Both the position numbers and the translations under genes were made by a program. A stretch of 64,000 nt of DNA from Brevirhabdus sp. (GTDB lineage Bacteria > Pseudomonadota > Alphaproteobacteria > Rhodobacterales > Rhodobacteraceae), in the NCBI GenBank assembly GCA_024637315.1, contig JAGXFH010000025.1:1-64000 (forward strand), read 5' to 3'. The notes beneath the pieces are model-generated. The model saw only the letters and a program-made list of their open reading frames with translations, was not told the DNA's origin and searched no databases. Positions within the stretch are counted from its first letter, which is position 1; each line of letters starts with the position of its first letter. Shown in pieces: positions 1 through 64,000 of the stretch.

Positions 1-325
1 CCAGGGCGCGGTGCAGCGATGACAGTTGCACCTGAACCCCTTCGGTATCGGACAGCGCAGCGGCCAACTCCTTGAGCGTGATGTCCGGCTCCGCACGCAC
101 GATGTCGAGAAGAAAGTCGAGATGCGGGGCCAGCTTGCCAAACCGCCCCGGCGGCCTGCCTTGCCGTTTCGCAACGACAGTGCCCCGCGCACGATGCTCC
201 GCGACAAACCGCACCGCTGTCGCGGCACTGACACCAAACACCCGTCCCGCAGCACGCGCGTAATGCCCCAGGGACACATACGCACAAATCCGTTCCCGAA
301 GGTCCAAAGAGTAAGGCTTGCCCAT
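1..325 (-). CDS. IS630-family transposase, N-terminal part (continues past window edge)
   Basis: The minus-strand frame starts with ATG at 325 after a GGGAGG ribosome site and stays open for 108 codons to the window edge. The protein begins MGKPYSLDLRER, followed by a helix-turn-helix (residues about 15-45, with GVSAATAVRF) and a basic GRPPGRFGK linker. A second winged-helix segment (DITLKELAAAL) comes next. This is the DNA-binding half of IS630/Tc1-mariner transposases, whose start often matches 'YSxDLRER'. The DDE catalytic domain would lie to the left of base 1. Whether the full gene is intact cannot be judged. Confidence 0.85.
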   Translation of the reverse strand, partial: MGKPYSLDLRERICAYVSLGHYARAAGRVFGVSAATAVRFVAEHRARGTVVAKRQGRPPGRFGKLAPHLDFLLDIVRAEPDITLKELAAALSDTEGVQVQLSSLHRAL

Positions 326-408
326 GATCCACCTCCCGAAGGAAGTGAATCAGACAAAAGCCCGTTTGGGAATCCCCGACCGATTCAGATCAAGCGCAAA
401 GTGCTTTA
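1..408 (-). mobile_element. IS630-family insertion sequence, one end inside the window
   Basis: The transposase reading frame enters from the left edge on the minus strand. The 80 or so bases beyond its start codon look like the element's non-coding end. IS630 elements insert at TA, and a TA lies at 407-408, which I take as the likely junction. The other end is outside the window, so the terminal inverted repeats and the TA duplication could not be compared. The proposed junction is 57 bases from the mscL start codon. Confidence 0.6.
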
Positions 409-465
409 GTGGCTGTGCGTTGTCGCGCAAGAAGCGCAGGCAGAAGCAAAGTGGGGACACCAAAC

Positions 466-861
466 ATGTTGAACGAGTTCAAGGATTTCATCGCCAAGGG
501 CAATGTCATGGACATGGCCGTCGGTATCATCATCGGCGCGGCATTCACGGCGATCGTGACCTCGCTGGTCGAGGATCTGATCAATCCGATCATCAGCCTC
601 TTTACCGGCGGGATCGATTTCTCGGGGCTGGGCATGGCGCTGGGCGACGGGCCGGATGCGGCGATGTTCGCCTACGGCAATTTCATCATGGCGCTGATCA
701 ACTTCCTGATCATTGCCTGGGTGGTGTTTATGCTGGTCAAGATGGTGAACCGCGTCAAGGCCTCCGCACAAAAACCCGATGATGTCGCACCAGAAGTCGA
801 GACCGGCCCGTCCGAAAAGGATTTGCTGATCGAAATTCGGGATGCGTTGCAGAAGAGCTGA
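466..861 (+). CDS. mscL: Large-conductance mechanosensitive channel MscL
   Basis: This is a 131-residue inner-membrane channel that opens on hypo-osmotic shock. The start [14 protein letters not shown] is the typical MscL N-terminal amphipathic helix. It is followed by TM1 ([13 protein letters not shown]), a periplasmic loop with [12 protein letters not shown]2 (about residues 70-92) and the charged C-terminal helix. An upstream in-frame start at 409 would add 19 residues with no MscL similarity, so the ATG at 466 after TGGGGAC was chosen. The gene is followed by its own terminator. The IS630 end lies so close upstream that the native promoter may have been displaced or replaced. Confidence 0.95.
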
Positions 862-881
862 CTCTTGGATCGAGATGCAGC

Positions 882-909
882 AAGGCCCGCCAGATCGGCG
901 GGCCTTCTT
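882..909 (+). terminator. Rho-independent terminator of mscL
   Basis: A 10-bp perfect stem (AAGGCCCGCC / GGCGGGCCTT) with a 5-base loop is followed by CTTC. It lies 20 bases past the mscL stop and just before the end of the convergent ald gene, so it may serve both. Confidence 0.75.
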
Positions 910-918
910 CACTGAACT

Positions 919-2037
919 TCAGCCTTTCAAGGCTGCTTCGGGCGTGATCACGTCGATCCCAAGCGCCTTGCCGACCGCGGAGTATGTCAGTTTTCCGGCA
1001 TGAACGTTCAATCCGTTCAGCAGGTGCGGATCGTCCTCGCAGGCCTTGCGCCAGCCCTTGTCGGCCAGTGCCAGCATGAACGGCATCGTGGCGTTTCCAA
1101 GCGCGATGGTCGAGGTGCGGGCGACAGCGCCGGGCATGTTGGCGACGCAATAATGCATGATGCCGTCGACCTCGTAGATCGGATCCTGATGTGTGGTTGC
1201 TTTCGAGGTCTCGAAACATCCGCCCTGGTCGATGGCGACATCGACAAGCGCGGCGCCCGGCTTGAGTTCCGCCAATTGCGCCCGGCTGATCAACTTTGGC
1301 GCAGCGGCGCCGGGGATCAGCACCGCGCCGATGATCATGTCGGCGGCTTGGGCCAGCTCGATCGTGTTGCCGGCGCTGGCGTAAGAGGTCTTGAAGCTGC
1401 CGCCGAACACGTCGTCAAGATAGCGCAGCCGCGGCAGCGAGCGGTCAAGCACGGTCACATCCGCGCCCATGCCCGCGGCGATCTTGGCCGCATGGGTTCC
1501 GACGACCCCGCCGCCGATCACCAGCACTCGGGCTGGGCCCACGCCCGGAACGCCGCCCATAAGCACGCCGCGCCCGCCATTGGCCTTTTGCAGCGTCCAG
1601 GCACCGACCTGCGGCGCCAGACGGCCCGCAACCTCTGACATCGGCGCCAGAAGCGGCAATCCGCCTCGATCATCGGTGACCGTTTCATAGGCGATGCAGG
1701 TCGCACCCGAGGCCAGCAGATCCTTGGTCTGTTCAGGATCCGGGGCCAGATGCAGGTAGGTGAACAGAACCTGTCCCTCGCGCAGCATCTTGCGCTCGCC
1801 CGATTGCGGTTCCTTGACCTTGACGATCATGTCCGCCGAGGCGAAGACATCCTTGGCGTTTGGGGCGATCTCTGCCCCTGCGGCGATGTAGTCTGCATCC
1901 GGAAATCCGGACCCGGCGCCAGCATTGGTTTCCACCAGAACGCTGTGCCCGTTGGCGACCGCCTCGTGCGCGGCATTGGGCGTCAGACCGACGCGGAATT
2001 CCTGCGGCTTGATCTCTTTCGGGCAACCGATCTGCAT
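919..2037 (-). CDS. ald: Alanine dehydrogenase
   Basis: This 372-residue enzyme catalyses NAD-dependent reversible deamination of L-alanine to pyruvate and ammonia in the cytoplasm. It begins MQIGCPKEIKPQEFRVGLTP, as expected for Ald. The substrate-binding region contains VKVKEP and FTYLHLA with the conserved Lys and His. A Rossmann NAD site (VIGGGVVGTHAA) and the MSEVAGR signature are present. The ATG at 2037 was preferred over a start 20 codons upstream because it follows AGGGAGGTT. The divergent Lrp/AsnC gene next door is the usual neighbour and probable activator of ald. Confidence 0.96.
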   Translation of the reverse strand: MQIGCPKEIKPQEFRVGLTPNAAHEAVANGHSVLVETNAGAGSGFPDADYIAAGAEIAPNAKDVFASADMIVKVKEPQSGERKMLREGQVLFTYLHLAPDPEQTKDLLASGATCIAYETVTDDRGGLPLLAPMSEVAGRLAPQVGAWTLQKANGGRGVLMGGVPGVGPARVLVIGGGVVGTHAAKIAAGMGADVTVLDRSLPRLRYLDDVFGGSFKTSYASAGNTIELAQAADMIIGAVLIPGAAAPKLISRAQLAELKPGAALVDVAIDQGGCFETSKATTHQDPIYEVDGIMHYCVANMPGAVARTSTIALGNATMPFMLALADKGWRKACEDDPHLLNGLNVHAGKLTYSAVGKALGIDVITPEAALKG

Positions 2038-2166
2038 TGAAACCTCCCTGTCATGCTGCCACAGAATGCGGTTTTGTGGCTGCAATTGCTTTGACATTTC
2101 AGGCGTCTATGCGATGTTTTCAGGCCGAATATTCGAACAGATGAACAATAATCACAGGATTCTTGC
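2038..2166. promoter_or_regulatory. Divergent ald / Lrp-type regulator control region
   Basis: This 129-base, comparatively A+T-rich intergenic region separates ald (minus) from the Lrp/AsnC gene (plus). It must hold both promoters and, by analogy with other ald-Lrp pairs, the regulator's binding sites. I did not identify individual hexamers or a clear operator with confidence. Confidence 0.5.
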
Positions 2167-2631
2167 ATGGAAGCCGAACTCGACCGGATAGATCGCCATA
2201 TCCTTGAAGTGTTGCAGAAGCGCGGGCGGATATCGAATGCCGACCTGTCCGAAAAGGTGAACCTGTCGCCCTCGGCCTGTCACCGGCGGGTCCGGCATCT
2301 GGAGAAGGCGGGCTATATTCAGGACTATGTGGCATTGCTCGACCCGCGCAAGATCGGACGCTCCTCGACGGTATTCGTCGAGATTACGCTGGCTGGTCAG
2401 GCCGACGAGGTGCTGGATGCGTTCGAGCGCGAGGTGGCCAAGGTGCCTGACATTCTGGAATGTCATCTGATGGCCGGAACGGCCGACTACCTGCTTAAGG
2501 TCGTGGCCCAGGATACCGAACATTTTGCTCTGATTCATCGCCGCCATCTGGCGCGTCTGCCGGGGGTTGCGCAGATGCATTCCAGCTTTGCCCTGCGAAC
2601 CGTTTTCAAGACGACGGCATTGCCGGTCTGA
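2167..2631 (+). CDS. Lrp/AsnC-family transcriptional regulator (probable ald regulator)
   Basis: The 154-residue protein begins MEAELDRIDRHILEVLQKRGR. An N-terminal winged HTH of the Lrp type follows (ISNADLSEKVNLSPSACHRR, about residues 22-41), and then an RAM/effector-binding domain (about 70-145) with the typical VPDILECHLMAGTADYLLKV stretch. The ATG follows AGGA at a 7-base spacing. Divergence from ald makes it the likely alanine-responsive regulator of that gene, as in AldR systems. That role is inferred from context and the ligand was not determined. Confidence 0.93.
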   Translation: MEAELDRIDRHILEVLQKRGRISNADLSEKVNLSPSACHRRVRHLEKAGYIQDYVALLDPRKIGRSSTVFVEITLAGQADEVLDAFEREVAKVPDILECHLMAGTADYLLKVVAQDTEHFALIHRRHLARLPGVAQMHSSFALRTVFKTTALPV

Positions 2632-2706
2632 CCCGTAGGGCGTCCAATTCAGGTTTTTGGTCGGATAGTGTTATCATGCCGTTCTTCGAATCCCAAGAGG
2701 GCGAAC

Positions 2707-3240
2707 ATGTATAAAATCGAAAGATTCGTCGAGGATTGCAGGGCGGCATGGCGGCAAGATGGATCGCACGTGCCAGTTGCGGAATTGACCCGCAAACTGA
2801 TGAGGGATCCGTCAGGTCTGGTGAACCAGATTGGAACGCCGGACAGGGCCGGACTGACGCCGCTTTACCATTCGCCCGACCTGACCATTCTGAACGTGGT
2901 CTGGAAGCCGCACATGATGGTCCAACCCCATAATCATGAAATGTGGGCAGTCATCGGTATATATGGCGGGCGGAAAGACAATATATTCTGGCGGCGAATT
3001 GCGGACGATCCGAATGGCCACATCGAAGCTGCGGGTGCCAAGGCCCTGACGAGCGGTGACGTTGCCCCGCTTGGCAAGGACATCATCCACTCTGTTTCCA
3101 ACCCGATCGACCGGTTGAGCGGCGCCATTCATATCTACGGAGGCGACTTCTTTGAAGCCGAGCGAAGTGAGTGGGACGCAGAAAACCTGACCGAGCGACC
3201 GATCGACATGGCACGGGTAAAGGCGCAATTCTCGGATTGA
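2707..3240 (+). CDS. Cupin-fold, cysteine dioxygenase-like protein
   Basis: This 177-residue protein has a double-stranded beta-helix layout. A cupin metal-binding motif (VQPHNHEMWAVIG, with His-x-His and a downstream Glu) lies at about residues 75-88, and a second His (DIIHSVSN) at about 131-138. The pattern matches predicted metal-dependent cupins of the cysteine-dioxygenase-like group (COG5553), which act as small thiol dioxygenases or are uncharacterised. The start at 2707 follows AGAGGGCG. No neighbour points to a substrate. It could be a cysteine or 3-mercaptopropionate dioxygenase relative, but this is not established. Confidence 0.75.
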   Translation: MYKIERFVEDCRAAWRQDGSHVPVAELTRKLMRDPSGLVNQIGTPDRAGLTPLYHSPDLTILNVVWKPHMMVQPHNHEMWAVIGIYGGRKDNIFWRRIADDPNGHIEAAGAKALTSGDVAPLGKDIIHSVSNPIDRLSGAIHIYGGDFFEAERSEWDAENLTERPIDMARVKAQFSD

Positions 3241-3255
3241 GTGCCCCGGAATGAC

Positions 3256-3283
3256 AAACCCCCGAGCTTTCGCTTCGGGGGTC
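3256..3283 (-). terminator. Rho-independent terminator of rpsU
   Basis: A GC-rich hairpin (ACCCCCGA paired with TCGGGGGT around CTTTCG) is followed on the minus strand by TTTGTC. It lies 42 bases past the rpsU stop and directly after the plus-strand cupin gene, so it separates the two convergent genes. Confidence 0.7.
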
Positions 3284-3324
3284 GTCTGAATGGCGGGTTG
3301 CCCCGCCCAGTGCATCCGGAGGGC

Positions 3325-3531
3325 CTAGAGCCCGCCTTCGCGCTGTGCTTTCTTCCGAGCCAGCTTGCGTGCACGGCGGATGGCTTCTGCCTTCTCGCGC
3401 GCTTTTTTCTCGGACGGTTTCTCGAAATGCTGCTTGAGCTTCATTTCGCGAAAGACACCCTCACGCTGTAGCTTTTTCTTCAGGGCACGAAGCGCCTGAT
3501 CGACATTGTTGTCGCGAACACTGACCTGCAT
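3325..3531 (-). CDS. rpsU: 30S ribosomal protein S21
   Basis: This 68-residue basic protein begins [22 protein letters not shown], the S21 hallmark, and ends in an Arg/Lys/Ala-rich helix. S21 sits near the 3' end of 16S rRNA and helps initiation. It is preceded by an AAGGTGGTG ribosome site and a recognisable promoter (3585-3613), and followed by a terminator, so it is probably monocistronic. The coq9-quinone oxidoreductase pair diverges from it, a conserved arrangement in Rhodobacteraceae. Confidence 0.97.
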
Positions 3532-3584
3532 GTGGTTTTCACCACCTTCCTAAGTTAGAGTTTGCATAAATTGCAGGAAGTGGC

Positions 3585-3613
3585 CGTATAGCAGGGCCGC
3601 CCTACCTTGTCCA
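3585..3613 (-). promoter_or_regulatory. Sigma70-type promoter of rpsU
   Basis: Read on the minus strand, a -35 TGGACA (3613-3608) and a -10 TATACG (3590-3585) are separated by exactly 17 bases, 54 bases upstream of the rpsU start. The -35 lies within a perfect 7-1-7 palindrome. Confidence 0.6.
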
Positions 3614-3621
3614 CTGGACAA
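3607..3621. repeat. Perfect 15-base palindrome TTGTCCA-C-TGGACAA
   Basis: This inverted repeat overlaps the rpsU -35 element and lies 23 bases from the coq9 start codon. The symmetry and position suit an operator shared by rpsU and coq9. No regulator is known for it, and part of the symmetry is simply the -35 sequence. Confidence 0.5.
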
Positions 3622-3643
3622 ATCGGATCAAGGATCAGGTGAA

Positions 3644-4336
3644 ATGACACAGGAAATCAAGGACATGATTCTGGATGCCGCGCTGGACCACGTGCCTTTT
3701 GACGGCTGGAGCGAGGCGACGTTTCAGGCCGCCGCGACCGATGCCGGACTGACTTTGCAAGAGGCCCGTGCGGTCTGCCCTCGCGGGGCCGCAGATATCG
3801 CCGCCGCGTTCCACCGGCGCGGCGATGCCCAGATGCTGGCGCGCATGAAGTCCGCGAACCTGTCGGCGCTGCGCTACAGCGAAAGGGTCGCTGCAGCCGT
3901 GCGGTTCCGGCTGGAGGCGGTTCCGGACAAGGAACTCGTGCGGCGGGGCATGACGTACTACGCTTTGCCGCAGCACGCGGCAGAGGGATCGGCACTGATC
4001 TGGGGAACTGCCGACAAGATCTGGACCGGCCTGGGGGACACGTCCGACGATCTCAACTGGTACTCGAAACGCGCGATCCTGTCGGGCGTCTATGGATCGA
4101 CAGTGCTGTTCTGGCTTGGCGATACCTCCGAGGGCCATGCCGCCACCTGGGCCTTTCTCGATCGCCGGATCGAGGATGTCATGCGGTTCGAGAAGTTCAA
4201 ATCCAGGCTCCGCGAAGCGCCGGCGTTAAAGCCGCTGGTCGGCCTCGCCGATTCCATGTTCGGCAGCATTCGCGCGCCCAGGGCGACGCGCACCGATCTG
4301 CCGGGACACTGGCCGCCCGCGAAGAACGACGGATGA
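3644..4336 (+). CDS. COQ9-family protein
   Basis: This 230-residue protein resembles COQ9, a lipid-binding TetR-fold protein that assists ubiquinone biosynthesis (the COQ7 hydroxylation step in mitochondria). The N-terminal helical bundle (ILDAALDHVPFDGWSEATF) and the C-terminal COQ9 domain (DLNWYSKRAILSGVYGSTVLFWL, about residues 136-158) are recognisable. The ATG at 3644 follows CAGGTG. It overlaps the next gene by 4 bases (ATGA), so the two are translationally coupled. A link to quinone metabolism fits the downstream quinone oxidoreductase. Confidence 0.9.
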   Translation: MTQEIKDMILDAALDHVPFDGWSEATFQAAATDAGLTLQEARAVCPRGAADIAAAFHRRGDAQMLARMKSANLSALRYSERVAAAVRFRLEAVPDKELVRRGMTYYALPQHAAEGSALIWGTADKIWTGLGDTSDDLNWYSKRAILSGVYGSTVLFWLGDTSEGHAATWAFLDRRIEDVMRFEKFKSRLREAPALKPLVGLADSMFGSIRAPRATRTDLPGHWPPAKNDG

Positions 4337-5322
4337 GCCTGCCCAATTCCATGCGCGCCGTCGAGATCAGCGCTCCCGGCGGACCCGAGGTGCTGAAACT
4401 GGTCGAGCGTCCGGTGCCGCAACCGGGCCACGGCCAGATCCTGCTCAAGATCGCCTATGCCGGCGTCAACAGGCCCGATGCCCTGCAGAGGGCCGGCAGC
4501 TATGCGCCGCCGCCCACGGCCTCGGACCTGCCGGGGCTTGAGGCATCCGGCACTGTCGCGGCGCTTGGCCCCGGCGTCAGTGGATGGTCGGTCGGCGACA
4601 AGGTCTGCGCGCTTTTGCCCGGTGGCGGTTACGCCGATTACGCGACGACCGCGGCGGCCCATGCGCTGCCGATCCCGAACGGAATGGACCTGAAATCGGC
4701 CGCCTGCCTGCCGGAAACCTTCTTCACAGTCTGGTCCAACGTCTTCATGCGGGGCGGGCTGAAGGCGGGTGAACGGTTTCTTGTCCATGGCGGATCATCC
4801 GGCATCGGAACCACCGCGATTCAACTGGCCACCGTGATGGGAGCCCGGGTGTTCACCACGGCAGGGTCCGACCCGAAATGTCGCGCCTGCCTGGATCTTG
4901 GGGCAGAGAAAGCGATCAACTATCGCAGCGAGGATTTCGTCGAGATCGTTCGGGCCGAGGGGTGCGCACATCTGATCCTTGACATGGTCGGCGGCGATTA
5001 CCTGCCCCGCAACATCAAGGCGCTGGCGGATGACGGCCGACTTGTCCAGATCGCGTTTCTGCAAGGCGCCAATGTCGAGCTGAACTTTTCCGAGGTCATG
5101 GTGCGCCGACTGACGATCACCGGATCTACCTTGCGACCGCAATCCGAACTGGCCAAGGCGCGTATCGCGAAAGCGCTTGTCCAGAAGGTCTGGCCACATC
5201 TCGAATCAGGGCGCGTCGCACCAGTGATGGATTCCGTTTTCGATCTTGCCGATGCACACAAGGCGCATGCCCGGCTGGAAAGCAGCGATCACATCGGCAA
5301 GATCGTGCTTCAGGTCGGTTGA
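4333..5322 (+). CDS. NAD(P)H:quinone oxidoreductase, zinc-free MDR (PIG3/zeta-crystallin type)
   Basis: This 329-residue medium-chain reductase begins MSLPNSMRAVEISAPGGPEV. It has an N-terminal GroES-like domain (YAGVNRPDALQR, GLEASGTVAALG) and a Rossmann domain with HGGSSGIGTTAIQLA at about residues 150-164. Catalytic zinc ligands are absent, as in the quinone oxidoreductase branch that reduces quinones with NADPH. The start overlaps the coq9 stop. A short hairpin (5320-5338) follows immediately and may end the transcript. Confidence 0.9.
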   Translation: MSLPNSMRAVEISAPGGPEVLKLVERPVPQPGHGQILLKIAYAGVNRPDALQRAGSYAPPPTASDLPGLEASGTVAALGPGVSGWSVGDKVCALLPGGGYADYATTAAAHALPIPNGMDLKSAACLPETFFTVWSNVFMRGGLKAGERFLVHGGSSGIGTTAIQLATVMGARVFTTAGSDPKCRACLDLGAEKAINYRSEDFVEIVRAEGCAHLILDMVGGDYLPRNIKALADDGRLVQIAFLQGANVELNFSEVMVRRLTITGSTLRPQSELAKARIAKALVQKVWPHLESGRVAPVMDSVFDLADAHKAHARLESSDHIGKIVLQVG

Positions 5323-5338
5323 CCGGTCTGCCCGGTCA
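5320..5338 (+). terminator. Weak hairpin after the quinone oxidoreductase gene
   Basis: TGACCGG and CCGGTCA pair across a TCTGC loop, starting at the stop codon. A pyrimidine-rich stretch follows some 9 bases later rather than a T tract, so termination is possible but uncertain. Confidence 0.35.
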
Positions 5339-5471
5339 GGCGGCTTATTTCCTCTTTTCCTTCTACCCGAGGGCGTTTATACACTACCCGACTTCCCCGA
5401 AATTGAGTGAAGGGTCCGACCGGACCAGCCGATTTCCCGGCCCGGGGCGAATTTGTCGAAGGAGACCTAGT

Positions 5472-6224
5472 ATGGCCAAACCGATCATGGCGAAAGCGAC
5501 CGCTGTCTGGCTGGTGGACAACACCACGCTGACATTCAAGCAGGTCGCCGATTTCTGCGGACTGCACGAGTTGGAAGTGCAGGGCATCGCCGATGGCGAT
5601 GTGGCTGCCGGCGTCAAGGGATTTGATCCGATTGCGAATAACCAGCTGACCGCAGAGGAAATCGGGGCCGCCGAGAAAGACCCGACGCACAAGCTGAACC
5701 TCAAGTACAACGCCGCCGCCGTCGGCGAGGAAAAACGCCGCGGCCCGCGATACACGCCGCTGTCGAAACGTCAGGACCGCCCGGCCTCGATCCTCTGGCT
5801 GGTCAAGTTTCACCCGGAACTCAGCGATGGCCAGATCGGCAAGCTGGTCGGCACGACCAAGCCGACGATCCAGGCGATTCGTGAGCGTACCCATTGGAAC
5901 ATCGGCAACATCACCCCGATTGATCCGGTCGCGCTGGGTTTGTGCAAGCAGTCCGAACTGGATGCAGCGGTGCAGAAGGCCGCGTCGAAAAAGGTCACAG
6001 AGGGTCCGGTCATGTCCGACGATGAACGCCGCAAGCTGGTCTCGACCGAGCAGTCGCTGGGAATGCCCGCCGATCCGAAGATCCCGACCGCGATCTCTGG
6101 GCTGGAAACCTTCACGCTGTCTGGCAACGACGATGAAGAGGACGAGGACGGTCGCCACAAGCCGGTCGACGCCGACAGCTTTTTCAATCTGCCTGACGAT
6201 GACGGCGACGACGACGAGGATTGA
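5472..6224 (+). CDS. trcR: TrcR-family (DUF1013) cell-cycle transcriptional regulator
   Basis: This 250-residue protein belongs to the alphaproteobacterial DUF1013/TrcR family. Recognisable parts are MAKPIMAKATAVWLVDNTTL, FCGLHELEVQGIADGDV and the HTH-like segment DGQIGKLVGTTKPTIQAIRER (about residues 118-138). The C-terminal 40 residues are strongly acidic (runs such as DDEEDEDG and DDDGDDDED). The ATG at 5472 follows AAGGAGACC, while 51 upstream in-frame codons have no family similarity. TrcR has been linked to RNA polymerase and cell-cycle transcription in this class. A perfect terminator follows. Confidence 0.88.
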   Translation: MAKPIMAKATAVWLVDNTTLTFKQVADFCGLHELEVQGIADGDVAAGVKGFDPIANNQLTAEEIGAAEKDPTHKLNLKYNAAAVGEEKRRGPRYTPLSKRQDRPASILWLVKFHPELSDGQIGKLVGTTKPTIQAIRERTHWNIGNITPIDPVALGLCKQSELDAAVQKAASKKVTEGPVMSDDERRKLVSTEQSLGMPADPKIPTAISGLETFTLSGNDDEEDEDGRHKPVDADSFFNLPDDDGDDDED

Positions 6225-6239
6225 TCGCCGCGGCTGACA

Positions 6240-6277
6240 AGACGAAAACCCCGGCCCTGGTGCCGGGGTTTTCGTCT
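6240..6277. terminator. Strong rho-independent terminator after trcR, symmetrical
   Basis: A 16-bp arm (AGACGAAAACCCCGGC) is repeated in inverse after a short loop, giving a long perfect hairpin with an internal TTTT on either strand. It stands 15 bases after trcR and can act in both directions, also protecting the 3' end of the convergent recR operon. Confidence 0.85.
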
Positions 6278-6363
6278 GCGGATCATGGATTGCGATCAAC
6301 TTTTCTGTTCAACCCTCGGCCCGGCAGATTTCGTGGCGCACGATCCCCCGAACCAAATCCGTA

Positions 6364-6960
6364 TCAGAACGATTTTCGGGCCTTCAAGGCAGCCGAGATC
6401 GTTCCGTCGTCGAGATAATCCAATTCGCCTCCGATAGGCACGCCTTGCGCCAGTGACGTCACCGCGACCCGCCCTTCAAGCTGCTCGGCGATGTAATGCG
6501 CCGTGGTCTGGCCATCGATGGTGGCGTTCAGCGCCAGAATCACTTCGGTGATCCCTTCGGCCTCGATCCGGTCACGCAGTTTCGGGATCCGCAGTTCTTC
6601 GGGGCCGATCGCGTCGAGCGCCGACAATGTCCCGCCCAGAACGTGATAGCGCCCTTTGAACGCCTGTCCGCGTTCCATCGCCCAGAGGTCGGCCACGTCC
6701 TCAACGATGCACAACTCGCCGGTGGCCCGCTTTTCCGCGGCGCAGATGTCGCAGATATCCGTGGTGCCGATATTGCCGCAGTTCAGGCATTCGCGCGCGC
6801 TGGCCGAAACCCGATGCATCGCATCCGCAAGCGGTGTCATCAACGGCGCGCGCTTCTTGATCAGATGCAGGACCGCGCGGCGCGCCGAGCGCGGACCGAG
6901 CCCCGGCAGCTTCGCCATCATCTCGATAAGGGTTTCGATGTCGCGGGTGGCGTCCGACAA
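6364..6960 (-). CDS. recR: Recombination mediator RecR
   Basis: This 198-residue RecFOR-pathway protein helps load RecA at gapped DNA. Visible parts are the helix-hairpin-helix ([18 protein letters not shown]), the four-cysteine zinc finger ([16 protein letters not shown], about residues 58-73) and the Toprim domain ([15 protein letters not shown]). The [12 protein letters not shown]-like stretch near residue 143 is also typical. The apparent start is TTG at 6960, 9 bases past the ybaB stop and one codon after an in-frame stop, so no longer start is possible. It is the last gene of dnaX-ybaB-recR. Confidence 0.95.
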
Positions 6961-6969
6961 GGGTCAGGC

Positions 6970-7314
6970 CTAAAACGGCAGTTTCATGTCGGCAGGCAGG
7001 CCCATGCCTTCGGTCAGCTTGCTCATTTCCTGCTGTGCGCGTTCGGTGCCCTTCGCCTGCGCATCCTTGATCGCCGCGAGGATCAGATCTTCGACGACTT
7101 CCTTGTCGTCTGCGTTGAAGATCGACGGGTCGATATCAAGCGATACCAACTCGCCCTTGGCCGTGGCGACGGCTTTCACCAGACCGGCCCCGGATTCGCC
7201 GGTGACTTTCAGATTGTGCATCTCTTCCTGCAACGCCGCCATCTTGGTCTGCATCTCCTGCGCGGCTTTCATCATCTTGGCCATGTCACCAAGGCCGCCA
7301 AGACCTTTCAGCAT
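6970..7314 (-). CDS. ybaB: YbaB/EbfC-family nucleoid-associated protein
   Basis: This 114-residue DNA-binding protein begins MLKGLGGLGDMAKMMKAAQEMQ, typical of YbaB/EbfC. It is rich in Met and Gln in its first helix and has VTGESGAGLVKAVATAKGEL in the core. It binds DNA as a tweezer-like dimer. The ATG at 7314 was chosen over an upstream start that would add 20 unrelated residues. It lies between dnaX and recR, its conserved place, and probably shares their transcript. Confidence 0.93.
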   Translation of the reverse strand: MLKGLGGLGDMAKMMKAAQEMQTKMAALQEEMHNLKVTGESGAGLVKAVATAKGELVSLDIDPSIFNADDKEVVEDLILAAIKDAQAKGTERAQQEMSKLTEGMGLPADMKLPF

Positions 7315-7422
7315 TTCACTCTCCACTCGGTGTTTTCGGTTGCCACCTAGATACGGACGGCAGCGCTGGCGCACAAGGCCCCGGCGATGGGATCGAGACC
7401 GGCAGCGGTCACTGGCGTCGGC

Positions 7423-9186
7423 TCAGTCTTCCTCGAACGGGTCCCATTCGTCTTCGACCTCGGGCAGGGCTTCAACCGCGGCCTCGGCGACAATCTCTTG
7501 CGGGGTGCGGATATCGGTGATCCGCGCATCCGGGAACGCCTTGAAAACAGCGGCGACCAGCGGATGTTCAAGTGCCTTGGCCTCGGCCAGCAGACGGTCA
7601 GCATCGCGGATCTCGGCGATGGTCTTGCCTCCGCCCTCGTTCACCAGGCTGACGCCCCAGCGCACGCCGGTCCAGGTCTGCAGCCGCGCGCCCAGCCGTT
7701 GCGCCAGATCGGCGGGCGCATCCGTCGTCGGCACGAATTCGATCCGACCCGGCGAATAGCGCGCAAGGCGGAGCGTGTTTTCGACTTCGACCAATAGCTT
7801 CACATCGCGGTTGTGGCGGATGAGTTCGACGACCTCTTCGAAAGTCGCGTAGCGCGCCAGCGCATGGTCGGGCGCAAGCGCCACGGCGGTGGCCGCGCCA
7901 TGCGCCGTCGGGCCGTGGCTGGGCTGTGGGCTGCGCGATTGCGGTGCGGATTGGGTGACCGATCCGCCGCCGCCCGGTCCGGGCGCGCTGCCACCGCCCG
8001 AGGGCGGCGGCGGTGGCGGTGGCGTGTTCTGCAATTTGCGGACCAGATCCTCGGGCGAGGGCAGGTCGGCGACATGGGTCAGTCGGATCACCGCCATTTC
8101 GGCAGCCATCATCGCATTCGGCGCCAGCGCCACCTCTTCCAGCGCCTTCAGCAGCATCTGCCACATCCGCGTCATCGCCCGCATCGGCAGACGTTCGGCC
8201 AGATCCTGACCGCGGCTGCGTTCATCCGGCCCGACGGTAGGGTCTTGCGCCGCTTCCGGCGTGATCTTGATCACCGAGATCCAATGCGTCAGCTCGGCCA
8301 GATCGCGCAGCACCGCCATCGGATCGGCGCCATCGGAATATTGCGACCCAAGCTCGTTCAGCGCGCCGGCGGCGTCGCCCTGCATGATCATGTCGAACAG
8401 GTCCATCACCCGGCCGCGATCGGCAAGACCCAACATGGCGCGCACCTGATCTGCGGTGGTCTCGCCGGCCCCGTGACTGAGCGCCTGATCGAGCAGCGAG
8501 GTCGCGTCGCGGGCCGACCCCTCGGCGGCGCGGGTGATCAGCGCCAAAGCCTCGTCGCTGATCTGCCCACCTTCGGCCTTGGCGATCTTCTGCAACAGCG
8601 CGATCATCACCTCGGGCTCGATCCGGCGCAGATCGAACCGCTGGCAGCGCGACAGCACCGTCACCGGAACCTTGCGGATCTCGGTGGTGGCGAAGATGAA
8701 CTTTACATGCGCGGGCGGTTCCTCCAGCGTTTTCAACAGCGCGTTGAACGCGCTGGTCGAGAGCATGTGAACCTCGTCGATGATGTAGATCTTGTAGCGC
8801 GCCGAGGCCGCTCGGTAGTGAACCGAGTCGATGATCTCGCGGATGTCACCGACGCCGGTGCGCGACGCAGCATCCATCTCCATCACGTCGACATGGCGGC
8901 CCTCGGCAATCGCCACGCAATGCTCGCACACCCCGCAAGGATCGGTAGTGGGGCCACCGGTGCCGTCCGGCCCGATGCAGTTCATGCCCTTGGCGATGAT
9001 CCGGGCGGTGGTGGTTTTGCCGGTGCCGCGGATGCCGGTCATGATGAAGGCCTGCGCGATCCGGTCGGCCTTGAACGCATTTTTCAGGGTGCGCACCATC
9101 GCATCCTGACCGACGAGATCGGCAAAGGTCTCGGGCCGATACTTGCGGGCCAGAACCTGATAGCTGGTGGCGGGGATGTCTGTCAT
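7423..9186 (-). CDS. dnaX: DNA polymerase III subunit tau/gamma
   Basis: This 587-residue clamp-loader ATPase has Walker A GIRGTGKTTT (about residues 51-60), a zinc module beginning CGVCEHC, Walker B IIDEVHML, and the sensor/arginine-finger segment LSRCQRFDL. After domain III comes a linker with seven consecutive prolines followed by Gly/Pro-rich sequence (about residues 398-425). The tau-specific C-terminal region ends EWDPFEED. No A-rich slippery sequence was noticed, so separate gamma production by frameshifting is not evident. The gene starts with ATG at 9186 and heads the dnaX-ybaB-recR operon. Confidence 0.96.
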   Translation of the reverse strand: MTDIPATSYQVLARKYRPETFADLVGQDAMVRTLKNAFKADRIAQAFIMTGIRGTGKTTTARIIAKGMNCIGPDGTGGPTTDPCGVCEHCVAIAEGRHVDVMEMDAASRTGVGDIREIIDSVHYRAASARYKIYIIDEVHMLSTSAFNALLKTLEEPPAHVKFIFATTEIRKVPVTVLSRCQRFDLRRIEPEVMIALLQKIAKAEGGQISDEALALITRAAEGSARDATSLLDQALSHGAGETTADQVRAMLGLADRGRVMDLFDMIMQGDAAGALNELGSQYSDGADPMAVLRDLAELTHWISVIKITPEAAQDPTVGPDERSRGQDLAERLPMRAMTRMWQMLLKALEEVALAPNAMMAAEMAVIRLTHVADLPSPEDLVRKLQNTPPPPPPPSGGGSAPGPGGGGSVTQSAPQSRSPQPSHGPTAHGAATAVALAPDHALARYATFEEVVELIRHNRDVKLLVEVENTLRLARYSPGRIEFVPTTDAPADLAQRLGARLQTWTGVRWGVSLVNEGGGKTIAEIRDADRLLAEAKALEHPLVAAVFKAFPDARITDIRTPQEIVAEAAVEALPEVEDEWDPFEED

Positions 9187-9249
9187 CGGGATGTGGAGAT
9201 TCGTGTCATTTCGCCAAGGTAAGCGTCCCCTCGTCCGGCGTCCACCTGC

Positions 9250-9612
9250 TTACAGCCACCAGAGGATCACCCCGATGGCGACCGAACCGAACGACAGCAA
9301 GGCGGCGAGGATCGTCATCCTGTGATGGGGCTGCACCGAGGCGCTGTGCGAGGCGATGCGCTTTTGCGCCCTGCGGGACTGCAGCGCCGCCGCCCAGAAG
9401 ATCATCACCGCGATGGCGACGAAGACCGTGGCGACGGATTTCGCAACCCATGTCGGGTCGAAGGCGCCGAACACGGCCTTGAGTCCGATCGCAACGGCAA
9501 GCGACGCCATTCCGGTGCGCATCCAGCCGGCGAAGGTGCGCTCGTTCGCGAGGATCGTCCTGTCTTCGGCCCAGTCGGTGCGATCCTCGGCCATTTCATC
9601 TTTGTCGGTCAT
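9250..9612 (-). CDS. DUF202 (YidH-type) inner-membrane protein
   Basis: This 120-residue protein carries the DUF202 signature around residues 20-35 (DRTILANERTFAGWMRTG) and three hydrophobic segments (about 35-50, 58-76 and 98-118). The charged N-terminus is presumably cytoplasmic. The biochemical role of the family is unknown. It sits 63 bases upstream of dnaX on the same strand but is probably transcribed separately or as a loosely linked unit. Confidence 0.85.
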   Translation of the reverse strand: MTDKDEMAEDRTDWAEDRTILANERTFAGWMRTGMASLAVAIGLKAVFGAFDPTWVAKSVATVFVAIAVMIFWAAALQSRRAQKRIASHSASVQPHHRMTILAALLSFGSVAIGVILWWL

Positions 9613-9717
9613 CGCAGCAGCTTAGACCGGCCCGGCACGGTTGGCGAGGGCAGCGTGTATTGCCAGTGAAAAATCTGGCGGCTAGGATTTCGCGGTTTTC
9701 AGAAGAGGACCTGCGGC

Positions 9718-10041
9718 ATGGCCGGAACCGGCGTCGAGATGCGGAAATTCGCGGTCATGGCGCTGCTGGCGCTTTGGGTCGCGGCCTGGGGATATTCGCT
9801 GGTGCCTCTCTTTTCGGACATCACGGGCGACGGCCTTACCCGAGGGCTGAACCGGCTGAAGGGCTTTCTGGGCTGGCAGGCGATCGCCGGGATGATCGCG
9901 CTGGCGCTTTGGGGCGTCGGGCGAGGGTTGCCGAGACGCTCGGGCGCCCGACGGATCAGTGGCGTGCCGCTTGGGATGGCCCTGGCTTTGCTGCTGGCGC
10001 TGGTCGCCACTGCGCTTTGGGCACGACTGAACCATCCCTGA
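9718..10041 (+). CDS. Small membrane protein of unknown function
   Basis: This 107-residue product has three predicted transmembrane helices, roughly residues 10-28 (AVMALLALWVAAWGYSLV), 52-66 and 83-101 (GMALALLLALVATALWA), separated by short basic loops. GAGGACC precedes the ATG at 9718. An internal ATG at 9739 (MRKFAVM) is also possible. It runs towards rsgA with only 6 bases between the stops. I recognise no family and no functional motif. Confidence 0.6.
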   Translation: MAGTGVEMRKFAVMALLALWVAAWGYSLVPLFSDITGDGLTRGLNRLKGFLGWQAIAGMIALALWGVGRGLPRRSGARRISGVPLGMALALLLALVATALWARLNHP

Positions 10042-10047
10042 CCGGCT

Positions 10048-11100
10048 TCACGGCACGTCGCCGCGCTTGGCCTTGCCGCGTTTCTTGCCCTCGCGGTAGA
10101 TCTTCTGCATGCCTCGGTTTCGGGCGCGATGTTCAGCGACGCTTTCGGTGTTGTGCCGGTCCTCGCGCACCAACTTCTGCCAGCGCAGCAACCGGGCGGT
10201 GTCGAGCGTGCCCGTTTCGATGGCGGCTTGAACCGCGCAGCCGGGTTCAGTTTCATGCGCGCAATCGTTAAACCGGCAATTGGCGGCGAGGTCGACGATG
10301 TCCTCGAACACCTCACCAAGCCCCTCGCCGACATCGAAAAGCCGCAACTCGCGGATGCCGGGAGTGTCGATCAGCCAGCCGCCGCTGCGGGTGCGGTGCA
10401 TCGAGCGCGCGGTGGTGGTGTGGCGGCCTTTGGCGTCGTCTTGCCTGATCTCCTGCGTGGCGGCGGTATCGTCGGTCAGGGCATTGGTGATCGTCGATTT
10501 TCCGACCCCCGACGAGCCCAGCAGCGCCACCGTGCGGCCCTTGGCGCAGAACGGCGCAAGCCGGTCGACAACCTCGCCAGATTTCGCATCGATCACCTCG
10601 ACTAGGACTCCCCGCATGATCGCCTCGGCGCGGCGGCGCCAGTCATCCGGCGCGTCGGTCAGATCCGACTTGGTCAGCACGATGATCGGGTCGACCCCGG
10701 CCTGCAGCGCCAGCGCGAGGTAGCGTTCCAGCCGCGCCGGGTTGAAATCGGCATTGCACGACGAGGTGATGAAGAGCGTGTCGATATTGGCGGCGATCAG
10801 TTGCGCCGAGGGTTCGTTACCGGCGGCGCGGCGTTGCAGCAGGCTTTTGCGGTCAAGCACGCGCGCGGGTTGACTGCTGGCGGCGTCGATCAGGATCCAG
10901 TCGCCGACCGCGATGCCGTGATCGGCGAAACTGCCGGTCATCGGTACCCTTTGCGGACCGTCCGGCCCAAGGGTGTCGAGCGCGTTGCGGTGCACCTCGG
11001 TGACGCGCAAGGGGCGATGGCTTTCGCATTCCGCAAGCGACAGTTGAGATTGATAGAACGGCGTCCAGCCGAGATCGGCGAGGGACAGGGGATTTGTCAT
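10048..11100 (-). CDS. rsgA: Ribosome small-subunit GTPase RsgA
   Basis: This 350-residue circularly permuted GTPase assists late 30S maturation. An N-terminal OB-fold is followed by the permuted G motifs: G4 TKSD, G1 GSSGVGKST, G3 DTPGIRE. The C-terminal zinc site has the pattern C-x4-C-x-H-x5-C (CRFNDCAHETEPGC). The C-terminal tail is basic (REGKKRGKAKRGD). The ATG at 11100 has AAGG 10 bases upstream. A TTG 3 codons earlier lacks room for a ribosome site. It lies downstream of ffs and a 14-codon ORF on the same strand. Confidence 0.95.
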   Translation of the reverse strand: MTNPLSLADLGWTPFYQSQLSLAECESHRPLRVTEVHRNALDTLGPDGPQRVPMTGSFADHGIAVGDWILIDAASSQPARVLDRKSLLQRRAAGNEPSAQLIAANIDTLFITSSCNADFNPARLERYLALALQAGVDPIIVLTKSDLTDAPDDWRRRAEAIMRGVLVEVIDAKSGEVVDRLAPFCAKGRTVALLGSSGVGKSTITNALTDDTAATQEIRQDDAKGRHTTTARSMHRTRSGGWLIDTPGIRELRLFDVGEGLGEVFEDIVDLAANCRFNDCAHETEPGCAVQAAIETGTLDTARLLRWQKLVREDRHNTESVAEHRARNRGMQKIYREGKKRGKAKRGDVP

Positions 11101-11121
11101 TTGAAACAAGCCTTGAAGATC

Positions 11122-11136
11122 ACGGGGAGACCCCGT
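11122..11136 (-). promoter_or_regulatory. Hairpin in the rsgA leader
   Basis: ACGGGG pairs with CCCCGT over a 3-base loop, ending about 22 bases upstream of the rsgA start and 52 bases past the short ORF. It could influence rsgA translation or act as a weak attenuator. There is no T tract. Confidence 0.3.
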
Positions 11137-11187
11137 CCCGCGTGCGGCGGGCAGGGTCGGGTCATCGGGCTTGCGGATATGGCGACG

Positions 11188-11232
11188 TTACGCGGCCAGA
11201 TGGCGCGCCCGGAGGGATGCAAAGACAGTCAT
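11188..11232 (-). CDS. 14-codon short ORF between ffs and rsgA
   Basis: The minus-strand ORF encodes MTVFASLRARHLAA. Its ATG (11232) is preceded at an ideal 6-base spacing by AGGAGG (11244-11239), one of the best ribosome sites in the window. It begins about 31 bases after the 3' end of the SRP RNA and ends 87 bases before rsgA. It may be a leader peptide or a small protein. No family is recognised. Support is the ribosome site and position only. Confidence 0.4.
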   Translation of the reverse strand: MTVFASLRARHLAA

Positions 11233-11262
11233 GATCGCCCTCCTCTGCTGGCGCGTGATCTG

Positions 11263-11360
11263 GGTGAGAGGCTGGACAACGACCCAAGCGGGGCTCGTTA
11301 CGGCTGCTTCCTTCCGGACCTGACCGGGTTGGCGAGGTGCCTGCCCGCGCCAACCTCTCA
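11263..11360 (-). ncRNA. ffs: Bacterial signal recognition particle RNA (4.5S type)
   Basis: On the minus strand this region contains the SRP RNA core, GGTCAGGTCC followed by GGAAGGAAGCAGCC. It is flanked by complementary ends: GAGAGGTTGG near the 5' end pairs with CCAGCCTCTC near the 3' end, giving a roughly 98-base hairpin RNA. It binds Ffh and targets membrane proteins to SecYEG. A promoter with 17-base spacing lies immediately upstream and predicts a start near 11360. The exact 3' end is uncertain by a few bases. Confidence 0.93.
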
Positions 11361-11366
11361 AGGCTC

Positions 11367-11395
11367 TATCTAGGACGGTTGCGATGGATTCGCAA
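11367..11395 (-). promoter_or_regulatory. Sigma70-type promoter of ffs
   Basis: Minus-strand -35 TTGCGA (11395-11390) and -10 TAGATA (11372-11367) are separated by 17 bases. The expected start, 7 bases downstream, coincides with the 5' end of the SRP RNA. Confidence 0.75.
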
Positions 11396-11460
11396 GGGAT
11401 TGCGATGCGCGGTGCGCTCCGCGCGGGGATATTTGCCGACAAGCGATGACTGAAGCAGGT

Positions 11461-12120
11461 TTAGGCGGCGAGAGTGAAAAGACCGGCCCGTTCGGCGCCC
11501 TCGGTGAGCGTTCGGGCGCTGAAATGCGCCCGGTTGGTGCGGCTTGGAACAAGATCAGGCACTTGCACAACGGTCATGCCCGCGGCGAGGGCGGCGGCGG
11601 TGCCGGGATCGGAATCTTCGAAGGCGAGGCAATCGGCTGGATCGACCCCAAGCAGTTCCGCGGCCCTGAGATAGACGTCCGGGGCGGGTTTCGGCGCGGC
11701 CACCAGATCGAAGCCGACGACATGGTCGAAATGCCGGTCAAGGCGCGATTGCCCCAGTTTGCGCCGGCCGGCCTCGGCGCGGGAATTGGTCGCGACGGCG
11801 CGGGGGATGGCGGCGGCGGCAAGGCCGCTGAGAAGCGCGTCGGCCCCGGATTTCTGCGGGATGCCTTGGGCATGGCGGGTGCGGCAGGTTTCGCGCCAGC
11901 GGGCATCGAAGGCGGCAAAGTCCAGCCCGTCACCCAGATGCGCCCGCATGATCGCGACGCATTCGACCTCGTCGACGCCGATCATCGACAGCATGAAGTC
12001 GCGCTCGACCCGGTGACCGAACTCGGCCAGCGTGGAAATGCCGACCTCGACCGACACCGACTCGGTGTCGATGAGCAGCCCGTCGAGATCGAAGATGACA
12101 GCGGCGTAATTTCGGGACAT
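11461..12120 (-). CDS. HAD-superfamily phosphatase (beta-phosphoglucomutase-like, subfamily IA)
   Basis: This 219-residue protein has HAD motif I (VIFDLDGLLIDTES, nucleophile Asp and acid/base Asp), motif II at ATNS (about residue 110), motif III Lys in APKPAPDVY and motif IV FEDSDPG. An alpha-helical cap follows motif I, as in subfamily IA. Phosphoglycolate phosphatases and beta-phosphoglucomutases share this layout, so the substrate cannot be named. It is on the same strand as the preceding phosphodiesterase gene, 50 bases away across an imperfect hairpin. Confidence 0.88.
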   Translation of the reverse strand: MSRNYAAVIFDLDGLLIDTESVSVEVGISTLAEFGHRVERDFMLSMIGVDEVECVAIMRAHLGDGLDFAAFDARWRETCRTRHAQGIPQKSGADALLSGLAAAAIPRAVATNSRAEAGRRKLGQSRLDRHFDHVVGFDLVAAPKPAPDVYLRAAELLGVDPADCLAFEDSDPGTAAALAAGMTVVQVPDLVPSRTNRAHFSARTLTEGAERAGLFTLAA

Positions 12121-12127
12121 GCGACAC

Positions 12128-12161
12128 TCCGGACCGGGCTGCGAAATGCGCCCGGCCCGGA
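12128..12161 (-). terminator. Hairpin between the cyclic-nucleotide phosphodiesterase and HAD genes
   Basis: A 12-base arm (TCCGGACCGGGC) pairs with GCCCGGCCCGGA with one mismatch over a 10-base loop. It sits 10 bases after the upstream gene's stop. No T run follows, so it may be an mRNA 3'-end stabiliser or a weak terminator. Confidence 0.35.
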
Positions 12162-12170
12162 TTCTAACAG

Positions 12171-14150
12171 CTACAGCTGGATTCGGAAGAGGCTGAAGCC
12201 GTCATCGTTCGATCCGGCTTCCTCCATCGTCACGCCCTTGACGTCGCCGATATAATCCTTGGCCTTGGGGCCGGTCTCGAAAATCACCGAGGTGCCGGGC
12301 AGCGGCGCGAAGGTCCAGTTGGCGTCAGCCGAGGGGTTGATCGTGCCCTGTTCGACGATGTAGCGCACGATCACGTCGCGGTTGGTGTCGGGCGCCTCGA
12401 AGATGATCGTGTCGCCCTTGGCGCCAGGGAAATCGCCGCCGCCGCCGGCGCGGTAATTGTTGGTCGCCACGACGAATTTCATCTCTGGCGTCACCGGCTG
12501 GCCATCGTGCTGGAGGTTGACGATGCGATTCGCATCGGGGTTAAGATCCTCACCCTTGGGGCCGTATTTCGACGGCTGCGACAGGTCGATCTGGTAGGTC
12601 ACGCCGTCGATCACGTCGAAGTTGTAGCTGGGGAAGTCGGGGTTCAGAAGCGGCTGGTCGGCCGCGCCGGGTGTGATCTGGTTGAACATGCCAGCCGAGC
12701 GTTCCAGCCAGTCCTTGAGTTGGCCGCCATCGACAAGCACCGCGCGCACGGTGTTGGGGTAGAGGTAGAGATCGGCGACGTTCTTGATCGCCACGTCGCC
12801 GGCGGGAACATCGGTGTAGTATTCCGCGCCACCCCGGCCCCCGGCCTTGAACGGCGCGGCGGCAGAGACGATGGGCAGGCCCTCATACTCGGTGCCCTTC
12901 ATCATTTCCTCAATGTACCATTTCTGCGCGATCGAGACGATCTGCACCGACGGGTCATCAGCGACCAGCGCGAAGTAGCTGTGCAGCGGCGCCGAGGTCT
13001 TGCCGACCGCGCGGCGGATATATTCGAGCGTGGCTTCATGCTCGGCGGCGACGGAGTCGAGCACCGCTTGATCGCTTTCCACCAGCGCCGCGATCGACCG
13101 GTCCTCGTTTCGCTTCGAGATCGGCCGGGTTTCGACCGAATGCGTGACGACCTTCCATTCGTTGCCGTCGCGTTCCAGCATCAGGTCTATGACCCCAAGA
13201 TGCGAGCCCCAGAAGCCGCCCATCGTGGCAGGCTTGCCGTGGATCGTGCCGGTGGCCACATCGACGCCGGCATAGTCGGCATAGGTGTCGGACGGGAAGA
13301 CAAGGTGACTGTGACCGGTCATGACCCCGTCGATACCCTCGACAGCGGCCAGGGGCACCGAGGCGTTTTCCATCCCCTCGCTATGGTCGGCGGCACCGAT
13401 CCCGGAATGCGACAGCGCGATGATCACATCCGCGCCCTGCTCTCGCATCTGCGGCACATACGCCCTGGCGGTCTCGACGATATCGCGGGCGCTGACGTTG
13501 CCCTCGAGATGGCGGCGGTCCCAGGTCATGATCTGCGGTGGAACGAAGCCGATCACGCCGATCCGGATCGGATGTTCGGTGCCGTCGCCGTCAATCACCG
13601 TGCGGTCAAGGATGACGTAAGGCGGCAGCAGCGTCTCGTCGCTGGTCGGACTGGCGCCGAGGTTTTTCACCACATTCGCCGAGACAATCGGGAAGTCGGC
13701 GCCGGCGACGGATTTCATCAGGAAATCGAGGCCATAGTTGAACTCGTGGTTGCCAAGCGTCGAGGCTTCGAACCCGACGGTGTTCATCGCTGCGATGATC
13801 GGATGGATGTCGCCTTCTTTCATCCCGCGCTCATAGGCGATGTAGTCGCCCATCGGGTTGCCCTGCAGAAAATCGCCATTGTCCAGCAGCATCGAGTTCG
13901 TCGCCTCGGCGCGGATATCGGCGATATGAGCGGCGGTGCGTGCCAGACCGACCGTGTCGACCGGCTTGTCGGAATAATAGTCATACGGATAGACATGAAC
14001 GTGCAGGTCAGTGGTTTCCATGATCCGCAAATGAGCCTGGTTCGTGGCGGCGCGGGCCGAAAATGGATGCAGTGCGATCAAGGACGCCCCTGCGATCGTA
14101 CCGGACAGAAAGCCCCGGCGGTCAAGATGCGAATGTGTGCGGAATGCCAT
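12171..14150 (-). CDS. cpdB: 2',3'-cyclic-nucleotide 2'-phosphodiesterase / 3'-nucleotidase (CpdB type)
   Basis: This 659-residue periplasmic enzyme would hydrolyse 2',3'-cyclic nucleotides and 3'-nucleotides. The metallophosphoesterase domain shows METTDLHVHVYPYDYY, LDNGDFLQGNPM, LGNHEFNYG and MTGHSHLVFP. A 5'-nucleotidase C-terminal domain follows (KFVVATNNYRAGGGGDFPGA). The ATG at 14150 gives an N-terminus with a twin-arginine motif (DRRGFLSG), a hydrophobic stretch and an ARAA cleavage site, suggesting Tat export. An open frame extends 347 codons further upstream but is only antisense to nudC. CpdB relatives are usually bifunctional. Confidence 0.9.
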   Translation of the reverse strand: MAFRTHSHLDRRGFLSGTIAGASLIALHPFSARAATNQAHLRIMETTDLHVHVYPYDYYSDKPVDTVGLARTAAHIADIRAEATNSMLLDNGDFLQGNPMGDYIAYERGMKEGDIHPIIAAMNTVGFEASTLGNHEFNYGLDFLMKSVAGADFPIVSANVVKNLGASPTSDETLLPPYVILDRTVIDGDGTEHPIRIGVIGFVPPQIMTWDRRHLEGNVSARDIVETARAYVPQMREQGADVIIALSHSGIGAADHSEGMENASVPLAAVEGIDGVMTGHSHLVFPSDTYADYAGVDVATGTIHGKPATMGGFWGSHLGVIDLMLERDGNEWKVVTHSVETRPISKRNEDRSIAALVESDQAVLDSVAAEHEATLEYIRRAVGKTSAPLHSYFALVADDPSVQIVSIAQKWYIEEMMKGTEYEGLPIVSAAAPFKAGGRGGAEYYTDVPAGDVAIKNVADLYLYPNTVRAVLVDGGQLKDWLERSAGMFNQITPGAADQPLLNPDFPSYNFDVIDGVTYQIDLSQPSKYGPKGEDLNPDANRIVNLQHDGQPVTPEMKFVVATNNYRAGGGGDFPGAKGDTIIFEAPDTNRDVIVRYIVEQGTINPSADANWTFAPLPGTSVIFETGPKAKDYIGDVKGVTMEEAGSNDDGFSLFRIQL

Positions 14151-14366
14151 CTGATTATCCCCCCTGTTTTCGGAAATCTGAAAATAGCTTACGCCCCTTC
14201 CCAATACATCTTGACGGCGTTTTGCCACGTCGGCGATTTCTTGCCAATACCTCAAAAGTTGATGAAGCATCAATGAAGCACCTTTTGGGTTGCACGTTCC
14301 GCCGCGCTGCGGCCGCGTTTGCAATGGCGGCAGCCGCATGGCAGACAGGCCGAAAACGGATAGCGC

Positions 14367-15332
14367 ATGAAACTTGCCGAGACGGTCACTTTTGGCGGCT
14401 CCGCGCTGGACCGGGCAGCACATCTGCGCGGCGACCGCGACAGTATCGCGAACCTTCTGGCCAAGCCGACCACCCGGGCGCTGGCGGTCTGGCGCGGCAA
14501 GCCCCTGATACACGGTACCGATCACGTTGCAGCGGCCTGGCTGGCGCTTGGCAACCCGGTTTTTCGACTGGCCGACGAGGCCCCGACGTTCCTGGGACTT
14601 GGCGAAACGGGTGCGCATTTCGCCTATGACATCTCGGGTTGGGAGCCGCAGGAGGTGCCCGACACACTTGGCGCATTCTTCGATCCCAGCGAACAGCGCC
14701 GCCCCGGCCTGCCCGAAGATCACCGCTTTGCCGAACTGCGCAGCGTCATGACCCGGCTGACCCCACGCGATGCCGAACTGGTCGCGACCGCCCGCGCCAT
14801 CCTGGGCTGGCACGAAAGCCACGGTTACTGCGCCAAATGCGGTTGCAAGACCGTGGTCGCGCAGGCCGGATGGCAGCGCGATTGCCCGGCCTGCGGCGCG
14901 CACCATTTTCCGCGCACCGACCCCGTCGTCATCATGTTGATCACCTACGGCAACAGCGTGCTTCTGGGCCGATCGCCGGGCTGGCCCGAGGGCATGTATT
15001 CGTTGCTGGCCGGCTTCGTCGAGCCCGGCGAAAGCATCGAAGCCGCGGTCCGCCGCGAGGTTTTCGAAGAGGCCGGGATCACCATCGCCGAGGTCGGCTA
15101 CCTCGCCTCGCAGCCCTGGCCGTTCCCATCTTCGCTGATGCTGGGCTGTTCCGGGCGTGCGACGAGCGACCAGATCGTGATCGACCCGCACGAGATCGAA
15201 GAGGCATTATGGGTCAGCCGGGAAGAACTGATGCAGATCTTTGCGGGCACGAACAGCCGCATAAAGCCGGCTCGCGGGGGTGCGATCGCGCATTTTCTGT
15301 TGCGAAACTGGCTTGCGGACAGGCTCGATTAA
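14367..15332 (+). CDS. nudC: NAD+ diphosphatase NudC
   Basis: This 321-residue Nudix hydrolase cleaves NADH/NAD+ to NMN(H) and AMP and can decap NAD-RNA. The central zinc ribbon has CAKCG and CPACG (about residues 154-176). The Nudix box begins GFVEPGESIE and continues with REVFEEAGI. The NudC-specific motif SQPWPFPSS is present just after it. The start at 14367 is an ATG with no strong ribosome site. The gene diverges from cpdB over a 216-base region in which I see no clear operator. Confidence 0.95.
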   Translation: MKLAETVTFGGSALDRAAHLRGDRDSIANLLAKPTTRALAVWRGKPLIHGTDHVAAAWLALGNPVFRLADEAPTFLGLGETGAHFAYDISGWEPQEVPDTLGAFFDPSEQRRPGLPEDHRFAELRSVMTRLTPRDAELVATARAILGWHESHGYCAKCGCKTVVAQAGWQRDCPACGAHHFPRTDPVVIMLITYGNSVLLGRSPGWPEGMYSLLAGFVEPGESIEAAVRREVFEEAGITIAEVGYLASQPWPFPSSLMLGCSGRATSDQIVIDPHEIEEALWVSREELMQIFAGTNSRIKPARGGAIAHFLLRNWLADRLD

Positions 15333-15371
15333 CCGCAAAACCTCAGTACGCAACCGGGCGGACAGAGCGCA

Positions 15372-15851
15372 ATGAAGTTTTCGACCAGACAGGACATCGA
15401 TGCGCCCGTCGAATTTGTGTTTCGCCGGGCTTCTGATTTCGCCGCCTTTGAAAAGCAGGCCCTGCGCCGCGGGATCGAGGTGTCGCGGATCGACGACCTG
15501 ACGGAAACCCGCCCCGGAATGCGTTGGGATGCCGGCTTTGCCTTTCGCGGCAGGCCACGCCGGGTCAAGGCCGAGCTGGCGAAGTACGATGATCCGAACG
15601 CCTACCTGATCCAATCGATGTCGAGTGGCGTCGATATTGATCTGACGGTCGATTTCATGGCGCTCGCGCGCGGCAAGACCCGGATCATTGTCGGGCTCGA
15701 CCTGCGCCCGACGACCTTGTCGGCGCGGCTGCTGATCCAGTCGCTGAAATTCGCCAAGGCCAATCTCTACAATCGGTTCGAAGCGCGGGTGGAGAGATTC
15801 GGCAAGGATATCGAAGAGCAATACAACCGCTCGATGGGGGTCCGGCTCTGA
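15372..15851 (+). CDS. SRPBCC (START-like) family protein
   Basis: This 159-residue protein starts MKFSTRQDIDAPVEFVFRRASD, the usual beginning of polyketide-cyclase/SRPBCC domains, with a long C-terminal helix (about residues 118-150). Such domains form a hydrophobic ligand pocket. The ligand is unknown. It follows nudC by 39 bases on the same strand and may be co-transcribed. It converges on pheA with 3 bases between stops. Confidence 0.8.
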   Translation: MKFSTRQDIDAPVEFVFRRASDFAAFEKQALRRGIEVSRIDDLTETRPGMRWDAGFAFRGRPRRVKAELAKYDDPNAYLIQSMSSGVDIDLTVDFMALARGKTRIIVGLDLRPTTLSARLLIQSLKFAKANLYNRFEARVERFGKDIEEQYNRSMGVRL

Positions 15852-15854
15852 CCG

Positions 15855-16688
15855 TCAGTGACGCCGCGCATCGGCGGGATAAACCCCCAGAAGCGTCATG
15901 TGCGTGGTGAAGAATTGCAGCTCTTCCAGCGCCAGTTGCACGTTTCGATCATCGGGATGGCCCTCGATATCCGCATAGAACTGGGTCGCTGAAAAGACGC
16001 CGTCGACCATGTAGCTTTCCAGCTTGGTCATGTTGACGCCGTTGGTGGCAAAGCCGCCCATCGCCTTGTAAAGCGCCGCCGGAATGTTGCGGACCCGGAA
16101 CACGAACGACGTGATCATCCCGTGCTTGCCGCGCCGTTTGAAATCCGGCTCGCGCGCCATGATCAGGAACCGTGTGGTGTTGTTGTCGTAATCCTCGATA
16201 TGCCGGGCCAGAACCTGCAACCCGTAGATTTCGCCCGCCAGTTCCGATGCCAGCGCGGCCTGTTTCGGGTCGCCGAGCTTGGCGACATGCTGCGCCGAGC
16301 CGGCGGTATCGGCGCCGGTGACCGGTCGGATACCCTTTGAGCGCAGGAAATCGCGGCACTGGCCCAGCAGCACGGTATGGCTCATCGCGCTCTCGACGTA
16401 ATCCAGCCGCGCGCCCGGCACGCCCAGAAGATTGATGTGAACCCGCACAAAGGCCTCGTCGACGATATTTAGCCCAGAGGAGGGCAGCAGATGATGGATG
16501 TCCGCTACCCGGCCATATGTCGAGTTCTCGACCGGCAGCATCGCCAGATCAGCCTGACCCTTGCGCACGGTTTCGATCGTGTCCTCGAAGGTCGCGCAGG
16601 GGATCGCTTCCAGGTCCGGGCGAGCCTCGCGGCATGCCTGATGAGAATACGCGCCCAACTCTCCCTGAAAGGCAATCCGGTCCGGCAT
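15855..16688 (-). CDS. pheA: Prephenate dehydratase
   Basis: This 277-residue enzyme converts prephenate to phenylpyruvate in phenylalanine synthesis. The catalytic region begins RIAFQGELGAYSH and includes PVENSTYGRV and the TRF motif (NNTTRFLIMAREP, about residues 174-186). A C-terminal ACT domain follows, with a variant ESYMVDG in place of the usual ESRP. There is no chorismate mutase domain, so this is the monofunctional form. The ACT domain implies feedback control by phenylalanine. The gene diverges from the cytochrome c gene. Confidence 0.95.
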   Translation of the reverse strand: MPDRIAFQGELGAYSHQACREARPDLEAIPCATFEDTIETVRKGQADLAMLPVENSTYGRVADIHHLLPSSGLNIVDEAFVRVHINLLGVPGARLDYVESAMSHTVLLGQCRDFLRSKGIRPVTGADTAGSAQHVAKLGDPKQAALASELAGEIYGLQVLARHIEDYDNNTTRFLIMAREPDFKRRGKHGMITSFVFRVRNIPAALYKAMGGFATNGVNMTKLESYMVDGVFSATQFYADIEGHPDDRNVQLALEELQFFTTHMTLLGVYPADARRH

Positions 16689-16803
16689 GGGTAAATTCGT
16701 CCCTGTTTTCGCATCTGCGCGTTTGGTCGCGGGTCTTATACCTTGAAACTTGTCGAGGGAAACGGATAGATAGCGGCAAATTCAGCACAAGACGGATCGC
16801 GAC

Positions 16804-17328
16804 ATGTTCGACACAATGACAATGACCAAGATCATCGGCGGCCTTTGCGGCACCTTCCTGGTCTTCCTGCTGGGCAAATGGGCGGCCGAAAGCCTGTATC
16901 ACGTCGGGACTGTAAGCCACGCCGAGGGTGAAGAACACGCAATGGCCTATCCGATCGAGGTCGACGGCGACACCGGAGGCGGCGAGGCCGAGGAAGTCGT
17001 GGATTTCGCCACTCTGATGGCGTCGGCCGATCCGGCGTCAGGCGAAAAGGTCTTTGGCAAGTGCAGGGCCTGCCACAAGCTGGACGGCTCGAACGGTACC
17101 GGCCCGCATCTGGATGGCGTTGTCGGCCGAGAGATTGCCGCGGTGGGTGATTACAGCTATTCGTCGGCGCTCGCCGAATTGCCGGGCGGCTGGACGCCCG
17201 AGGAACTGGATGGGTTCATCGCCGACCCGAGGGGCTATGCGCCGGGCACCAAGATGACCTTCGCTGGCATTCCGAAGCCCGAGGATCGCGTTGATCTGAT
17301 CGCATACCTGGAAAGCGTCGGCGGCTGA
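16804..17328 (+). CDS. Membrane-anchored cytochrome c (cytochrome c-y / c552 type)
   Basis: This 174-residue electron carrier has an uncleaved N-terminal anchor (about residues 8-25, [15 protein letters not shown]) and an acidic flexible linker (about 40-70). The cytochrome c domain has heme motif CRACH at 87-91 and axial Met at about 151 (GTKMTFAGI). The arrangement is that of cytochrome c-y (CycY/CycM), which carries electrons from bc1 to terminal oxidases. A terminator follows directly. Confidence 0.9.
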
Positions 17329-17357
17329 TCGGCACACCGCTTTCGACACCCTTGTCA

Positions 17358-17385
17358 GGCCGCCCGTCCGGGCGGCTTTTCTGTT
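17358..17385 (+). terminator. Rho-independent terminator after the cytochrome c gene
   Basis: An 8-bp stem (GCCGCCCG / CGGGCGGC) with a 2-base loop is followed by TTTTCTGTTT. Confidence 0.8.
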
Positions 17386-17547
17386 TCCCGCAACTGCGAG
17401 GCCGGTATCGGATTCAGCCCGGTCCGCCGAGCGAGGCGTTCACAAGAGCTTCACGTATATTCAACTTGATTGTTCGCCGGCGCCCCCTTTAGCCTTGGCG
17501 TGATGCTTCGGTCACGCCCCAGACCGCCCATGATGAAGGAGACGAAG

Positions 17548-19446
17548 ATGCAGCCAGACCCACGGACCGCCAGGACGCTTGCTCGGTCGACAAGTGCACG
17601 CTTGGGGCAGCGTCTGATCCTGGGATTGTCGCTGATCTTCCTGACGCTGCTCTGGGCCGCCAGTGGCGGAGCAGAGGAGATCATCGAAGCCGACGGGTAC
17701 TCGACCTTCGGCGAGTTCAAATACGGCCCCGATTTCGAGCATCTGGACTACGTGAACCCGGACGCCCCTAAAGGCGGCGAAATCTCGGTCTGGGCGCAGG
17801 GCACGTTCGACACGTTCAATCCCTATTCGTCAAAGGGCCGCGCCGGGGCGCTGTCCACCATCGGCTACGAATCCTTGCTGGTCGGCACCGCGGATGAGGT
17901 CAGCGCCGAATACTGCCTGCTTTGCGAAAGTCTTGAATATCCCGAAAGCGAGGATTGGGTGATATTCCACATGCGCAAGGATGCCAGGTTTTCGGATGGC
18001 ACGCCGGTCACCGCGCATGACGTGGTGTTCAGCCATTTCCTGCTGCTGGAACAGGGCCTGCCGTCCTATGCTTCCGCCGTCAAGGCGCTGATCCCCGAGG
18101 CCGAGGCGCTGGACGATTACACCGTCAAGTTCACCTTTGCGCCGGACGTGCCGCGCAAGAACCTGATCAATCAGGCCGGCGGGGTGCCGGTCTGGTCGAA
18201 GGACTGGTATGAAAGAACCGGCACCCGGCTGGATGAAAGCTCGCTGGAAATCTCCCCCGGTTCGGGACCCTACGTGCTGGACAGCTACGACATCAACCGC
18301 CGCATCGTCTACAAGCGCAACCCCGACTACTGGGGCAAGGACCTGCCGATCAATGTCGGGCGGCACAATTTCGATACGATCCGGGTGGAATATTTCGCCG
18401 ACAGCCAGGCCGCGATGGAGGCGTTTAAGGCCGGCGAATACACCTTCCGTCAGGAGACCAGCAGCCTGAGTTGGGCCACGGCCTATGACTTTCCGGCGGT
18501 GGACAAGGGCTGGGTGAAGCTGGAAGAGTTGGACGACGGCACGCTTCCGGGCGCCACCGGTTTCGTATTCAACCTGCGCCGCGAAAAGTTCCAGGACATC
18601 CGCGTGCGCGAGGCGCTGGCGCTGATGTTCAACTTCACCTGGACCAACGCGTCACTGCAATACGGTCTCTTTGAGCAGCGCGACAGCTTCTGGCAGGGCA
18701 GCCAACTGGAGGCGAAAGGCGTACCGGAAGGCGATGAACTGGCGCTTCTTGAATCTGTCGGCGATCTGATCGACCCGGCCATCCTGACCGAGCCGGCAGT
18801 GATGGCCCATACATCCGGCGACCGCCAGATGGACCGCACGAACCTGCGGCGTGCATCGGGATTGCTTGAAGAGGCCGGATGGATCGTTGGCGATGACGGC
18901 GTTCGCCGCAAGGATGGCGAAACGCTGAGCGTCGAGTTCCTGTCGGTCAGCCCGACTTTCGACCGGATCATCATGCCCTATATCGAAAACCTCAAGCAAC
19001 TGGGCGTCGATGCGATCTACAACCGGGTTGATCCCTCGCAATACACCAATCGCGAACGCGCCTTCGACTGGGACATGATCTTTGACGGCTACACCGTCGG
19101 CCTTGAAGAGGGTCTTGGCCTTGACCAGCGTTTCGGCAAGGGCGGCATAGGGGATGTGTTCAACCCGGCGGGTTATTCCTCGGAGGCGGTGGACAAGCTG
19201 ATCGAGGTCGCCGTCGATGCCGAAACCTACGATGAAATGGCAACGGCCGTCCGTGCCATCGACCGGATCATGCGCGCCGAACGCTTCATGGTGCCGGTCT
19301 GGTATCTGGGCAAGTACTGGGTCGCCTATTACGATATGTTCGAACATCCCGAATTGATGCCGCCCTATTCGCTGGGACATCTTGATTTCTGGTGGTTCAA
19401 TGCCGAAAAGGCCGCCGAGTTGAAGGCAGTCGGGGCGCTGCGCTAG
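17548..19446 (+). CDS. yejA: ABC transporter periplasmic peptide-binding protein YejA
   Basis: This 632-residue family-5 solute-binding protein is the first gene of a yejABEF operon. An N-terminal signal sequence ([20 protein letters not shown]) is followed by [21 protein letters not shown], a YejA-type opening, and SBP_bac_5 motifs such as DAPKGGE and [14 protein letters not shown]. The ATG at 17548 was chosen because AAGGAG lies 6 bases before it. In-frame starts at 17530 and 17533 are less well placed. YejABEF imports oligopeptides and, in Escherichia coli, microcin C. Confidence 0.92.
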
Positions 19447-19468
19447 GCGCAGCGGACAGGAAGGCCAG

Positions 19469-20554
19469 ATGGGCGCATATATTCTCAGGCGGCTGTTGCT
19501 GATCATCCCGACGCTTCTCGGAGTCATGATCATCAACTTCACACTCACCCAATTCGTGCCCGGCGGCCCGATCGAGCAGATCATCGCCAACATGCAGGGC
19601 CAGGGCGATGTTTTCGCGACCATCGCCGGCGGTACGGGCGATGCCGCGGTCGGCGCGCAGGGCGGCGACAGCGAATATGCAGGCGCGCGTGGTCTGCCCC
19701 CGGAATTCATCGAGCGGCTGGAAAAACAGTTCGGTTTCGACAAGCCGCCACTGGAACGCTTTTTCAGCATGATGTGGGATTACATGCGCTTCGATTTCGG
19801 CGAGAGCTATTTCCGCTCGATCGGCGTGCTGGAACTGGTCTGGGAAAAGCTGCCGGTCTCGATTTCGCTCGGGCTGTGGTCGACGATCATCGCCTATGCG
19901 GTCTCGATCCCGCTGGGCATCCGCAAGGCAGTGCGCGACGGGTCCGGGTTCGACACCTGGACAAGCGGCATCATCATCGTTGCCTATGCGATCCCCGGAT
20001 TCCTGTTCGCGATCCTGTTGCTGGTGCTGTTCGCCGGAGGGTCCTACTGGCAGGTCTTTCCCCTGCGCGGCCTGACCTCTGACAACTGGGAAAGCCTGTC
20101 GTGGTTCAGCAAGATCGTCGACTATTTCTGGCATATCGCCTTGCCGGTTGCCGCCTCGACGATCTCGGCCTTTGCGACGCTGACGCTTCTGACCAAGAAC
20201 AGCTTTCTGGACGAGATCAAGAAGCAGTATGTGATCACCGCCAAGGCCAAGGGACTGGCTGAAAGCCGGGTGCTTTACGGTCATGTCTTCCGCAACGCCA
20301 TGCTGATCGTGATCGCTGGCTTCCCGTCGGTTTTCATCGGTGTCTTTTTCGGCGGCTCGCTGATCATCGAGACGATCTTCTCTCTTGATGGCCTCGGCCG
20401 ACTGGGGTTCGAGGCGGCGGTGGCCCGCGATTACCCGGTGATTTTCGGCACTCTGTTCTTCTTCGGGCTGATGGGCCTTCTGATCGGCATCCTGTCTGAC
20501 CTGATGTATGTCTTCGTCGATCCCCGCATCGACTTCGAGGTGCGCGAGACATGA
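19469..20554 (+). CDS. yejB: ABC transporter permease YejB
   Basis: This 361-residue inner-membrane permease begins [21 protein letters not shown], typical of the DppB/OppB/YejB family. Several transmembrane helices are visible, and the EAA loop lies near [15 protein letters not shown]. The long periplasmic insert after TM1 (about residues 40-90) is usual for YejB. It follows yejA by 22 bases and overlaps yejE by 4 bases (ATGA). Confidence 0.94.
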
Positions 20555-21656
20555 TCCTTTCGCCGCTGAACCAGCGCCGCTGGCGCAACTTCACCCGCAA
20601 CCGTCGGGCCTACTGGTCGCTGATCATCTTCTCGGTGCTCTTCGGGCTGTCGTTGTTTGCAGAGTTCATTGCCAACGACAAACCGATCCTTGTCAGTTAT
20701 CGCGGCGAATTGCGGATGCCGATCTTCCAATTCTACCCCGAAACCGCCTTTGGCGGCGATTTCAAGACCGAGGCGATCTACCGGGATATCGAGGTCAAAT
20801 GCCTGATCGTGTCTGGCGGCCTTGACGCCTGTTGGGACGATCCCCAAGGCGTATATGAGCAGGCGCAAACCGGCATGGTGGATGGCGAGACGATCGAGAA
20901 GGGCTGGATGCTGTGGCCGCCGATCCCCTACAAGTTCAACACCATTTCGGATGTACAGGGTGTGGCGCCGGCACCGCCGAACTGGGACAATCACATCCTG
21001 GGCACCGACGACACCAAGCGCGACGTTCTGGCACGGGTGATCTACGGCTTCCGGCTGTCGATCTATTTCACCATCATGGTCACGGTCGCCACTTCGCTTC
21101 TAGGTATCCTCGCGGGCGCGGTGCAGGGCTACTTCGGCGGCTGGACCGACCTTCTGTTCCAGCGGTTCCTGGAAATCTGGGGCTCTACCCCGTCGCTCTA
21201 CGTCATCATCATCCTCTTCGCGATCCTCGGACGAAGTTTCTGGCTTCTTGTCTTCATCACCATCCTGTTCGGCTGGCCTGCCTTGGTCGGCGTCGTGCGT
21301 GCTGAATTCCTGCGCGCCCGGAACTTCGAATATGTTCGCGCCGCCCGCGCGCTGGGCGTGTCGAACTGGGTGATCATGTTCCGCCACATGCTGCCGAACG
21401 CGATGGTCGCCACCGTCACCATGCTGCCGTTCATCATCACCGGCACCATCGGCACGCTGGCCTCGCTCGATTTTCTCGGCTTCGGCCTGCCCTCCTCGGC
21501 CCCGTCGCTCGGCGAACTGACCCTGCAGGCCAAGCAGAACCTGCAGGCGCCCTGGCTCGGCTTCACCGCCTTCTTCACCTACGCGATCATGCTGTCGCTG
21601 CTGGTCTTCGTCTTCGAGGGTGTGCGCGATGCCTTCGATCCGCGAAAGACCTTTCA

Positions 21657-21660
<4 letters not shown>
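20551..21660 (+). CDS. yejE: ABC transporter permease YejE
   Basis: This 369-residue DppC/OppC-type permease begins [19 protein letters not shown], followed by TM1 and a long periplasmic segment. The typical [21 protein letters not shown] and the cytoplasmic EAA region [23 protein letters not shown] come next. It forms the transmembrane pore with YejB. The 4-base overlaps on both sides show tight translational coupling. Confidence 0.94.
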
Positions 21661-23258
<1,598 letters not shown>

Positions 23259-23399
23259 ACGGGTCCGGCGCGCGGTCAGCCGCTACGACAAGGTCCGCAT
23301 TCTTCTGTTCGAAAATATGCTGGCCGAAAGCATGGCGAGCGTTCGGCAGGATGCGCAACAGGATCTGTGTTGCCGCAAGGCTTCTCGATCTGAAAAGCT

Positions 23400-25061
23400 T
23401 CAGCTTGGCCCGACCGTGTCGCAGGGCAGACTGCGCGCCGCAAGTCTTCGGCAGGCAAGCGCCGCGGTTTCCTGGGTCATGCCGACGAAGTTGGCGTCAA
23501 AGCCACCGCCTTGGGCGACCACCTTGCGCAACGCCTCGTCCAATGTCCCAAGCTCGTGCAGGGCGGTCTTAAGCAGCACCCGTTCGGCCTCGTATCGGGA
23601 ATTATAGCGCCCGACATTGATCCCCCAGAACCGCCCGCCAGAGGTCGAAATCCGGGTCACGACCTCGGGTTCGTTGGTGACCGGTTCGGCAATCATGATC
23701 TGTTGCGCCGGACTGGCCGAGGCCAGGATCAGTTCTGCCGGGCGCGGCTCGGGCGCCGGCAAGCCGCTTTCGGCGGCTGCCGCGACGATCCAGGTGGCTG
23801 GTTGGGCGGGGGCGGGCGCTGGCGCGGGGCCGATAACTTCGGGACTGGCCTCGGCCACGACCATAACCTCCTGCGTTTCGGTCTTGGCCGGAGCCTCTGG
23901 CTCCGGCGCTGCCTCTGCCACCACGATCTCGGGCCTTGGCTCGGGCGGGATCACTGAAAGTGGTGCGGCTGTCGGTTCAGGCTCGGCCACTGGCTCCAGC
24001 GCTGCATGCACTTCCTGCAAGGCCGACTGGATATCGTCGGCCATGGCCAACAGCACTTCGTTGGAGGGCGGATCTGGCACAGGGCCGGGGCGCGGCACTG
24101 GCCTCAGACTCTTGCTCGGCGCGCCGACCAGACGCAACACCTTGCCGGCAGCCAGGCTCTCGCCATTGCCAGAGGGCGCGATTTCAGGATCGGCGTTCAC
24201 GTAGTTCGGCAAGGGTGGTTTGCTTGTCCGCACACTCGATGGCGCCCGGCGAAAGCCCATATCCATCAGTTCGGCCACCTTGGCATTGCGGTCGCTGGTC
24301 GAGCGGCCGCCGAAAACCGTGGTGATGATCCGCACACCGTCGCGTTCGGCCGAGGCGACCAGATTGAACCCTGCGGCATTGGTATAGCCGGTCTTGATCC
24401 CGTCCGCGCCGCGATAACTGGCAAGAAAACGGCGATTGGTGTGCGCCACCTTCTGCACCCCGGCATCGGTCGTCAGGCGCGAGAAGAGGTTGTAGTACTC
24501 TGGAAAGTCATAGAACAGCCGCCGCCCCATCACCGTCATGTCGCGCGCCGTCGAAAGATGCCCTGCCTCGGTCAGCCCGTGGGCGTTCTTGAAGGTCGTG
24601 CGGCTCATTCCCAGCGCCTGCGCGGTGCGGGTCATCCGGCGCGCAAAGGCCGCTTCAGAGCCTTCGATCGCCTCTCCGATGGCGGTCGCGGCATCGTTGG
24701 CCGACTTGACCGCGGCGGCCCGCACAAGGTAGCGCAGCTTTATCTTCTGTCCGGGCTTCAAGCCCAATTTCGACGGCGGTTCGCTCGCGGCCGTCCTCGA
24801 GATCGTGACAATCGTATCCATCGAGATCTCGCCGCGGCGCACGGCCTCGAAGGTGATGTAGAGCGTCATCATCTTGGTCAGCGAGGCGGGATGCAGCCGG
24901 GTATCGGCATTGCGCGAATGCAGCACCTCACCGGATCGCGCATCCATCACCATTGCCGCATGCGGCGCCGAACGGGCCTGCAACGGCGGCAACAGGGCCA
25001 ACACGGTCAATGCCAATAAGAATAGCCCGAACCGGGCAATCTGCCCCAGACGTTTTTCCAC
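23400..25061 (-). CDS. D-alanyl-D-alanine carboxypeptidase (DacA type) with long C-terminal extension
   Basis: This 553-residue penicillin-binding protein trims peptidoglycan stem peptides in the periplasm. It has a signal peptide (FGLFLLALTVLALLPPLQARS) and all three S11 motifs: SLTK at 60-63, SAN at 120-122 and KTG at 223-225. An Ala/Pro/Glu-rich low-complexity linker (about residues 340-470) leads to a C-terminal module (WGINVGRYNSRYEAERVLLK) that looks like a SPOR domain, which would target it to denuded glycan at the septum. The start is GTG at 25061 after AAGGCGAG. Confidence 0.9.
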   Translation of the reverse strand: MEKRLGQIARFGLFLLALTVLALLPPLQARSAPHAAMVMDARSGEVLHSRNADTRLHPASLTKMMTLYITFEAVRRGEISMDTIVTISRTAASEPPSKLGLKPGQKIKLRYLVRAAAVKSANDAATAIGEAIEGSEAAFARRMTRTAQALGMSRTTFKNAHGLTEAGHLSTARDMTVMGRRLFYDFPEYYNLFSRLTTDAGVQKVAHTNRRFLASYRGADGIKTGYTNAAGFNLVASAERDGVRIITTVFGGRSTSDRNAKVAELMDMGFRRAPSSVRTSKPPLPNYVNADPEIAPSGNGESLAAGKVLRLVGAPSKSLRPVPRPGPVPDPPSNEVLLAMADDIQSALQEVHAALEPVAEPEPTAAPLSVIPPEPRPEIVVAEAAPEPEAPAKTETQEVMVVAEASPEVIGPAPAPAPAQPATWIVAAAAESGLPAPEPRPAELILASASPAQQIMIAEPVTNEPEVVTRISTSGGRFWGINVGRYNSRYEAERVLLKTALHELGTLDEALRKVVAQGGGFDANFVGMTQETAALACRRLAARSLPCDTVGPS

Positions 25062-25263
25062 GTCGCTCGCCTTCTACTGCCTCAAGATGCCGGGATCTTT
25101 TGTCCCTGACTTTCTTTTATTGCGAACACGCTAGCACAAGTCGCACAATCGGAAAACACCTTATTTTCAATACCTTTGAGCCTGTTTCTAAGATACCTCA
25201 CCGACATCTAGTGGTTAATGCCGGTTCACCTACAACATGCTCAATCATGACCGGATTGTGGCG

Positions 25264-25971
25264 TCAGCGGCTTCGGATCTCGTCGATCACTTCGGCCAAA
25301 TCGCCCAGATCGGGTATCTCGCGGAACCGCGCATGGCCTTTGGGCGGCGCGTGATGCTCCAGTTCCCAAGTCAGATGATGCGGCACATGCACACCCCAGC
25401 CGCCCGCCTCGATCACCGGCACCACATCGGATTTCAGCGAATTGCCGACCATCAGCGCGGCCTCTGCGCCGCCGCCATGGCGGGTGAAGATCTGCCGGTA
25501 GACGACTGCAGTCTTGTCCGAGACGATCTCGACGCCGTCGAACAGTTCGCCCAGACCCGACTGCGCCAACTTGCGCTCCTGATCCAGAAGATCGCCCTTG
25601 GTGATCAAGAGCAGGTGAAATTCGCCCGCGAGCGCCTCGACGGCCTGGCGGGCATTGGGCAGAAGTTCGATCGGATGTTGTAGCATCTCCTGCCCGGCGG
25701 CGATCAGTTCTCGGATAACCGAGGCCGGCACCCGGTCATCGGTCACCTCGATCGCGGTCTCGATCATCGACAAAACAAAACCCTTGATGCCGAAGCCGTA
25801 ATTCCCAAGGTTGCGCCGCTCGGCGGCCAACAGTCGCTCGGCCAGGTGATCGGCCTCGGCATAGTCTGCCAGAAGTCCCGCGAATCGGTCCTGGGTCATC
25901 CGAAAGAACTGTTCGTTCTGCCAAAGCGTATCATCCGCATCGAAACCGATTGTCGTCAGTTTGCCTGCCAT
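25264..25971 (-). CDS. HAD-superfamily hydrolase (YjjG-like)
   Basis: This 235-residue protein has motif [12 protein letters not shown], motif II LLITKGD, motif III Lys in [11 protein letters not shown] and motif [15 protein letters not shown], which is typical of YjjG/HAD-IA nucleotidases. The ATG at 25971 replaces a longer frame start 7 codons upstream because motif I begins directly after it. The substrate is unknown. YjjG-type enzymes act on pyrimidine nucleotides and non-canonical nucleotides. Confidence 0.85.
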
Positions 25972-26108
25972 ACCGCCCCCATGCCCCAGCAATTCGACCT
26001 TCGCACCCGGCCCGCCCCTTTTCTCTTGGTTGCCAGCGCTTATATAGTCCGCCCAGAGCCATGCAAATTCAAACCCCCGGAGCCTGCCTGTTGAATCCGC
26101 TTTTTCAC

Positions 26109-26432
26109 ATGATGTCTGACAAGACCGACCAGACGGATGGCGAGAGCGGGGTCGTCACCAAGACCAAACCAAAGACCAAGCGCCCGCCGCTTTACAAGGT
26201 GATGCTGCTCAATGACGATTTCACCCCGATGGAATTCGTCGTGCATGTGCTGGAACGCTTCTTCGGCCTCAACCATGCGCAGGCGTTCGAGATCATGCTG
26301 ACAGTCCACAAGAAGGGGCTGGCGGTGGTCGGCGTGTTTTCCTACGAGATTGCCGAAACCAAGGTCAGCCAGGTGATGGATTTCGCGCGCCGCCACCAGC
26401 ATCCGTTGCAATGCACGATGGAAAAGGAATAG
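26109..26432 (+). CDS. clpS: ATP-dependent Clp protease adaptor ClpS
   Basis: This 107-residue N-degron adaptor binds ClpA and delivers substrates with bulky N-terminal residues to ClpAP. After a flexible acidic/lysine-rich N-terminus, the core [38 protein letters not shown] and [10 protein letters not shown] are fully typical. Two adjacent ATGs (26109, 26112) and an earlier one at 26061 are possible starts, and none has a strong ribosome site. The first of the adjacent pair was taken. The frame upstream lacks ClpS similarity. Confidence 0.93.
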
Positions 26433-26448
26433 GGCCGCCGCCCTTGCC

Positions 26449-27444
26449 ATGATCGCCCCGCGCCTCTCCCTTGCGATCGACGACGGAATCCTGTCGGTGC
26501 CCGAAACCGGCCGCATTGCGTTGTTCCGGCCGCGCGCCGGAACCGACCTGTCGGCCTTGCCGAAGGATCGGGTGCAGGTGGTGCAGGGGTTCCGGCCCGA
26601 CCACGATGCGTTTCAGCGTGAAGGTTACGACACCGCGACAGCGGCCGAGGGCGCTTATGCGCTGGCGGTCGTCTTCCTGCCCCGCGCCAAGGCCGAGGCG
26701 CACACCCTGATCGCCGAGGCGATGCAGGTCACTGGCGGCGGACCAGTGGTCGTCGATGGGCAAAAGACCGATGGCGCCGACAGCATCCTGAAGGAGTGCC
26801 GCAGACGTGGCGCAGAGGTCGGCGCGGTGCTGTCCAAGGCGCATGGCAAGATCTTCGTGGCCGAAGGCGGTGACTTTGCCGACTGGGCCGCGGACCGCAA
26901 CGAAATTCGCCTCGCCGAAGGCTTCGCCACCGCACCAGGTATCTTCTCGGCCGATGCGATCGACCGCGGCTCTGCCGCGCTGGCCGCCGCCTTGCCGCGC
27001 GAGATGTCGGGCCGCGTCGCAGATATTGGCGCTGGCTGGGGCTTTCTCGCGCACCAGGTGCTGCGAAGCCCCAAGGTCACCGAATGCCACCTGATCGAGG
27101 CAGACCATGCCGCGCTTGACTGCGCCCGCCGCAACGTCACCGATCCTCGTGCGCGTTTCCATTGGGCCGATGCCACCAGCTTTCATCCCGAAGCGCCGTT
27201 TGACATCGTGGTGATGAACCCGCCCTTCCACGCCAGCCGCGCTGCCGATCCCGACATTGGTCGAGCCTTTATCCAGGCGGCTGCCCGCATGACGAAGCCA
27301 AATGGCACTGTTTGGCTGGTCGCCAACCGCCATCTGCCCTATGAAGCAGCCCTGTCCGCCGCCTTTCACGAGGTGATCGAAGCGGCAGGTGAACCGTCGT
27401 TCAAGGTGTTTCGCGCCGCAAAACCTCGCCGCAAGCCGGCCTGA
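26449..27444 (+). CDS. RsmC/RlmG-like class I methyltransferase
   Basis: This 331-residue protein has an N-terminal degenerate half (about residues 1-150) and a C-terminal SAM-binding half. The latter has VADIGAGWGFLAHQ (about 187-200), the acidic LIEADHAAL and the catalytic NPPFH motif (about 259-263). The two-domain layout and NPPFH match COG2813 enzymes that form m2G in rRNA (RsmC at 16S G1207, RlmG at 23S). It follows clpS by 16 bases and is probably co-transcribed with it. Confidence 0.87.
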   Translation: MIAPRLSLAIDDGILSVPETGRIALFRPRAGTDLSALPKDRVQVVQGFRPDHDAFQREGYDTATAAEGAYALAVVFLPRAKAEAHTLIAEAMQVTGGGPVVVDGQKTDGADSILKECRRRGAEVGAVLSKAHGKIFVAEGGDFADWAADRNEIRLAEGFATAPGIFSADAIDRGSAALAAALPREMSGRVADIGAGWGFLAHQVLRSPKVTECHLIEADHAALDCARRNVTDPRARFHWADATSFHPEAPFDIVVMNPPFHASRAADPDIGRAFIQAAARMTKPNGTVWLVANRHLPYEAALSAAFHEVIEAAGEPSFKVFRAAKPRRKPA

Positions 27445-27470
27445 CCCGGCCTCAATCAGGAACCCGCTCC

Positions 27471-28283
27471 ATGTCCTTCTCGATCAACGGAAAGACCGCC
27501 ATCGTCACCGGGGCCGCCAACGGCATCGGGCTGGCCATCGCCCGGCATTTCGTCGCCCAGGGCGCCAATGTCATGTTCGTCGACATGGACGAGGCGCGGC
27601 TGACCGAGGAATGCGGCGATGCGGCCAGAGAAGACGATAGCGGCCTGCGGCTGTTCTGCGGCGATCTGCGCAAGAAGCTGACCCAGGCGAATCTCTTGTC
27701 GGCCACGATCGACGCTTTCGACCGGGTCGATATCCTGGTCAATGCCAGCCGCCAGATCACTCCGACCGACCCGCTCGATCCTGATGACGATTCGCTTGAC
27801 GTGATGATGCAGCAGAACCTGATCACCAGCTACCGGCTGTCCCAGACCGTCGCCCGCAAGATGATCGCGCGGGCCGAAAAGGACGAGGACAGCGACCGCC
27901 AGATCGGTTCGATCATCAACCTGTCGTCGATTGCGGCGACACGCACCCATCCGCAATTGCTGGCCTATTCGGTCAGCGTCGCGGCGCTGGAGCAGATGAC
28001 CCGCTCGATGGCGCTGGCGCTGGCGTCCAAGGGTATCCGCGTCAACGCGATCTCGTTTGGCAGCGTGATGAGCAACAGCCTGCAGACCGCGCTTCGCGAA
28101 GATGCCGACCTGCGCGACATGCTGATCCGCCGCACCCCGCTTGGCCGCATCGCGGGCGCAAGCGAACTGGTGGACACGGCGCAATACCTCGCCTCGGACG
28201 CCTCGAGCTTTGTGACCGGGCAGGTGCTGGCGGTCGATGGCGGGCGCGGACTTGTCGATTCCGTGGACGCGCCGACGCAGTAA
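27471..28283 (+). CDS. SDR-family protein lacking the catalytic lysine
   Basis: This 270-residue protein has the classical SDR layout: cofactor motif TGAANGIG (13-20), an acidic residue after beta-2 (VDMD), Ser in INLSS (about 152-153) and Tyr166. The position four residues after Tyr166, normally the catalytic Lys of YxxxK, is Val170 (YSVSV). The NAG motif is NAS (91-93). The C-terminal VTGQVLAVDGG is intact. It may still bind NAD(P) but is unlikely to work by the standard mechanism. It lies 27 bases after the rsmC-like gene. Confidence 0.85.
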   Translation: MSFSINGKTAIVTGAANGIGLAIARHFVAQGANVMFVDMDEARLTEECGDAAREDDSGLRLFCGDLRKKLTQANLLSATIDAFDRVDILVNASRQITPTDPLDPDDDSLDVMMQQNLITSYRLSQTVARKMIARAEKDEDSDRQIGSIINLSSIAATRTHPQLLAYSVSVAALEQMTRSMALALASKGIRVNAISFGSVMSNSLQTALREDADLRDMLIRRTPLGRIAGASELVDTAQYLASDASSFVTGQVLAVDGGRGLVDSVDAPTQ

Positions 28284-28290
28284 GGCAGCT

Positions 28291-28668
28291 TTACTCGACC
28301 GGATACGCGGCGTTGCAGGCGGCGATCTGTGGGCCAAGTTGCCGTGCCAATTCGGCGCGCTTCCGGACCATCGCGTCAAGCTGTCGTTGTTCCGCCGTCA
28401 GATCGACCGCGACCGGCACCCGTCGGGTCCTGTCATAAGGTTCCCAGCAATAGTGGAACGAGCCGTCCTTGCGCCGACCGCAAACAACGAAATCCCAGGT
28501 CGTATAACGCTCTGTGCCATAGCCGTAGCCGCGCTGGATATTGCCTTGGCTTTCGGCGATCAGCCTGTCCAGCACCCGGATATCCTTGGTCGCCCCCGCG
28601 ATGCACCGCTCGCGCGGGGTGGCGCAGGCAGCAAGCCCGATCAGGGCCAGAAGAAGAAGACGTTGCAT
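28291..28668 (-). CDS. Small lipoprotein of unknown function
   Basis: This 125-residue product begins MQRLLLLALIGLAACATP, a signal peptide with a lipobox (LAAC) giving a lipidated Cys at residue 15. The mature part contains four further Cys residues and a central segment GYGYGTERYTTWDFVVCGRR. The ATG at 28668 follows AAAGGTG and places the lipobox correctly. A start 9 codons upstream does not. It converges on the SDR gene with 7 bases between stops. No family is recognised. Confidence 0.75.
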   Translation of the reverse strand: MQRLLLLALIGLAACATPRERCIAGATKDIRVLDRLIAESQGNIQRGYGYGTERYTTWDFVVCGRRKDGSFHYCWEPYDRTRRVPVAVDLTAEQRQLDAMVRKRAELARQLGPQIAACNAAYPVE

Positions 28669-28779
28669 CTTGGCACCTTTGACAAATCCTACCACTGCTA
28701 GAATAAGTCGCGGGCCGCCGCTGTCAAAGTCTGGCTGCGCGCGGCATCACCGACTGAAACAAAACCGCGGAGACCGGGA

Positions 28780-29670
28780 ATGAGCGAAGCGTTCGACAGC
28801 CAGAAACAACGGGCCTCGGACTGGTTCCGAAACCTGCGCGACCAGATCACCGCAGCTTTCGAGGCGCTGGAGGACAGCCAGTCCGCCGGCCCCTTCGCAG
28901 GCGGGCCTGCCGGACGGTTCGAGGTCAGCCAAACTCGTCGCGCGTCGGATGACGGCAGCGATGCGGGTGGCGGGCTGATGAGCGTGATGCGCGCCGGCCG
29001 GGTGTTCGAAAAGGTCGGAGTCAATGTCTCGACTGTCTACGGCACCCTGGGCGAACGCGCGCAAGCCGCGATGGCCGCGCGCGGCGTGCCTGGAATGGAC
29101 AGCGATCCGCGCTTCTGGGCCTCGGGGATCAGTCTTGTCGCGCATATGCAGAATCCGCACTGCCCCGCCGTCCACATGAACACCCGGATGTTCTGGACCC
29201 CCGGCGCATGGTGGTTCGGCGGCGGATCGGACCTGAACCCCTGCATCGAATACCCGGAGGACACGGCGCATTTCCACGCTGTCCAGAAGGCGCATTGCGA
29301 TCCGCATGGGGTCGAGATCTACCCGCGCTACAAGGACTGGGCCGACGAGTATTTCTTCATCCCGCACCGGAACCGGGCCCGTGGCGTCGGCGGGATCTTT
29401 TACGACGACCACAATTCCGGCGATTGGGAGGCTGATTTCGCCTTCACCCAGGACGTCGGCCGCGCCTTCCTGCCCGCCTTTCTGCCGATCACCGAGTTAC
29501 GGCGGAACAGCCCCTGGACCGAGGCCGACAAGGACGTTCAGCTGATCCATCGCGGGCTTTATGCCGAATACAACCTTGTTTACGATCGCGGCACCAAATT
29601 CGGTCTGGCAACCGGCCATGACGCAAACGCGGTGCTGATGAGCCTGCCGCCGCTGGCCAAATGGGTCTGA
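28780..29670 (+). CDS. hemF: Coproporphyrinogen III oxidase, oxygen-dependent
   Basis: This 296-residue enzyme uses O2 to decarboxylate coproporphyrinogen III to protoporphyrinogen IX. The family sequence is unmistakable: GGGLMSVMRAGRVFEKVGVN, NPHCPAVHMNTRMF, WWFGGGSDLNPCIEY and RNRARGVGGIFYDD. The length is normal. The ATG at 28780 follows GGAGACCGG. The anaerobic counterpart hemN lies 5 kb away. Confidence 0.97.
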   Translation: MSEAFDSQKQRASDWFRNLRDQITAAFEALEDSQSAGPFAGGPAGRFEVSQTRRASDDGSDAGGGLMSVMRAGRVFEKVGVNVSTVYGTLGERAQAAMAARGVPGMDSDPRFWASGISLVAHMQNPHCPAVHMNTRMFWTPGAWWFGGGSDLNPCIEYPEDTAHFHAVQKAHCDPHGVEIYPRYKDWADEYFFIPHRNRARGVGGIFYDDHNSGDWEADFAFTQDVGRAFLPAFLPITELRRNSPWTEADKDVQLIHRGLYAEYNLVYDRGTKFGLATGHDANAVLMSLPPLAKWV

Positions 29671-29739
29671 CCCCGGCCTGACGAAGACTCCCGCAACCTG
29701 CAGCGCGGAGGTTGGAAAGCGAAGGGCGGATGAGGGCCG

Positions 29740-30774
29740 TCAGCCGCCCCGGACGGTATCGACCATCAGTTGTACATTGTCGGGGTCGGCATCCGGCGTG
29801 ATGCCATGGCCGAGATTGAAGATATGCGGCCCGTTCGAGAATGCCTTGACGATGGCACGGGTCTCGTCGATCAGCGCCGGCCCGCCCGTGACCATGTGCG
29901 AAGAGGCAAGGTTGCCCTGCACGCAGCCGTCCTTTTGCACATTCTCCGCCGCCCAGATGGCGGAGACCGAGTTGTCGAGCGCCACGCAATCGGCCCCGGT
30001 CGCCCTTGCAAAGCCGATATAGTTGTCACCGGCTTCGCGGGGGAAGGCGATGACCGGAATGCCGGGGTGCCGGGATTTAAGCGCTGTGATGATCTTTCGT
30101 GCCGGATCCAGTGCGTATTGGCTGAACGCTTCGCCCGAAAGCGATCCGGCCCAGCTGTCGAAGAGTTTCACCACCTCGGCCCCTGCCTCGATCTGCGCCG
30201 AGAGATATTCGATCGTGGCCTCAGTCAGCAAGTCGATCAGCGCCGCGAAGGTCGCGGGATCCTCCATGCGCAGCTTGTGCGCCGGTGCCTGATCGGGTGT
30301 GCCTTGCCCGGCGATCATGTAGGTCGCAACCGTCCATGGCGCGCCGGCAAAGCCGATCAGCGTCGTCTCGGGCGGCAATTCGCCGGTCAGGATGCGCACC
30401 GTCTCGTAGATCGGGGCAAGAGTTTCGTGGATCTCCGCGACCGGCTTCAGCCGGGCCAGGTCGGTCGGACCGGTGACTGTGGAAAGCCGTGGCCCTTCGC
30501 CCTGCACGAACCACAAGTCAGCGCCCAGGGCCTGCGGCACCAAGAGGATATCGGCGAAGAGAATCGCCGCATCGAAGCCGTAGCGCCGGATCGGTTGCAG
30601 CGTAACTTCGGCGGCGAGGTCAGGGTTATAACAGAGCGACAGGAAATCCCCGGCCTTGGCCCGCGTCGCGCGGTATTCTGGCAGATAGCGCCCGGCCTGC
30701 CGCATCATCCAGACCGGCGGTGTCGGCAATACTTCGCCGGCCAATGCGCGCAGGATCGTCTTGTCTTCTGTCAT
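29740..30774 (-). CDS. hemE: Uroporphyrinogen decarboxylase
   Basis: This 344-residue enzyme decarboxylates uroporphyrinogen III to coproporphyrinogen III. The N-terminal [17 protein letters not shown] motif with the substrate-binding Arg residues is present, as are [25 protein letters not shown] and the C-terminal [13 protein letters not shown]. It diverges from hemC over 104 bases, so the two heme genes may share a control region. Confidence 0.97.
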
Positions 30775-30878
30775 GCTCTGCCCTTCCCCGCTTACTTTGC
30801 GCTGTCGTCGGGTGCCGGCAACAGTTTGTCAACCCGGCCCCGGTTGTAAGGGAGCCAAGTCGCGAGTAGAGACAGCCT

Positions 30879-31823
30879 ATGAAATCAGAGCTTCCTTCTT
30901 CGGCGCATCCCCTGAAAATCGGCACCCGCGGCTCGCCGCTGGCAATGGCGCAGGCGCATGAGGTGCGGCACCGGCTGATGGAAGCGTTCGATCTGCCTGA
31001 CGAAGCCTTCGAGGTCATCGCGATTTCGACGACCGGCGACCGGGTACAGGATCGACCGCTGAAAGAACTTGGCGGCAAGGGTCTCTTTACGCGCGAGATC
31101 GAGAATGACCTGCTGTTCAAGACCATCGACATCGCCGTTCACTCGATGAAGGATATGCCGGTCCTGCAACCCAAGGGCCTGCAGATCGACTGTTACCTGC
31201 CGCGCGAGGATCCGCGAGACGCATTCGTGTCGCTGCTCTCGGGAGGGCCTCTGGATCTGCCCGAGGGGGCGGTGATCGGCTCGTCCAGTTTGCGCCGCCG
31301 GGCGCAGCTTCTCAGCCGCCGTCCCGATTTTCAGGTGGTGGAGTTCCGCGGCAACGTCCAGACCCGGCTGAAGAAGCTGGAAGCCGGGGTCGCCGGGGCG
31401 ACGCTTCTGGCGATGGCGGGACTGAACCGGCTGCGGCTGGCCGATGTGCCGCATGTCCCGATTCCCGAGCATCAGATGCTTCCCGCTGTCGCGCAAGGCG
31501 CCATCGGGATCGAGCGCCGAGCCGATGACCTTCGAGCCGCAGAACTGCTCGAGGCGATCCATGATGTGCGGACCGGTCAGCGGCTGGCGGCCGAACGTGC
31601 ATTCCTGACTGCCCTTGACGGATCGTGCCAGACGCCGATCGCTGGACTGGCAGAACTGGATGGCGGCAGCTTGCGCCTGCGCGGCGAGATCCTGCGAACC
31701 GACGGGTCGGAGGTGCACAGCGACGATCAGACCGGCGCTGTCGAGGATGGTGCCGAGATCGGCCGCGCAATGGCCGAGGGCCTGCTGGGTCGCGCCGGCG
31801 AGGGGTTCTTCGACTGGCGCTAG
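30879..31823 (+). CDS. hemC: Porphobilinogen deaminase (hydroxymethylbilane synthase)
   Basis: This 314-residue enzyme polymerises four porphobilinogens. It has IGTRGSPLAMAQAHEV, the HSMKDMP loop, SSLRRRAQLL with substrate-binding Arg residues, and the dipyrromethane attachment Cys in LDGSCQTPIAG (about residue 250). The ATG at 30879 gives a short polar N-terminal extension. The roughly 160 bases after it up to the next stop hold no gene I can support. Confidence 0.97.
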   Translation: MKSELPSSAHPLKIGTRGSPLAMAQAHEVRHRLMEAFDLPDEAFEVIAISTTGDRVQDRPLKELGGKGLFTREIENDLLFKTIDIAVHSMKDMPVLQPKGLQIDCYLPREDPRDAFVSLLSGGPLDLPEGAVIGSSSLRRRAQLLSRRPDFQVVEFRGNVQTRLKKLEAGVAGATLLAMAGLNRLRLADVPHVPIPEHQMLPAVAQGAIGIERRADDLRAAELLEAIHDVRTGQRLAAERAFLTALDGSCQTPIAGLAELDGGSLRLRGEILRTDGSEVHSDDQTGAVEDGAEIGRAMAEGLLGRAGEGFFDWR

Positions 31824-31984
31824 CAACTGTGTCTATGTGATTGGCCTTGCTTGCCATGGGATGCCTGATTTGAGGATCGCGCTTGCGATGGTGGCGAGTC
31901 TGCGCGCTCTGCAGCGTGCCGACACACAGGATCGACAGCGCAACGAGGCTCTGCATCGGATCCTCTGCGATCCGACGGAGCGAT

Positions 31985-33403
31985 CTAGGCATCCGGAATC
32001 ACTTTTCCCGGGTTCATGATTCCCTTTGGGTCCAGCGCCTGCTTGATCTTCCGCATCACCGCCAGCGCCACCTTATCCTTGCGGCGCCGCATCGAGGGCA
32101 GCTTGGTCAGCCCGATCCCGTGTTCCGCCGAGAATGATCCTCCTAGCGCCAGCGTCACTTCCTCGACCATCTCGCGGATCAGATCTTGCGTGGCCGCGTC
32201 ACGGCTGGTGGGCCAAACCGTGAAATGCAGGTTGCCGTCGCCCAGATGGCTGACCGTGATGGTTTCGGCCTCCGGGTCCATCTTCTCAAGCCGCGCCAGC
32301 GCGTCATCCATGAACGCCGACACCTGGTCGACCGGCACGCAGATGTCGGTGTCGATGATCGGCTGCCGCCCCAGCGTGATCTCGGCGGCACTTTCGCGGA
32401 TTTTCCACATCGCCAGCCGCTGACCCTGCGATTGCGCCACGGCGGCATCGAGCGCCAACCCCTCGTCGATCAGTCCGGCCAGCGTCTCTTCAAGCAGCCC
32501 GGCCACGGGAACCGAGCCATCCGCGAGCGGCTCAACGTCACGCGGTGCGGTCGCGCCCAACTCGACCAGTATCGTGACGTCGTGATCGTAGCCCAGGGGC
32601 GGCCGGAGGTCGGGCAGCACCTCACGCAATCTCGCCATGTAGGTGCGCGGCATGAACTCGAACCCCTCGACCATGCCGCCCGTCGCCGACTGCAGCCGGT
32701 TCAGTAGCACCAGCGCATCCGGCAGCGACCGAGCGGCGACCATCGCCGTGGCATAGGCGCGGGGTTTTGGCACCAGTTTCAGGACGGCGGCGGTGATGAT
32801 CCCCAGCGTACCCTCGGATCCGATGAACATGTCCTTCAGGTCATAGCCTGAATTGTCCTTGTGCAACTCGCTCATCAGATCCATCACCTCGCCATCCGGC
32901 AGGACCACCTCCAACCCAAGACAGAGGGCGCGGCTATTGCCATACCGCAGCACGTTCGAGCCGCCGGCATTGGTCGCCAGATTGCCGCCGATCATCGCCG
33001 AACCGCGGGCCCCGAAGAACAGCGGGAAGGCCAGCTCGTGCGCCTCGGCGGCGTCATGCAGCGTTGACAGGATCACGCCGGCCTCGACGATCGCGATCCG
33101 GGCGTCGGGCCGGATCGCGCGGACCCGGTTCAGCCGCTCGACCGACAGCATCAGCGCGCCCGCCGCATGGGTGCCGCCGACCAGCCCGGTATTGCCCGCG
33201 ATCGGCACCACCGGCGTGCCGGTGTCATGCGCCAGCCGCATCACCGCCGCAACCTCGGTTGTATCGCCCGGCCTCACCACCGCCAGCGGCTGAGAGACAT
33301 ATTTCCCCATCCAGTCACGGCCATAGGGAGCCGCATCCTTGCCGCTCAGGACGTTGCCCGCGCCGCAGATCGCTGCCAAGCGCCTGATCAAACCCCCGCT
33401 CAT
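31985..33403 (-). CDS. FAD-binding 2-hydroxyacid dehydrogenase (GlcD/D-2-hydroxyglutarate dehydrogenase type)
   Basis: This 472-residue flavoprotein has an FAD_binding_4 (PCMH) domain with PIAGNTGLVGGTHA and GGNLATNAGGSNVLRYG (about residues 65-165). The FAD-linked oxidase C-terminal domain has the metal-binding SHLGDGNLHF and FSAEHGIGLTKL. The family oxidises D-lactate, glycolate or D-2-hydroxyglutarate with electron transfer to quinone or ETF. The exact substrate is unclear. Its start overlaps the matB stop by 4 bases, so it is translated after matB as a coupled pair. Confidence 0.88.
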   Translation of the reverse strand: MSGGLIRRLAAICGAGNVLSGKDAAPYGRDWMGKYVSQPLAVVRPGDTTEVAAVMRLAHDTGTPVVPIAGNTGLVGGTHAAGALMLSVERLNRVRAIRPDARIAIVEAGVILSTLHDAAEAHELAFPLFFGARGSAMIGGNLATNAGGSNVLRYGNSRALCLGLEVVLPDGEVMDLMSELHKDNSGYDLKDMFIGSEGTLGIITAAVLKLVPKPRAYATAMVAARSLPDALVLLNRLQSATGGMVEGFEFMPRTYMARLREVLPDLRPPLGYDHDVTILVELGATAPRDVEPLADGSVPVAGLLEETLAGLIDEGLALDAAVAQSQGQRLAMWKIRESAAEITLGRQPIIDTDICVPVDQVSAFMDDALARLEKMDPEAETITVSHLGDGNLHFTVWPTSRDAATQDLIREMVEEVTLALGGSFSAEHGIGLTKLPSMRRRKDKVALAVMRKIKQALDPKGIMNPGKVIPDA

Positions 33404-34914
33404 GCAAAACTCTTCGCATAGCTCTGCCGCAGCAGATTCTTCTGTACCTTGCCCATGGTGTTGCGCGGCAGCGCCTCAACCACGACCACCCGCTTGGGCA
33501 GCTTGAATCTCGCAAGCCGGATTCCGGCCTCGGTCAATATCGTCGCCTCGTCCAGCACCGCGCCCTTTCGCGGCACCAGAATGCCCACGACAGCCTCGCC
33601 GAAGTCCGGATGCGGTACGCCGATCACAGCGCTTTCCAGCACCCCGGGCAGTTCATCGAGCACCAGCTCGACCTCTTTCGGATAGATGTTGTAGCCACCC
33701 GAAATGATCAGATCTTTTGCCCTACCGACGATCACCACATAACCGTCCTCGTCGGTCCGCGCGAGGTCGCCGGTGATGAAGAACCCGTCCGCCCTCACCT
33801 CTTCGGCGGTCTTCTCGGGCATCTTCCAATAGCCCTGAAATACGTTCGGCCCGCGAACCTCGATCACGCCGATCTCGCCCTCGGGCAGCGTCGCGCCGGT
33901 TTCGGGATCGGTGATCTTCAGTTCGACCCCCGGCAGCGGCTTGCCCACGGTCCCCGCCTTGCGCGGCCCGTCATAGGGGTTCGAGGTGTTCATGTTGGTT
34001 TCGGTCATCCCGTAACGTTCGAGGATCCGGTGCCCGGTCCTTGCCTGGAACTGCTCATGCGTTTCGGCCGCCAGCGGCGCGGATCCAGAGGTAAAAAGAC
34101 GCATATGCGCCACCAGATCGTGGCTGAAGCGGGGATCGTCCAAAAGCCGCGTGTAGAAAGTCGGCACGCCCATCATGCTGGTCGCGGCAGGCAGGGCGGC
34201 AATCACCGCGTCGGTGTCGAACCTGGGCAGGAAGATCATCGTGGCCCCGGTCAGAAGCGCGATATTGGTCGCCACGAACAGCCCGTGCGTGTGAAAGATC
34301 GGCAATGCGTGCAGCAGCACGTCCGCGCCGGTGAACCGCCACTCCGCCGCCAGCACCTCGGCATTCGACAACAGGTTCGCATGACTCAGCATCGCCCCTT
34401 TCGACCGACCGGTGGTGCCTGATGTGTACAGCAGGGCCGCCAGATCGTTCGGTCCCCGGTCGACGGGCGAAAACCCCCCCGGCTTGCCAGCAGCGAGGTC
34501 GCGCAATCCGCCGGCGCCGTTGGCATCCATCGTCAGGACCTTGGCGCCCAACCCTGCCGCGATCGGGCTCAAGGCCGCCGCCCGGCCGCTGTCGCAAACC
34601 AGTAGCCTCGCGCCGGAATCGTCAAGGAAGTAGTGCATCTCGGCAGCCGTGTAGGCGGTGTTCAGCGGCAGATAGACCACGCCTGTCATCACCGAAGCCG
34701 CGTAAAGCGCCAACGCCATCGGCGATTTCTCAAGCTGTGCGACCAGCCTGTCGCCTGGCGTCAGCCCCAGATCCGCCAGCACATGGGCCAGCCGTGACGC
34801 GGTGTCCAGGAATTCGCCGTAACTCGTGCCGCCCGCCCCGCCAGCAGCAGCCAGAAAAGACCGTTCGCTGCCCAGGTGCGGTGCGAAAAGTGCGTCATGA
34901 AGAGGATTTGCCAT
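33400..34914 (-). CDS. matB: Malonyl-CoA synthetase MatB
   Basis: This 504-residue acyl-adenylate enzyme begins MANPLHDALFAPH. It has the AMP-binding P-loop YTSGTTGRSKGA (about residues 160-171), ERYGMTETNMN and the GDLARTDEDGY hinge region. The C-terminal catalytic Lys is in PRNTMGKVQKNLLR. The start and length match MatB, which makes malonyl-CoA (or methylmalonyl-CoA) from the free acid. No malonyl-CoA decarboxylase or malonate carrier lies nearby. It is coupled to the downstream flavoprotein gene. Confidence 0.87.
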   Translation of the reverse strand: MANPLHDALFAPHLGSERSFLAAAGGAGGTSYGEFLDTASRLAHVLADLGLTPGDRLVAQLEKSPMALALYAASVMTGVVYLPLNTAYTAAEMHYFLDDSGARLLVCDSGRAAALSPIAAGLGAKVLTMDANGAGGLRDLAAGKPGGFSPVDRGPNDLAALLYTSGTTGRSKGAMLSHANLLSNAEVLAAEWRFTGADVLLHALPIFHTHGLFVATNIALLTGATMIFLPRFDTDAVIAALPAATSMMGVPTFYTRLLDDPRFSHDLVAHMRLFTSGSAPLAAETHEQFQARTGHRILERYGMTETNMNTSNPYDGPRKAGTVGKPLPGVELKITDPETGATLPEGEIGVIEVRGPNVFQGYWKMPEKTAEEVRADGFFITGDLARTDEDGYVVIVGRAKDLIISGGYNIYPKEVELVLDELPGVLESAVIGVPHPDFGEAVVGILVPRKGAVLDEATILTEAGIRLARFKLPKRVVVVEALPRNTMGKVQKNLLRQSYAKSFA

Positions 34915-34973
34915 CTGCCGCCCCGTTGCCTGCCCCGCTGTTCTAGGATCTCTCGCGTGGCAGGGCAATCGGG

Positions 34974-36329
34974 TCAGATGGCGGTGCTGTGTCCGGAGGT
35001 GGCCATCGCATAGGCGTCGAAATGCCGCGCGATCATCCGCGTCAGCGGCCGCCCCTCTGGCAGGATTTCAAGCAGCGTCTCGCCAAGCCGCAGCACCCCT
35101 GGAAACGCCTCCTCGATGCCGTCGGCGTAGTGGCGCAATGTGTCCGACGGAGCGTCCAGTTCGGTTGCCAAAGCAGCAAAATCTACTGCGAAATCGCACA
35201 TCAGCACCTCGATGATCCGACCGCGCTGGATGTCTTCCGTTGAAAAGGTGTGGCCCTTGCGCACCGCCAGATCGCCGCCCCGCACGGCACCCTGATAGGC
35301 CGAAGTCGCCGGCGCGTTCTGCGCATAGCCCTGCCGGTAGCGGGAAATCGAAGACGCCCCGATTCCGATCAGCGTTTCCGAAGTATCTTCGGTATAGCCT
35401 TGGAAATTCCGCCGCAACCGCCCGGCGCGCTGCGCGGTTGCCAATCCGTCCTCGGGCCGGGCGAAATGGTCGATGCCGATTTCTGTATACCCATCCCAGA
35501 TGAACAATTGCTGCGCAGTCTCGCATAGCGCCAGTCGCTCTTCGGGTCGGGGCAGGGCGTCGGTCGGGATCAGTGACTGCCGCTTGGCCATCCACGGCAC
35601 ATGCGCATAGCCGTATAGGGCGACCCGGTCGGGCGAGAGCGAAAGCACCTGCTGCACACTTTCGGCGATCCGCCCCGTGGTCTGATACGGCAGGCCGTAA
35701 AGGATATCCATGTTCAGGCTTCGGACACCGCGCGCCCGCAACCCCTCGACAGCGTCACGGGTGATTTCGTAGCTCTGCTGTCGCCCGATCACCGCCTGAA
35801 TTTCGGGGTCGAAATCCTGCACCCCGATCGAGGCGCGGTTCATCCCCGCCGCCGCTAGCGCGTCAAGTCGCGCCTCGTCGATCTCGCTGGGGTCGATCTC
35901 GACCGAAAATTGCGCCGCCTCGGCCAACGGAACCACATCAAGGACCGCCCCCGCCAGATCGCGAATCAGCCCTGGCTCCAACAGCGTCGGCGTACCGCCA
36001 CCCCAGTGCAGATGTTCGAGCCGCACACCCTTGGGCAGCAATTCCGCCAGCAGCGCCAGTTCGGCCTTGAGCGTTTCGACATAGGCCACGACCGGCGACA
36101 GCGTGCTGGTGCCCTGTGTCCGGCAGGCGCAGAACCAGCACAGGCGGCGGCAGAACGGGATATGCACGTAGAGCGAAACAGTGGCACCCTCGGGAATCGC
36201 GCGGATCCAGCCCTCGACCTCTGACGCGTTGCTGCGGGCGCTGAATTGTGGTGCAGTCGGATAGCTGGTATAACGCGGCACACGCGCGTCAAACAGTCCC
36301 AACTGGCGGAGTTGCGATACCATCTTCAT
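34974..36329 (-). CDS. hemN: Oxygen-independent coproporphyrinogen III oxidase (radical SAM)
   Basis: This roughly 451-residue radical-SAM enzyme has the cluster motif C-x3-C-x2-C-x-C (FCRRLCWFCACRT), HWGGGTPTLL, the RASIGVQDF segment and GLPYQT, and replaces HemF without oxygen. Possible ATGs are 36347, 36329 and 36323; family similarity begins about residue 12 of the 36329 form (LGLFDARVPRYTSYPTAP). 36329 was taken because a FNR box centred 42 bases upstream suggests transcription starts at that point. The homologous gene in Rhodobacter (hemN/hemZ) is FnrL-activated. Confidence 0.93.
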   Translation of the reverse strand: MKMVSQLRQLGLFDARVPRYTSYPTAPQFSARSNASEVEGWIRAIPEGATVSLYVHIPFCRRLCWFCACRTQGTSTLSPVVAYVETLKAELALLAELLPKGVRLEHLHWGGGTPTLLEPGLIRDLAGAVLDVVPLAEAAQFSVEIDPSEIDEARLDALAAAGMNRASIGVQDFDPEIQAVIGRQQSYEITRDAVEGLRARGVRSLNMDILYGLPYQTTGRIAESVQQVLSLSPDRVALYGYAHVPWMAKRQSLIPTDALPRPEERLALCETAQQLFIWDGYTEIGIDHFARPEDGLATAQRAGRLRRNFQGYTEDTSETLIGIGASSISRYRQGYAQNAPATSAYQGAVRGGDLAVRKGHTFSTEDIQRGRIIEVLMCDFAVDFAALATELDAPSDTLRHYADGIEEAFPGVLRLGETLLEILPEGRPLTRMIARHFDAYAMATSGHSTAI

Positions 36330-36334
36330 GTGCC

Positions 36335-36378
36335 TAACTAGGCGCATGAACCAATTAGAATTCCTTGATTTGGATCAA
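36335..36378. promoter_or_regulatory. Perfect FNR/FnrL box between hemN and fnrL
   Basis: TTGATTTGGATCAA at 36365-36378 matches the FNR consensus TTGAT-N4-ATCAA in all ten defined positions. Its centre (36371.5) is at -41.5 relative to 36330 on the minus strand, the standard activating position. A poor -10 (TAGTTA, 36340-36335) lies between. On the plus strand it ends 14 bases before the fnrL ATG, a position better suited to repression. It probably activates hemN without oxygen and represses fnrL. Confidence 0.85.
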
Positions 36379-36392
36379 TCGAAAGCAGAGGC

Positions 36393-37133
36393 ATGGCAGA
36401 AATCGCCTACAAGACGAAAGATTGCGGAACTTGCCCGATTCGGCACCGGGCTGTCTGCGCACGCTGCGAAGCGGATGAACTCGTCTATCTCGACCAGATC
36501 AAGTATTACCGGAACTACGAAGCCGGCCAGCCGATCGTCTGGTCCGGCGATCACATAGATTTCGTGGGCTCGGTCGTCACCGGCGTCGCGGCCCTGACCC
36601 AGACGATGGAGGATGGTCGCACCCAGATGGTCGGCCTCTTGCTGCCGTCCGATTTCCTCGGCCGTCCGGGCCGCAACAACGTGCTTTACGATGTCACCGC
36701 CGTCAGCGACCTGACCCTGTGCTGCTTCCGCCGGAAACCGTTCGAAGAGCTTTTGACCACGCACCCACATGTCAGCCAGCGCCTGCTGGAAATGACCCTG
36801 AACGAACTTGACGCCGCCCGCGAATGGATGCTGGTCCTCGGCCGAAAGACCGCCCGTGAAAAGATCGCGAGTCTTCTGTTGATCATCGCCCGGCGCGAGG
36901 CATCGCTGCATCTATCAAGCATCGTTGACGGCTCGCGGTTTGATCTGCCACTGACGCGAGAGGCGATGGCGGACTACCTGGGCCTGACTCTGGAAACCGT
37001 CAGCCGGCAGATCTCGGCGCTGAAACGCGACGGCGTCATCGAATTGCAAGGCACACGGCAGGTCCATATTCCCGATTTCGCCACCCTTCTGGCCGAAACC
37101 GGTGATGATGCCGATGGCGGGATGCCGGATTAA
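36393..37133 (+). CDS. fnrL: Crp/Fnr-family anaerobic regulator FnrL
   Basis: This 246-residue oxygen-sensing activator has N-terminal cluster cysteines at 11, 14, 22 and 25 (CGTC, CARC), further Cys at 110-111, a cyclic-nucleotide-binding-like beta roll and a long dimer helix. The HTH contains ETVSRQ, the E-xx-SR signature that reads TTGAT. A [4Fe-4S] cluster would assemble without oxygen, allowing dimerisation. It is divergent from hemN with the FNR box between them. Confidence 0.95.
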   Translation: MAEIAYKTKDCGTCPIRHRAVCARCEADELVYLDQIKYYRNYEAGQPIVWSGDHIDFVGSVVTGVAALTQTMEDGRTQMVGLLLPSDFLGRPGRNNVLYDVTAVSDLTLCCFRRKPFEELLTTHPHVSQRLLEMTLNELDAAREWMLVLGRKTAREKIASLLLIIARREASLHLSSIVDGSRFDLPLTREAMADYLGLTLETVSRQISALKRDGVIELQGTRQVHIPDFATLLAETGDDADGGMPD

Positions 37134-37145
37134 GGCAGATCGCCT

Positions 37146-37553
37146 TCACGGGGACATGACCCGGCGCACCACGATCCCCGGAAAATCCTGATAGGCACCA
37201 AGGTCATGCACAATGGTGGCCTGAAACCGGATCCCGTCGGGGTCGGTATAGGCGACCGACGCTGCCAGCTTGGTGCTTCGCTCGCGGGCAAAGAAAACCT
37301 CGGCCCGGTCCAGCGGCACTTCGATCACCCGGCCGGGTGCCAGAAAGTCCAGCTTTTGCCAAAGCGGCAAGGCTGCGATATCGACCACCCCGCCCAGACC
37401 CGTCAGTTTGCGACGGAAAGTCACTCTGACATCGCGCACCGGATGGTCGCGCCGATTCGACAGCACCAGATAGAGCACCCGGTCGCGCAACAACACATCC
37501 AGAATCACGTCCGGATCATTGGTCCTCTTGTTGCGTTCAGGCGCTCGTCCCAT
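37146..37553 (-). CDS. Uncharacterised beta-rich protein next to an orphan tail-tube gene
   Basis: This 135-residue protein has alternating hydrophobic strands (VILDVLLRDRVLYLVLSN, VRDVRVTFRRKL, TKLAASVAYTDPDG, RFQATIVHDLG), suggesting an immunoglobulin-like beta sandwich. It has no signal peptide, cysteines or catalytic motif. It ends 12 bases after fnrL and diverges from the tail-tube gene over 110 bases. I do not recognise the family. A link with the tube protein is suggested only by position. Confidence 0.65.
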   Translation of the reverse strand: MGRAPERNKRTNDPDVILDVLLRDRVLYLVLSNRRDHPVRDVRVTFRRKLTGLGGVVDIAALPLWQKLDFLAPGRVIEVPLDRAEVFFARERSTKLAASVAYTDPDGIRFQATIVHDLGAYQDFPGIVVRRVMSP

Positions 37554-37663
37554 GCAAAAAGCTTACCAGATGCCGCCGCCGGCGCGCAGCGCAAAAATAA
37601 TCCACGCTCGCCTGACCGCGCGAAACCGGGTAAACTCGGCGGGCATCCAAGGCGAGGACGGAT

Positions 37664-38098
37664 ATGGCCCATCGTGACGGCGACCCCTATGGCAATTTCA
37701 ATTTCATCGTCGAGATCGAGGGCGTTGAGGCTGCTGGTTTCGCCGAAGCCTCTGGCATCAGTTCCGAAACCGAAATCATCGAGTACCGCACCGGCGACAG
37801 CCGCGTCGGGTCGGTCCGCAAGTTGCCCGGCCTGCACAAATTCGGCGACATCACCCTGAAACGCGGCATCACCCGCTCGGATGCGGTGTGGCAGTGGCGC
37901 CAGTCGGTCGTCGATGGCGATGTCCAGCGTCGTTCCGTCTCGATCATCCTTCTCGACGAGGCCCGCGAAGAAGTGCTGCGCTGGAACCTGTTTGAGGCTT
38001 GGCCCGCAAAATATGTCGGCCCTGATCTGCAGGCCACCGGCAACGAGGTCGCCATCGAAACGCTGGTGATTACCTGCGAACGGATAGAGCGCGGCTAG
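37664..38098 (+). CDS. Phage/eCIS tail-tube protein (T4 gp19-like), orphan
   Basis: This 144-residue protein begins MAHRDGDPYGNFNFIVEIEG and contains GFAEASGISSETEIIEYRTG, LPGLHKFGDITLKRGITRS and GNEVAIETLVITCERIERG. These features define the conserved phage-tail-region/gp19 family, whose members build the inner tube of contractile tails and extracellular injection systems (Afp1/Pvc1). No sheath, baseplate, spike, AAA+ or other tail genes occur in the window. The ATG at 37664 follows GAGGACGG. Base composition resembles the neighbours. Confidence 0.85.
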   Translation: MAHRDGDPYGNFNFIVEIEGVEAAGFAEASGISSETEIIEYRTGDSRVGSVRKLPGLHKFGDITLKRGITRSDAVWQWRQSVVDGDVQRRSVSIILLDEAREEVLRWNLFEAWPAKYVGPDLQATGNEVAIETLVITCERIERG

Positions 38099-38118
38099 CA
38101 CGCTTCACCCGTTCGGGA

Positions 38119-38862
38119 TCAGACGAAAGACGCAGTCTCCTCGCGCGCCTGCCTCGCCAGTGCCAGCGCATCGCCGAGGTCGATCGAGTGATCGAAGAAC
38201 GCGCGCCCGACAATCGCACCGGCCACCCGCGGTACGTATTTCAGCCGCGAAAGATCATCCAGCGACTGCGCCCATCCGCGCGCGATCACCGGCGCTTTCG
38301 CTACGCCTGCCAGCCTGGTGACCAAGGCCAGCGAATCGTCGGCATCGCCGACATTCGCATCGATGTCGGTGACGATGATCGCAGCCAGCGGATCGTTCTC
38401 GTAGGTGCGGATGAAATCTTCGGGCGTGATCGCGCTCGGCTTGCGCCAGCCGTCGCTCATCACGCTGCCCTGGTAGACATCGACCGAGATCACGATCTGG
38501 TCGGGATGGTGCTTGGCAGCCGCCTTCACGATATCGGGCTGGAACACCGCCAGTGTTCCAATCACGATCCGCCCGGCCCCGCGGTCGATCCATTCCGCGA
38601 TCTGCCTGGCAGAGCGGAACCCGCCCCCCAGTTGGACCGCGGTCTCGCAATGGTTGATGATGTCCTGCACCAGAGCGGCATTCCGATCATCGCCCTGCAC
38701 GCCGTCCAGATCGGTCAGGTGGATCCACTCGGCCCCCGCTGCGGCGAAGGCTTTGGCTTTGGCTAGCGGATCGACATGCCAGATCGAGGGCTCTTCGATT
38801 CGACCGCGATTGAGGCTGACGCAGCGGCCATTCAGCAATTCGATGGCGGGGAAGACGATCAT
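38119..38862 (-). CDS. HisA-like (beta/alpha)8-barrel protein with altered active site
   Basis: This 247-residue protein is homologous throughout to HisA (ProFAR isomerase): PAIELLNGRCV, WIHLTDLDGVQGD, VQLGGGFRS, ISVDVYQG, TDID and GAIVGRAF. The catalytic Asp8 is Glu8, while Asp128 is kept. The N-terminal-half phosphate site GGG (79-81) is intact, but the second-half site, normally ASGG, reads ARGWA (194-198), and the RDG after TDI is missing. It is probably a paralogue with another function. It stands alone, not in a his operon. hisS, hisZ and hisG are 22 kb away. Confidence 0.85.
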   Translation of the reverse strand: MIVFPAIELLNGRCVSLNRGRIEEPSIWHVDPLAKAKAFAAAGAEWIHLTDLDGVQGDDRNAALVQDIINHCETAVQLGGGFRSARQIAEWIDRGAGRIVIGTLAVFQPDIVKAAAKHHPDQIVISVDVYQGSVMSDGWRKPSAITPEDFIRTYENDPLAAIIVTDIDANVGDADDSLALVTRLAGVAKAPVIARGWAQSLDDLSRLKYVPRVAGAIVGRAFFDHSIDLGDALALARQAREETASFV

Positions 38863-39028
38863 GGGGATTCTCCGGTTGATACCAGAGATCAGTATAGCAC
38901 GGATCGACTGTCAAGTATTGCCCGCCTTGCGCTGCCCGGCGCTGCCCTGCGAAAATCCGCGCCCCAGCTCCGCGGCACGTGTCGCCGACTGGTTTCCCCA
39001 TGGGTGTGCAGTGGTGACGATACATTCG

Positions 39029-39049
39029 TCGTCGGGGTCGCCCCGACGA
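39029..39049. repeat. Perfect GC-rich palindrome in the gap upstream of the HisA-like gene
   Basis: TCGTCGGGG and CCCCGACGA flank a TCG loop. It lies in the 275-base gap 38863-39137 between the HisA-like gene and panB, both on the minus strand. It could be the panB terminator, though no T tract follows. I see no gene in the rest of the gap, which must also contain the HisA-like gene's promoter. Confidence 0.45.
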
Positions 39050-39137
39050 AAATGATCCCTCAGGCGTGGCCTCGTGTCAGCGTCGGTGACCCGTTCGATC
39101 CGCAGGGCCTTTGACAAGACCTCGAAGAACCGTGCGT

Positions 39138-39953
39138 TCAGCGATACGTCTGATCCTCGGTCGGAAAGCTGCGGTCGCGCACTTCGGCGGCATAGGTCTT
39201 GACCGAGTTCTCGATTTCTTCAGCCAGCGCGCCGTAGACCTTGACGAATTTGGGCGGTTTCGGATTGAGGCCCAGCATGTCCTCGAGCACCAGGATCTGG
39301 CCGTCGCAATCGACCGATGCGCCGATGCCGATGGTCGGGATCCCGACCGCGTCGGTGATCTTGCGAGCCAGGGGTTCGACGACGCCCTCGACAACCATGG
39401 AGAACGCTCCGGCGTCCGCAACGGCCCGGGCATCCTCGATGTGGATCGGCCAGCTATCTTCCTCGCGGCCCTGCGTCTTGAATCCGCCCATTGTCAGGCT
39501 CGCCTGCGGCGTCAGGCCGACATGGCCCATCACCGGCACGCCGCGCTCGACCAGAAAATGCACCGTTTCGGCCATTCGCTTCCCGCCTTCCAGCTTGACC
39601 GCGCCGCAGCCGGTTTCCTTCAGGATCTTGGCGGCATTGCGGAACGCCATTTTCGGCGATTCCTCGTAGGAGCCGAACGGCATGTCGACGACGATCAGCG
39701 CGCGTTTCGTGCCACGCACCACGGCCTTTCCGTGCATGATCATCAGGTCGAGCGGCACACCGACGGTGGTTTCCATGCCGTGCATGACCATGCCGAGGCT
39801 GTCGCCCACGAGGATGAAATCGGCATACTTGTCGACGATCGCGGCGGTATGCGCATGGTATGAGGTCAGCGAGACGATCGGGTCGCCACCCTTCATCGCG
39901 GTGATTTGCGGAGCGGTGATCCGGCGGACGGGCTTTGGCGCTTCGGTGCTCAT
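39138..39953 (-). CDS. panB: 3-methyl-2-oxobutanoate hydroxymethyltransferase
   Basis: This 271-residue enzyme makes ketopantoate from alpha-ketoisovalerate and methylene-tetrahydrofolate. It has [27 protein letters not shown] (metal-binding Asp), [16 protein letters not shown] and MGHVGLTPQ. The ATG at 39953 overlaps the panC stop by 4 bases. It is the second gene of a panCB pair in pantothenate/CoA synthesis. Confidence 0.96.
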
Positions 39954-40810
39954 CTCTGGCCTTTCTGTGGGGAAACAACACGTTGGTCTATCAGTAGGAC
40001 ATCCCCGAACCGGACCGCAAGCAGGACGACGACCGGCGCGGTGATCCGTCCCCCGACGCTGGCCACTGTCTCGGCGTCGCGCACGTCGACGGATTGCACA
40101 TTGGCGCGCGGTTCGGCGTCGATCCGGTCGCGGACCTCGCGTTCAAGCTGTTTGGCGGTGATGCCTTCGGCGACCAGCTTGTCAGCCATAACCAGCGCCT
40201 TGTTCAGCACCGGTGCCGCCTTGCGATCCTCTGGCGTCAGCCTGACATTGCGCGACGACATCGCCAGCCCGTCCGCCTCGCGTACCGTCGGCACTCCGAT
40301 GATCCGCACCGGCATGTCCAGATCGCGGACCATTGTCTTGATGACCCGCAACTGTTGGTAATCCTTCTTGCCGAAGAACGCGCGGTCCGGTTGGGTGATG
40401 TTCAATAGCTTTGTGACCACCGTCGCCACACCCCTGAAATGGCCGGGCCTTATCTTGCCGATCAGAATTTTCGACAGCGCGGTCGCGTCAACGATCGTTT
40501 GCTTGTCGGCATGATACATCTCTGCAGGGCTTGGCATGAACACCACATCCACCCCGGCGGCGCGTAGCATTTCAAGGTCCCTGTCGGTATCGCGCGGGTA
40601 GCTTGCCAGATCTTCTTTCGGCCCGAATTGTGTCGGGTTCACGAAGATTGACACTGCCACCCGGTCGCATTCCGCGGTCGCCGCCTTGACAAGCGCCAGG
40701 TGGCCGTCATGCAGGAAGCCCATCGTCGGCACGAGGCCGATCGTATCGCCCGCTTTACGCAAGGCTGCCAGGGTCGCGCGCGTCTCGGCCTTGGTCGTAC
40801 AGACTTTCAT
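39950..40810 (-). CDS. panC: Pantothenate synthetase
   Basis: This 286-residue ligase joins pantoate and beta-alanine with ATP. It shows [17 protein letters not shown] (the nucleotidylyltransferase HxGH as HDGH), [19 protein letters not shown] and the MSSRNVRL loop. The ATG at 40810 begins MKVCTTKAE. Eighteen upstream in-frame codons have no similarity. It is translationally coupled to panB. Confidence 0.96.
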
Positions 40811-40970
40811 TGCGCCCCCTGATGCGGTCCTCCGATCTATACGACTGCGCCAATTGCAGGGCAAGCGCCGGCCACTGTCGGTTTCGTGTCATGTTGGGTC
40901 GGCTCTTTCTTCCCTTCGCCAAGCGCTTTCGGCAATTTAGGCGCAGCAATGTACCGGGGAGAGTCGGCCC

Positions 40971-43466
40971 ATGAAAACGCATGTCAAAGCAGTGGTGGTC
41001 GGCGGCGGCGCCGTTGGAACCGGGATAGCCTATCATCTGGCAAAGGCCGGATGGGATACGATGCTGCTGGAACGGGACGAATTGACCAGCGGCTCGACCT
41101 GGCATGCGGCTGGCCTCTTGCCCTTGTTCAACATGGGCTATGCGACCAGCCACATCCACGATTATTCTGTTGAATTCTACAAATCGCTGGAGGCAGAGAC
41201 TGGGCTGAACGCCGGTTTCGCCGTGGTCGGAAACCTGCGGATGGCGCAGACCGACGCGCGGATGGACGAATACATGCTTTATGCCTCGATCGCCGAGACG
41301 GTTGGTATTCCCTATGAGTGGCTGACCCCGGCGCAGATCAAGGAGCGCTGGCCGCTGGTGCGGACCGAGGATCTGAAGGGTGCGATCTTTCATCCGACGG
41401 ACGGCTATATCAACCCTGCCGACGTTACCCAGGCAATGGCCAAGGGCGCGCGCCAGCATGGCTGTACGATCGAGCGCAAATGGCAGGTCGATGGCTATCG
41501 CTGGACCGGCTCGGAATGGGTCGTCTCGATCACCAAGATGGTCGAGAAGGGCGGCAATCTGGTGCCTTCGGACGAGACATCGCAGATAACTGCCGAGCAT
41601 GTCGTGACCGCCACCGGCAACCATGCGCAGCGCACCGCGAAACTGCTGGGCATCAAGATCCCGGCGATCCCGGTCGAGCACCAGTATATCGTGACAGAAC
41701 CCGACCCGGCGCTGATCGAATGGCGCAAGACCCACGACGAACACCCGGTGCTGCGCGACGCCGACGCCAAGTGGTATGTCCGCGAAGAGCGCAAGGGCTG
41801 GATCCTTGGCCCCTACGAGGACGGCGCCCCGGCGCGGTTCGAATACACCGTTCCCGACAGTTTCCGCGCCGATCTGTTCCCGCTCGATCTGGAGCGGATC
41901 GAAGAGGAATACATGTCGATGATCCATCGGATCCCGTCCTCGGAAGAGGTGGGGCTGAAGGACGATTTCAACGGCCCGATCTGCTACACGCCGGATGGCA
42001 ACCCGCTGGTCGGACCGGCGCCGGGGCTGCGCAACATGTGGCTGGCCGAAGGCTTCAGCTTTGGCATCACTGCGGCGGGCGGCACCGGCAAGTACCTGGC
42101 GCAGATGATGACCGAGGGCGAGGCCGAGATCGACATGGCGGCGCTCGACCCGAAGCGCTACGGATCCTGGATAACCACCGAATATGCGGCGCGGAAGAAC
42201 GAGGAATGCTATTCCCACGTCTTCATCCTGCATCACCCCGACGAGGAGCGTGAAGCCTGCCGGCCGCTGCGCACCGCCCCGGCCTATGACCGGCAGAAGG
42301 CGCTGGGCGCGCAGTTCGGCTGTGTCAACGGCTGGGAGCGGCCGAACTATTACGGGCCGCTGGATGCGCCCGCGGATTTCGACCATGCGGCGCGCAGCTT
42401 CCGGCGCGGCGGCTGGTGGCGATATGCGGTGGACGAGGCGAAGGCGATCCGCGAGGGTGCCGGGCTGATCGACGCCACCGCCTTCACCAAGCATCTGGTG
42501 CGCGGGCCGGGGGCGACGCAGTTCCTCGACTGGTTCACCTGCAACAGGCTGCCAAAGGTCGGCCGGATCAACCTGACCTATGCGCTGACCGAGACCGGCA
42601 CGACGCGGACCGAATACACCATCGTCCGCTATGCCGAGGATGAATACGTGCTGATTTCCGCCGGCGCGTTGACCGCCTATGACGGTGATTACCTGCGCAA
42701 GGCGGCGGCCGATGCCGAGGCCCGGTTCGGCCATATCGACATCCACGACATCACCACGCAATACGGCGTGTTCGCGATCGCCGGGCCGAAATCGCGCGAC
42801 GTTCTGAACGGTCTGATCCGCGATGCCGAGCCCGCGACGGCGCTGTCCAACAAGCGCTTCCCGTGGCTTTCGATGCGCAATATCGAACTTGGCATGTGCC
42901 CGGTTCACGCGGTGCGCGTCGCCTATACAGGCGAACTGGGCTGGGAGCTGCATCATCCGATCGAGATGCAGACCTACCTGTGGGACCAGCTGATGAAAGC
43001 CGGCGAGACGCATGGGCTGAAGCTGGTCGGGGCGCGGGCGCAGAACTGGCTGCGGCAGGAGAAGAGCTACCGGGCCTTCGGCACCGAACTGGGCCGTGAC
43101 GCGACCCCGCTGGAGGCCGGGCTGGACCGGTTCGTCGATCTCGACAAGCCGTTTCACGGCAAGGAGGCGATGCAGAAGACCGGCATCCGGTCGATGTGCG
43201 TGACGCTGCTGATCGACGGGCCCGACGATGCCGACCCCTGGGGCCGCGAGGCGCTTTACGATGGCGACACCAAGGTCGGGCGGCTGACCTCCGGCGGCTA
43301 TTCGGTGCATTTCGGCAAGCAGATCGGGATGGGCTATGTGAAGCCAGACCTGGCCCGGACCGGGCAGAAACTGAAGGTCAGGATGCTGAACCGGCTCTGG
43401 GATGCCGAGGTCGTCGAGGATAGCCCCTATGATCCGACGAACGCGGCGATAAGAGTCGACGGCTAG
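40971..43466 (+). CDS. FAD-dependent sarcosine/dimethylglycine dehydrogenase-like protein with GcvT domain
   Basis: This 831-residue protein has an N-terminal DAO domain with VVVGGGAVGTGIAYHL and GSTWHAAGLLP (about residues 8-50). It is followed by an FAO_M segment (about 380-430) and a C-terminal aminomethyltransferase (GcvT) fold with its C-terminal barrel. This is the layout of dimethylglycine and sarcosine dehydrogenases, which oxidatively demethylate N-methyl glycines and pass formaldehyde to tetrahydrofolate. The exact substrate cannot be assigned. It overlaps the convergent DUF938 gene by 4 bases. Confidence 0.88.
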   Translation: MKTHVKAVVVGGGAVGTGIAYHLAKAGWDTMLLERDELTSGSTWHAAGLLPLFNMGYATSHIHDYSVEFYKSLEAETGLNAGFAVVGNLRMAQTDARMDEYMLYASIAETVGIPYEWLTPAQIKERWPLVRTEDLKGAIFHPTDGYINPADVTQAMAKGARQHGCTIERKWQVDGYRWTGSEWVVSITKMVEKGGNLVPSDETSQITAEHVVTATGNHAQRTAKLLGIKIPAIPVEHQYIVTEPDPALIEWRKTHDEHPVLRDADAKWYVREERKGWILGPYEDGAPARFEYTVPDSFRADLFPLDLERIEEEYMSMIHRIPSSEEVGLKDDFNGPICYTPDGNPLVGPAPGLRNMWLAEGFSFGITAAGGTGKYLAQMMTEGEAEIDMAALDPKRYGSWITTEYAARKNEECYSHVFILHHPDEEREACRPLRTAPAYDRQKALGAQFGCVNGWERPNYYGPLDAPADFDHAARSFRRGGWWRYAVDEAKAIREGAGLIDATAFTKHLVRGPGATQFLDWFTCNRLPKVGRINLTYALTETGTTRTEYTIVRYAEDEYVLISAGALTAYDGDYLRKAAADAEARFGHIDIHDITTQYGVFAIAGPKSRDVLNGLIRDAEPATALSNKRFPWLSMRNIELGMCPVHAVRVAYTGELGWELHHPIEMQTYLWDQLMKAGETHGLKLVGARAQNWLRQEKSYRAFGTELGRDATPLEAGLDRFVDLDKPFHGKEAMQKTGIRSMCVTLLIDGPDDADPWGREALYDGDTKVGRLTSGGYSVHFGKQIGMGYVKPDLARTGQKLKVRMLNRLWDAEVVEDSPYDPTNAAIRVDG

Positions 43467-44119
43467 GCCGGCTTGCGGGCCGACAGGATCAGGTTGTTGG
43501 CCGGCATCTCGATCACGTCGACGGGGTGCAGCCAGGCCCCGGCTTGCCATGCCTGCACGGTCTGGAACGCCTTGTAGCCGATCGACGGATCCTGCGCCGC
43601 AAGGTCTTGATGGAACCTGAGGTCGCCGTCGCTGGCGAATCCGTCACCCCGTTTGAACGGGCCATAGACCAGCAGGATGCCATTCGGCGCCAGCAAGCGG
43701 CCAGCTTCGGTCACGCAGGTGCGGGCCTCACTTTCTCCGATCAGATGCAAGAGGTTCGAGAGGAAGATCAGGTTGGGCGGATCGAACTTCTCGGACCAAC
43801 CCGGCACCGTCGCGTCAAGCCGGATCGGCGGGCGGACATTGGCCAGATCGGTGGTCCAGGCTGCAATGCTTGCCAGCCGCGCCTCGTCGATATCGGTCGG
43901 CTGCCAGATCAGTGCGGGCAGGGCGGTGGCGAAAGCTGCGACATGCTCGCCTGTGCCGCTGGCGATTTCGAGGGCCGTTCCGCGTACGGGGGCGACCCGA
44001 CGGAGCACCTCTAGAATCGGCTGGGCGTTGCGTGCGGCAGAGGGGGCATGGATCCGCCCATCGACGTCCGACACGGCAATTTTGGCTGTATCGGGCAGGT
44101 TCAATCGCCTTGGCGTCAT
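43463..44119 (-). CDS. DUF938 SAM-dependent methyltransferase-like protein
   Basis: This 218-residue protein has a Rossmann SAM-binding motif (ALEIASGTGEHVAAFA, about residues 48-63) and the family segments WQPTDID, FLSNLLHLIGE and LLVYGPFKRGD. DUF938 proteins are methyltransferase-like with unknown substrates. The ATG at 44119 was taken. A GTG 11 codons upstream is a less likely alternative. Confidence 0.83.
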   Translation of the reverse strand: MTPRRLNLPDTAKIAVSDVDGRIHAPSAARNAQPILEVLRRVAPVRGTALEIASGTGEHVAAFATALPALIWQPTDIDEARLASIAAWTTDLANVRPPIRLDATVPGWSEKFDPPNLIFLSNLLHLIGESEARTCVTEAGRLLAPNGILLVYGPFKRGDGFASDGDLRFHQDLAAQDPSIGYKAFQTVQAWQAGAWLHPVDVIEMPANNLILSARKPA

Positions 44120-44163
44120 GTTTTGGGTTTCCCGGATATTTGCGTTAGGCACTGATTTAAAAA

Positions 44164-44181
44164 GGTATTTTCAGAAATACC
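44164..44181. repeat. Short perfect hairpin in an A+T-rich divergent region
   Basis: GGTATTT and AAATACC pair over TCAG. It lies in the A+T-rich interval between the DUF938 gene and the divergent Hint-domain gene. It may be an operator for either gene. Confidence 0.4.
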
Positions 44182-44240
44182 GTAAAAAGGAGAATGAATC
44201 CACTCATTGTCCCAATTTCGGACACAGTTTCTTAGAATTG

Positions 44241-44271
44241 TTGACGTCAGGATGGGGGGCGCACTTAAGAA
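44241..44271 (+). promoter_or_regulatory. Possible promoter of the Hint-domain gene
   Basis: TTGACG (44241-44246) and TTAAGA (44265-44270) are 18 bases apart, ending 15 bases before the ATG at 44286. The -10 match is moderate and the leader would be very short. Confidence 0.35.
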
Positions 44272-44285
44272 TACGAGGTGGGCGC

Positions 44286-44927
44286 ATGAGTTACTTGAAG
44301 AAGATCAAGGGCGATGCTGACGTCATCGTCGGCTTTGCCGGCGGCATTGTTGAAGGCGCGAACGTTCGCACGCCGTGCGGTCCGAGGCGAGTGGAACTGG
44401 TGCGCCCGGGTGATCTGATCGTCACCCGAGACACCGGGCTGCAGCCGGTGCGAATGGTGTGGAAGCGCGAGCTTTCCGCGACGCAGATCGCCGTGCATCC
44501 CGATCTGGCGCCAATCCGACTGAAACCCCGCGCCTTGGGACCGATGATGCCGCAACGCGATCTGTGTCTGGCCCCGGATCACCGTGTACTGGTGCCCGGC
44601 TACAGATTGGCTGGCGTGGACCAGAAGCGCGGTTGCCTTATCGAAGCACGCGAACTGGCCGGGTCAAGCGATGGCGCCTATGTAGACCGCTCGGCCGAAA
44701 TGGTGCGCTGTTTCACGCTGGTGTTCGACAGTCATCAGATCTTCTGCGTGAACGGCTTGCCGGTGGAAAGTTTTCTGCCGACCGCCAGTTCGGTAGCCGG
44801 TCTCAGCGAAGAATTCCGTGACGCGCTGGTTCAGCGCTTCCCGCAACTGCGCCGCGAACCGAACGCCTACCCGCCCGCCGAATATACCGCGCTGAACGGC
44901 ATCGAATACCTGACGGCACAAGCCTGA
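44286..44927 (+). CDS. Stand-alone Hint-domain protein without the catalytic cysteine
   Basis: This 213-residue protein carries a Hint_2-type hedgehog/intein fold: VRTPCGPRRVELVRPGDLIVTRD (about residues 26-48), LAPDHRVLVPG with the conserved His (about 97-107) and HQIFCVNGLPVESF (about 150-163). The Cys that normally opens the domain, a few residues before the first TP, is missing (the stretch reads GGIVEGANV), so autocleavage is unlikely. The ATG at 44286 follows GAGGTG. The frame is open much further upstream, but that part is antisense to the DUF938 gene. Confidence 0.8.
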   Translation: MSYLKKIKGDADVIVGFAGGIVEGANVRTPCGPRRVELVRPGDLIVTRDTGLQPVRMVWKRELSATQIAVHPDLAPIRLKPRALGPMMPQRDLCLAPDHRVLVPGYRLAGVDQKRGCLIEARELAGSSDGAYVDRSAEMVRCFTLVFDSHQIFCVNGLPVESFLPTASSVAGLSEEFRDALVQRFPQLRREPNAYPPAEYTALNGIEYLTAQA

Positions 44928-45003
44928 AGCGTTTCGGGAAAACATAGCCCCGGAGGCTCGTTGCCTCGCGCTGAGCATGAACGTGACGTCCGGCGCTTTC
45001 GTC

Positions 45004-46107
45004 TCAGGGATTTCCCTGGACGCACTGGATCGCGCCGAAGCGCCCGGGAGAGAGACCGATGACGACGTCGGGCGGCAAGTCCGGTTCCCGTCCTCCGACA
45101 AGATCGGCAATCAGTTGGCTGGCTGCGGGCGAGGACTGAAAGCCGTAACCGCCTTGCCCTGCGACCCAGACGAAGCTCGGATCCACCGCATCCGGCCCCA
45201 GTACCAGCGACCGATCCGGCGCGAAGGTGCGAAGGCCCGCCCAGCTGCTGTCCAGCCGGGTGACGGGTTCAGTAACGAAGGCTTCGTAACGCGCCAGACC
45301 TTCTGCCAGCACCATGTCATCGGGCCAGGCATCATGCGGATGGCTGGGATCTTCCTCGGCGGGTGAAACAATCAGCTTGCCCGCATCGGGTTTGCAGTAC
45401 CATGTTTCGCCGGTGCCGAAAGCCAACGGCCAGTGCGTGACGTCATGGCCACCGGGAGCCGGGATACGGGCCATCGAACGGCGAAGCGGCGTGAATCCCA
45501 GCGGCGCGATACCTGCCAGTCGGGCGATCTCATCGACCCAGGATCCGGCAGCATTGACCAGAACCCGCGCCTCGAAGTCGCCCTTCGCGGTGCTGACTGC
45601 CCAGCCGCTGTCGGTACGGGTGATGCGCTCGACCCGCTGGCCGGTCAGGACTTCGCCGCCATTCCCGCGCACTTCACGCGCGAAATTCTGGATCAACCGG
45701 TCGGTGTCGATGTCCCACGCCTCGGCGTCATAGGCGGCTTGGGTGATGACCTCGGTATCAAGGATCGGCACCATGGCCTGCGCCTCCGCGACGCTGATCT
45801 GGTCAAGCGCCATCTGGGCCAGGTCGGTCGCGAAGCTTTCGGCCTCTTCGGCGCGGGCGAGAAGCAGCAACCCGCGGGGTGACAGGACACCGCCATTGGC
45901 GGATTGCAGATAGGCCTTGCTGGCCCGGTTGAGAGCAACGGTCGTCGGTTTGCCGTAGCTTTCTTCGAACAGGGCCGCTGACCTTCCCGAGGTGTGATAG
46001 CCAAGGCCCGCTTCGGCCTCCAGAAGCGTGACCTGGCCGAGATGCGACAGCCGAGCTGCGGCAGAAATCCCGGCAATGCCGCCGCCGATGACAAGAAAAT
46101 CGCTCAT
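45004..46107 (-). CDS. FAD-dependent oxidoreductase of the DAO family
   Basis: This 367-residue flavoprotein begins MSDFLVIGGGIAGISAAARL (FAD Rossmann motif). It has GYHTSGRSAALFEESYG and a C-terminal WVAGQGGYGFQSSPAASQL typical of glycine/D-amino-acid oxidases and dehydrogenases. The substrate is probably an N-substituted or D-amino acid, not specified by the sequence. Its start overlaps the aldo/keto reductase stop by 4 bases, so it is the second gene of that pair. Confidence 0.87.
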   Translation of the reverse strand: MSDFLVIGGGIAGISAAARLSHLGQVTLLEAEAGLGYHTSGRSAALFEESYGKPTTVALNRASKAYLQSANGGVLSPRGLLLLARAEEAESFATDLAQMALDQISVAEAQAMVPILDTEVITQAAYDAEAWDIDTDRLIQNFAREVRGNGGEVLTGQRVERITRTDSGWAVSTAKGDFEARVLVNAAGSWVDEIARLAGIAPLGFTPLRRSMARIPAPGGHDVTHWPLAFGTGETWYCKPDAGKLIVSPAEEDPSHPHDAWPDDMVLAEGLARYEAFVTEPVTRLDSSWAGLRTFAPDRSLVLGPDAVDPSFVWVAGQGGYGFQSSPAASQLIADLVGGREPDLPPDVVIGLSPGRFGAIQCVQGNP

Positions 46108-47039
46108 GCTTCCTCCAGCTTGTCAGTGGCCGGGGGCGGGGCCGGCGAAAGGGCGCTGATCCGGGCATGGAGCGCATCATCCATCTTGAAGTCCAACGCA
46201 TCCAGCGAGGGTTCGAGCTGCTCGGCGGACCGTGCGCTGATGATCGGCGCGGTCACAGCCCGGTTGCGAGCCACCCAGGCAACCGCGAGGGTGGCGGCAC
46301 TGGTGTCGAGTTCCGCGGCGATCTTCGACAGTTCGGCCGCTGCCTCTCGCATCCAGCCGGGGGCATAGCGCGCGGCATACATTTTGTCGCTGTCCAGACG
46401 GCCCGACTGTCCGGCGGCGTATTTTCCGGTCAGAAGTCCGCCGCCAAGCGGCGAGTAGGGAAAGATCGCCAACCCTTCCGAACGCGCCATCGGCAGGATC
46501 TCGACCTCGGCCTGGCGTTTGACGAGGTTGTACATCGGCTGCACCGCGGCAATTTCAATGCCAAAGCTTCGGGCCACCTGATTGGACTTGATCACCTGCC
46601 AGGCGGCATAGTTCGAGACGCCGATGAAGCGGGTCTTGCCGCTTTCGACGAGTCCGGCCAGCGTCTCGAAGGTTTCTTCCAGCGGGGTCTTGTCGTTCCA
46701 CATGTGAATGTAGAGCAGATCGACGCTGTCCATGCCCAGACGCTTCCGGCTTTGATCGAACTGGCTGTGAATGAGTGCGCGGTCGGATGTATCGCCATTG
46801 GCGCATTTGGTTGCGATGAAAAGCTTGTCGCGATCCGTTGCGGCGAGCTTTCCAAGGATCTGTTCCGATCGACCCTCGTTGTAGACATAGGCCGTATCGA
46901 AGAAGTTGATACCAGACGCGCGGCATGCGGAAAACATATCTGCGGCGGCGGCTTCATCGGCGTTGCGGCCGAATTGCATGGTGCCGAAGCAAAAACGGGA
47001 AATCGGGGTTCCGTCGGGGGTGGTGAGTTCTTGTGTCAT
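46104..47039 (-). CDS. Aldo/keto reductase
   Basis: This 311-residue NADPH-dependent reductase begins MTQELTTPDGTPISRFCFG. The AKR catalytic residues are visible: Asp and Tyr in FFDTAYVYNEG, Lys in IATKCAN and His in LLYIHMWND. The cofactor-binding end has VAWVARNRAV. The ATG at 47039 was chosen over a frame start 16 codons upstream, which would extend towards the bmp terminator. It is coupled to the following DAO gene. Confidence 0.9.
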   Translation of the reverse strand: MTQELTTPDGTPISRFCFGTMQFGRNADEAAAADMFSACRASGINFFDTAYVYNEGRSEQILGKLAATDRDKLFIATKCANGDTSDRALIHSQFDQSRKRLGMDSVDLLYIHMWNDKTPLEETFETLAGLVESGKTRFIGVSNYAAWQVIKSNQVARSFGIEIAAVQPMYNLVKRQAEVEILPMARSEGLAIFPYSPLGGGLLTGKYAAGQSGRLDSDKMYAARYAPGWMREAAAELSKIAAELDTSAATLAVAWVARNRAVTAPIISARSAEQLEPSLDALDFKMDDALHARISALSPAPPPATDKLEEA

Positions 47040-47071
47040 GGACACGACGGTCGCATGCGCTGAGACAAAGT

Positions 47072-47105
47072 AAAAGGGGCCGGGCAAGACCCGGCCCCTG
47101 TTTTT
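47072..47105. terminator. Bidirectional rho-independent terminator after the BMP-binding-protein gene
   Basis: A 9-bp stem (GGGGCCGGG / CCCGGCCCC) with loop CAAGA is flanked by AAAA on the left and TGTTTTT on the right. On the minus strand it gives a T tract 13 bases after the binding-protein gene and separates the purine operon from the aldo/keto reductase gene. Confidence 0.85.
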
Positions 47106-47117
47106 ATGTCGATTGGA

Positions 47118-48194
47118 TCAGTTCGGGATGTCGCCGGTCAGGCCTTCGACGTAGAAATCCATGCCAAGCAGAGTGCCGTCATCGGCAGTTTCGCCCTCGG
47201 CGAGCCATGCGGAGCCATCCTGCTTGTTGATCGGGCCGGTGAACGGGTGATACTCGCCCGATGCGATCTGGTCGCGAAGCGCGAGGGCTTGCGTGCGCAC
47301 CTCCTCAGGCACGATATCGGAAATCTCGCCGATCTCGACCATTCCGGACCCGATACCACCCCAGGTGTCCTTGCTTTCCCAAGTGCCGTCCAGGACTGCC
47401 CCTACGCGCTCGATGTAATAGGGCGCCCAGTTGTCGATGATCGACGAGACACGCGGCATCGGCGCATATTCCGCCATGTCGCTGGCCTGGCCAAAGGCAT
47501 AGACGTTGCCCGCTTTTTCGGCTGCGGCATGCGGTGCGGTGGAATCGGTATGCTGAAGGATCACATCCGCACCCTGCTCGATCAGCGCCGTCGCGGCGTC
47601 CGCTTCCTTGGCTGGGTCGAACCAGGTGTAAGCCCAGATGATGGAAAATTCGACGTCCGGGTTGGCTTTCTTGGCGTGGATGAAGGCGCTGTTGATGCCA
47701 CGAATAACCTCGGGGATCGGGAATGATCCGATATAGCCGATCTTGTTGGACTTGGTGATATTCCCTGCGATCAGCCCCTGTATGGCGCGGCCTTCATAGA
47801 ACCGCGCGCCGTAAGTCGCGGCGTTGTCAGCCCGCTTGAATCCTGTCGCATGCTCGAATTTCACGTTCGGAAACTTCTTGGCGACGTTGATCGTCGGATC
47901 CATGTATCCGAAGGATGTGGTAAAGATGATGTCCGCCCCTCCCAGCGCCATTTGGGTCAATGCGCGCTCGGCGTCCGCACCTTCGGGTACGCTTTCCTGA
48001 TAGACGGTCTCGACCTTGTCGCCAAATTCCTCTTCGACCGCCAGCCGGGCCTTGTTATGCTCATAGGTCCAGCCACCGTCGCCGATCGGTCCGACGAAGA
48101 TGAACCCGGCCTTGACCTTGTCCTGCTGGGCGAAGGCGGTGCCTGCTAGTCCGACAGCCAGAACGGCCCCGGCAAGAATTGATCGTCTGTTCAT
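47118..48194 (-). CDS. BMP-family (nucleoside/purine) substrate-binding protein
   Basis: This 358-residue periplasmic protein has a signal peptide (ILAGAVLAVGLAGTAFAQQ) and the Bmp/Med domain, with GFIFVGPIGDGGWTYEHN, ERALTQMALGGADIIFTTS and ADVILQHTDSTAP. The family binds purine nucleosides or bases. It follows the permease genes, preceded by an AAAGGGGAG ribosome site and a small hairpin, and ends the xdh-importer operon before a strong terminator. Confidence 0.9.
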   Translation of the reverse strand: MNRRSILAGAVLAVGLAGTAFAQQDKVKAGFIFVGPIGDGGWTYEHNKARLAVEEEFGDKVETVYQESVPEGADAERALTQMALGGADIIFTTSFGYMDPTINVAKKFPNVKFEHATGFKRADNAATYGARFYEGRAIQGLIAGNITKSNKIGYIGSFPIPEVIRGINSAFIHAKKANPDVEFSIIWAYTWFDPAKEADAATALIEQGADVILQHTDSTAPHAAAEKAGNVYAFGQASDMAEYAPMPRVSSIIDNWAPYYIERVGAVLDGTWESKDTWGGIGSGMVEIGEISDIVPEEVRTQALALRDQIASGEYHPFTGPINKQDGSAWLAEGETADDGTLLGMDFYVEGLTGDIPN

Positions 48195-48214
48195 AAGTCA
48201 CTCCCCTTTGGTAT

Positions 48215-48227
48215 GGGCGTTTCGCCC
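48215..48227 (-). promoter_or_regulatory. Small hairpin between permease and binding-protein genes
   Basis: GGGCG pairs with CGCCC over a 3-base loop in the 52-base spacer, the only sizeable gap of the operon. Such intercistronic stems often raise the level of the downstream binding-protein mRNA. Confidence 0.3.
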
Positions 48228-48246
48228 GGATTTTCGAGTATTGCCC

Positions 48247-49179
48247 CTAATGCGAGGCATGGAAAACGCGACCCAGCGCGGCCGGCGCGCCCAGGGCGGC
48301 GCGGCTGCGATTGGCCGACATGATGACCAGCACGAGGATGGTTATCAGATATGGCGACATCGACAAGTACTCGACCGGGATTGCGACGCCTGCTGCCTGC
48401 AGATTCAGCTGCAGAACCGTGACCCCGCCGAACAAGTAGGCACCGATCAGAACGCGCCATGGTCGCCAGCTTGCGAAGACGACGATGGCAAGTGCGATCC
48501 AGCCCGCGCCGGCGGTCATTCCTTCGGTCCATTGCGGGACGCGGATCAGGCTGACATAGGCGCCGCCAAGACCGGCGCAGGCGCCCCCGAACATGATAGC
48601 CAGCAACCGGATCAGCACGACCTGGTAACCTAGCGCATGCGCCGCATCGTGGCTTTCGCCGACCGCGCGCAGGACCAGCCCGGCGCGGGTGAACTTGAGA
48701 AAGGCCCAGACCCCGGCAATCAGCGCGATCGAGAAATAGACCATCAGGTCGTGCTGAAACACGATCCGTCCGATCACGGGGATGTCGGACAACAGCGGGA
48801 TGTTCACATCTGCGGTGACTGGGGCCTTGATGCCGACATAGCCCTGCCCGATCAGCGCCGAAAGGCCGAGACCGAAAAGCGTCAGTGCAAGGCCGGTCGC
48901 CACCTGGTTCGACAGAAGGTACTGCGTGAGGATCCCGAATAGCAGCGACAGGACCGCGCCACCAAGAGCCGCGGCAACAAAGCCGATGGCGGGACTGCCG
49001 GTCTCCACCGCGACGACGAAGCCGCAGACTGCGCCGGTGATCATCATGCCTTCCACGCCCAGGTTCAGGACGCCGGATTTTTCGCAGACCATCTCGCCGA
49101 TGGCGGCCAGAAGGATCGGCGTGGAGGCCACCATGATGGAGGCCAAGAGAATGAGCGGGTTGATCGAGGACAGATCCAT
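48247..49179 (-). CDS. ABC transporter permease, purine/nucleoside type (NupQ-like)
   Basis: This 310-residue BPD_transp_2 permease has about eight transmembrane segments. It has the family opening INPLILLASIMVASTPILLAA followed by EKSGVLNLGVEGMM. It pairs with the permease encoded just upstream. The ATG at 49179 overlaps that gene's TGA. A GTG one codon earlier is also possible. Confidence 0.9.
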   Translation of the reverse strand: MDLSSINPLILLASIMVASTPILLAAIGEMVCEKSGVLNLGVEGMMITGAVCGFVVAVETGSPAIGFVAAALGGAVLSLLFGILTQYLLSNQVATGLALTLFGLGLSALIGQGYVGIKAPVTADVNIPLLSDIPVIGRIVFQHDLMVYFSIALIAGVWAFLKFTRAGLVLRAVGESHDAAHALGYQVVLIRLLAIMFGGACAGLGGAYVSLIRVPQWTEGMTAGAGWIALAIVVFASWRPWRVLIGAYLFGGVTVLQLNLQAAGVAIPVEYLSMSPYLITILVLVIMSANRSRAALGAPAALGRVFHASH

Positions 49180-50261
49180 CACGCGGCCTCCGTCTTGCCA
49201 AAGCGAATGCGGAAATTGGTCAGCACGTCGACTGCCAGAAGGAAAAACAGCAGCATCCCTTGCAAAAGCTGGATCGCCGCGGCCGGCAGGCCGAGCGTGC
49301 TTTGCGCAGCCTCGCCGCCGATATAGGTGAGCGCCATCAAGAGGCCGGCCAGAAGGATTCCAACCGGGTGCAGCCGGCCAAGGAAGGCCACGATGATCGC
49401 GGTGAAGCCGTAGCCGGAATTGAAATCGATGCTGATCTGGCCTGCGGGGCCGGTAACCTCGAACATTCCGGCCATTCCGGCCAGGGCGCCAGAGGTGCCG
49501 AGGCAGAACAGGATCAGCCGCGACGGGTTGACGCCGGCAAAGCGTGCCGCGCGGGGCGATTGCCCGGTGACGCGGATCTGGAAGCCCAGAATGTGACGCG
49601 ACAGCAGGACATAGGCGAAGATCACCGCGATGAAGGCCGCGACCACACCCCAGTGGATGCCGGCGCTTTCGATCAGGTAGTCATTGTGGGCGGCGGGGAA
49701 ATCCTTGAAGTTACGGCTGCCCGGAAAGCCCATGCCTTCGGGGTTCCGCAGCAAGCTGGACGAGACCGAAGCCAGCATCGATTCGGCCACATAGACCAGC
49801 ATCAGCGAGACGAGAATTTCATTGGTGCCGAACATCACCTTGAGCGTCGCCGGGATCATCGCCCAGGCCCAGCCGCCGAGCGCGCCGGCAAAGATCATCA
49901 GCGGGAAGATCAGCGGGTTTTCAGTCGGATAGAAGGCCAGACCGATGCCCGCGCCGCAGATCGCACCGACGATATACTGGCCTTCCGCCCCGATGTTCCA
50001 GATCCCGGCGCGGAAGCCGAGCGAGAGGCCGATGGCGATCAGGATCAGCGGTGCGGCTTTGACCAGAAGCTGGCCGCGATAGTAGAAGGCGAATTCGCCG
50101 AACACCGGATCCCAGAAGATCGTGCGGATCGATTCGACCGGGTTCTTGCCGAGGAAGGCAAACAGGATGCCGCCGGCGATCATCGTCAGCACGACCGCCA
50201 AGGGCGGTGTCAGCAGCGTCCACATCCGCGACGGCGAGGGGCGTTTTTCAAGCGTCAACAT
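49179..50261 (-). CDS. ABC transporter permease, purine/nucleoside type (NupP-like)
   Basis: This 360-residue BPD_transp_2 permease begins MLTLEKRPSPSRMW. It shows PLILIAIGLSLGFRAGIWNIGAEGQY, typical of the larger nucleoside/sugar permease. The ATG at 50261 follows GGAGGTGGCTC, a strong ribosome site that lies inside the end of the ATPase gene (14-base overlap). Confidence 0.9.
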   Translation of the reverse strand: MLTLEKRPSPSRMWTLLTPPLAVVLTMIAGGILFAFLGKNPVESIRTIFWDPVFGEFAFYYRGQLLVKAAPLILIAIGLSLGFRAGIWNIGAEGQYIVGAICGAGIGLAFYPTENPLIFPLMIFAGALGGWAWAMIPATLKVMFGTNEILVSLMLVYVAESMLASVSSSLLRNPEGMGFPGSRNFKDFPAAHNDYLIESAGIHWGVVAAFIAVIFAYVLLSRHILGFQIRVTGQSPRAARFAGVNPSRLILFCLGTSGALAGMAGMFEVTGPAGQISIDFNSGYGFTAIIVAFLGRLHPVGILLAGLLMALTYIGGEAAQSTLGLPAAAIQLLQGMLLFFLLAVDVLTNFRIRFGKTEAA

Positions 50262-51777
50262 GAGCCACCTCCATATCATGAGCGCCGCCCATCATCAGGC
50301 CGATCTCGTCCACCGTCAGCGTTTTAGCCGGGCGCGGCGAGGTCAGCCGACCCTCGTTCAAAGCCGCGAAGCGGTCGGAGATTTCCATCAGTTCATCAAG
50401 ATCCTGAGAGATGCAGATCACTGCAGCACCGCGTGCCGCGATATCGAGCAATGCCTGCCGGATATCGGCGGCGGCAGAGGCATCGACGCCCCAGGTGGGC
50501 TGATTCACCACCAGCAGGTCGGGCTGTTGCAGAACCTCGCGTCCGATGACGAATTTCTGCAAGTTGCCGCCCGACAGCGACCGCGCCGCGTTGTGCGGCC
50601 CCGGTGTGCGCACGTCGAAGGCCTTGATGATCTCGTTGGCGAAATCCTCGGTGGCGCTCCAGTTGATGAAGCCGTTCTTGGCGAGGTTTCGGCGGATCGT
50701 GCCGGTCAGGGCGGCGTTTTCGGTCAGGCTCATGTCCGGCGCGGCGGCGTGGCCGAGACGTTCCTCTGGCGCGGCCAGCAGGCCCAGGGCACGGCGGGCA
50801 TTGGGGCCGAGATGGCCGATCTCCTGGCCTTTCAGCTTGACCGCGCCGCGCGGCGCCAGGCTCTCGCCCGAAAGGGCTGCCAGCAATTCGTCCTGGCCGT
50901 TGCCGGCGACGCCGCCGATGCCCAGAACCTCGCCGGCCTGAACCGACAGCGAGACAGCCTTCAGCGAGGTGCCGAAGGGGTTCGAGGATTTGACCGACAG
51001 GTTGGTCAATTCCAGCACCACATCGCCGAGATCGGCGCTGTCGCGGCTGGGCGTGTGCAGGGTCTGGCCGACCATCATCTCGGCCAGTTCGCGGGCCGAG
51101 CTTTCACGCGGATTGGTGGTGCCCACGACCTTGCCCAACCGAAGGATCGTGGCACTGTCGCAGAGCGAGCGGATCTCTTCGAGCTTGTGCGAGATATAGA
51201 GGATCGCGGTGCCCTCGTGGCTGAGCTTGCGCAGCGTTTCGAACAGGATCAGCACTTCTTGCGGTGTCAGAACCGAGGTCGGTTCATCCATGATCAGAAG
51301 TTTGGGGTCCTGCAACAGGCACCGGATGATCTCGACCCGCTGGCGTTCCCCGGCGCTGAGTTCGCCGACCAGACGGTCGGGATCGAGCGGCAACCCGTAG
51401 GTTTCCGACACCTTGCGGATGCGCTCTGACAACTGGCGCATCGGCGGCGGATCTTCCATGCCAAGGGCGACATTCTCGGCGACGTTCAGCGCCTCGAACA
51501 GCGAGAAGTGCTGGAACACCATCGCCACGCCGGTGGAGCGCGCCGCATGTGGGGTGGCGGGTTCATAGGGCGCGCCCTTCCAAAGCATGCGGCCGGAATC
51601 GGGGCGCACCAGCCCATAGATCATCTTGACCAGCGTCGATTTGCCGGCGCCGTTTTCGCCCAGAAGCGCGTGGACCTCGCCCGGTGTCACGCTGAACGAC
51701 ACCTTGTCATTCGCGATAACGCCGGGATAGGCCTTGGTCACGCCTTCGACGGCCAGAAGCGTTTCATCGTTGTCCAT
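50248..51777 (-). CDS. ABC transporter ATP-binding protein, two-domain (NupO/RbsA type)
   Basis: This 509-residue ATPase has an N-terminal domain with Walker A LLGENGAGKSTL (about residues 35-46), LSAGERQRVE and LLIMDEPTS. The C-terminal domain has the degenerate P-loop GVAGNGQDELL, as in sugar/nucleoside importers of this class, and LSGGNLQK. It starts immediately after the xdhC stop (TGAATG), which ties the importer to the xanthine dehydrogenase genes. Confidence 0.92.
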   Translation of the reverse strand: MDNDETLLAVEGVTKAYPGVIANDKVSFSVTPGEVHALLGENGAGKSTLVKMIYGLVRPDSGRMLWKGAPYEPATPHAARSTGVAMVFQHFSLFEALNVAENVALGMEDPPPMRQLSERIRKVSETYGLPLDPDRLVGELSAGERQRVEIIRCLLQDPKLLIMDEPTSVLTPQEVLILFETLRKLSHEGTAILYISHKLEEIRSLCDSATILRLGKVVGTTNPRESSARELAEMMVGQTLHTPSRDSADLGDVVLELTNLSVKSSNPFGTSLKAVSLSVQAGEVLGIGGVAGNGQDELLAALSGESLAPRGAVKLKGQEIGHLGPNARRALGLLAAPEERLGHAAAPDMSLTENAALTGTIRRNLAKNGFINWSATEDFANEIIKAFDVRTPGPHNAARSLSGGNLQKFVIGREVLQQPDLLVVNQPTWGVDASAAADIRQALLDIAARGAAVICISQDLDELMEISDRFAALNEGRLTSPRPAKTLTVDEIGLMMGGAHDMEVAHVDA

Positions 51778-52713
51778 TCAGCTTACCCTGTCCCTTTTGG
51801 CCTCTGTCCGGGCCTTGTGTTCAAGCAGATCCGCCGCCACGCCGATGGCGATGGCCTGCGGGTGTTTGCCGAGGTCCGGACGCCCGATCGGGCAGCGGAT
51901 CCGGGCGATCTGCGTCTCGGTATGGCCGAGATCCCGCAGCCGTTTGCGGAACCGCGCCCATTTGGTGCGGGATCCGATCAGCCCGGCCGCCGCAAAGCCG
52001 TGGCCGAGCAGGCGGTGGCAGAGTTCCAGATCGAGCGCATGCGAATAGGTCAGGATCAGGTGTTCGGCGTCGGCGGGGGCATAGTTCACCAGATCGGCGG
52101 GGTTGGCCGCGATCAGCTGGGTCACACCCGGCGCGAGGGTTTCGGGGAACCGGTCCGGCGCGGTGTCGATCCAGGTCAGGTCGAACAGGTCGAGCGGTGC
52201 CAGCACCGATATGATGGCCCGACCGACATGGCCGGCGCCGAAGATCCAGAGCGGCCTGCGCGGCACCGATACGGGTTCCAGAAGCCAGTTCTCGGCAAAG
52301 GTCAGGCCGCTGGCCTGGCGAGCGTTGCGGACCTGTTGCAGCCGGCGCTGGATGACCAGCGGCGGCTCTGCCGCGCGGCCGAGATTGCGCAGGACATAGG
52401 GTTCGGTCAGGGCCGCGACCCGCGCGCTGTCGTAGATCTCGGAGACCAGCACCACCGCGCCGCCGCAGCATTGCCCGAGGCCGGGACCGAGCGGCACCCG
52501 GTCGACGCGGTCCACGGTCAGGCCGCGCGCCCGTTCCGCGGCTTCGAATTCCAGCGCGCCGCCGCCGATGGTGCCGCTTTGCCCGCCGGACCAGACCAGC
52601 ATCGCCGCCCCCGGTTCGCGCGGCACCGAGCCCGCGACCTCGGCGATCACCACCCGGATGACGCGGCCGTGTTCGGTGACGGCGTCGCGCAGGGCTTGCA
52701 GATCGAAGCTCAT
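51778..52713 (-). CDS. xdhC: Xanthine dehydrogenase accessory protein XdhC
   Basis: This 311-residue chaperone binds molybdenum cofactor, promotes its sulfuration and inserts it into XdhB. The N-terminal XdhC/CoxI domain has VAGSVPREPGAAMLV and LGPGLGQCCGGAV. The C-terminal Rossmann-like domain contains IFGAGHVGRAI. The ATG at 52713 begins [12 protein letters not shown] and overlaps the xdhB stop by 4 bases. It is not needed in the final enzyme. Confidence 0.94.
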   Translation of the reverse strand: MSFDLQALRDAVTEHGRVIRVVIAEVAGSVPREPGAAMLVWSGGQSGTIGGGALEFEAAERARGLTVDRVDRVPLGPGLGQCCGGAVVLVSEIYDSARVAALTEPYVLRNLGRAAEPPLVIQRRLQQVRNARQASGLTFAENWLLEPVSVPRRPLWIFGAGHVGRAIISVLAPLDLFDLTWIDTAPDRFPETLAPGVTQLIAANPADLVNYAPADAEHLILTYSHALDLELCHRLLGHGFAAAGLIGSRTKWARFRKRLRDLGHTETQIARIRCPIGRPDLGKHPQAIAIGVAADLLEHKARTEAKRDRVS

Positions 52714-55112
52714 GTCTTGACCCGGTCGAGTGTGGTCAGGATGCATTCCGCGGTGGCGGGTGCGTCGAGCGCCGGATAGCTGTCGCCGCAGGCGGCGATC
52801 GCATCCGACAGCGCCATCAGCGCCGAGATCCCGAGCATGAACGGCGGTTCGCCAACCGCCTTGGAGCGGTAGATCGTGTCCTCGCGGTTGCGCCCGTCAT
52901 GCAGCGCCACGTTGAAGATGTCGGGCCGGTCGGAACAGGCCGGGATCTTGTAGGTCGAGGGCGCATGGGTGCGCAGGTTGCCCTTGTCGTCCCAGACCAG
53001 TTCCTCGGTTGTCAGCCAGCCCGCGCCCTGCACATAGCCGCCCTCGATCTGGCCGATGTCGATGGCCGGGTTCAGCGATGTGCCACAATCGTGCAGGATG
53101 TCGGTGCGCAGGATCCGGTTCTCGCCGGTCAGGGTGTCGATGACGCATTCGGTCACCGCCGCGCCATAGGCGAAATAGTAGAACGGGCGGCCCTTGCCGG
53201 CGACCCGGTTCCACTCGATCTTCGGGGTCTTGTAATAGCCGGTGGCCGACAGGCTGACGCGGTTTTCATAGGCGAGTTTGACGGCCTCGGCGAAGGTCAA
53301 CACCTCGCCGCCGACCTCGACCCTGTTGTCGGCAAAGCGGACATCGCGGGTCTGGTAACGCTCGCCGAGGAATTCGGCGATGCGGTCGCGGATCGTGTCG
53401 CAGGCGGCCTTGACCGCCATCCCGTTCAGGTCCGAGCCCGAGGAGGCGGCGGTGGCCGAGGTGTTCGGCACCTTGGCGGTATCGGTCGCGGTGATCTTGA
53501 CCGATGCCAGATCGACGCCGAACGAGGCGGCGGCCACCTGCGCAACCTTCTGGAACAGGCCCTGGCCCATTTCGGTGCCGCCGTGGTTCATGTGGATCGA
53601 GCCGTCCTGATAGACATGCACCAGCGCGCCGGCCTGGTTGAGATGGGTCAGCGTGAAGCTGATGCCGAATTTCACCGGGGTCAGCGCGATGCCCTTCTTC
53701 AGCACCTCGTTCTGCGCGTTCCACTCCGCGACGGCCTTGCGCCGCGAGCGGTAGTCCGAGGTCTGCTCCAGCCTGTCGCAGAGGTGGTTCAGGATGAAAT
53801 CCTCGACCGCCATGTGATAGGGCGTGGTCTGGGCATCCTTGGGCGGCTGCGGCGCCCGTCCGGCGGTCGCGGGTGCGCCGCGAGAGGTCAGGTCGGCATC
53901 GCTGTCGGCGGGCACCGGGCGGCCTTCGTTGATCGGGGCGGGTCCGGCTTCGGCGCCGGCGCTACCGGTCGCATCGGCATAGAAATTCGCCCGCCGCACG
54001 TCATAGGGATCGCGCTCCATCGCATGGGCGATGTGATCAAGCACCCGCTCGATCCCGAGCATCCCCTGCGGCCCGCCGAAGCCGCGATAGGCGGTGGCGG
54101 ACTGGGTGTTGGTCTTCAGCCGGTGGCTCTCGATCCGGGCGGCGGGCAGGTTGTAGGCATTGTCGGCATGCAGCATCGCGCGGTCGGCGACCGGGATCGA
54201 CAGGTCCAGCGCCCAGCCGCAACGGGCATATTGCCGGAACTCGATGCCGGCGATGCGGCCGTCGTCGTCATATCCGACATCGTATTCGATGCGGAAATCG
54301 TGGCGCTTGCCGGTGATGATCATGTCGTCGTCGCGGTCGTAGCGCATCTTGCAGGGCCGCCCGGTCAGCCGCGCGGCCACGGCGCAGCCGACGGCCAGAG
54401 CGTTGCCCTGGCTTTCCTTGCCGCCGAAACCGCCGCCCATGCGCCGGGTCTCGACCCGCACGGCGTTCATCGGCGCGCCGATCGCCTCGGCGACCTTGTG
54501 CTGGATCTCGGTCGGGTGCTGGGTCGAGGAATGCACCAGCATGTCGCCGGCTTCCTGCGGCAGCGCGAGCGCGGCCTGGCCTTCGAGGTAGAAATGTTCC
54601 TGCCCGCCCATGGTGATGCTGCCCTGCAGGCGGTTCTTCGCGCCCGCCAGCGCGGCGGCGGCGTCGCCCTTGGACCAGACGATCGGGCCATCCTCGAACC
54701 GGCTGTCGGCGGCGAGGGCGTCCTCGATCGTCAGGATCGCGGGGCGTTCGGCATAGTCGATCTTGCCCAGACGGGCCGCCTTGCGGGCGGCAAGGTGGGT
54801 TTCGGCGACAACCAAGAAGATCGGCTGGCCGACATAATGCACCGTGCCCGTGGCCAGCAGGGGTTCGTCATGCACCGAGGGCGAGACGTCATTGGCGAAG
54901 GGCAGGTCGTCGGCGGTCAGGACCGCGACGACGCCGGGCGCGCGGCGCACCGCATCAAGCTCGATCGCGGTAACCTCGCCGCGCGCGACCGTGGACAATC
55001 CGAAGGCCAGATGCAGGCAGTTCGCGGGCACCGGAATGTCATCGACATAGCGGGCCTGACCGGTCACATGCAGCGGCGCCGCGTCATGCGGCAGGGGCTT
55101 GGCGACAGTCAT
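52710..55112 (-). CDS. xdhB: Xanthine dehydrogenase, molybdenum-binding subunit
   Basis: This 800-residue large subunit carries the aldehyde oxidase/xanthine dehydrogenase a/b hammerhead ([19 protein letters not shown]) and the Moco-binding domains. These include [36 protein letters not shown] and [14 protein letters not shown], with the catalytic Glu near the C-terminus ([10 protein letters not shown]). With XdhA it oxidises hypoxanthine and xanthine to urate. The ATG at 55112 lies 113 codons inside a longer open frame and overlaps the xdhA stop. Confidence 0.95.
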
Positions 55113-56476
55113 GGGGCGACCTCCAGCACGCGGGTCGGCTGGCCCTGATCTTCGAGGAAATAACGCATCAGCAAGTTCTGCGCGCTCTTCATCCTGTAGC
55201 CGGCCGAGGCGCGCATGTCGGACATCGGCGTGAAATCCTCGGCCATGGCCGCCATGGCCGCCGTCACGGTTTCGCGGGTCCAGGGCTGTCCGGCCAGCGC
55301 GGCCTCGGTGGCTGCGGCGCGTTTCGGGATGCCGGCCATGCCGCCATAGGCGATCCGGGCCTCGGTGACCTTGCCGGCTTCGGTGCGGATGCTGATGCAG
55401 CCGCAGACGGCGGAAATGTCCTGATCGAAGCGCTTCGTCAGCTTGTAGCATTTCAGCCGGTCGGGCTGGCGGGGAAAGCTGACGGCCTCGACGAATTCGC
55501 CCGGCGCGCGGTCCTGCTTGCCGTAGTCGAGAAAGAAGTCCTGCAGCGGCAGGTCGCGGCGGCTGTCGCCCTTGCGCAGGTGCAGCGTTGCCCCCAGCGC
55601 GATCAGCGCCGGCGGGCTGTCGCCGATCGGCGAGCCATTGGCGATATTGCCGCCGATGGTCGCGGCATTGCGGACCTGGACCGAGCCGTAGCGGCGCAGC
55701 ATCTCGGCGAAATCGGGGTGCAGCGGGGCGATGGCTTCCATCAATTCGGTCACGCTGGCGCAGGCGCCGATGCGGACGGTGTCGTCGGTGATTTCGACGG
55801 ACTTGAGATCATCGACGCGCGCCAGGAACGCGACTTCTTTCAGCTCGTCGAGGCGCTTGGTCACCCAGAGCCCGACATCCGTCGCGCCGCCGATCAGGAC
55901 GGCATCGGGATGCGCGGCGTACCATTCGGCGAGCTCATCGGACGAGGTGGGGATCGCGATGTCGCTGGCGCCGGCGTCGAGCCTGGCCAGATCCTCGGCC
56001 ATCCAGTCCGGCACGGGCGCGCCGGCCGCGGCTTCTGCGGCGCGGATGATGGGCGCATAGCCGGTGCAGCGGCAGAGGTTGCCGGCAAGCTGATCGTCAT
56101 GGTCGCTGCGGCCGTTCTTGTGAGCCGCGGCCATCGAGACGATGAAGCCCGGCGTGCAGAAGCCGCATTGCGAGCCGTGATGCTCGACCATCGCCGCCTG
56201 TACCGGATGCATCTGGCCGTCGGGGCCGGAAATCCCCTCGACGGTGCGCACCGCCTTGCCATGCAGTTGCGGCAGGAACAGGATACAGGCATTCACCGCG
56301 CGGCTGCCGCGCTGATCGGAGACGATCACCGTGCAGGCCCCGCAATCGCCCTCGTTGCATCCCTCCTTGGTGCCTTTCAGCCCGCGAATTTCGCGCAGCC
56401 AATCCAGCAATGTCCGGGTCGGGGCCTCCCCCTCGACGCGAACCGTCTCTCCGTTCAGAAGAAACTCCACTCCCAT
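55109..56476 (-). CDS. xdhA: Xanthine dehydrogenase, Fe-S/FAD subunit
   Basis: This 455-residue small subunit has an N-terminal [2Fe-2S] ferredoxin domain ([13 protein letters not shown]) and a second [2Fe-2S] helical domain ([17 protein letters not shown]). An FAD domain ([14 protein letters not shown], about residues 195-208) and a CO-dehydrogenase-type C-terminal domain follow. It transfers electrons from the Moco site to NAD+. The ATG at 56476 was chosen over a start 9 codons upstream. It is first in the xdhABC-importer operon. The 217 bases to the divergent dnaE contain its promoter, which I could not pinpoint. Confidence 0.95.
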
Positions 56477-56693
56477 GTCGTTTATCCGCCGCTTTCTTTT
56501 CAATCAGACCTGCGGCGCGACTGCCCGATGCGGCGTAAAGCAGAGGCGCGGCCCGTTGACTGTCGTGTAGCAAAGCGTGAAAAAATCGTTATGGCAAGAA
56601 ATGATTCTTTCGCTGAACCTTAAGGTCTTTCAAATATCCGCGAAAGGTTGGACGGCTCTTCCGCTGCGTGACGGGCTCGCATAGAGTTTAGGA

Positions 56694-59600
56694 ATGAAGA
56701 GCTCTCCCCGATTCATCCATCTGCGCGTTCATACCGAGTACTCGCTTCTGGAAGGGGCCGTGCCGGTCAAGAAGCTGGCCGGATTATGTGCCGTGAATGC
56801 GATGCCTGCGGTGGCCGTCACCGATACGAACAACATGTTCGCAGCATTGGAGTTTTCGGTCGCGGCAAGTGCTTCGGGTGTGCAGCCGATAATCGGCTGT
56901 CAGGTCGATCTGGCCTATGATCCCGCTGGACCCGGAGAGCGCGCGCGACCGCCTGCGCCGGTGGTGCTTCTGGCACAGAATGAGGCCGGGTATGGAAACC
57001 TGCTCAAGCTGAATTCCTGCCTCTATCTCGATTCGGGCGGCGAGTTGCCGGTGGTGACCGTCGAAGAGCTGACAGCCTATTCCGATGGGCTGATCTGCCT
57101 TGCGGGCGGGCCGGACGGGCCGGTGGGTCGGTTCTTGCAGCAGGGGCAGGCGCCGAAAGCACAAGCGTTGATGACGCAGCTGGCGGCGATTTATCCGGGA
57201 CGGCTTTATGTCGAGTTGCAGCGCCATCCGACCGAGTCGGGACAGCCCGAGAATGAACGTCTGACTGAACGCGGATTCGTTGAAATGGCCTATGCCATGG
57301 ACTTGCCCTTGGTGGCGACCAACGACGTCTATTTCCCCAAGCCGGACATGTATGAGGCCCATGACGCTCTGATCTGCATCGCGCAGGGCGCCTATGTCGA
57401 CCAGCAGGACCCGCGCCGACGGCTGACCGCGCAACACTACTTCAAGACACCCGAGGAAATGGCGACGCTGTTTGCCGACCTTCCCGAAGCGATTGAGAAT
57501 ACGGTCGAGATTGCTCGCCGCTGCGCTTTCGCCGCGCAGAAACGTGACCCGATCCTGCCAAAATTCGCGGATGACGAAGTTCAGGAACTGCGGCGTCAGG
57601 CGGTGCAGGGTCTGAAGGACCGGCTGGCGATCATCGAACCTTCGGCCCCGGTCGAGGAATACGAGAAACGTCTGGAATTCGAGCTTGGCATCATCGAGGG
57701 GATGGGCTTCCCGGGTTATTTCCTGATTGTGGCTGACTTCATCAAATGGGCCAAGGAACATGATATTCCGGTCGGGCCGGGACGAGGGTCGGGCGCCGGG
57801 TCGTTGGTGGCCTATGCGCTGACGATCACGGATCTGGACCCATTGCGCTACTCGCTGCTGTTCGAACGCTTCCTCAACCCCGAGCGGGTGTCGATGCCGG
57901 ATTTCGACATCGACTTCTGCATGGATCGCCGGGAAGAGGTGATCCAGTACGTTCAGGAGAAATATGGCCGCGACAAGGTGGCCCAGATCATCACCTTTGG
58001 CGCGCTTCTGTCGAAAGCCGCGGTGCGTGACGTGGGCCGGGTCTTGCAGATGCCTTACGGACAGGTCGACCGGCTGTCGAAGATGATCCCGGTCGAGGGC
58101 GTCAAGCCCGTCAGCATCGAGAAGGCGCTGGCCGACGAGCCGCGGCTGCGCGAAGAGGCCAAGAACGAAGAGGTGGTCGACCGGCTCTTGAAATACGGCA
58201 TGCAGATCGAGGGGCTGTTGCGTAACGCCTCTACCCATGCCGCCGGTGTCGTCATCGGCGACCGGCCGCTCGATGAACTGGTGCCGCTCTATCAGGATCC
58301 GCGGTCGGACATGCCGGCCACCCAGTTCAACATGAAATGGGTCGAGGCGGCGGGGCTGGTGAAGTTCGACTTCCTTGGTCTGAAGACCCTGACGGTGATC
58401 CAGAACGCGCTGGATCTGCTGAAACAGCGCGGTGTCGAGATCGACATCAGCCTGATCCCGCTGGATGACGAGAAAACCTACCAGCTTTATGCCAGCGCCA
58501 AGACGGTCGCCGTGTTCCAGGTGGAAAGCTCGGGCATGATGGATGCGCTCAGGCGGATGAAGCCGACCTGTATCGAGGACATCGTGGCGCTGGTGGCGCT
58601 CTACCGCCCCGGCCCGATGGAAAACATTCCGACCTATTGCGAGGTCAAGAACGGGCTGCGCGAGCTGGAATCGATCCATCCCCTGATCGACCACATCCTT
58701 GAGGAAACCCAGGGCATCATCGTCTACCAGGAACAAGTGATGGAGATCGCGCAGGTCATGGCGGGCTACTCGCTGGGTGGCGCTGACCTGCTGCGCCGGG
58801 CGATGGGCAAGAAGATCGCCGAGGAGATGGCAAAGGAGCGTCCGAAATTCATCGAGGGCGCCAAGGCCAACGGGGTCGAGGCGAAGAAGGCCAGTGAGGT
58901 ATTCGACCTTCTGGAGAAGTTCGCCAATTACGGCTTCAACAAATCCCACGCAGCGGCCTATGCGGTGGTCAGCTACCAGACCGGCTGGCTGAAGGCGAAC
59001 CACCCGGTCGAATTCATGGCCGGGGTGATGAACTGTGACATCCATCTGACCGACAAGCTGGCCACCTATGCCGAAGAGGTCCGCCGCGGTCTGGATATCG
59101 AGATTGTACCGCCCTGCGTGAACCGGTCCGAGGCGACGTTCAGCGTGTCAGAGGGGCGGGTGGTCTATGCGCTTGGGGCGCTGAAGAATGTCGGTACGGA
59201 TGCGATGCGGCTGCTGACAAGGTTGCGCGCCGGCAAACCGTTCGTGAATCTTTACGATTTCGCCCGCCGCGTGGATTTGAAGCGCATCGGCAAGCGACCG
59301 ATGGAAATGCTGGCGCGTTCGGGCGCGTTCGACCAGCTTGACGCGAACCGCCGTCGGGTGTTCGAAAGCCTTGATGTGCTGGTCAACTATTCAGCCGCAA
59401 TCCACGAGCAGCGCAATTCCGATCAGGTCTCGCTCTTTGGCGAGGCGGGGGACGACCTGCCCGAACCCCGCCTGTCACCGGTCGAGGACTGGCTGCCGAA
59501 CGAACGCCTGGCCGAGGAACACAAGGCGGTCGGCTTCTATCTCTCGGGTCATCCGCTTGACGACTACATGACGCCGTTGAAGCGTAAGGGCGTGATGACC

Positions 59601-60140
59601 TTGGCAGAGGTTGCGGCGCAGGCGGAACGGGCACCGCATGTCGCCAAGATGGCCGGTGCGATCAGCGGTCGGCAAGAGCGCAAGTCGGCCCGCGGCAACC
59701 GCTTTGCCTTCGTGCAGCTGTCCGATCCGACGGGGCTCTACGAGGTCACGGTCTTCTCTGACACTCTTGAGGCGGCGCGTGAGCATCTGGAAACCGGAGC
59801 CAACGTCGTCCTGACGGTCGAGGCGACGATGGAGTCCGAACAGTTGAAGTTGCTGGCCCGGTCGATAGTGCCGATCGACGCCGTGGCGGCTCAAGTCGGC
59901 GGCATGGGTCTGAAGATATTCGTCGATGAGGAGTCCGCGATTTTCAGTGTCAAGTCCTTGCTGGATCGGATGGCCGGCGCTTCCGGCGGGCGGGGGCGCG
60001 GCCCACTGACGTTTTGCGTTTCGGATCGCATATCGGGTGCTGAATATGACATCACCCCCGCTGCGGAATTCGCGCTGAATCCTCAGATCAAGGGCGCGAT
60101 CAAGTCGCTGGGCGGGGTGGTGATGGTCGAGGATATGTGA
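56694..60140 (+). CDS. dnaE: DNA polymerase III alpha subunit
   Basis: This 1148-residue replicative polymerase has an N-terminal PHP domain (FIHLRVHTEYSLLEGAVPV). The catalytic palm has GRGSGAGSLVAY and the Asp pair in MPDFDIDFCMDRR (about residues 400-412). The fingers follow, then a helix-hairpin-helix region and a C-terminal OB fold (GAISGRQERKSARGNRFAFV, about 985-1004). The length is normal for DnaE1. The ATG follows TTTAGGA. It stands alone, diverging from xdhA. Confidence 0.97.
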   Translation: MKSSPRFIHLRVHTEYSLLEGAVPVKKLAGLCAVNAMPAVAVTDTNNMFAALEFSVAASASGVQPIIGCQVDLAYDPAGPGERARPPAPVVLLAQNEAGYGNLLKLNSCLYLDSGGELPVVTVEELTAYSDGLICLAGGPDGPVGRFLQQGQAPKAQALMTQLAAIYPGRLYVELQRHPTESGQPENERLTERGFVEMAYAMDLPLVATNDVYFPKPDMYEAHDALICIAQGAYVDQQDPRRRLTAQHYFKTPEEMATLFADLPEAIENTVEIARRCAFAAQKRDPILPKFADDEVQELRRQAVQGLKDRLAIIEPSAPVEEYEKRLEFELGIIEGMGFPGYFLIVADFIKWAKEHDIPVGPGRGSGAGSLVAYALTITDLDPLRYSLLFERFLNPERVSMPDFDIDFCMDRREEVIQYVQEKYGRDKVAQIITFGALLSKAAVRDVGRVLQMPYGQVDRLSKMIPVEGVKPVSIEKALADEPRLREEAKNEEVVDRLLKYGMQIEGLLRNASTHAAGVVIGDRPLDELVPLYQDPRSDMPATQFNMKWVEAAGLVKFDFLGLKTLTVIQNALDLLKQRGVEIDISLIPLDDEKTYQLYASAKTVAVFQVESSGMMDALRRMKPTCIEDIVALVALYRPGPMENIPTYCEVKNGLRELESIHPLIDHILEETQGIIVYQEQVMEIAQVMAGYSLGGADLLRRAMGKKIAEEMAKERPKFIEGAKANGVEAKKASEVFDLLEKFANYGFNKSHAAAYAVVSYQTGWLKANHPVEFMAGVMNCDIHLTDKLATYAEEVRRGLDIEIVPPCVNRSEATFSVSEGRVVYALGALKNVGTDAMRLLTRLRAGKPFVNLYDFARRVDLKRIGKRPMEMLARSGAFDQLDANRRRVFESLDVLVNYSAAIHEQRNSDQVSLFGEAGDDLPEPRLSPVEDWLPNERLAEEHKAVGFYLSGHPLDDYMTPLKRKGVMTLAEVAAQAERAPHVAKMAGAISGRQERKSARGNRFAFVQLSDPTGLYEVTVFSDTLEAAREHLETGANVVLTVEATMESEQLKLLARSIVPIDAVAAQVGGMGLKIFVDEESAIFSVKSLLDRMAGASGGRGRGPLTFCVSDRISGAEYDITPAAEFALNPQIKGAIKSLGGVVMVEDM

Positions 60141-60185
60141 CTCGGCGGCGGGGCCGGACTGCGCGGCATTGCGCCGTGCGTGCAC

Positions 60186-60392
60186 TCACCAGTGCGGCGG
60201 CCGCTGATCGGCCAGTGGCACGGTGCCGCCTTCCTGCATTTCGCGGTTCGCCTCGCGCTCCATCAGCATCGCCTGTCGCCGGGTCAGCCGGGCGATCTCG
60301 GCTTCCTGCCGGGCGATCACGTCCGACAGATCCTCGGCCACCCGCGTCAGATGCGCCACCTGTTCTTCCAGCCGCGTGATCCGGTCTTCCAT
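60186..60392 (-). CDS. slyX: SlyX-family protein
   Basis: This 68-residue coiled-coil protein begins [17 protein letters not shown] and has the heptad pattern through residue 48. It ends with the SlyX C-terminal signature PPHW (ADQRPPHW). The function of the family is unknown. The ATG at 60392 starts the coiled coil directly, whereas a frame open 45 codons further upstream is antisense to hisS. It lies between dnaE and the divergent hisS. Confidence 0.85.
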
Positions 60393-60480
60393 CGCCGTCC
60401 TCCGTTTGGTGCCTGCCCGCTTGCCCCCCTGTCGCCCTTCGGCTAGACCGCCCCGCGAACCGACCCCTGAGGGAAAGCCA

Positions 60481-62109
60481 ATGGCAAAGGACAGAAAGCA
60501 GCCCAGGCCCAAGGCCGAGACGCCCAAGGGCTTCCGCGACTATTTCGGCGCGGAAGTGGCCGGGCGCAAGGCCATGCTGGACCAGATTGCGGAGGTTTAC
60601 CATCGCTACGGCTTCGACGCGCTGGAAAGTTCCGCCGTCGAGACCGTCGAGGCGCTGGGCAAGTACCTGCCCGATGTCGACCGCCCGAATGCCGGGGTCT
60701 TCGCCTGGCAGGAGGATGCAGAGGGCGACAAGCCGGGCGATTGGCTGGCGCTGCGCTATGACCTGACGGCACCCCTGGCGCGGGTCTATGCGCAGCACCG
60801 CAACGACCTGCCCACCCCCTATCGCCGCTATGCGATGGGGCAGGTCTGGCGCAATGAAAAGCCGGGGCCGGGGCGATACCGCCAGTTCTATCAATGCGAT
60901 GCGGATACCGTCGGATCGGCAAGCATGGCCGCCGATGCCGAGATCTGCGCGATGCTCTGTGACACGCTGGAGGCGGTAGGCATCCCGCGCGGCGATTACA
61001 TCGTGCGGGTGAATAACCGAAAGGTATTGAATGGGGTGCTTGAGACGATGGGTCTCGACGATGACGAAAAGCGCGCGGCGGTGCTGCGAACCATCGACAA
61101 GTTCGACAAGGTGGGCGAAGCGGGCGTACGCGAACTTCTGGGCAAGGGGCGGCTGGATGTTTCGGGAGCCTATATTGATGGAGTTGGACTGAGCGATGCG
61201 CAGGCCGAGCCCGTAATAGCGTTCTTATTAGCAGGCAAAGTGGTTGATCGGCGATTGATCGACGCATTGGCTAGCGCGAAAGATATGCCGAAGGGAATTC
61301 AAGCGCACATCCAAGCTGCCAGAGATGCTGGTGATATCTATGCTGCAAAGGGATTGGGTATTGAAGCCGAGAGCTTTGCAGTTCGTAACCGCATGATGCT
61401 CAACCACCTCCAAGAAATCATTGGAGAGTCCACCGTCGGCGCGGAAGGAGTGGATGAGTTGAAGCAGATTGTAAACTTGCTGGACGCCCAGGACTACGGC
61501 TCCGATCGCATCGTTATCGACTCCTCGGTCGTCCGCGGCCTCGGCTATTACACCGGACCGGTTTTCGAGGCCGAGCTGACCTTCGAGATCACCGACGAGA
61601 AGGGCCGGCCGCGGCAGTTCGGCAGCGTGGCCGGCGGGGGTCGCTATGATGACCTCGTGAAACGCTTTACCGGGCAGGAAGTGCCGGCCACCGGGATTTC
61701 CATCGGAGTCGACCGGCTCCTGGCCGCGCTGCATGCCAAGGGCCGGATCGAGGCCACCGAGGCGGGACCGGTGGTCGTCACGGTGATGGACCGCGACCGG
61801 ATGGCCGATTATCAGGCGATGGTTGCAGAGTTGCGCAATGCCGGCATCCGCGCCGAGGTCTATCTGGGCAATCCGAAGAATTTCGGCAACCAGTTGAAAT
61901 ATGCCGACAAGCGCAACGCGCCGGTCGCGGTGATCGAGGGCGGCGATGAAAAGGCCAAGGGCGTCGTGCAGATCAAGGATCTGGTCCTTGGCGCCCGGAT
62001 CGCCGCCAGCGCCACGCATGACGAATGGAAATCGCAGCCGGCGCAGTTCGAAGTGCCGCGGGCGGAATTGGTCGGCCAAGTGCGCCGCATCCTGACGGGC
62101 GAAGGCTGA
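60481..62109 (+). CDS. hisS: Histidyl-tRNA synthetase
   Basis: This 542-residue class II synthetase has motif 1 near [17 protein letters not shown], motif 2 ([26 protein letters not shown]), the His-specific [12 protein letters not shown], motif 3 ([10 protein letters not shown]) and the HisRS anticodon-binding domain. The length is above the usual 420-500 because of the insertion between motifs 2 and 3. Bases of about 61160-61480 inside that insertion have clearly lower G+C and codons such as TTA that the rest of the gene avoids. It overlaps hisZ by 1 base. Confidence 0.95.
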
Positions 62110-63197
62110 TGCCGGGCAAGGCCGCGGTGCGGGCCGAAGCCGAACGGCTTCAGGCCGGGTTTCTCGCCGCCGGGGCCGTGGCGGTCGAGACCGGCATCCT
62201 GCAACCCGCCGACACGCTGCTGGACCTTTACGGCGAGGACATCCGCGCCCGGGCCTTCGTTACGCATGACCCGCTGAACGGCGAACAGATGCTGCGGCCC
62301 GACTTCACCGTGCCAGTGGTGCAGATGCATATGCAGGGCGGCGCCGAGCCCGCGCGCTATACCTATCTGGGCGAGGTCTTCCGCCGTCAGGAAACCCCGG
62401 AGCAAAGCGCCAGCGAATATCTTCAGGTCGGCTACGAGGTGTTCGACCGCACCAACCCCGCCGCCGCCGATGCCGAGGTCTTTGCGCTCTTCGCCGAGAT
62501 CCTCGCGCCGCTGAAGCTGCGCGCCACGACCGGCGATATCGGCATCCTGATGGCCGCGGTCGAGGGGCTTTCGACCACGGACCGGCGCAAGGCGGCCCTG
62601 TCGCGCCACATCTGGCGGCCGCGCCGCTTTCGCGCGCTTCTGGACCGCTTCGGCGGCCGCAGCGCGGTGCCGGAAACCCGCGCCGCCCTGATGGCCGAGG
62701 CCGACCCGCTGGCCCGCGCCGTGCCGCTGATCGGCCTGCGCAGCCGCGACGACATCGAGGACCGGATCGCGGCCCTGCGTCAGGATGCGGCCGAACCGCC
62801 GATCAGCAATGCAGAGGTCGAGCTTCTGGACGATATCCTGAAGCTGCGCGCCAAGAGCCCCGCAGCGCTTGAACATCTGCGCGACCTCTCTGTCGATCTG
62901 CCCGCGATCAGCCATGCCGTCGCCCGGATGGCGCGGCGTCTGGATGCGCTGGACCAGCGCGGCATGGATGTCAGCGATCTGGATTTCGAGGCCAGCCACG
63001 GCCGCACCTCGATGGAATATTACGATGGCTTCGTCTTCGGTTTCACCGCTGAAACGCGCCCCGACCTGCCGCCCGTGGCCACCGGCGGGCGCTATGACGC
63101 GCTGACCCGGGTGCTGGGGCAGGGCCACTCGATCCCCGCCGTCGGCGGCGTCATCCGGCCCGGGCTGACCCTGCAATTGCAGGAAGCCGCGGCATGA
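62109..63197 (+). CDS. hisZ: ATP phosphoribosyltransferase regulatory subunit HisZ
   Basis: This 362-residue HisRS paralogue lacks tRNA charging ability and forms the hetero-octamer with short HisG. It keeps the class II fold: LRPDFTVPVV, YTYLGEVFRRQ, EYLQVGYEVF, and FGFTAETRPDLPPVATGGRYD. The ATG at 62109 overlaps the hisS TGA, and its stop overlaps hisG by 4 bases. It allows histidine feedback control of the first pathway step. Confidence 0.93.
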   Translation: MPGKAAVRAEAERLQAGFLAAGAVAVETGILQPADTLLDLYGEDIRARAFVTHDPLNGEQMLRPDFTVPVVQMHMQGGAEPARYTYLGEVFRRQETPEQSASEYLQVGYEVFDRTNPAAADAEVFALFAEILAPLKLRATTGDIGILMAAVEGLSTTDRRKAALSRHIWRPRRFRALLDRFGGRSAVPETRAALMAEADPLARAVPLIGLRSRDDIEDRIAALRQDAAEPPISNAEVELLDDILKLRAKSPAALEHLRDLSVDLPAISHAVARMARRLDALDQRGMDVSDLDFEASHGRTSMEYYDGFVFGFTAETRPDLPPVATGGRYDALTRVLGQGHSIPAVGGVIRPGLTLQLQEAAA

Positions 63198-63889
63198 GCG
63201 TGAAACTCGCGGTGCCCTCCAAGGGGCGGCTGATGGACAAGACTTTCGACTGGTTCGGCGCACGCGGCGTTGCCTTGCGGCTGTCCGGGTCTGACCGGGA
63301 ATATGCCGCGACCGTCGAGGGCGTCGACGGTGTCGAACTGGTGCTGATGGCGGCGGGCGAGATCCCCAAGGAGCTGGCGGCGGGCCGGATTCATCTGGGC
63401 GTGACCGGCGCGGATGTGGTGCAGGACAGGATCGCGGTCTGGGACCAGCAGGTCGAGCCGATGGCCGAGCTTGGCTTTGGCCGGGCGGATCTGGTGCTGG
63501 CCGTGCCCGCCGCCTGGGTCGATGTCGACACGCTGGAGGATCTGGATGCGGTCGCGGCGCAGTTTCGCGCGCGGCACGGCTTCCGGCTGCGGATCGCCAC
63601 CAAGTATCACCGGCTGGTGCGCGATTTCCTGCGCGAGAACGGGGTGGCGGATTACCAGCTGGTCGACAGCCAGGGCGCGACCGAGGGCACCGTCAAGAAC
63701 GAAGCGGCCGAGGCGATTGCCGATATCACCTCGACCGGCGAGACCCTGCGCGCCAACCACCTGAAGCTGCTGGCCGACGGGCTGATCCTGAAATCGCAGG
63801 CGGTGCTGTACCGGTCGCGTAAGGCCGACTGGTCCGATGCTGACCGCGCCACCTGTCAGGCGCTTCGGAAGAAGCTGAAGCTGGTCTAG
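63194..63889 (+). CDS. hisG: ATP phosphoribosyltransferase, short-form catalytic subunit
   Basis: This 231-residue enzyme condenses ATP and PRPP in the first step of histidine synthesis. It begins MSVKLAVPSKGRLMDKTFDWF. It has IHLGVTGADVVQD, RIATKYHRL and the PRPP-binding segment SQGATEGTVKNEAAEAI. It lacks the C-terminal regulatory domain of long HisG, consistent with the adjacent hisZ. Confidence 0.95.
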   Translation: MSVKLAVPSKGRLMDKTFDWFGARGVALRLSGSDREYAATVEGVDGVELVLMAAGEIPKELAAGRIHLGVTGADVVQDRIAVWDQQVEPMAELGFGRADLVLAVPAAWVDVDTLEDLDAVAAQFRARHGFRLRIATKYHRLVRDFLRENGVADYQLVDSQGATEGTVKNEAAEAIADITSTGETLRANHLKLLADGLILKSQAVLYRSRKADWSDADRATCQALRKKLKLV

Positions 63890-63905
63890 GGGAAGGAATC
63901 GCTCC

Positions 63906-64000
63906 ATGCACCATATCCGCTGCATCGCCTGGGATTTCGACGGGGTTCTGAACCGCGGGATCGAGAATGGCCGGTTCGTCTGGCAGGACCAGCTGGGCGA
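63906..64000 (+). CDS. HAD-superfamily hydrolase, N-terminal fragment (continues past window edge)
   Basis: The ATG at 63906 follows GGGGAAGGAATCG, 16 bases after hisG. The 31 visible codons begin MHHIRCIAWDFDGVLNRGIE, where DFDGVLN is HAD motif I. Nothing beyond motif I can be seen. It is probably co-transcribed with hisG. Confidence 0.75.
   Translation, partial: MHHIRCIAWDFDGVLNRGIENGRFVWQDQLG

Follow-up and report, generated by a model that had tools for sequence, protein, structure and literature searches.

The gene for histidine–tRNA ligase (HisRS), hisS, in the window, that is, the whole analysed stretch of 64,000 nucleotides, is probably a mosaic. A block in its middle differs in history from the remainder of the gene, and inside this block lies an insert of low G+C content that is absent from the short forms of the enzyme (Table 1). 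The first-pass annotation had described a compositionally foreign stretch in this gene; the window is one case of a pattern found across the host family, and the tract that was replaced extends beyond the low-GC stretch itself. Unlike an ordinary allele from a sister lineage, the insert adds a hypervariable part to the enzyme. As an overall explanation, we favour a hypervariable, mostly helical tip of the HisRS insertion domain that would pass between genomes through homologous recombination and would probably owe its diversity to an antagonist binding HisRS; we hold the chances of this explanation as a whole to be about even.

Table 1. Features of the hisS region, in window coordinates.
Feature	Coordinates	Strand	Basis
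hisS, histidine–tRNA ligase, 542 aa	60481..62109	+	open frame; NCBIfam TIGR00442, 382.9 bits against a cut-off of 286.75
Low-GC3 stretch, codons 226-302	61156..61386	+	two-changepoint fit on GC3
Hypervariable insert, about residues 253-307, absent in short forms (9 residues)	61237..61401	+	alignment of 57 long and 39 short forms; AlphaFold2
Upstream shoulder, residues 211-252, alignable protein	61111..61236	+	at codons for unchanged amino acids, long-form GC3 is 0.107 and 0.184 lower
Downstream shoulder, residues 308-342, alignable protein	61402..61506	+	at codons for unchanged amino acids, long-form GC3 is 0.178 and 0.125 lower
Replaced block, roughly residues 181-340 (edges located to about 20 residues)	61021..61500	+	identity to congener G001 0.29-0.65 here and high on both sides; block tree
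dnaE (presumed name), context, no sign of replacement	56694..60140	+	upstream; 89% identical to G001
hisZ (presumed name), context, no sign of replacement	62109..63197	+	downstream; 88% identical to G001

Composition and ancestry of the window's hisS

The frame of hisS continues unbroken through the low-G+C segment, as the first-pass annotation had stated, with no stop inside its 542 codons, and a search of the genome that contains the window (E 0.001 or better) gave no other complete hisS. The hand counts of that annotation are exact, with 124/240 G+C (51.7%) at 61201-61440 and 39/60 (65%) at each of 60901-60960 and 61561-61620. Its remark that the segment uses codons avoided elsewhere in the gene holds for TTA, which is confined to the block (two against none), and fails for GTA and AAA, each of which is found three times elsewhere in hisS. 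In a two-changepoint fit, GC3 is 0.43 within codons 226-302 and 0.81 outside, with a likelihood ratio of 44.2, the maximum over 60 codon permutations being 25.6. When open reading frames of at least 200 codons were compared across the window plus some 390 kb elsewhere in its genome (306 listed, 304 testable), the internal GC3 dip of hisS ranked first of 304 (z -6.86). By dip rank and changepoint fit alike, the tract differs in composition from the rest of the gene.

Dips at 12171-14906, 43677-44927 and 52710-55451 of the window, which were first taken as further cases, sit upstream of family matches; since the matches in these three ORFs start downstream of the dips, the dips are read as over-extended ORF starts. 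The ORF at 43677-44927 (+) carries a Hint_2 domain (PF13403) at residues 225-369, and its listed start is probably too far upstream. The remaining next-strongest dips, judged from their translations alone, read as over-extended ORF starts or non-coding DNA. No sigma-70-type promoter was found inside hisS.

The segment lies 3' of motif 2 and 5' of the GLGYYTG motif, in what we take to be the HisRS insertion domain, which is where the earlier annotation had placed it. Around both motifs the long forms are conserved: R132, R134, Q135 and F136, presumably motif 2, and G353-G359, presumably GLGYYTG, are invariant in a 59-row alignment.

The history of the block was read against G001, the single congener compared with the window (searches of the genus added one further species). 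In steps of 20 residues, the HisRS proteins of the two are 0.85-1.00 identical at residues 1-180, 0.29-0.65 at 181-340 and 0.75-1.00 thereafter; inside the block, identity is 0.44-0.65 at 181-260 and 0.29-0.60 at 281-340, with few aligned residues at 241-300, and G001 has 9 residues where the window has 56. The genes on either side, which we take to be dnaE and hisZ, are 89% and 88% identical between the window and G001; in G377, the genome with the nearest insert, they are 75% and 66% identical to the window's. It is G377 and G173 that the window resembles at residues 201-240, with identities of 0.90-1.00.

Trees of 44 proteins tell the same two histories. The core tree joins the window with G001 (SH-aLRT 91.8, not starred), whereas the block tree shows a two-way split with a support of 100 that puts them on opposite sides, and forcing them together in it costs 75 log-likelihood units (p-AU 1.3e-67, 44 rows). 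The suggestion of gene conversion or domain replacement from another lineage is thus supported, the tree of the tract contradicting that of the core for this pair. G001 also lacks the low-GC pattern, its GC3 being 0.64 around the site and 0.71 in the rest of its hisS. We therefore regard it as very probable that the block was replaced in one of the two, the window or G001. Outside the host family, nine readable proteins have 9-18 residues at the site and a block that starts with SGD, like that of G001 (an ORF was obtained at 14 of 26 loci), so the window's copy, and not that of G001, is probably the changed one. In the lineage of the window, an insert-bearing block would accordingly have entered a hisS whose remainder follows the genus.

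Long and short forms in the host family

The window's HisRS found matches in 380 of 394 host-family genomes, a set with nearly one genome per genus. At least 57 of the 380 carry long forms, which have 31-68 residues where short forms have 9. These 57 comprise 56 single-piece matches that cross the insert, together with G011; the matching pieces of G156 and G023 are cut off at the far end. Among the matches listed, other pieces mostly end near residue 252 and, in one search, resume near 307. G011 has such a broken match yet possesses a 32-residue insert, so that 57 is a lower bound and more long forms may hide among the broken matches. A partial gene (L098, in G258) whose insert matches the profile of the largest insert group, A2, was left out, as it gave no ORF. 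The 57 long forms were extracted together with 39 short ones, which were taken partly from the best-scoring two-piece matches and are therefore enriched for the block type of the window. The nearest named loci, in Sagittula salina and a Roseovarius, are both short. In the wider class, the full HisRS matched 42 of 289 genomes, 38 of them outside the host family and with no insert-crossing piece among the matches listed.

Long and short forms are interspersed on a core tree of 96 rows, where the state changes 25 times, against an average of 30.6 and a minimum of 24 when states are shuffled; as 2.2% of 500 shuffles give 25 changes or fewer, the state keeps some signal of the tree. Both available congener pairs (G000/G001 and G035/G679) differ in form. 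When residues 209-251 are compared with the nearest row of the core tree, to which core identity is 0.88-0.89, their identity is 0.859 for short-short pairs (n=17), 0.662 for long-short pairs (n=14) and 0.692 for long-long pairs (n=43).

Residues around 226-238 come in two sharply distinct block types, SGDFT..GAGL and another ten-letter pattern, which are also seen among short forms. The two types change 12 times on the 96-row core tree. Since they vary among short forms too, some recombination in hisS may be independent of the insert.

The long forms share the composition of the window's insert. GC3 is lower in the insert than in the rest of hisS (means 0.515 and 0.806) in 56 of the 57, all except L061, and it recovers within about 30 codons on each side; at the same site in the 39 short forms, no dip was seen. 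In the shoulders, the comparison was limited to codons at which the nearest short form has the same amino acid. There, GC3 drops by 0.107 at residues 211-230, 0.184 at 231-252, 0.178 at 308-322 and 0.125 at 323-342 (Wilcoxon p 1.5e-6 to 7.9e-4), with no drop at residues 181-210 (-0.006) or in the core (+0.023, p 0.25). As GC3 is lowered where the amino acids are unchanged, their turnover alone is insufficient as the cause. Fourfold-degenerate sites are almost flat in composition in the insert (A 0.21, C 0.27, G 0.24, T 0.28) and strongly skewed in the core (A 0.04, C 0.47, G 0.41, T 0.08), and the GC3 of the insert follows that of its host weakly (r 0.32, slope 0.47). The simplest reading is that the low GC3 was brought in with imported, AT-richer DNA. 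Another possible source of graded low GC3 is a weakening of codon selection next to a site under strong selection.

Homologous recombination is the favoured route for such an import. Acting through the conserved parts of hisS on both sides, it would exchange as much as about 480 bp as a cassette, swapping a short form for a long one or one long form for another. The incoming DNA could be provided by transformation or by gene transfer agents; those of Rhodobacter capsulatus move fragments of about 4.5 kb that reportedly integrate by allelic replacement (PMC9690577).

Diversity of the insert and its possible causes

By BLAST, the 57 inserts fall into groups of 15, 8, 2, 2, 2 and 2, with 26 singletons, and the insert nearest to the window's, that of G377, is 59% identical. 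The profile of the largest group (A2) has matches in 24 of 365 host-family genomes, all 24 within hisS by coordinates. Fourteen of these are members of A2 and ten are non-members (E 1.7e-13 to 0.0019); the profile includes a few flanking residues, which may help weak matches, and none of the analysed short forms is among the 24. Judged by their sequences, the matched inserts are taken as one fast-diverging group. Against 385 genomes of the class, A2 gave two matches, namely the window and a chance-level match (E 0.01, stop inside); it missed the long form of G318 in that set and hence does not catch every insert.

Neither the insert region of the window nor any of 10 inserts scanned out of the 57 has a Pfam match. 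The window's insert has no match in viral contigs or phages, the A3 group none in viral contigs, and its member L037 none in phages or plasmids; no donor of the window's tract was found in these searches. Two PHROG matches for L038 (E 0.046 and 0.41), as well as one PADLOC match for L041 (E 0.035) among 10 inserts scanned, were read as chance.

Searches with the complete enzyme reach further. The full HisRS protein matched 18 phage records, all at less than 60% identity. Matches were also seen in 27 plasmid records, 10 of which come from genera that we assign to the host family; match lengths of 1473-1479 bases in these 10 fit short forms. The full-length profile matched a single viral contig, IMGVR_UViG_3300025759_000462 (L127), whose HisRS shares about 70% identity with that of the window in the best segment. 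Its match of 1479 bases is too short for a long form, and the contig is perhaps host DNA.

A mobile element lodged at a hot spot, be it an intein, a palindromic in-frame element or the remnant of a small transposon, would account for the fixed site, the low G+C content and the patchy distribution, but we find it scarcely credible. The flanks change along with the insert, the profiled group has no copy outside hisS in the 365 host-family genomes, and 31-68 residues are too short for an intein, which usually exceeds 100; nor was a Hint or other Pfam match found in the 10 inserts scanned. The window, L037 and L040 have no direct or inverted repeat. In L041, a 14-nt inverted pair (2317-2330 and 2472-2485, 93% complementary) surrounds the region of the insert.

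In the AlphaFold2 model of the window's HisRS (59 rows), the insert is predicted to consist of helices at 251-268, 271-282, 286-292 and 296-314, with block pLDDT values of 82-96 over residues 251-320; the model as a whole is middling (mean pLDDT 80.5, pTM 0.75). The best 50 Foldseek matches of this model are HisRS entries and one HisRS-like GCN2 domain. In the model of L037, which belongs to another group, framing helices at 246-256 and 281-299 enclose a middle without helix or strand, with a confidence of about 50 at 261-270. As the framing helices are kept and the middle differs, the frame looks shared between the two models and the tip appears to vary. Long forms would thus have two extended insertion-domain helices linked by a tip that differs between genomes.

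Fourteen within-group pairs are 38-67% identical in the insert and 68-90% in two core regions; insert dN exceeds core dN by a factor of about 1.6 to 11. Insert dS is saturated in 13 of these 14 pairs; the finite pair, L002/L032, has a dN/dS of 0.30 in the insert and of 0.10 and 0.19 in the core regions. These values show that inserts evolve fast, and they do not amount to positive selection.

Such divergence might reflect near-neutral growth of a loop, in which extra residues are tolerated, gained and lost under relaxed constraint and relaxed codon usage, and are spread by ordinary recombination. The fast divergence, the range of lengths and the low-confidence loop predicted in the middle of the L037 insert agree with this, as does the fact that no function was found. 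We nevertheless consider it rather unlikely: the insert of the window is predicted as ordered helices, dN/dS is low in the sole measurable pair, and a relaxed loop alone would not be expected to lower GC3 in the flanks at unchanged amino acids. The insert is also open in frame in 57/57 genes, although the extraction itself required an open frame.

The HisRS insertion domain contacts tRNA in other HisRS enzymes, and the insert, which is predicted to be ordered in the window, sits within it. The insert might therefore tune the enzyme, by way of tRNA-His recognition, stability or contacts with the dimer or with partners, and long alleles would then spread as useful variants. This appears improbable, as such diversity is not obviously required by tuning and the tRNA-His genes do not differ in overall identity. 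In 40 of the 57 long-form genomes and in 40 short-form genomes, one of the latter without a match, identity to the window's tRNA-His is 92.1% (n=40) and 92.3% (n=39), respectively (Mann-Whitney p 0.72), a measure that is blind to a change at a single position.

In the window's genome, the first base of tRNA-His (L150:1498-1574, -) is preceded by T rather than G, and the CCA end by A. An unusual tRNA-His is typical of alphaproteobacteria, and these ends are in line with it. Next to the complete tRNA-His gene, two genomes carry a second, partial copy that covers 45-46 bases of its 3' part, at G001:C82:27313-27358 and G151:C6:257932-257976; these copies may mark the ends of elements integrated at tRNA-His.

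We return to the diversified tip. With the core conserved and the tip diversifying, a binder of the tip, such as a phage protein, a toxin or another inhibitor, might be at work, and rare variants would escape it. Where a conserved protein has a variable part that can be exchanged, its partner is often a changing one, and toxins of synthetases are known; on these grounds, an antagonist that binds HisRS is tentatively favoured for the diversification step, at somewhat less than even chances; as the driver of tip diversity it is speculative. That neither a binding partner, nor a linked gene, nor a donor was found in this analysis counts against it. The same anatomy would suit a HisRS that acts as a sensor, whose tip recognises a protein of an invader and stops charging, so that an essential enzyme brings about abortive infection. 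The results do not separate the sensor from the antagonist, but the former has no direct support, the 10 inserts scanned being without a PADLOC defence match apart from the one at E 0.035, and we judge it very improbable. More broadly, it is possible, if doubtful, that HisRS is the front of an arms race in which the exchangeable tip decides whether a phage protein, a toxin or an inhibitor can bind and block the enzyme (or lets the enzyme sense an invader), with rare tips being imported from an AT-richer pool of alleles.

Essential tRNA synthetases are usually viewed as conserved housekeeping enzymes, and a folded part that is swapped and diversified would imply unrecognised selection on translation. 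If this is true, the tip offers a handle for finding a phage or toxin factor directed at HisRS. The hisS trees of the host family combine two histories, which calls for caution when the gene is used in phylogeny.

Comparison with known systems

HisRS, mosaic genes and exchangeable hypervariable domains are each already known; a family-wide exchangeable hypervariable part in this essential enzyme was not met with in the titles and abstracts of open-licence PMC papers. The closest known form is the short histidine–tRNA ligase (TIGR00442) of the host family and other alphaproteobacteria, which is the same enzyme, with a core about 88-89% identical to the nearest analysed relative. It differs from the long form in having 9 residues at the site (9-18 in the nine outside-family proteins), instead of 31-68, and in showing no marked GC3 dip.

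Rickettsia palindromic elements likewise add about 50 residues in frame to conserved proteins, but they are palindromic and repeated in many genes, whereas the HisRS insert was found in hisS alone where searched, and the window has no palindrome. HsdS target-recognition domains and surface antigens are exchangeable hypervariable domains that, like the HisRS tip, combine a conserved frame with an exchangeable variable part. They are directed at DNA targets or the cell exterior; HisRS works in translation, in the cytosol.

HipA-type kinase toxins inactivate tRNA synthetases, which can accordingly be targets of antagonists; the targets named in two abstracts are the glutamyl and tryptophanyl enzymes (PMC7029023, PMC6581861). 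Mosaic genes made by homologous recombination, as with gene transfer agents (PMC9690577), resemble the present case in that the history of a tract differs from that of the rest of the gene. What sets it apart is that the tract affected, which belongs to an essential tRNA synthetase, is fixed, recurs across a family and holds a hypervariable insert of low GC content.
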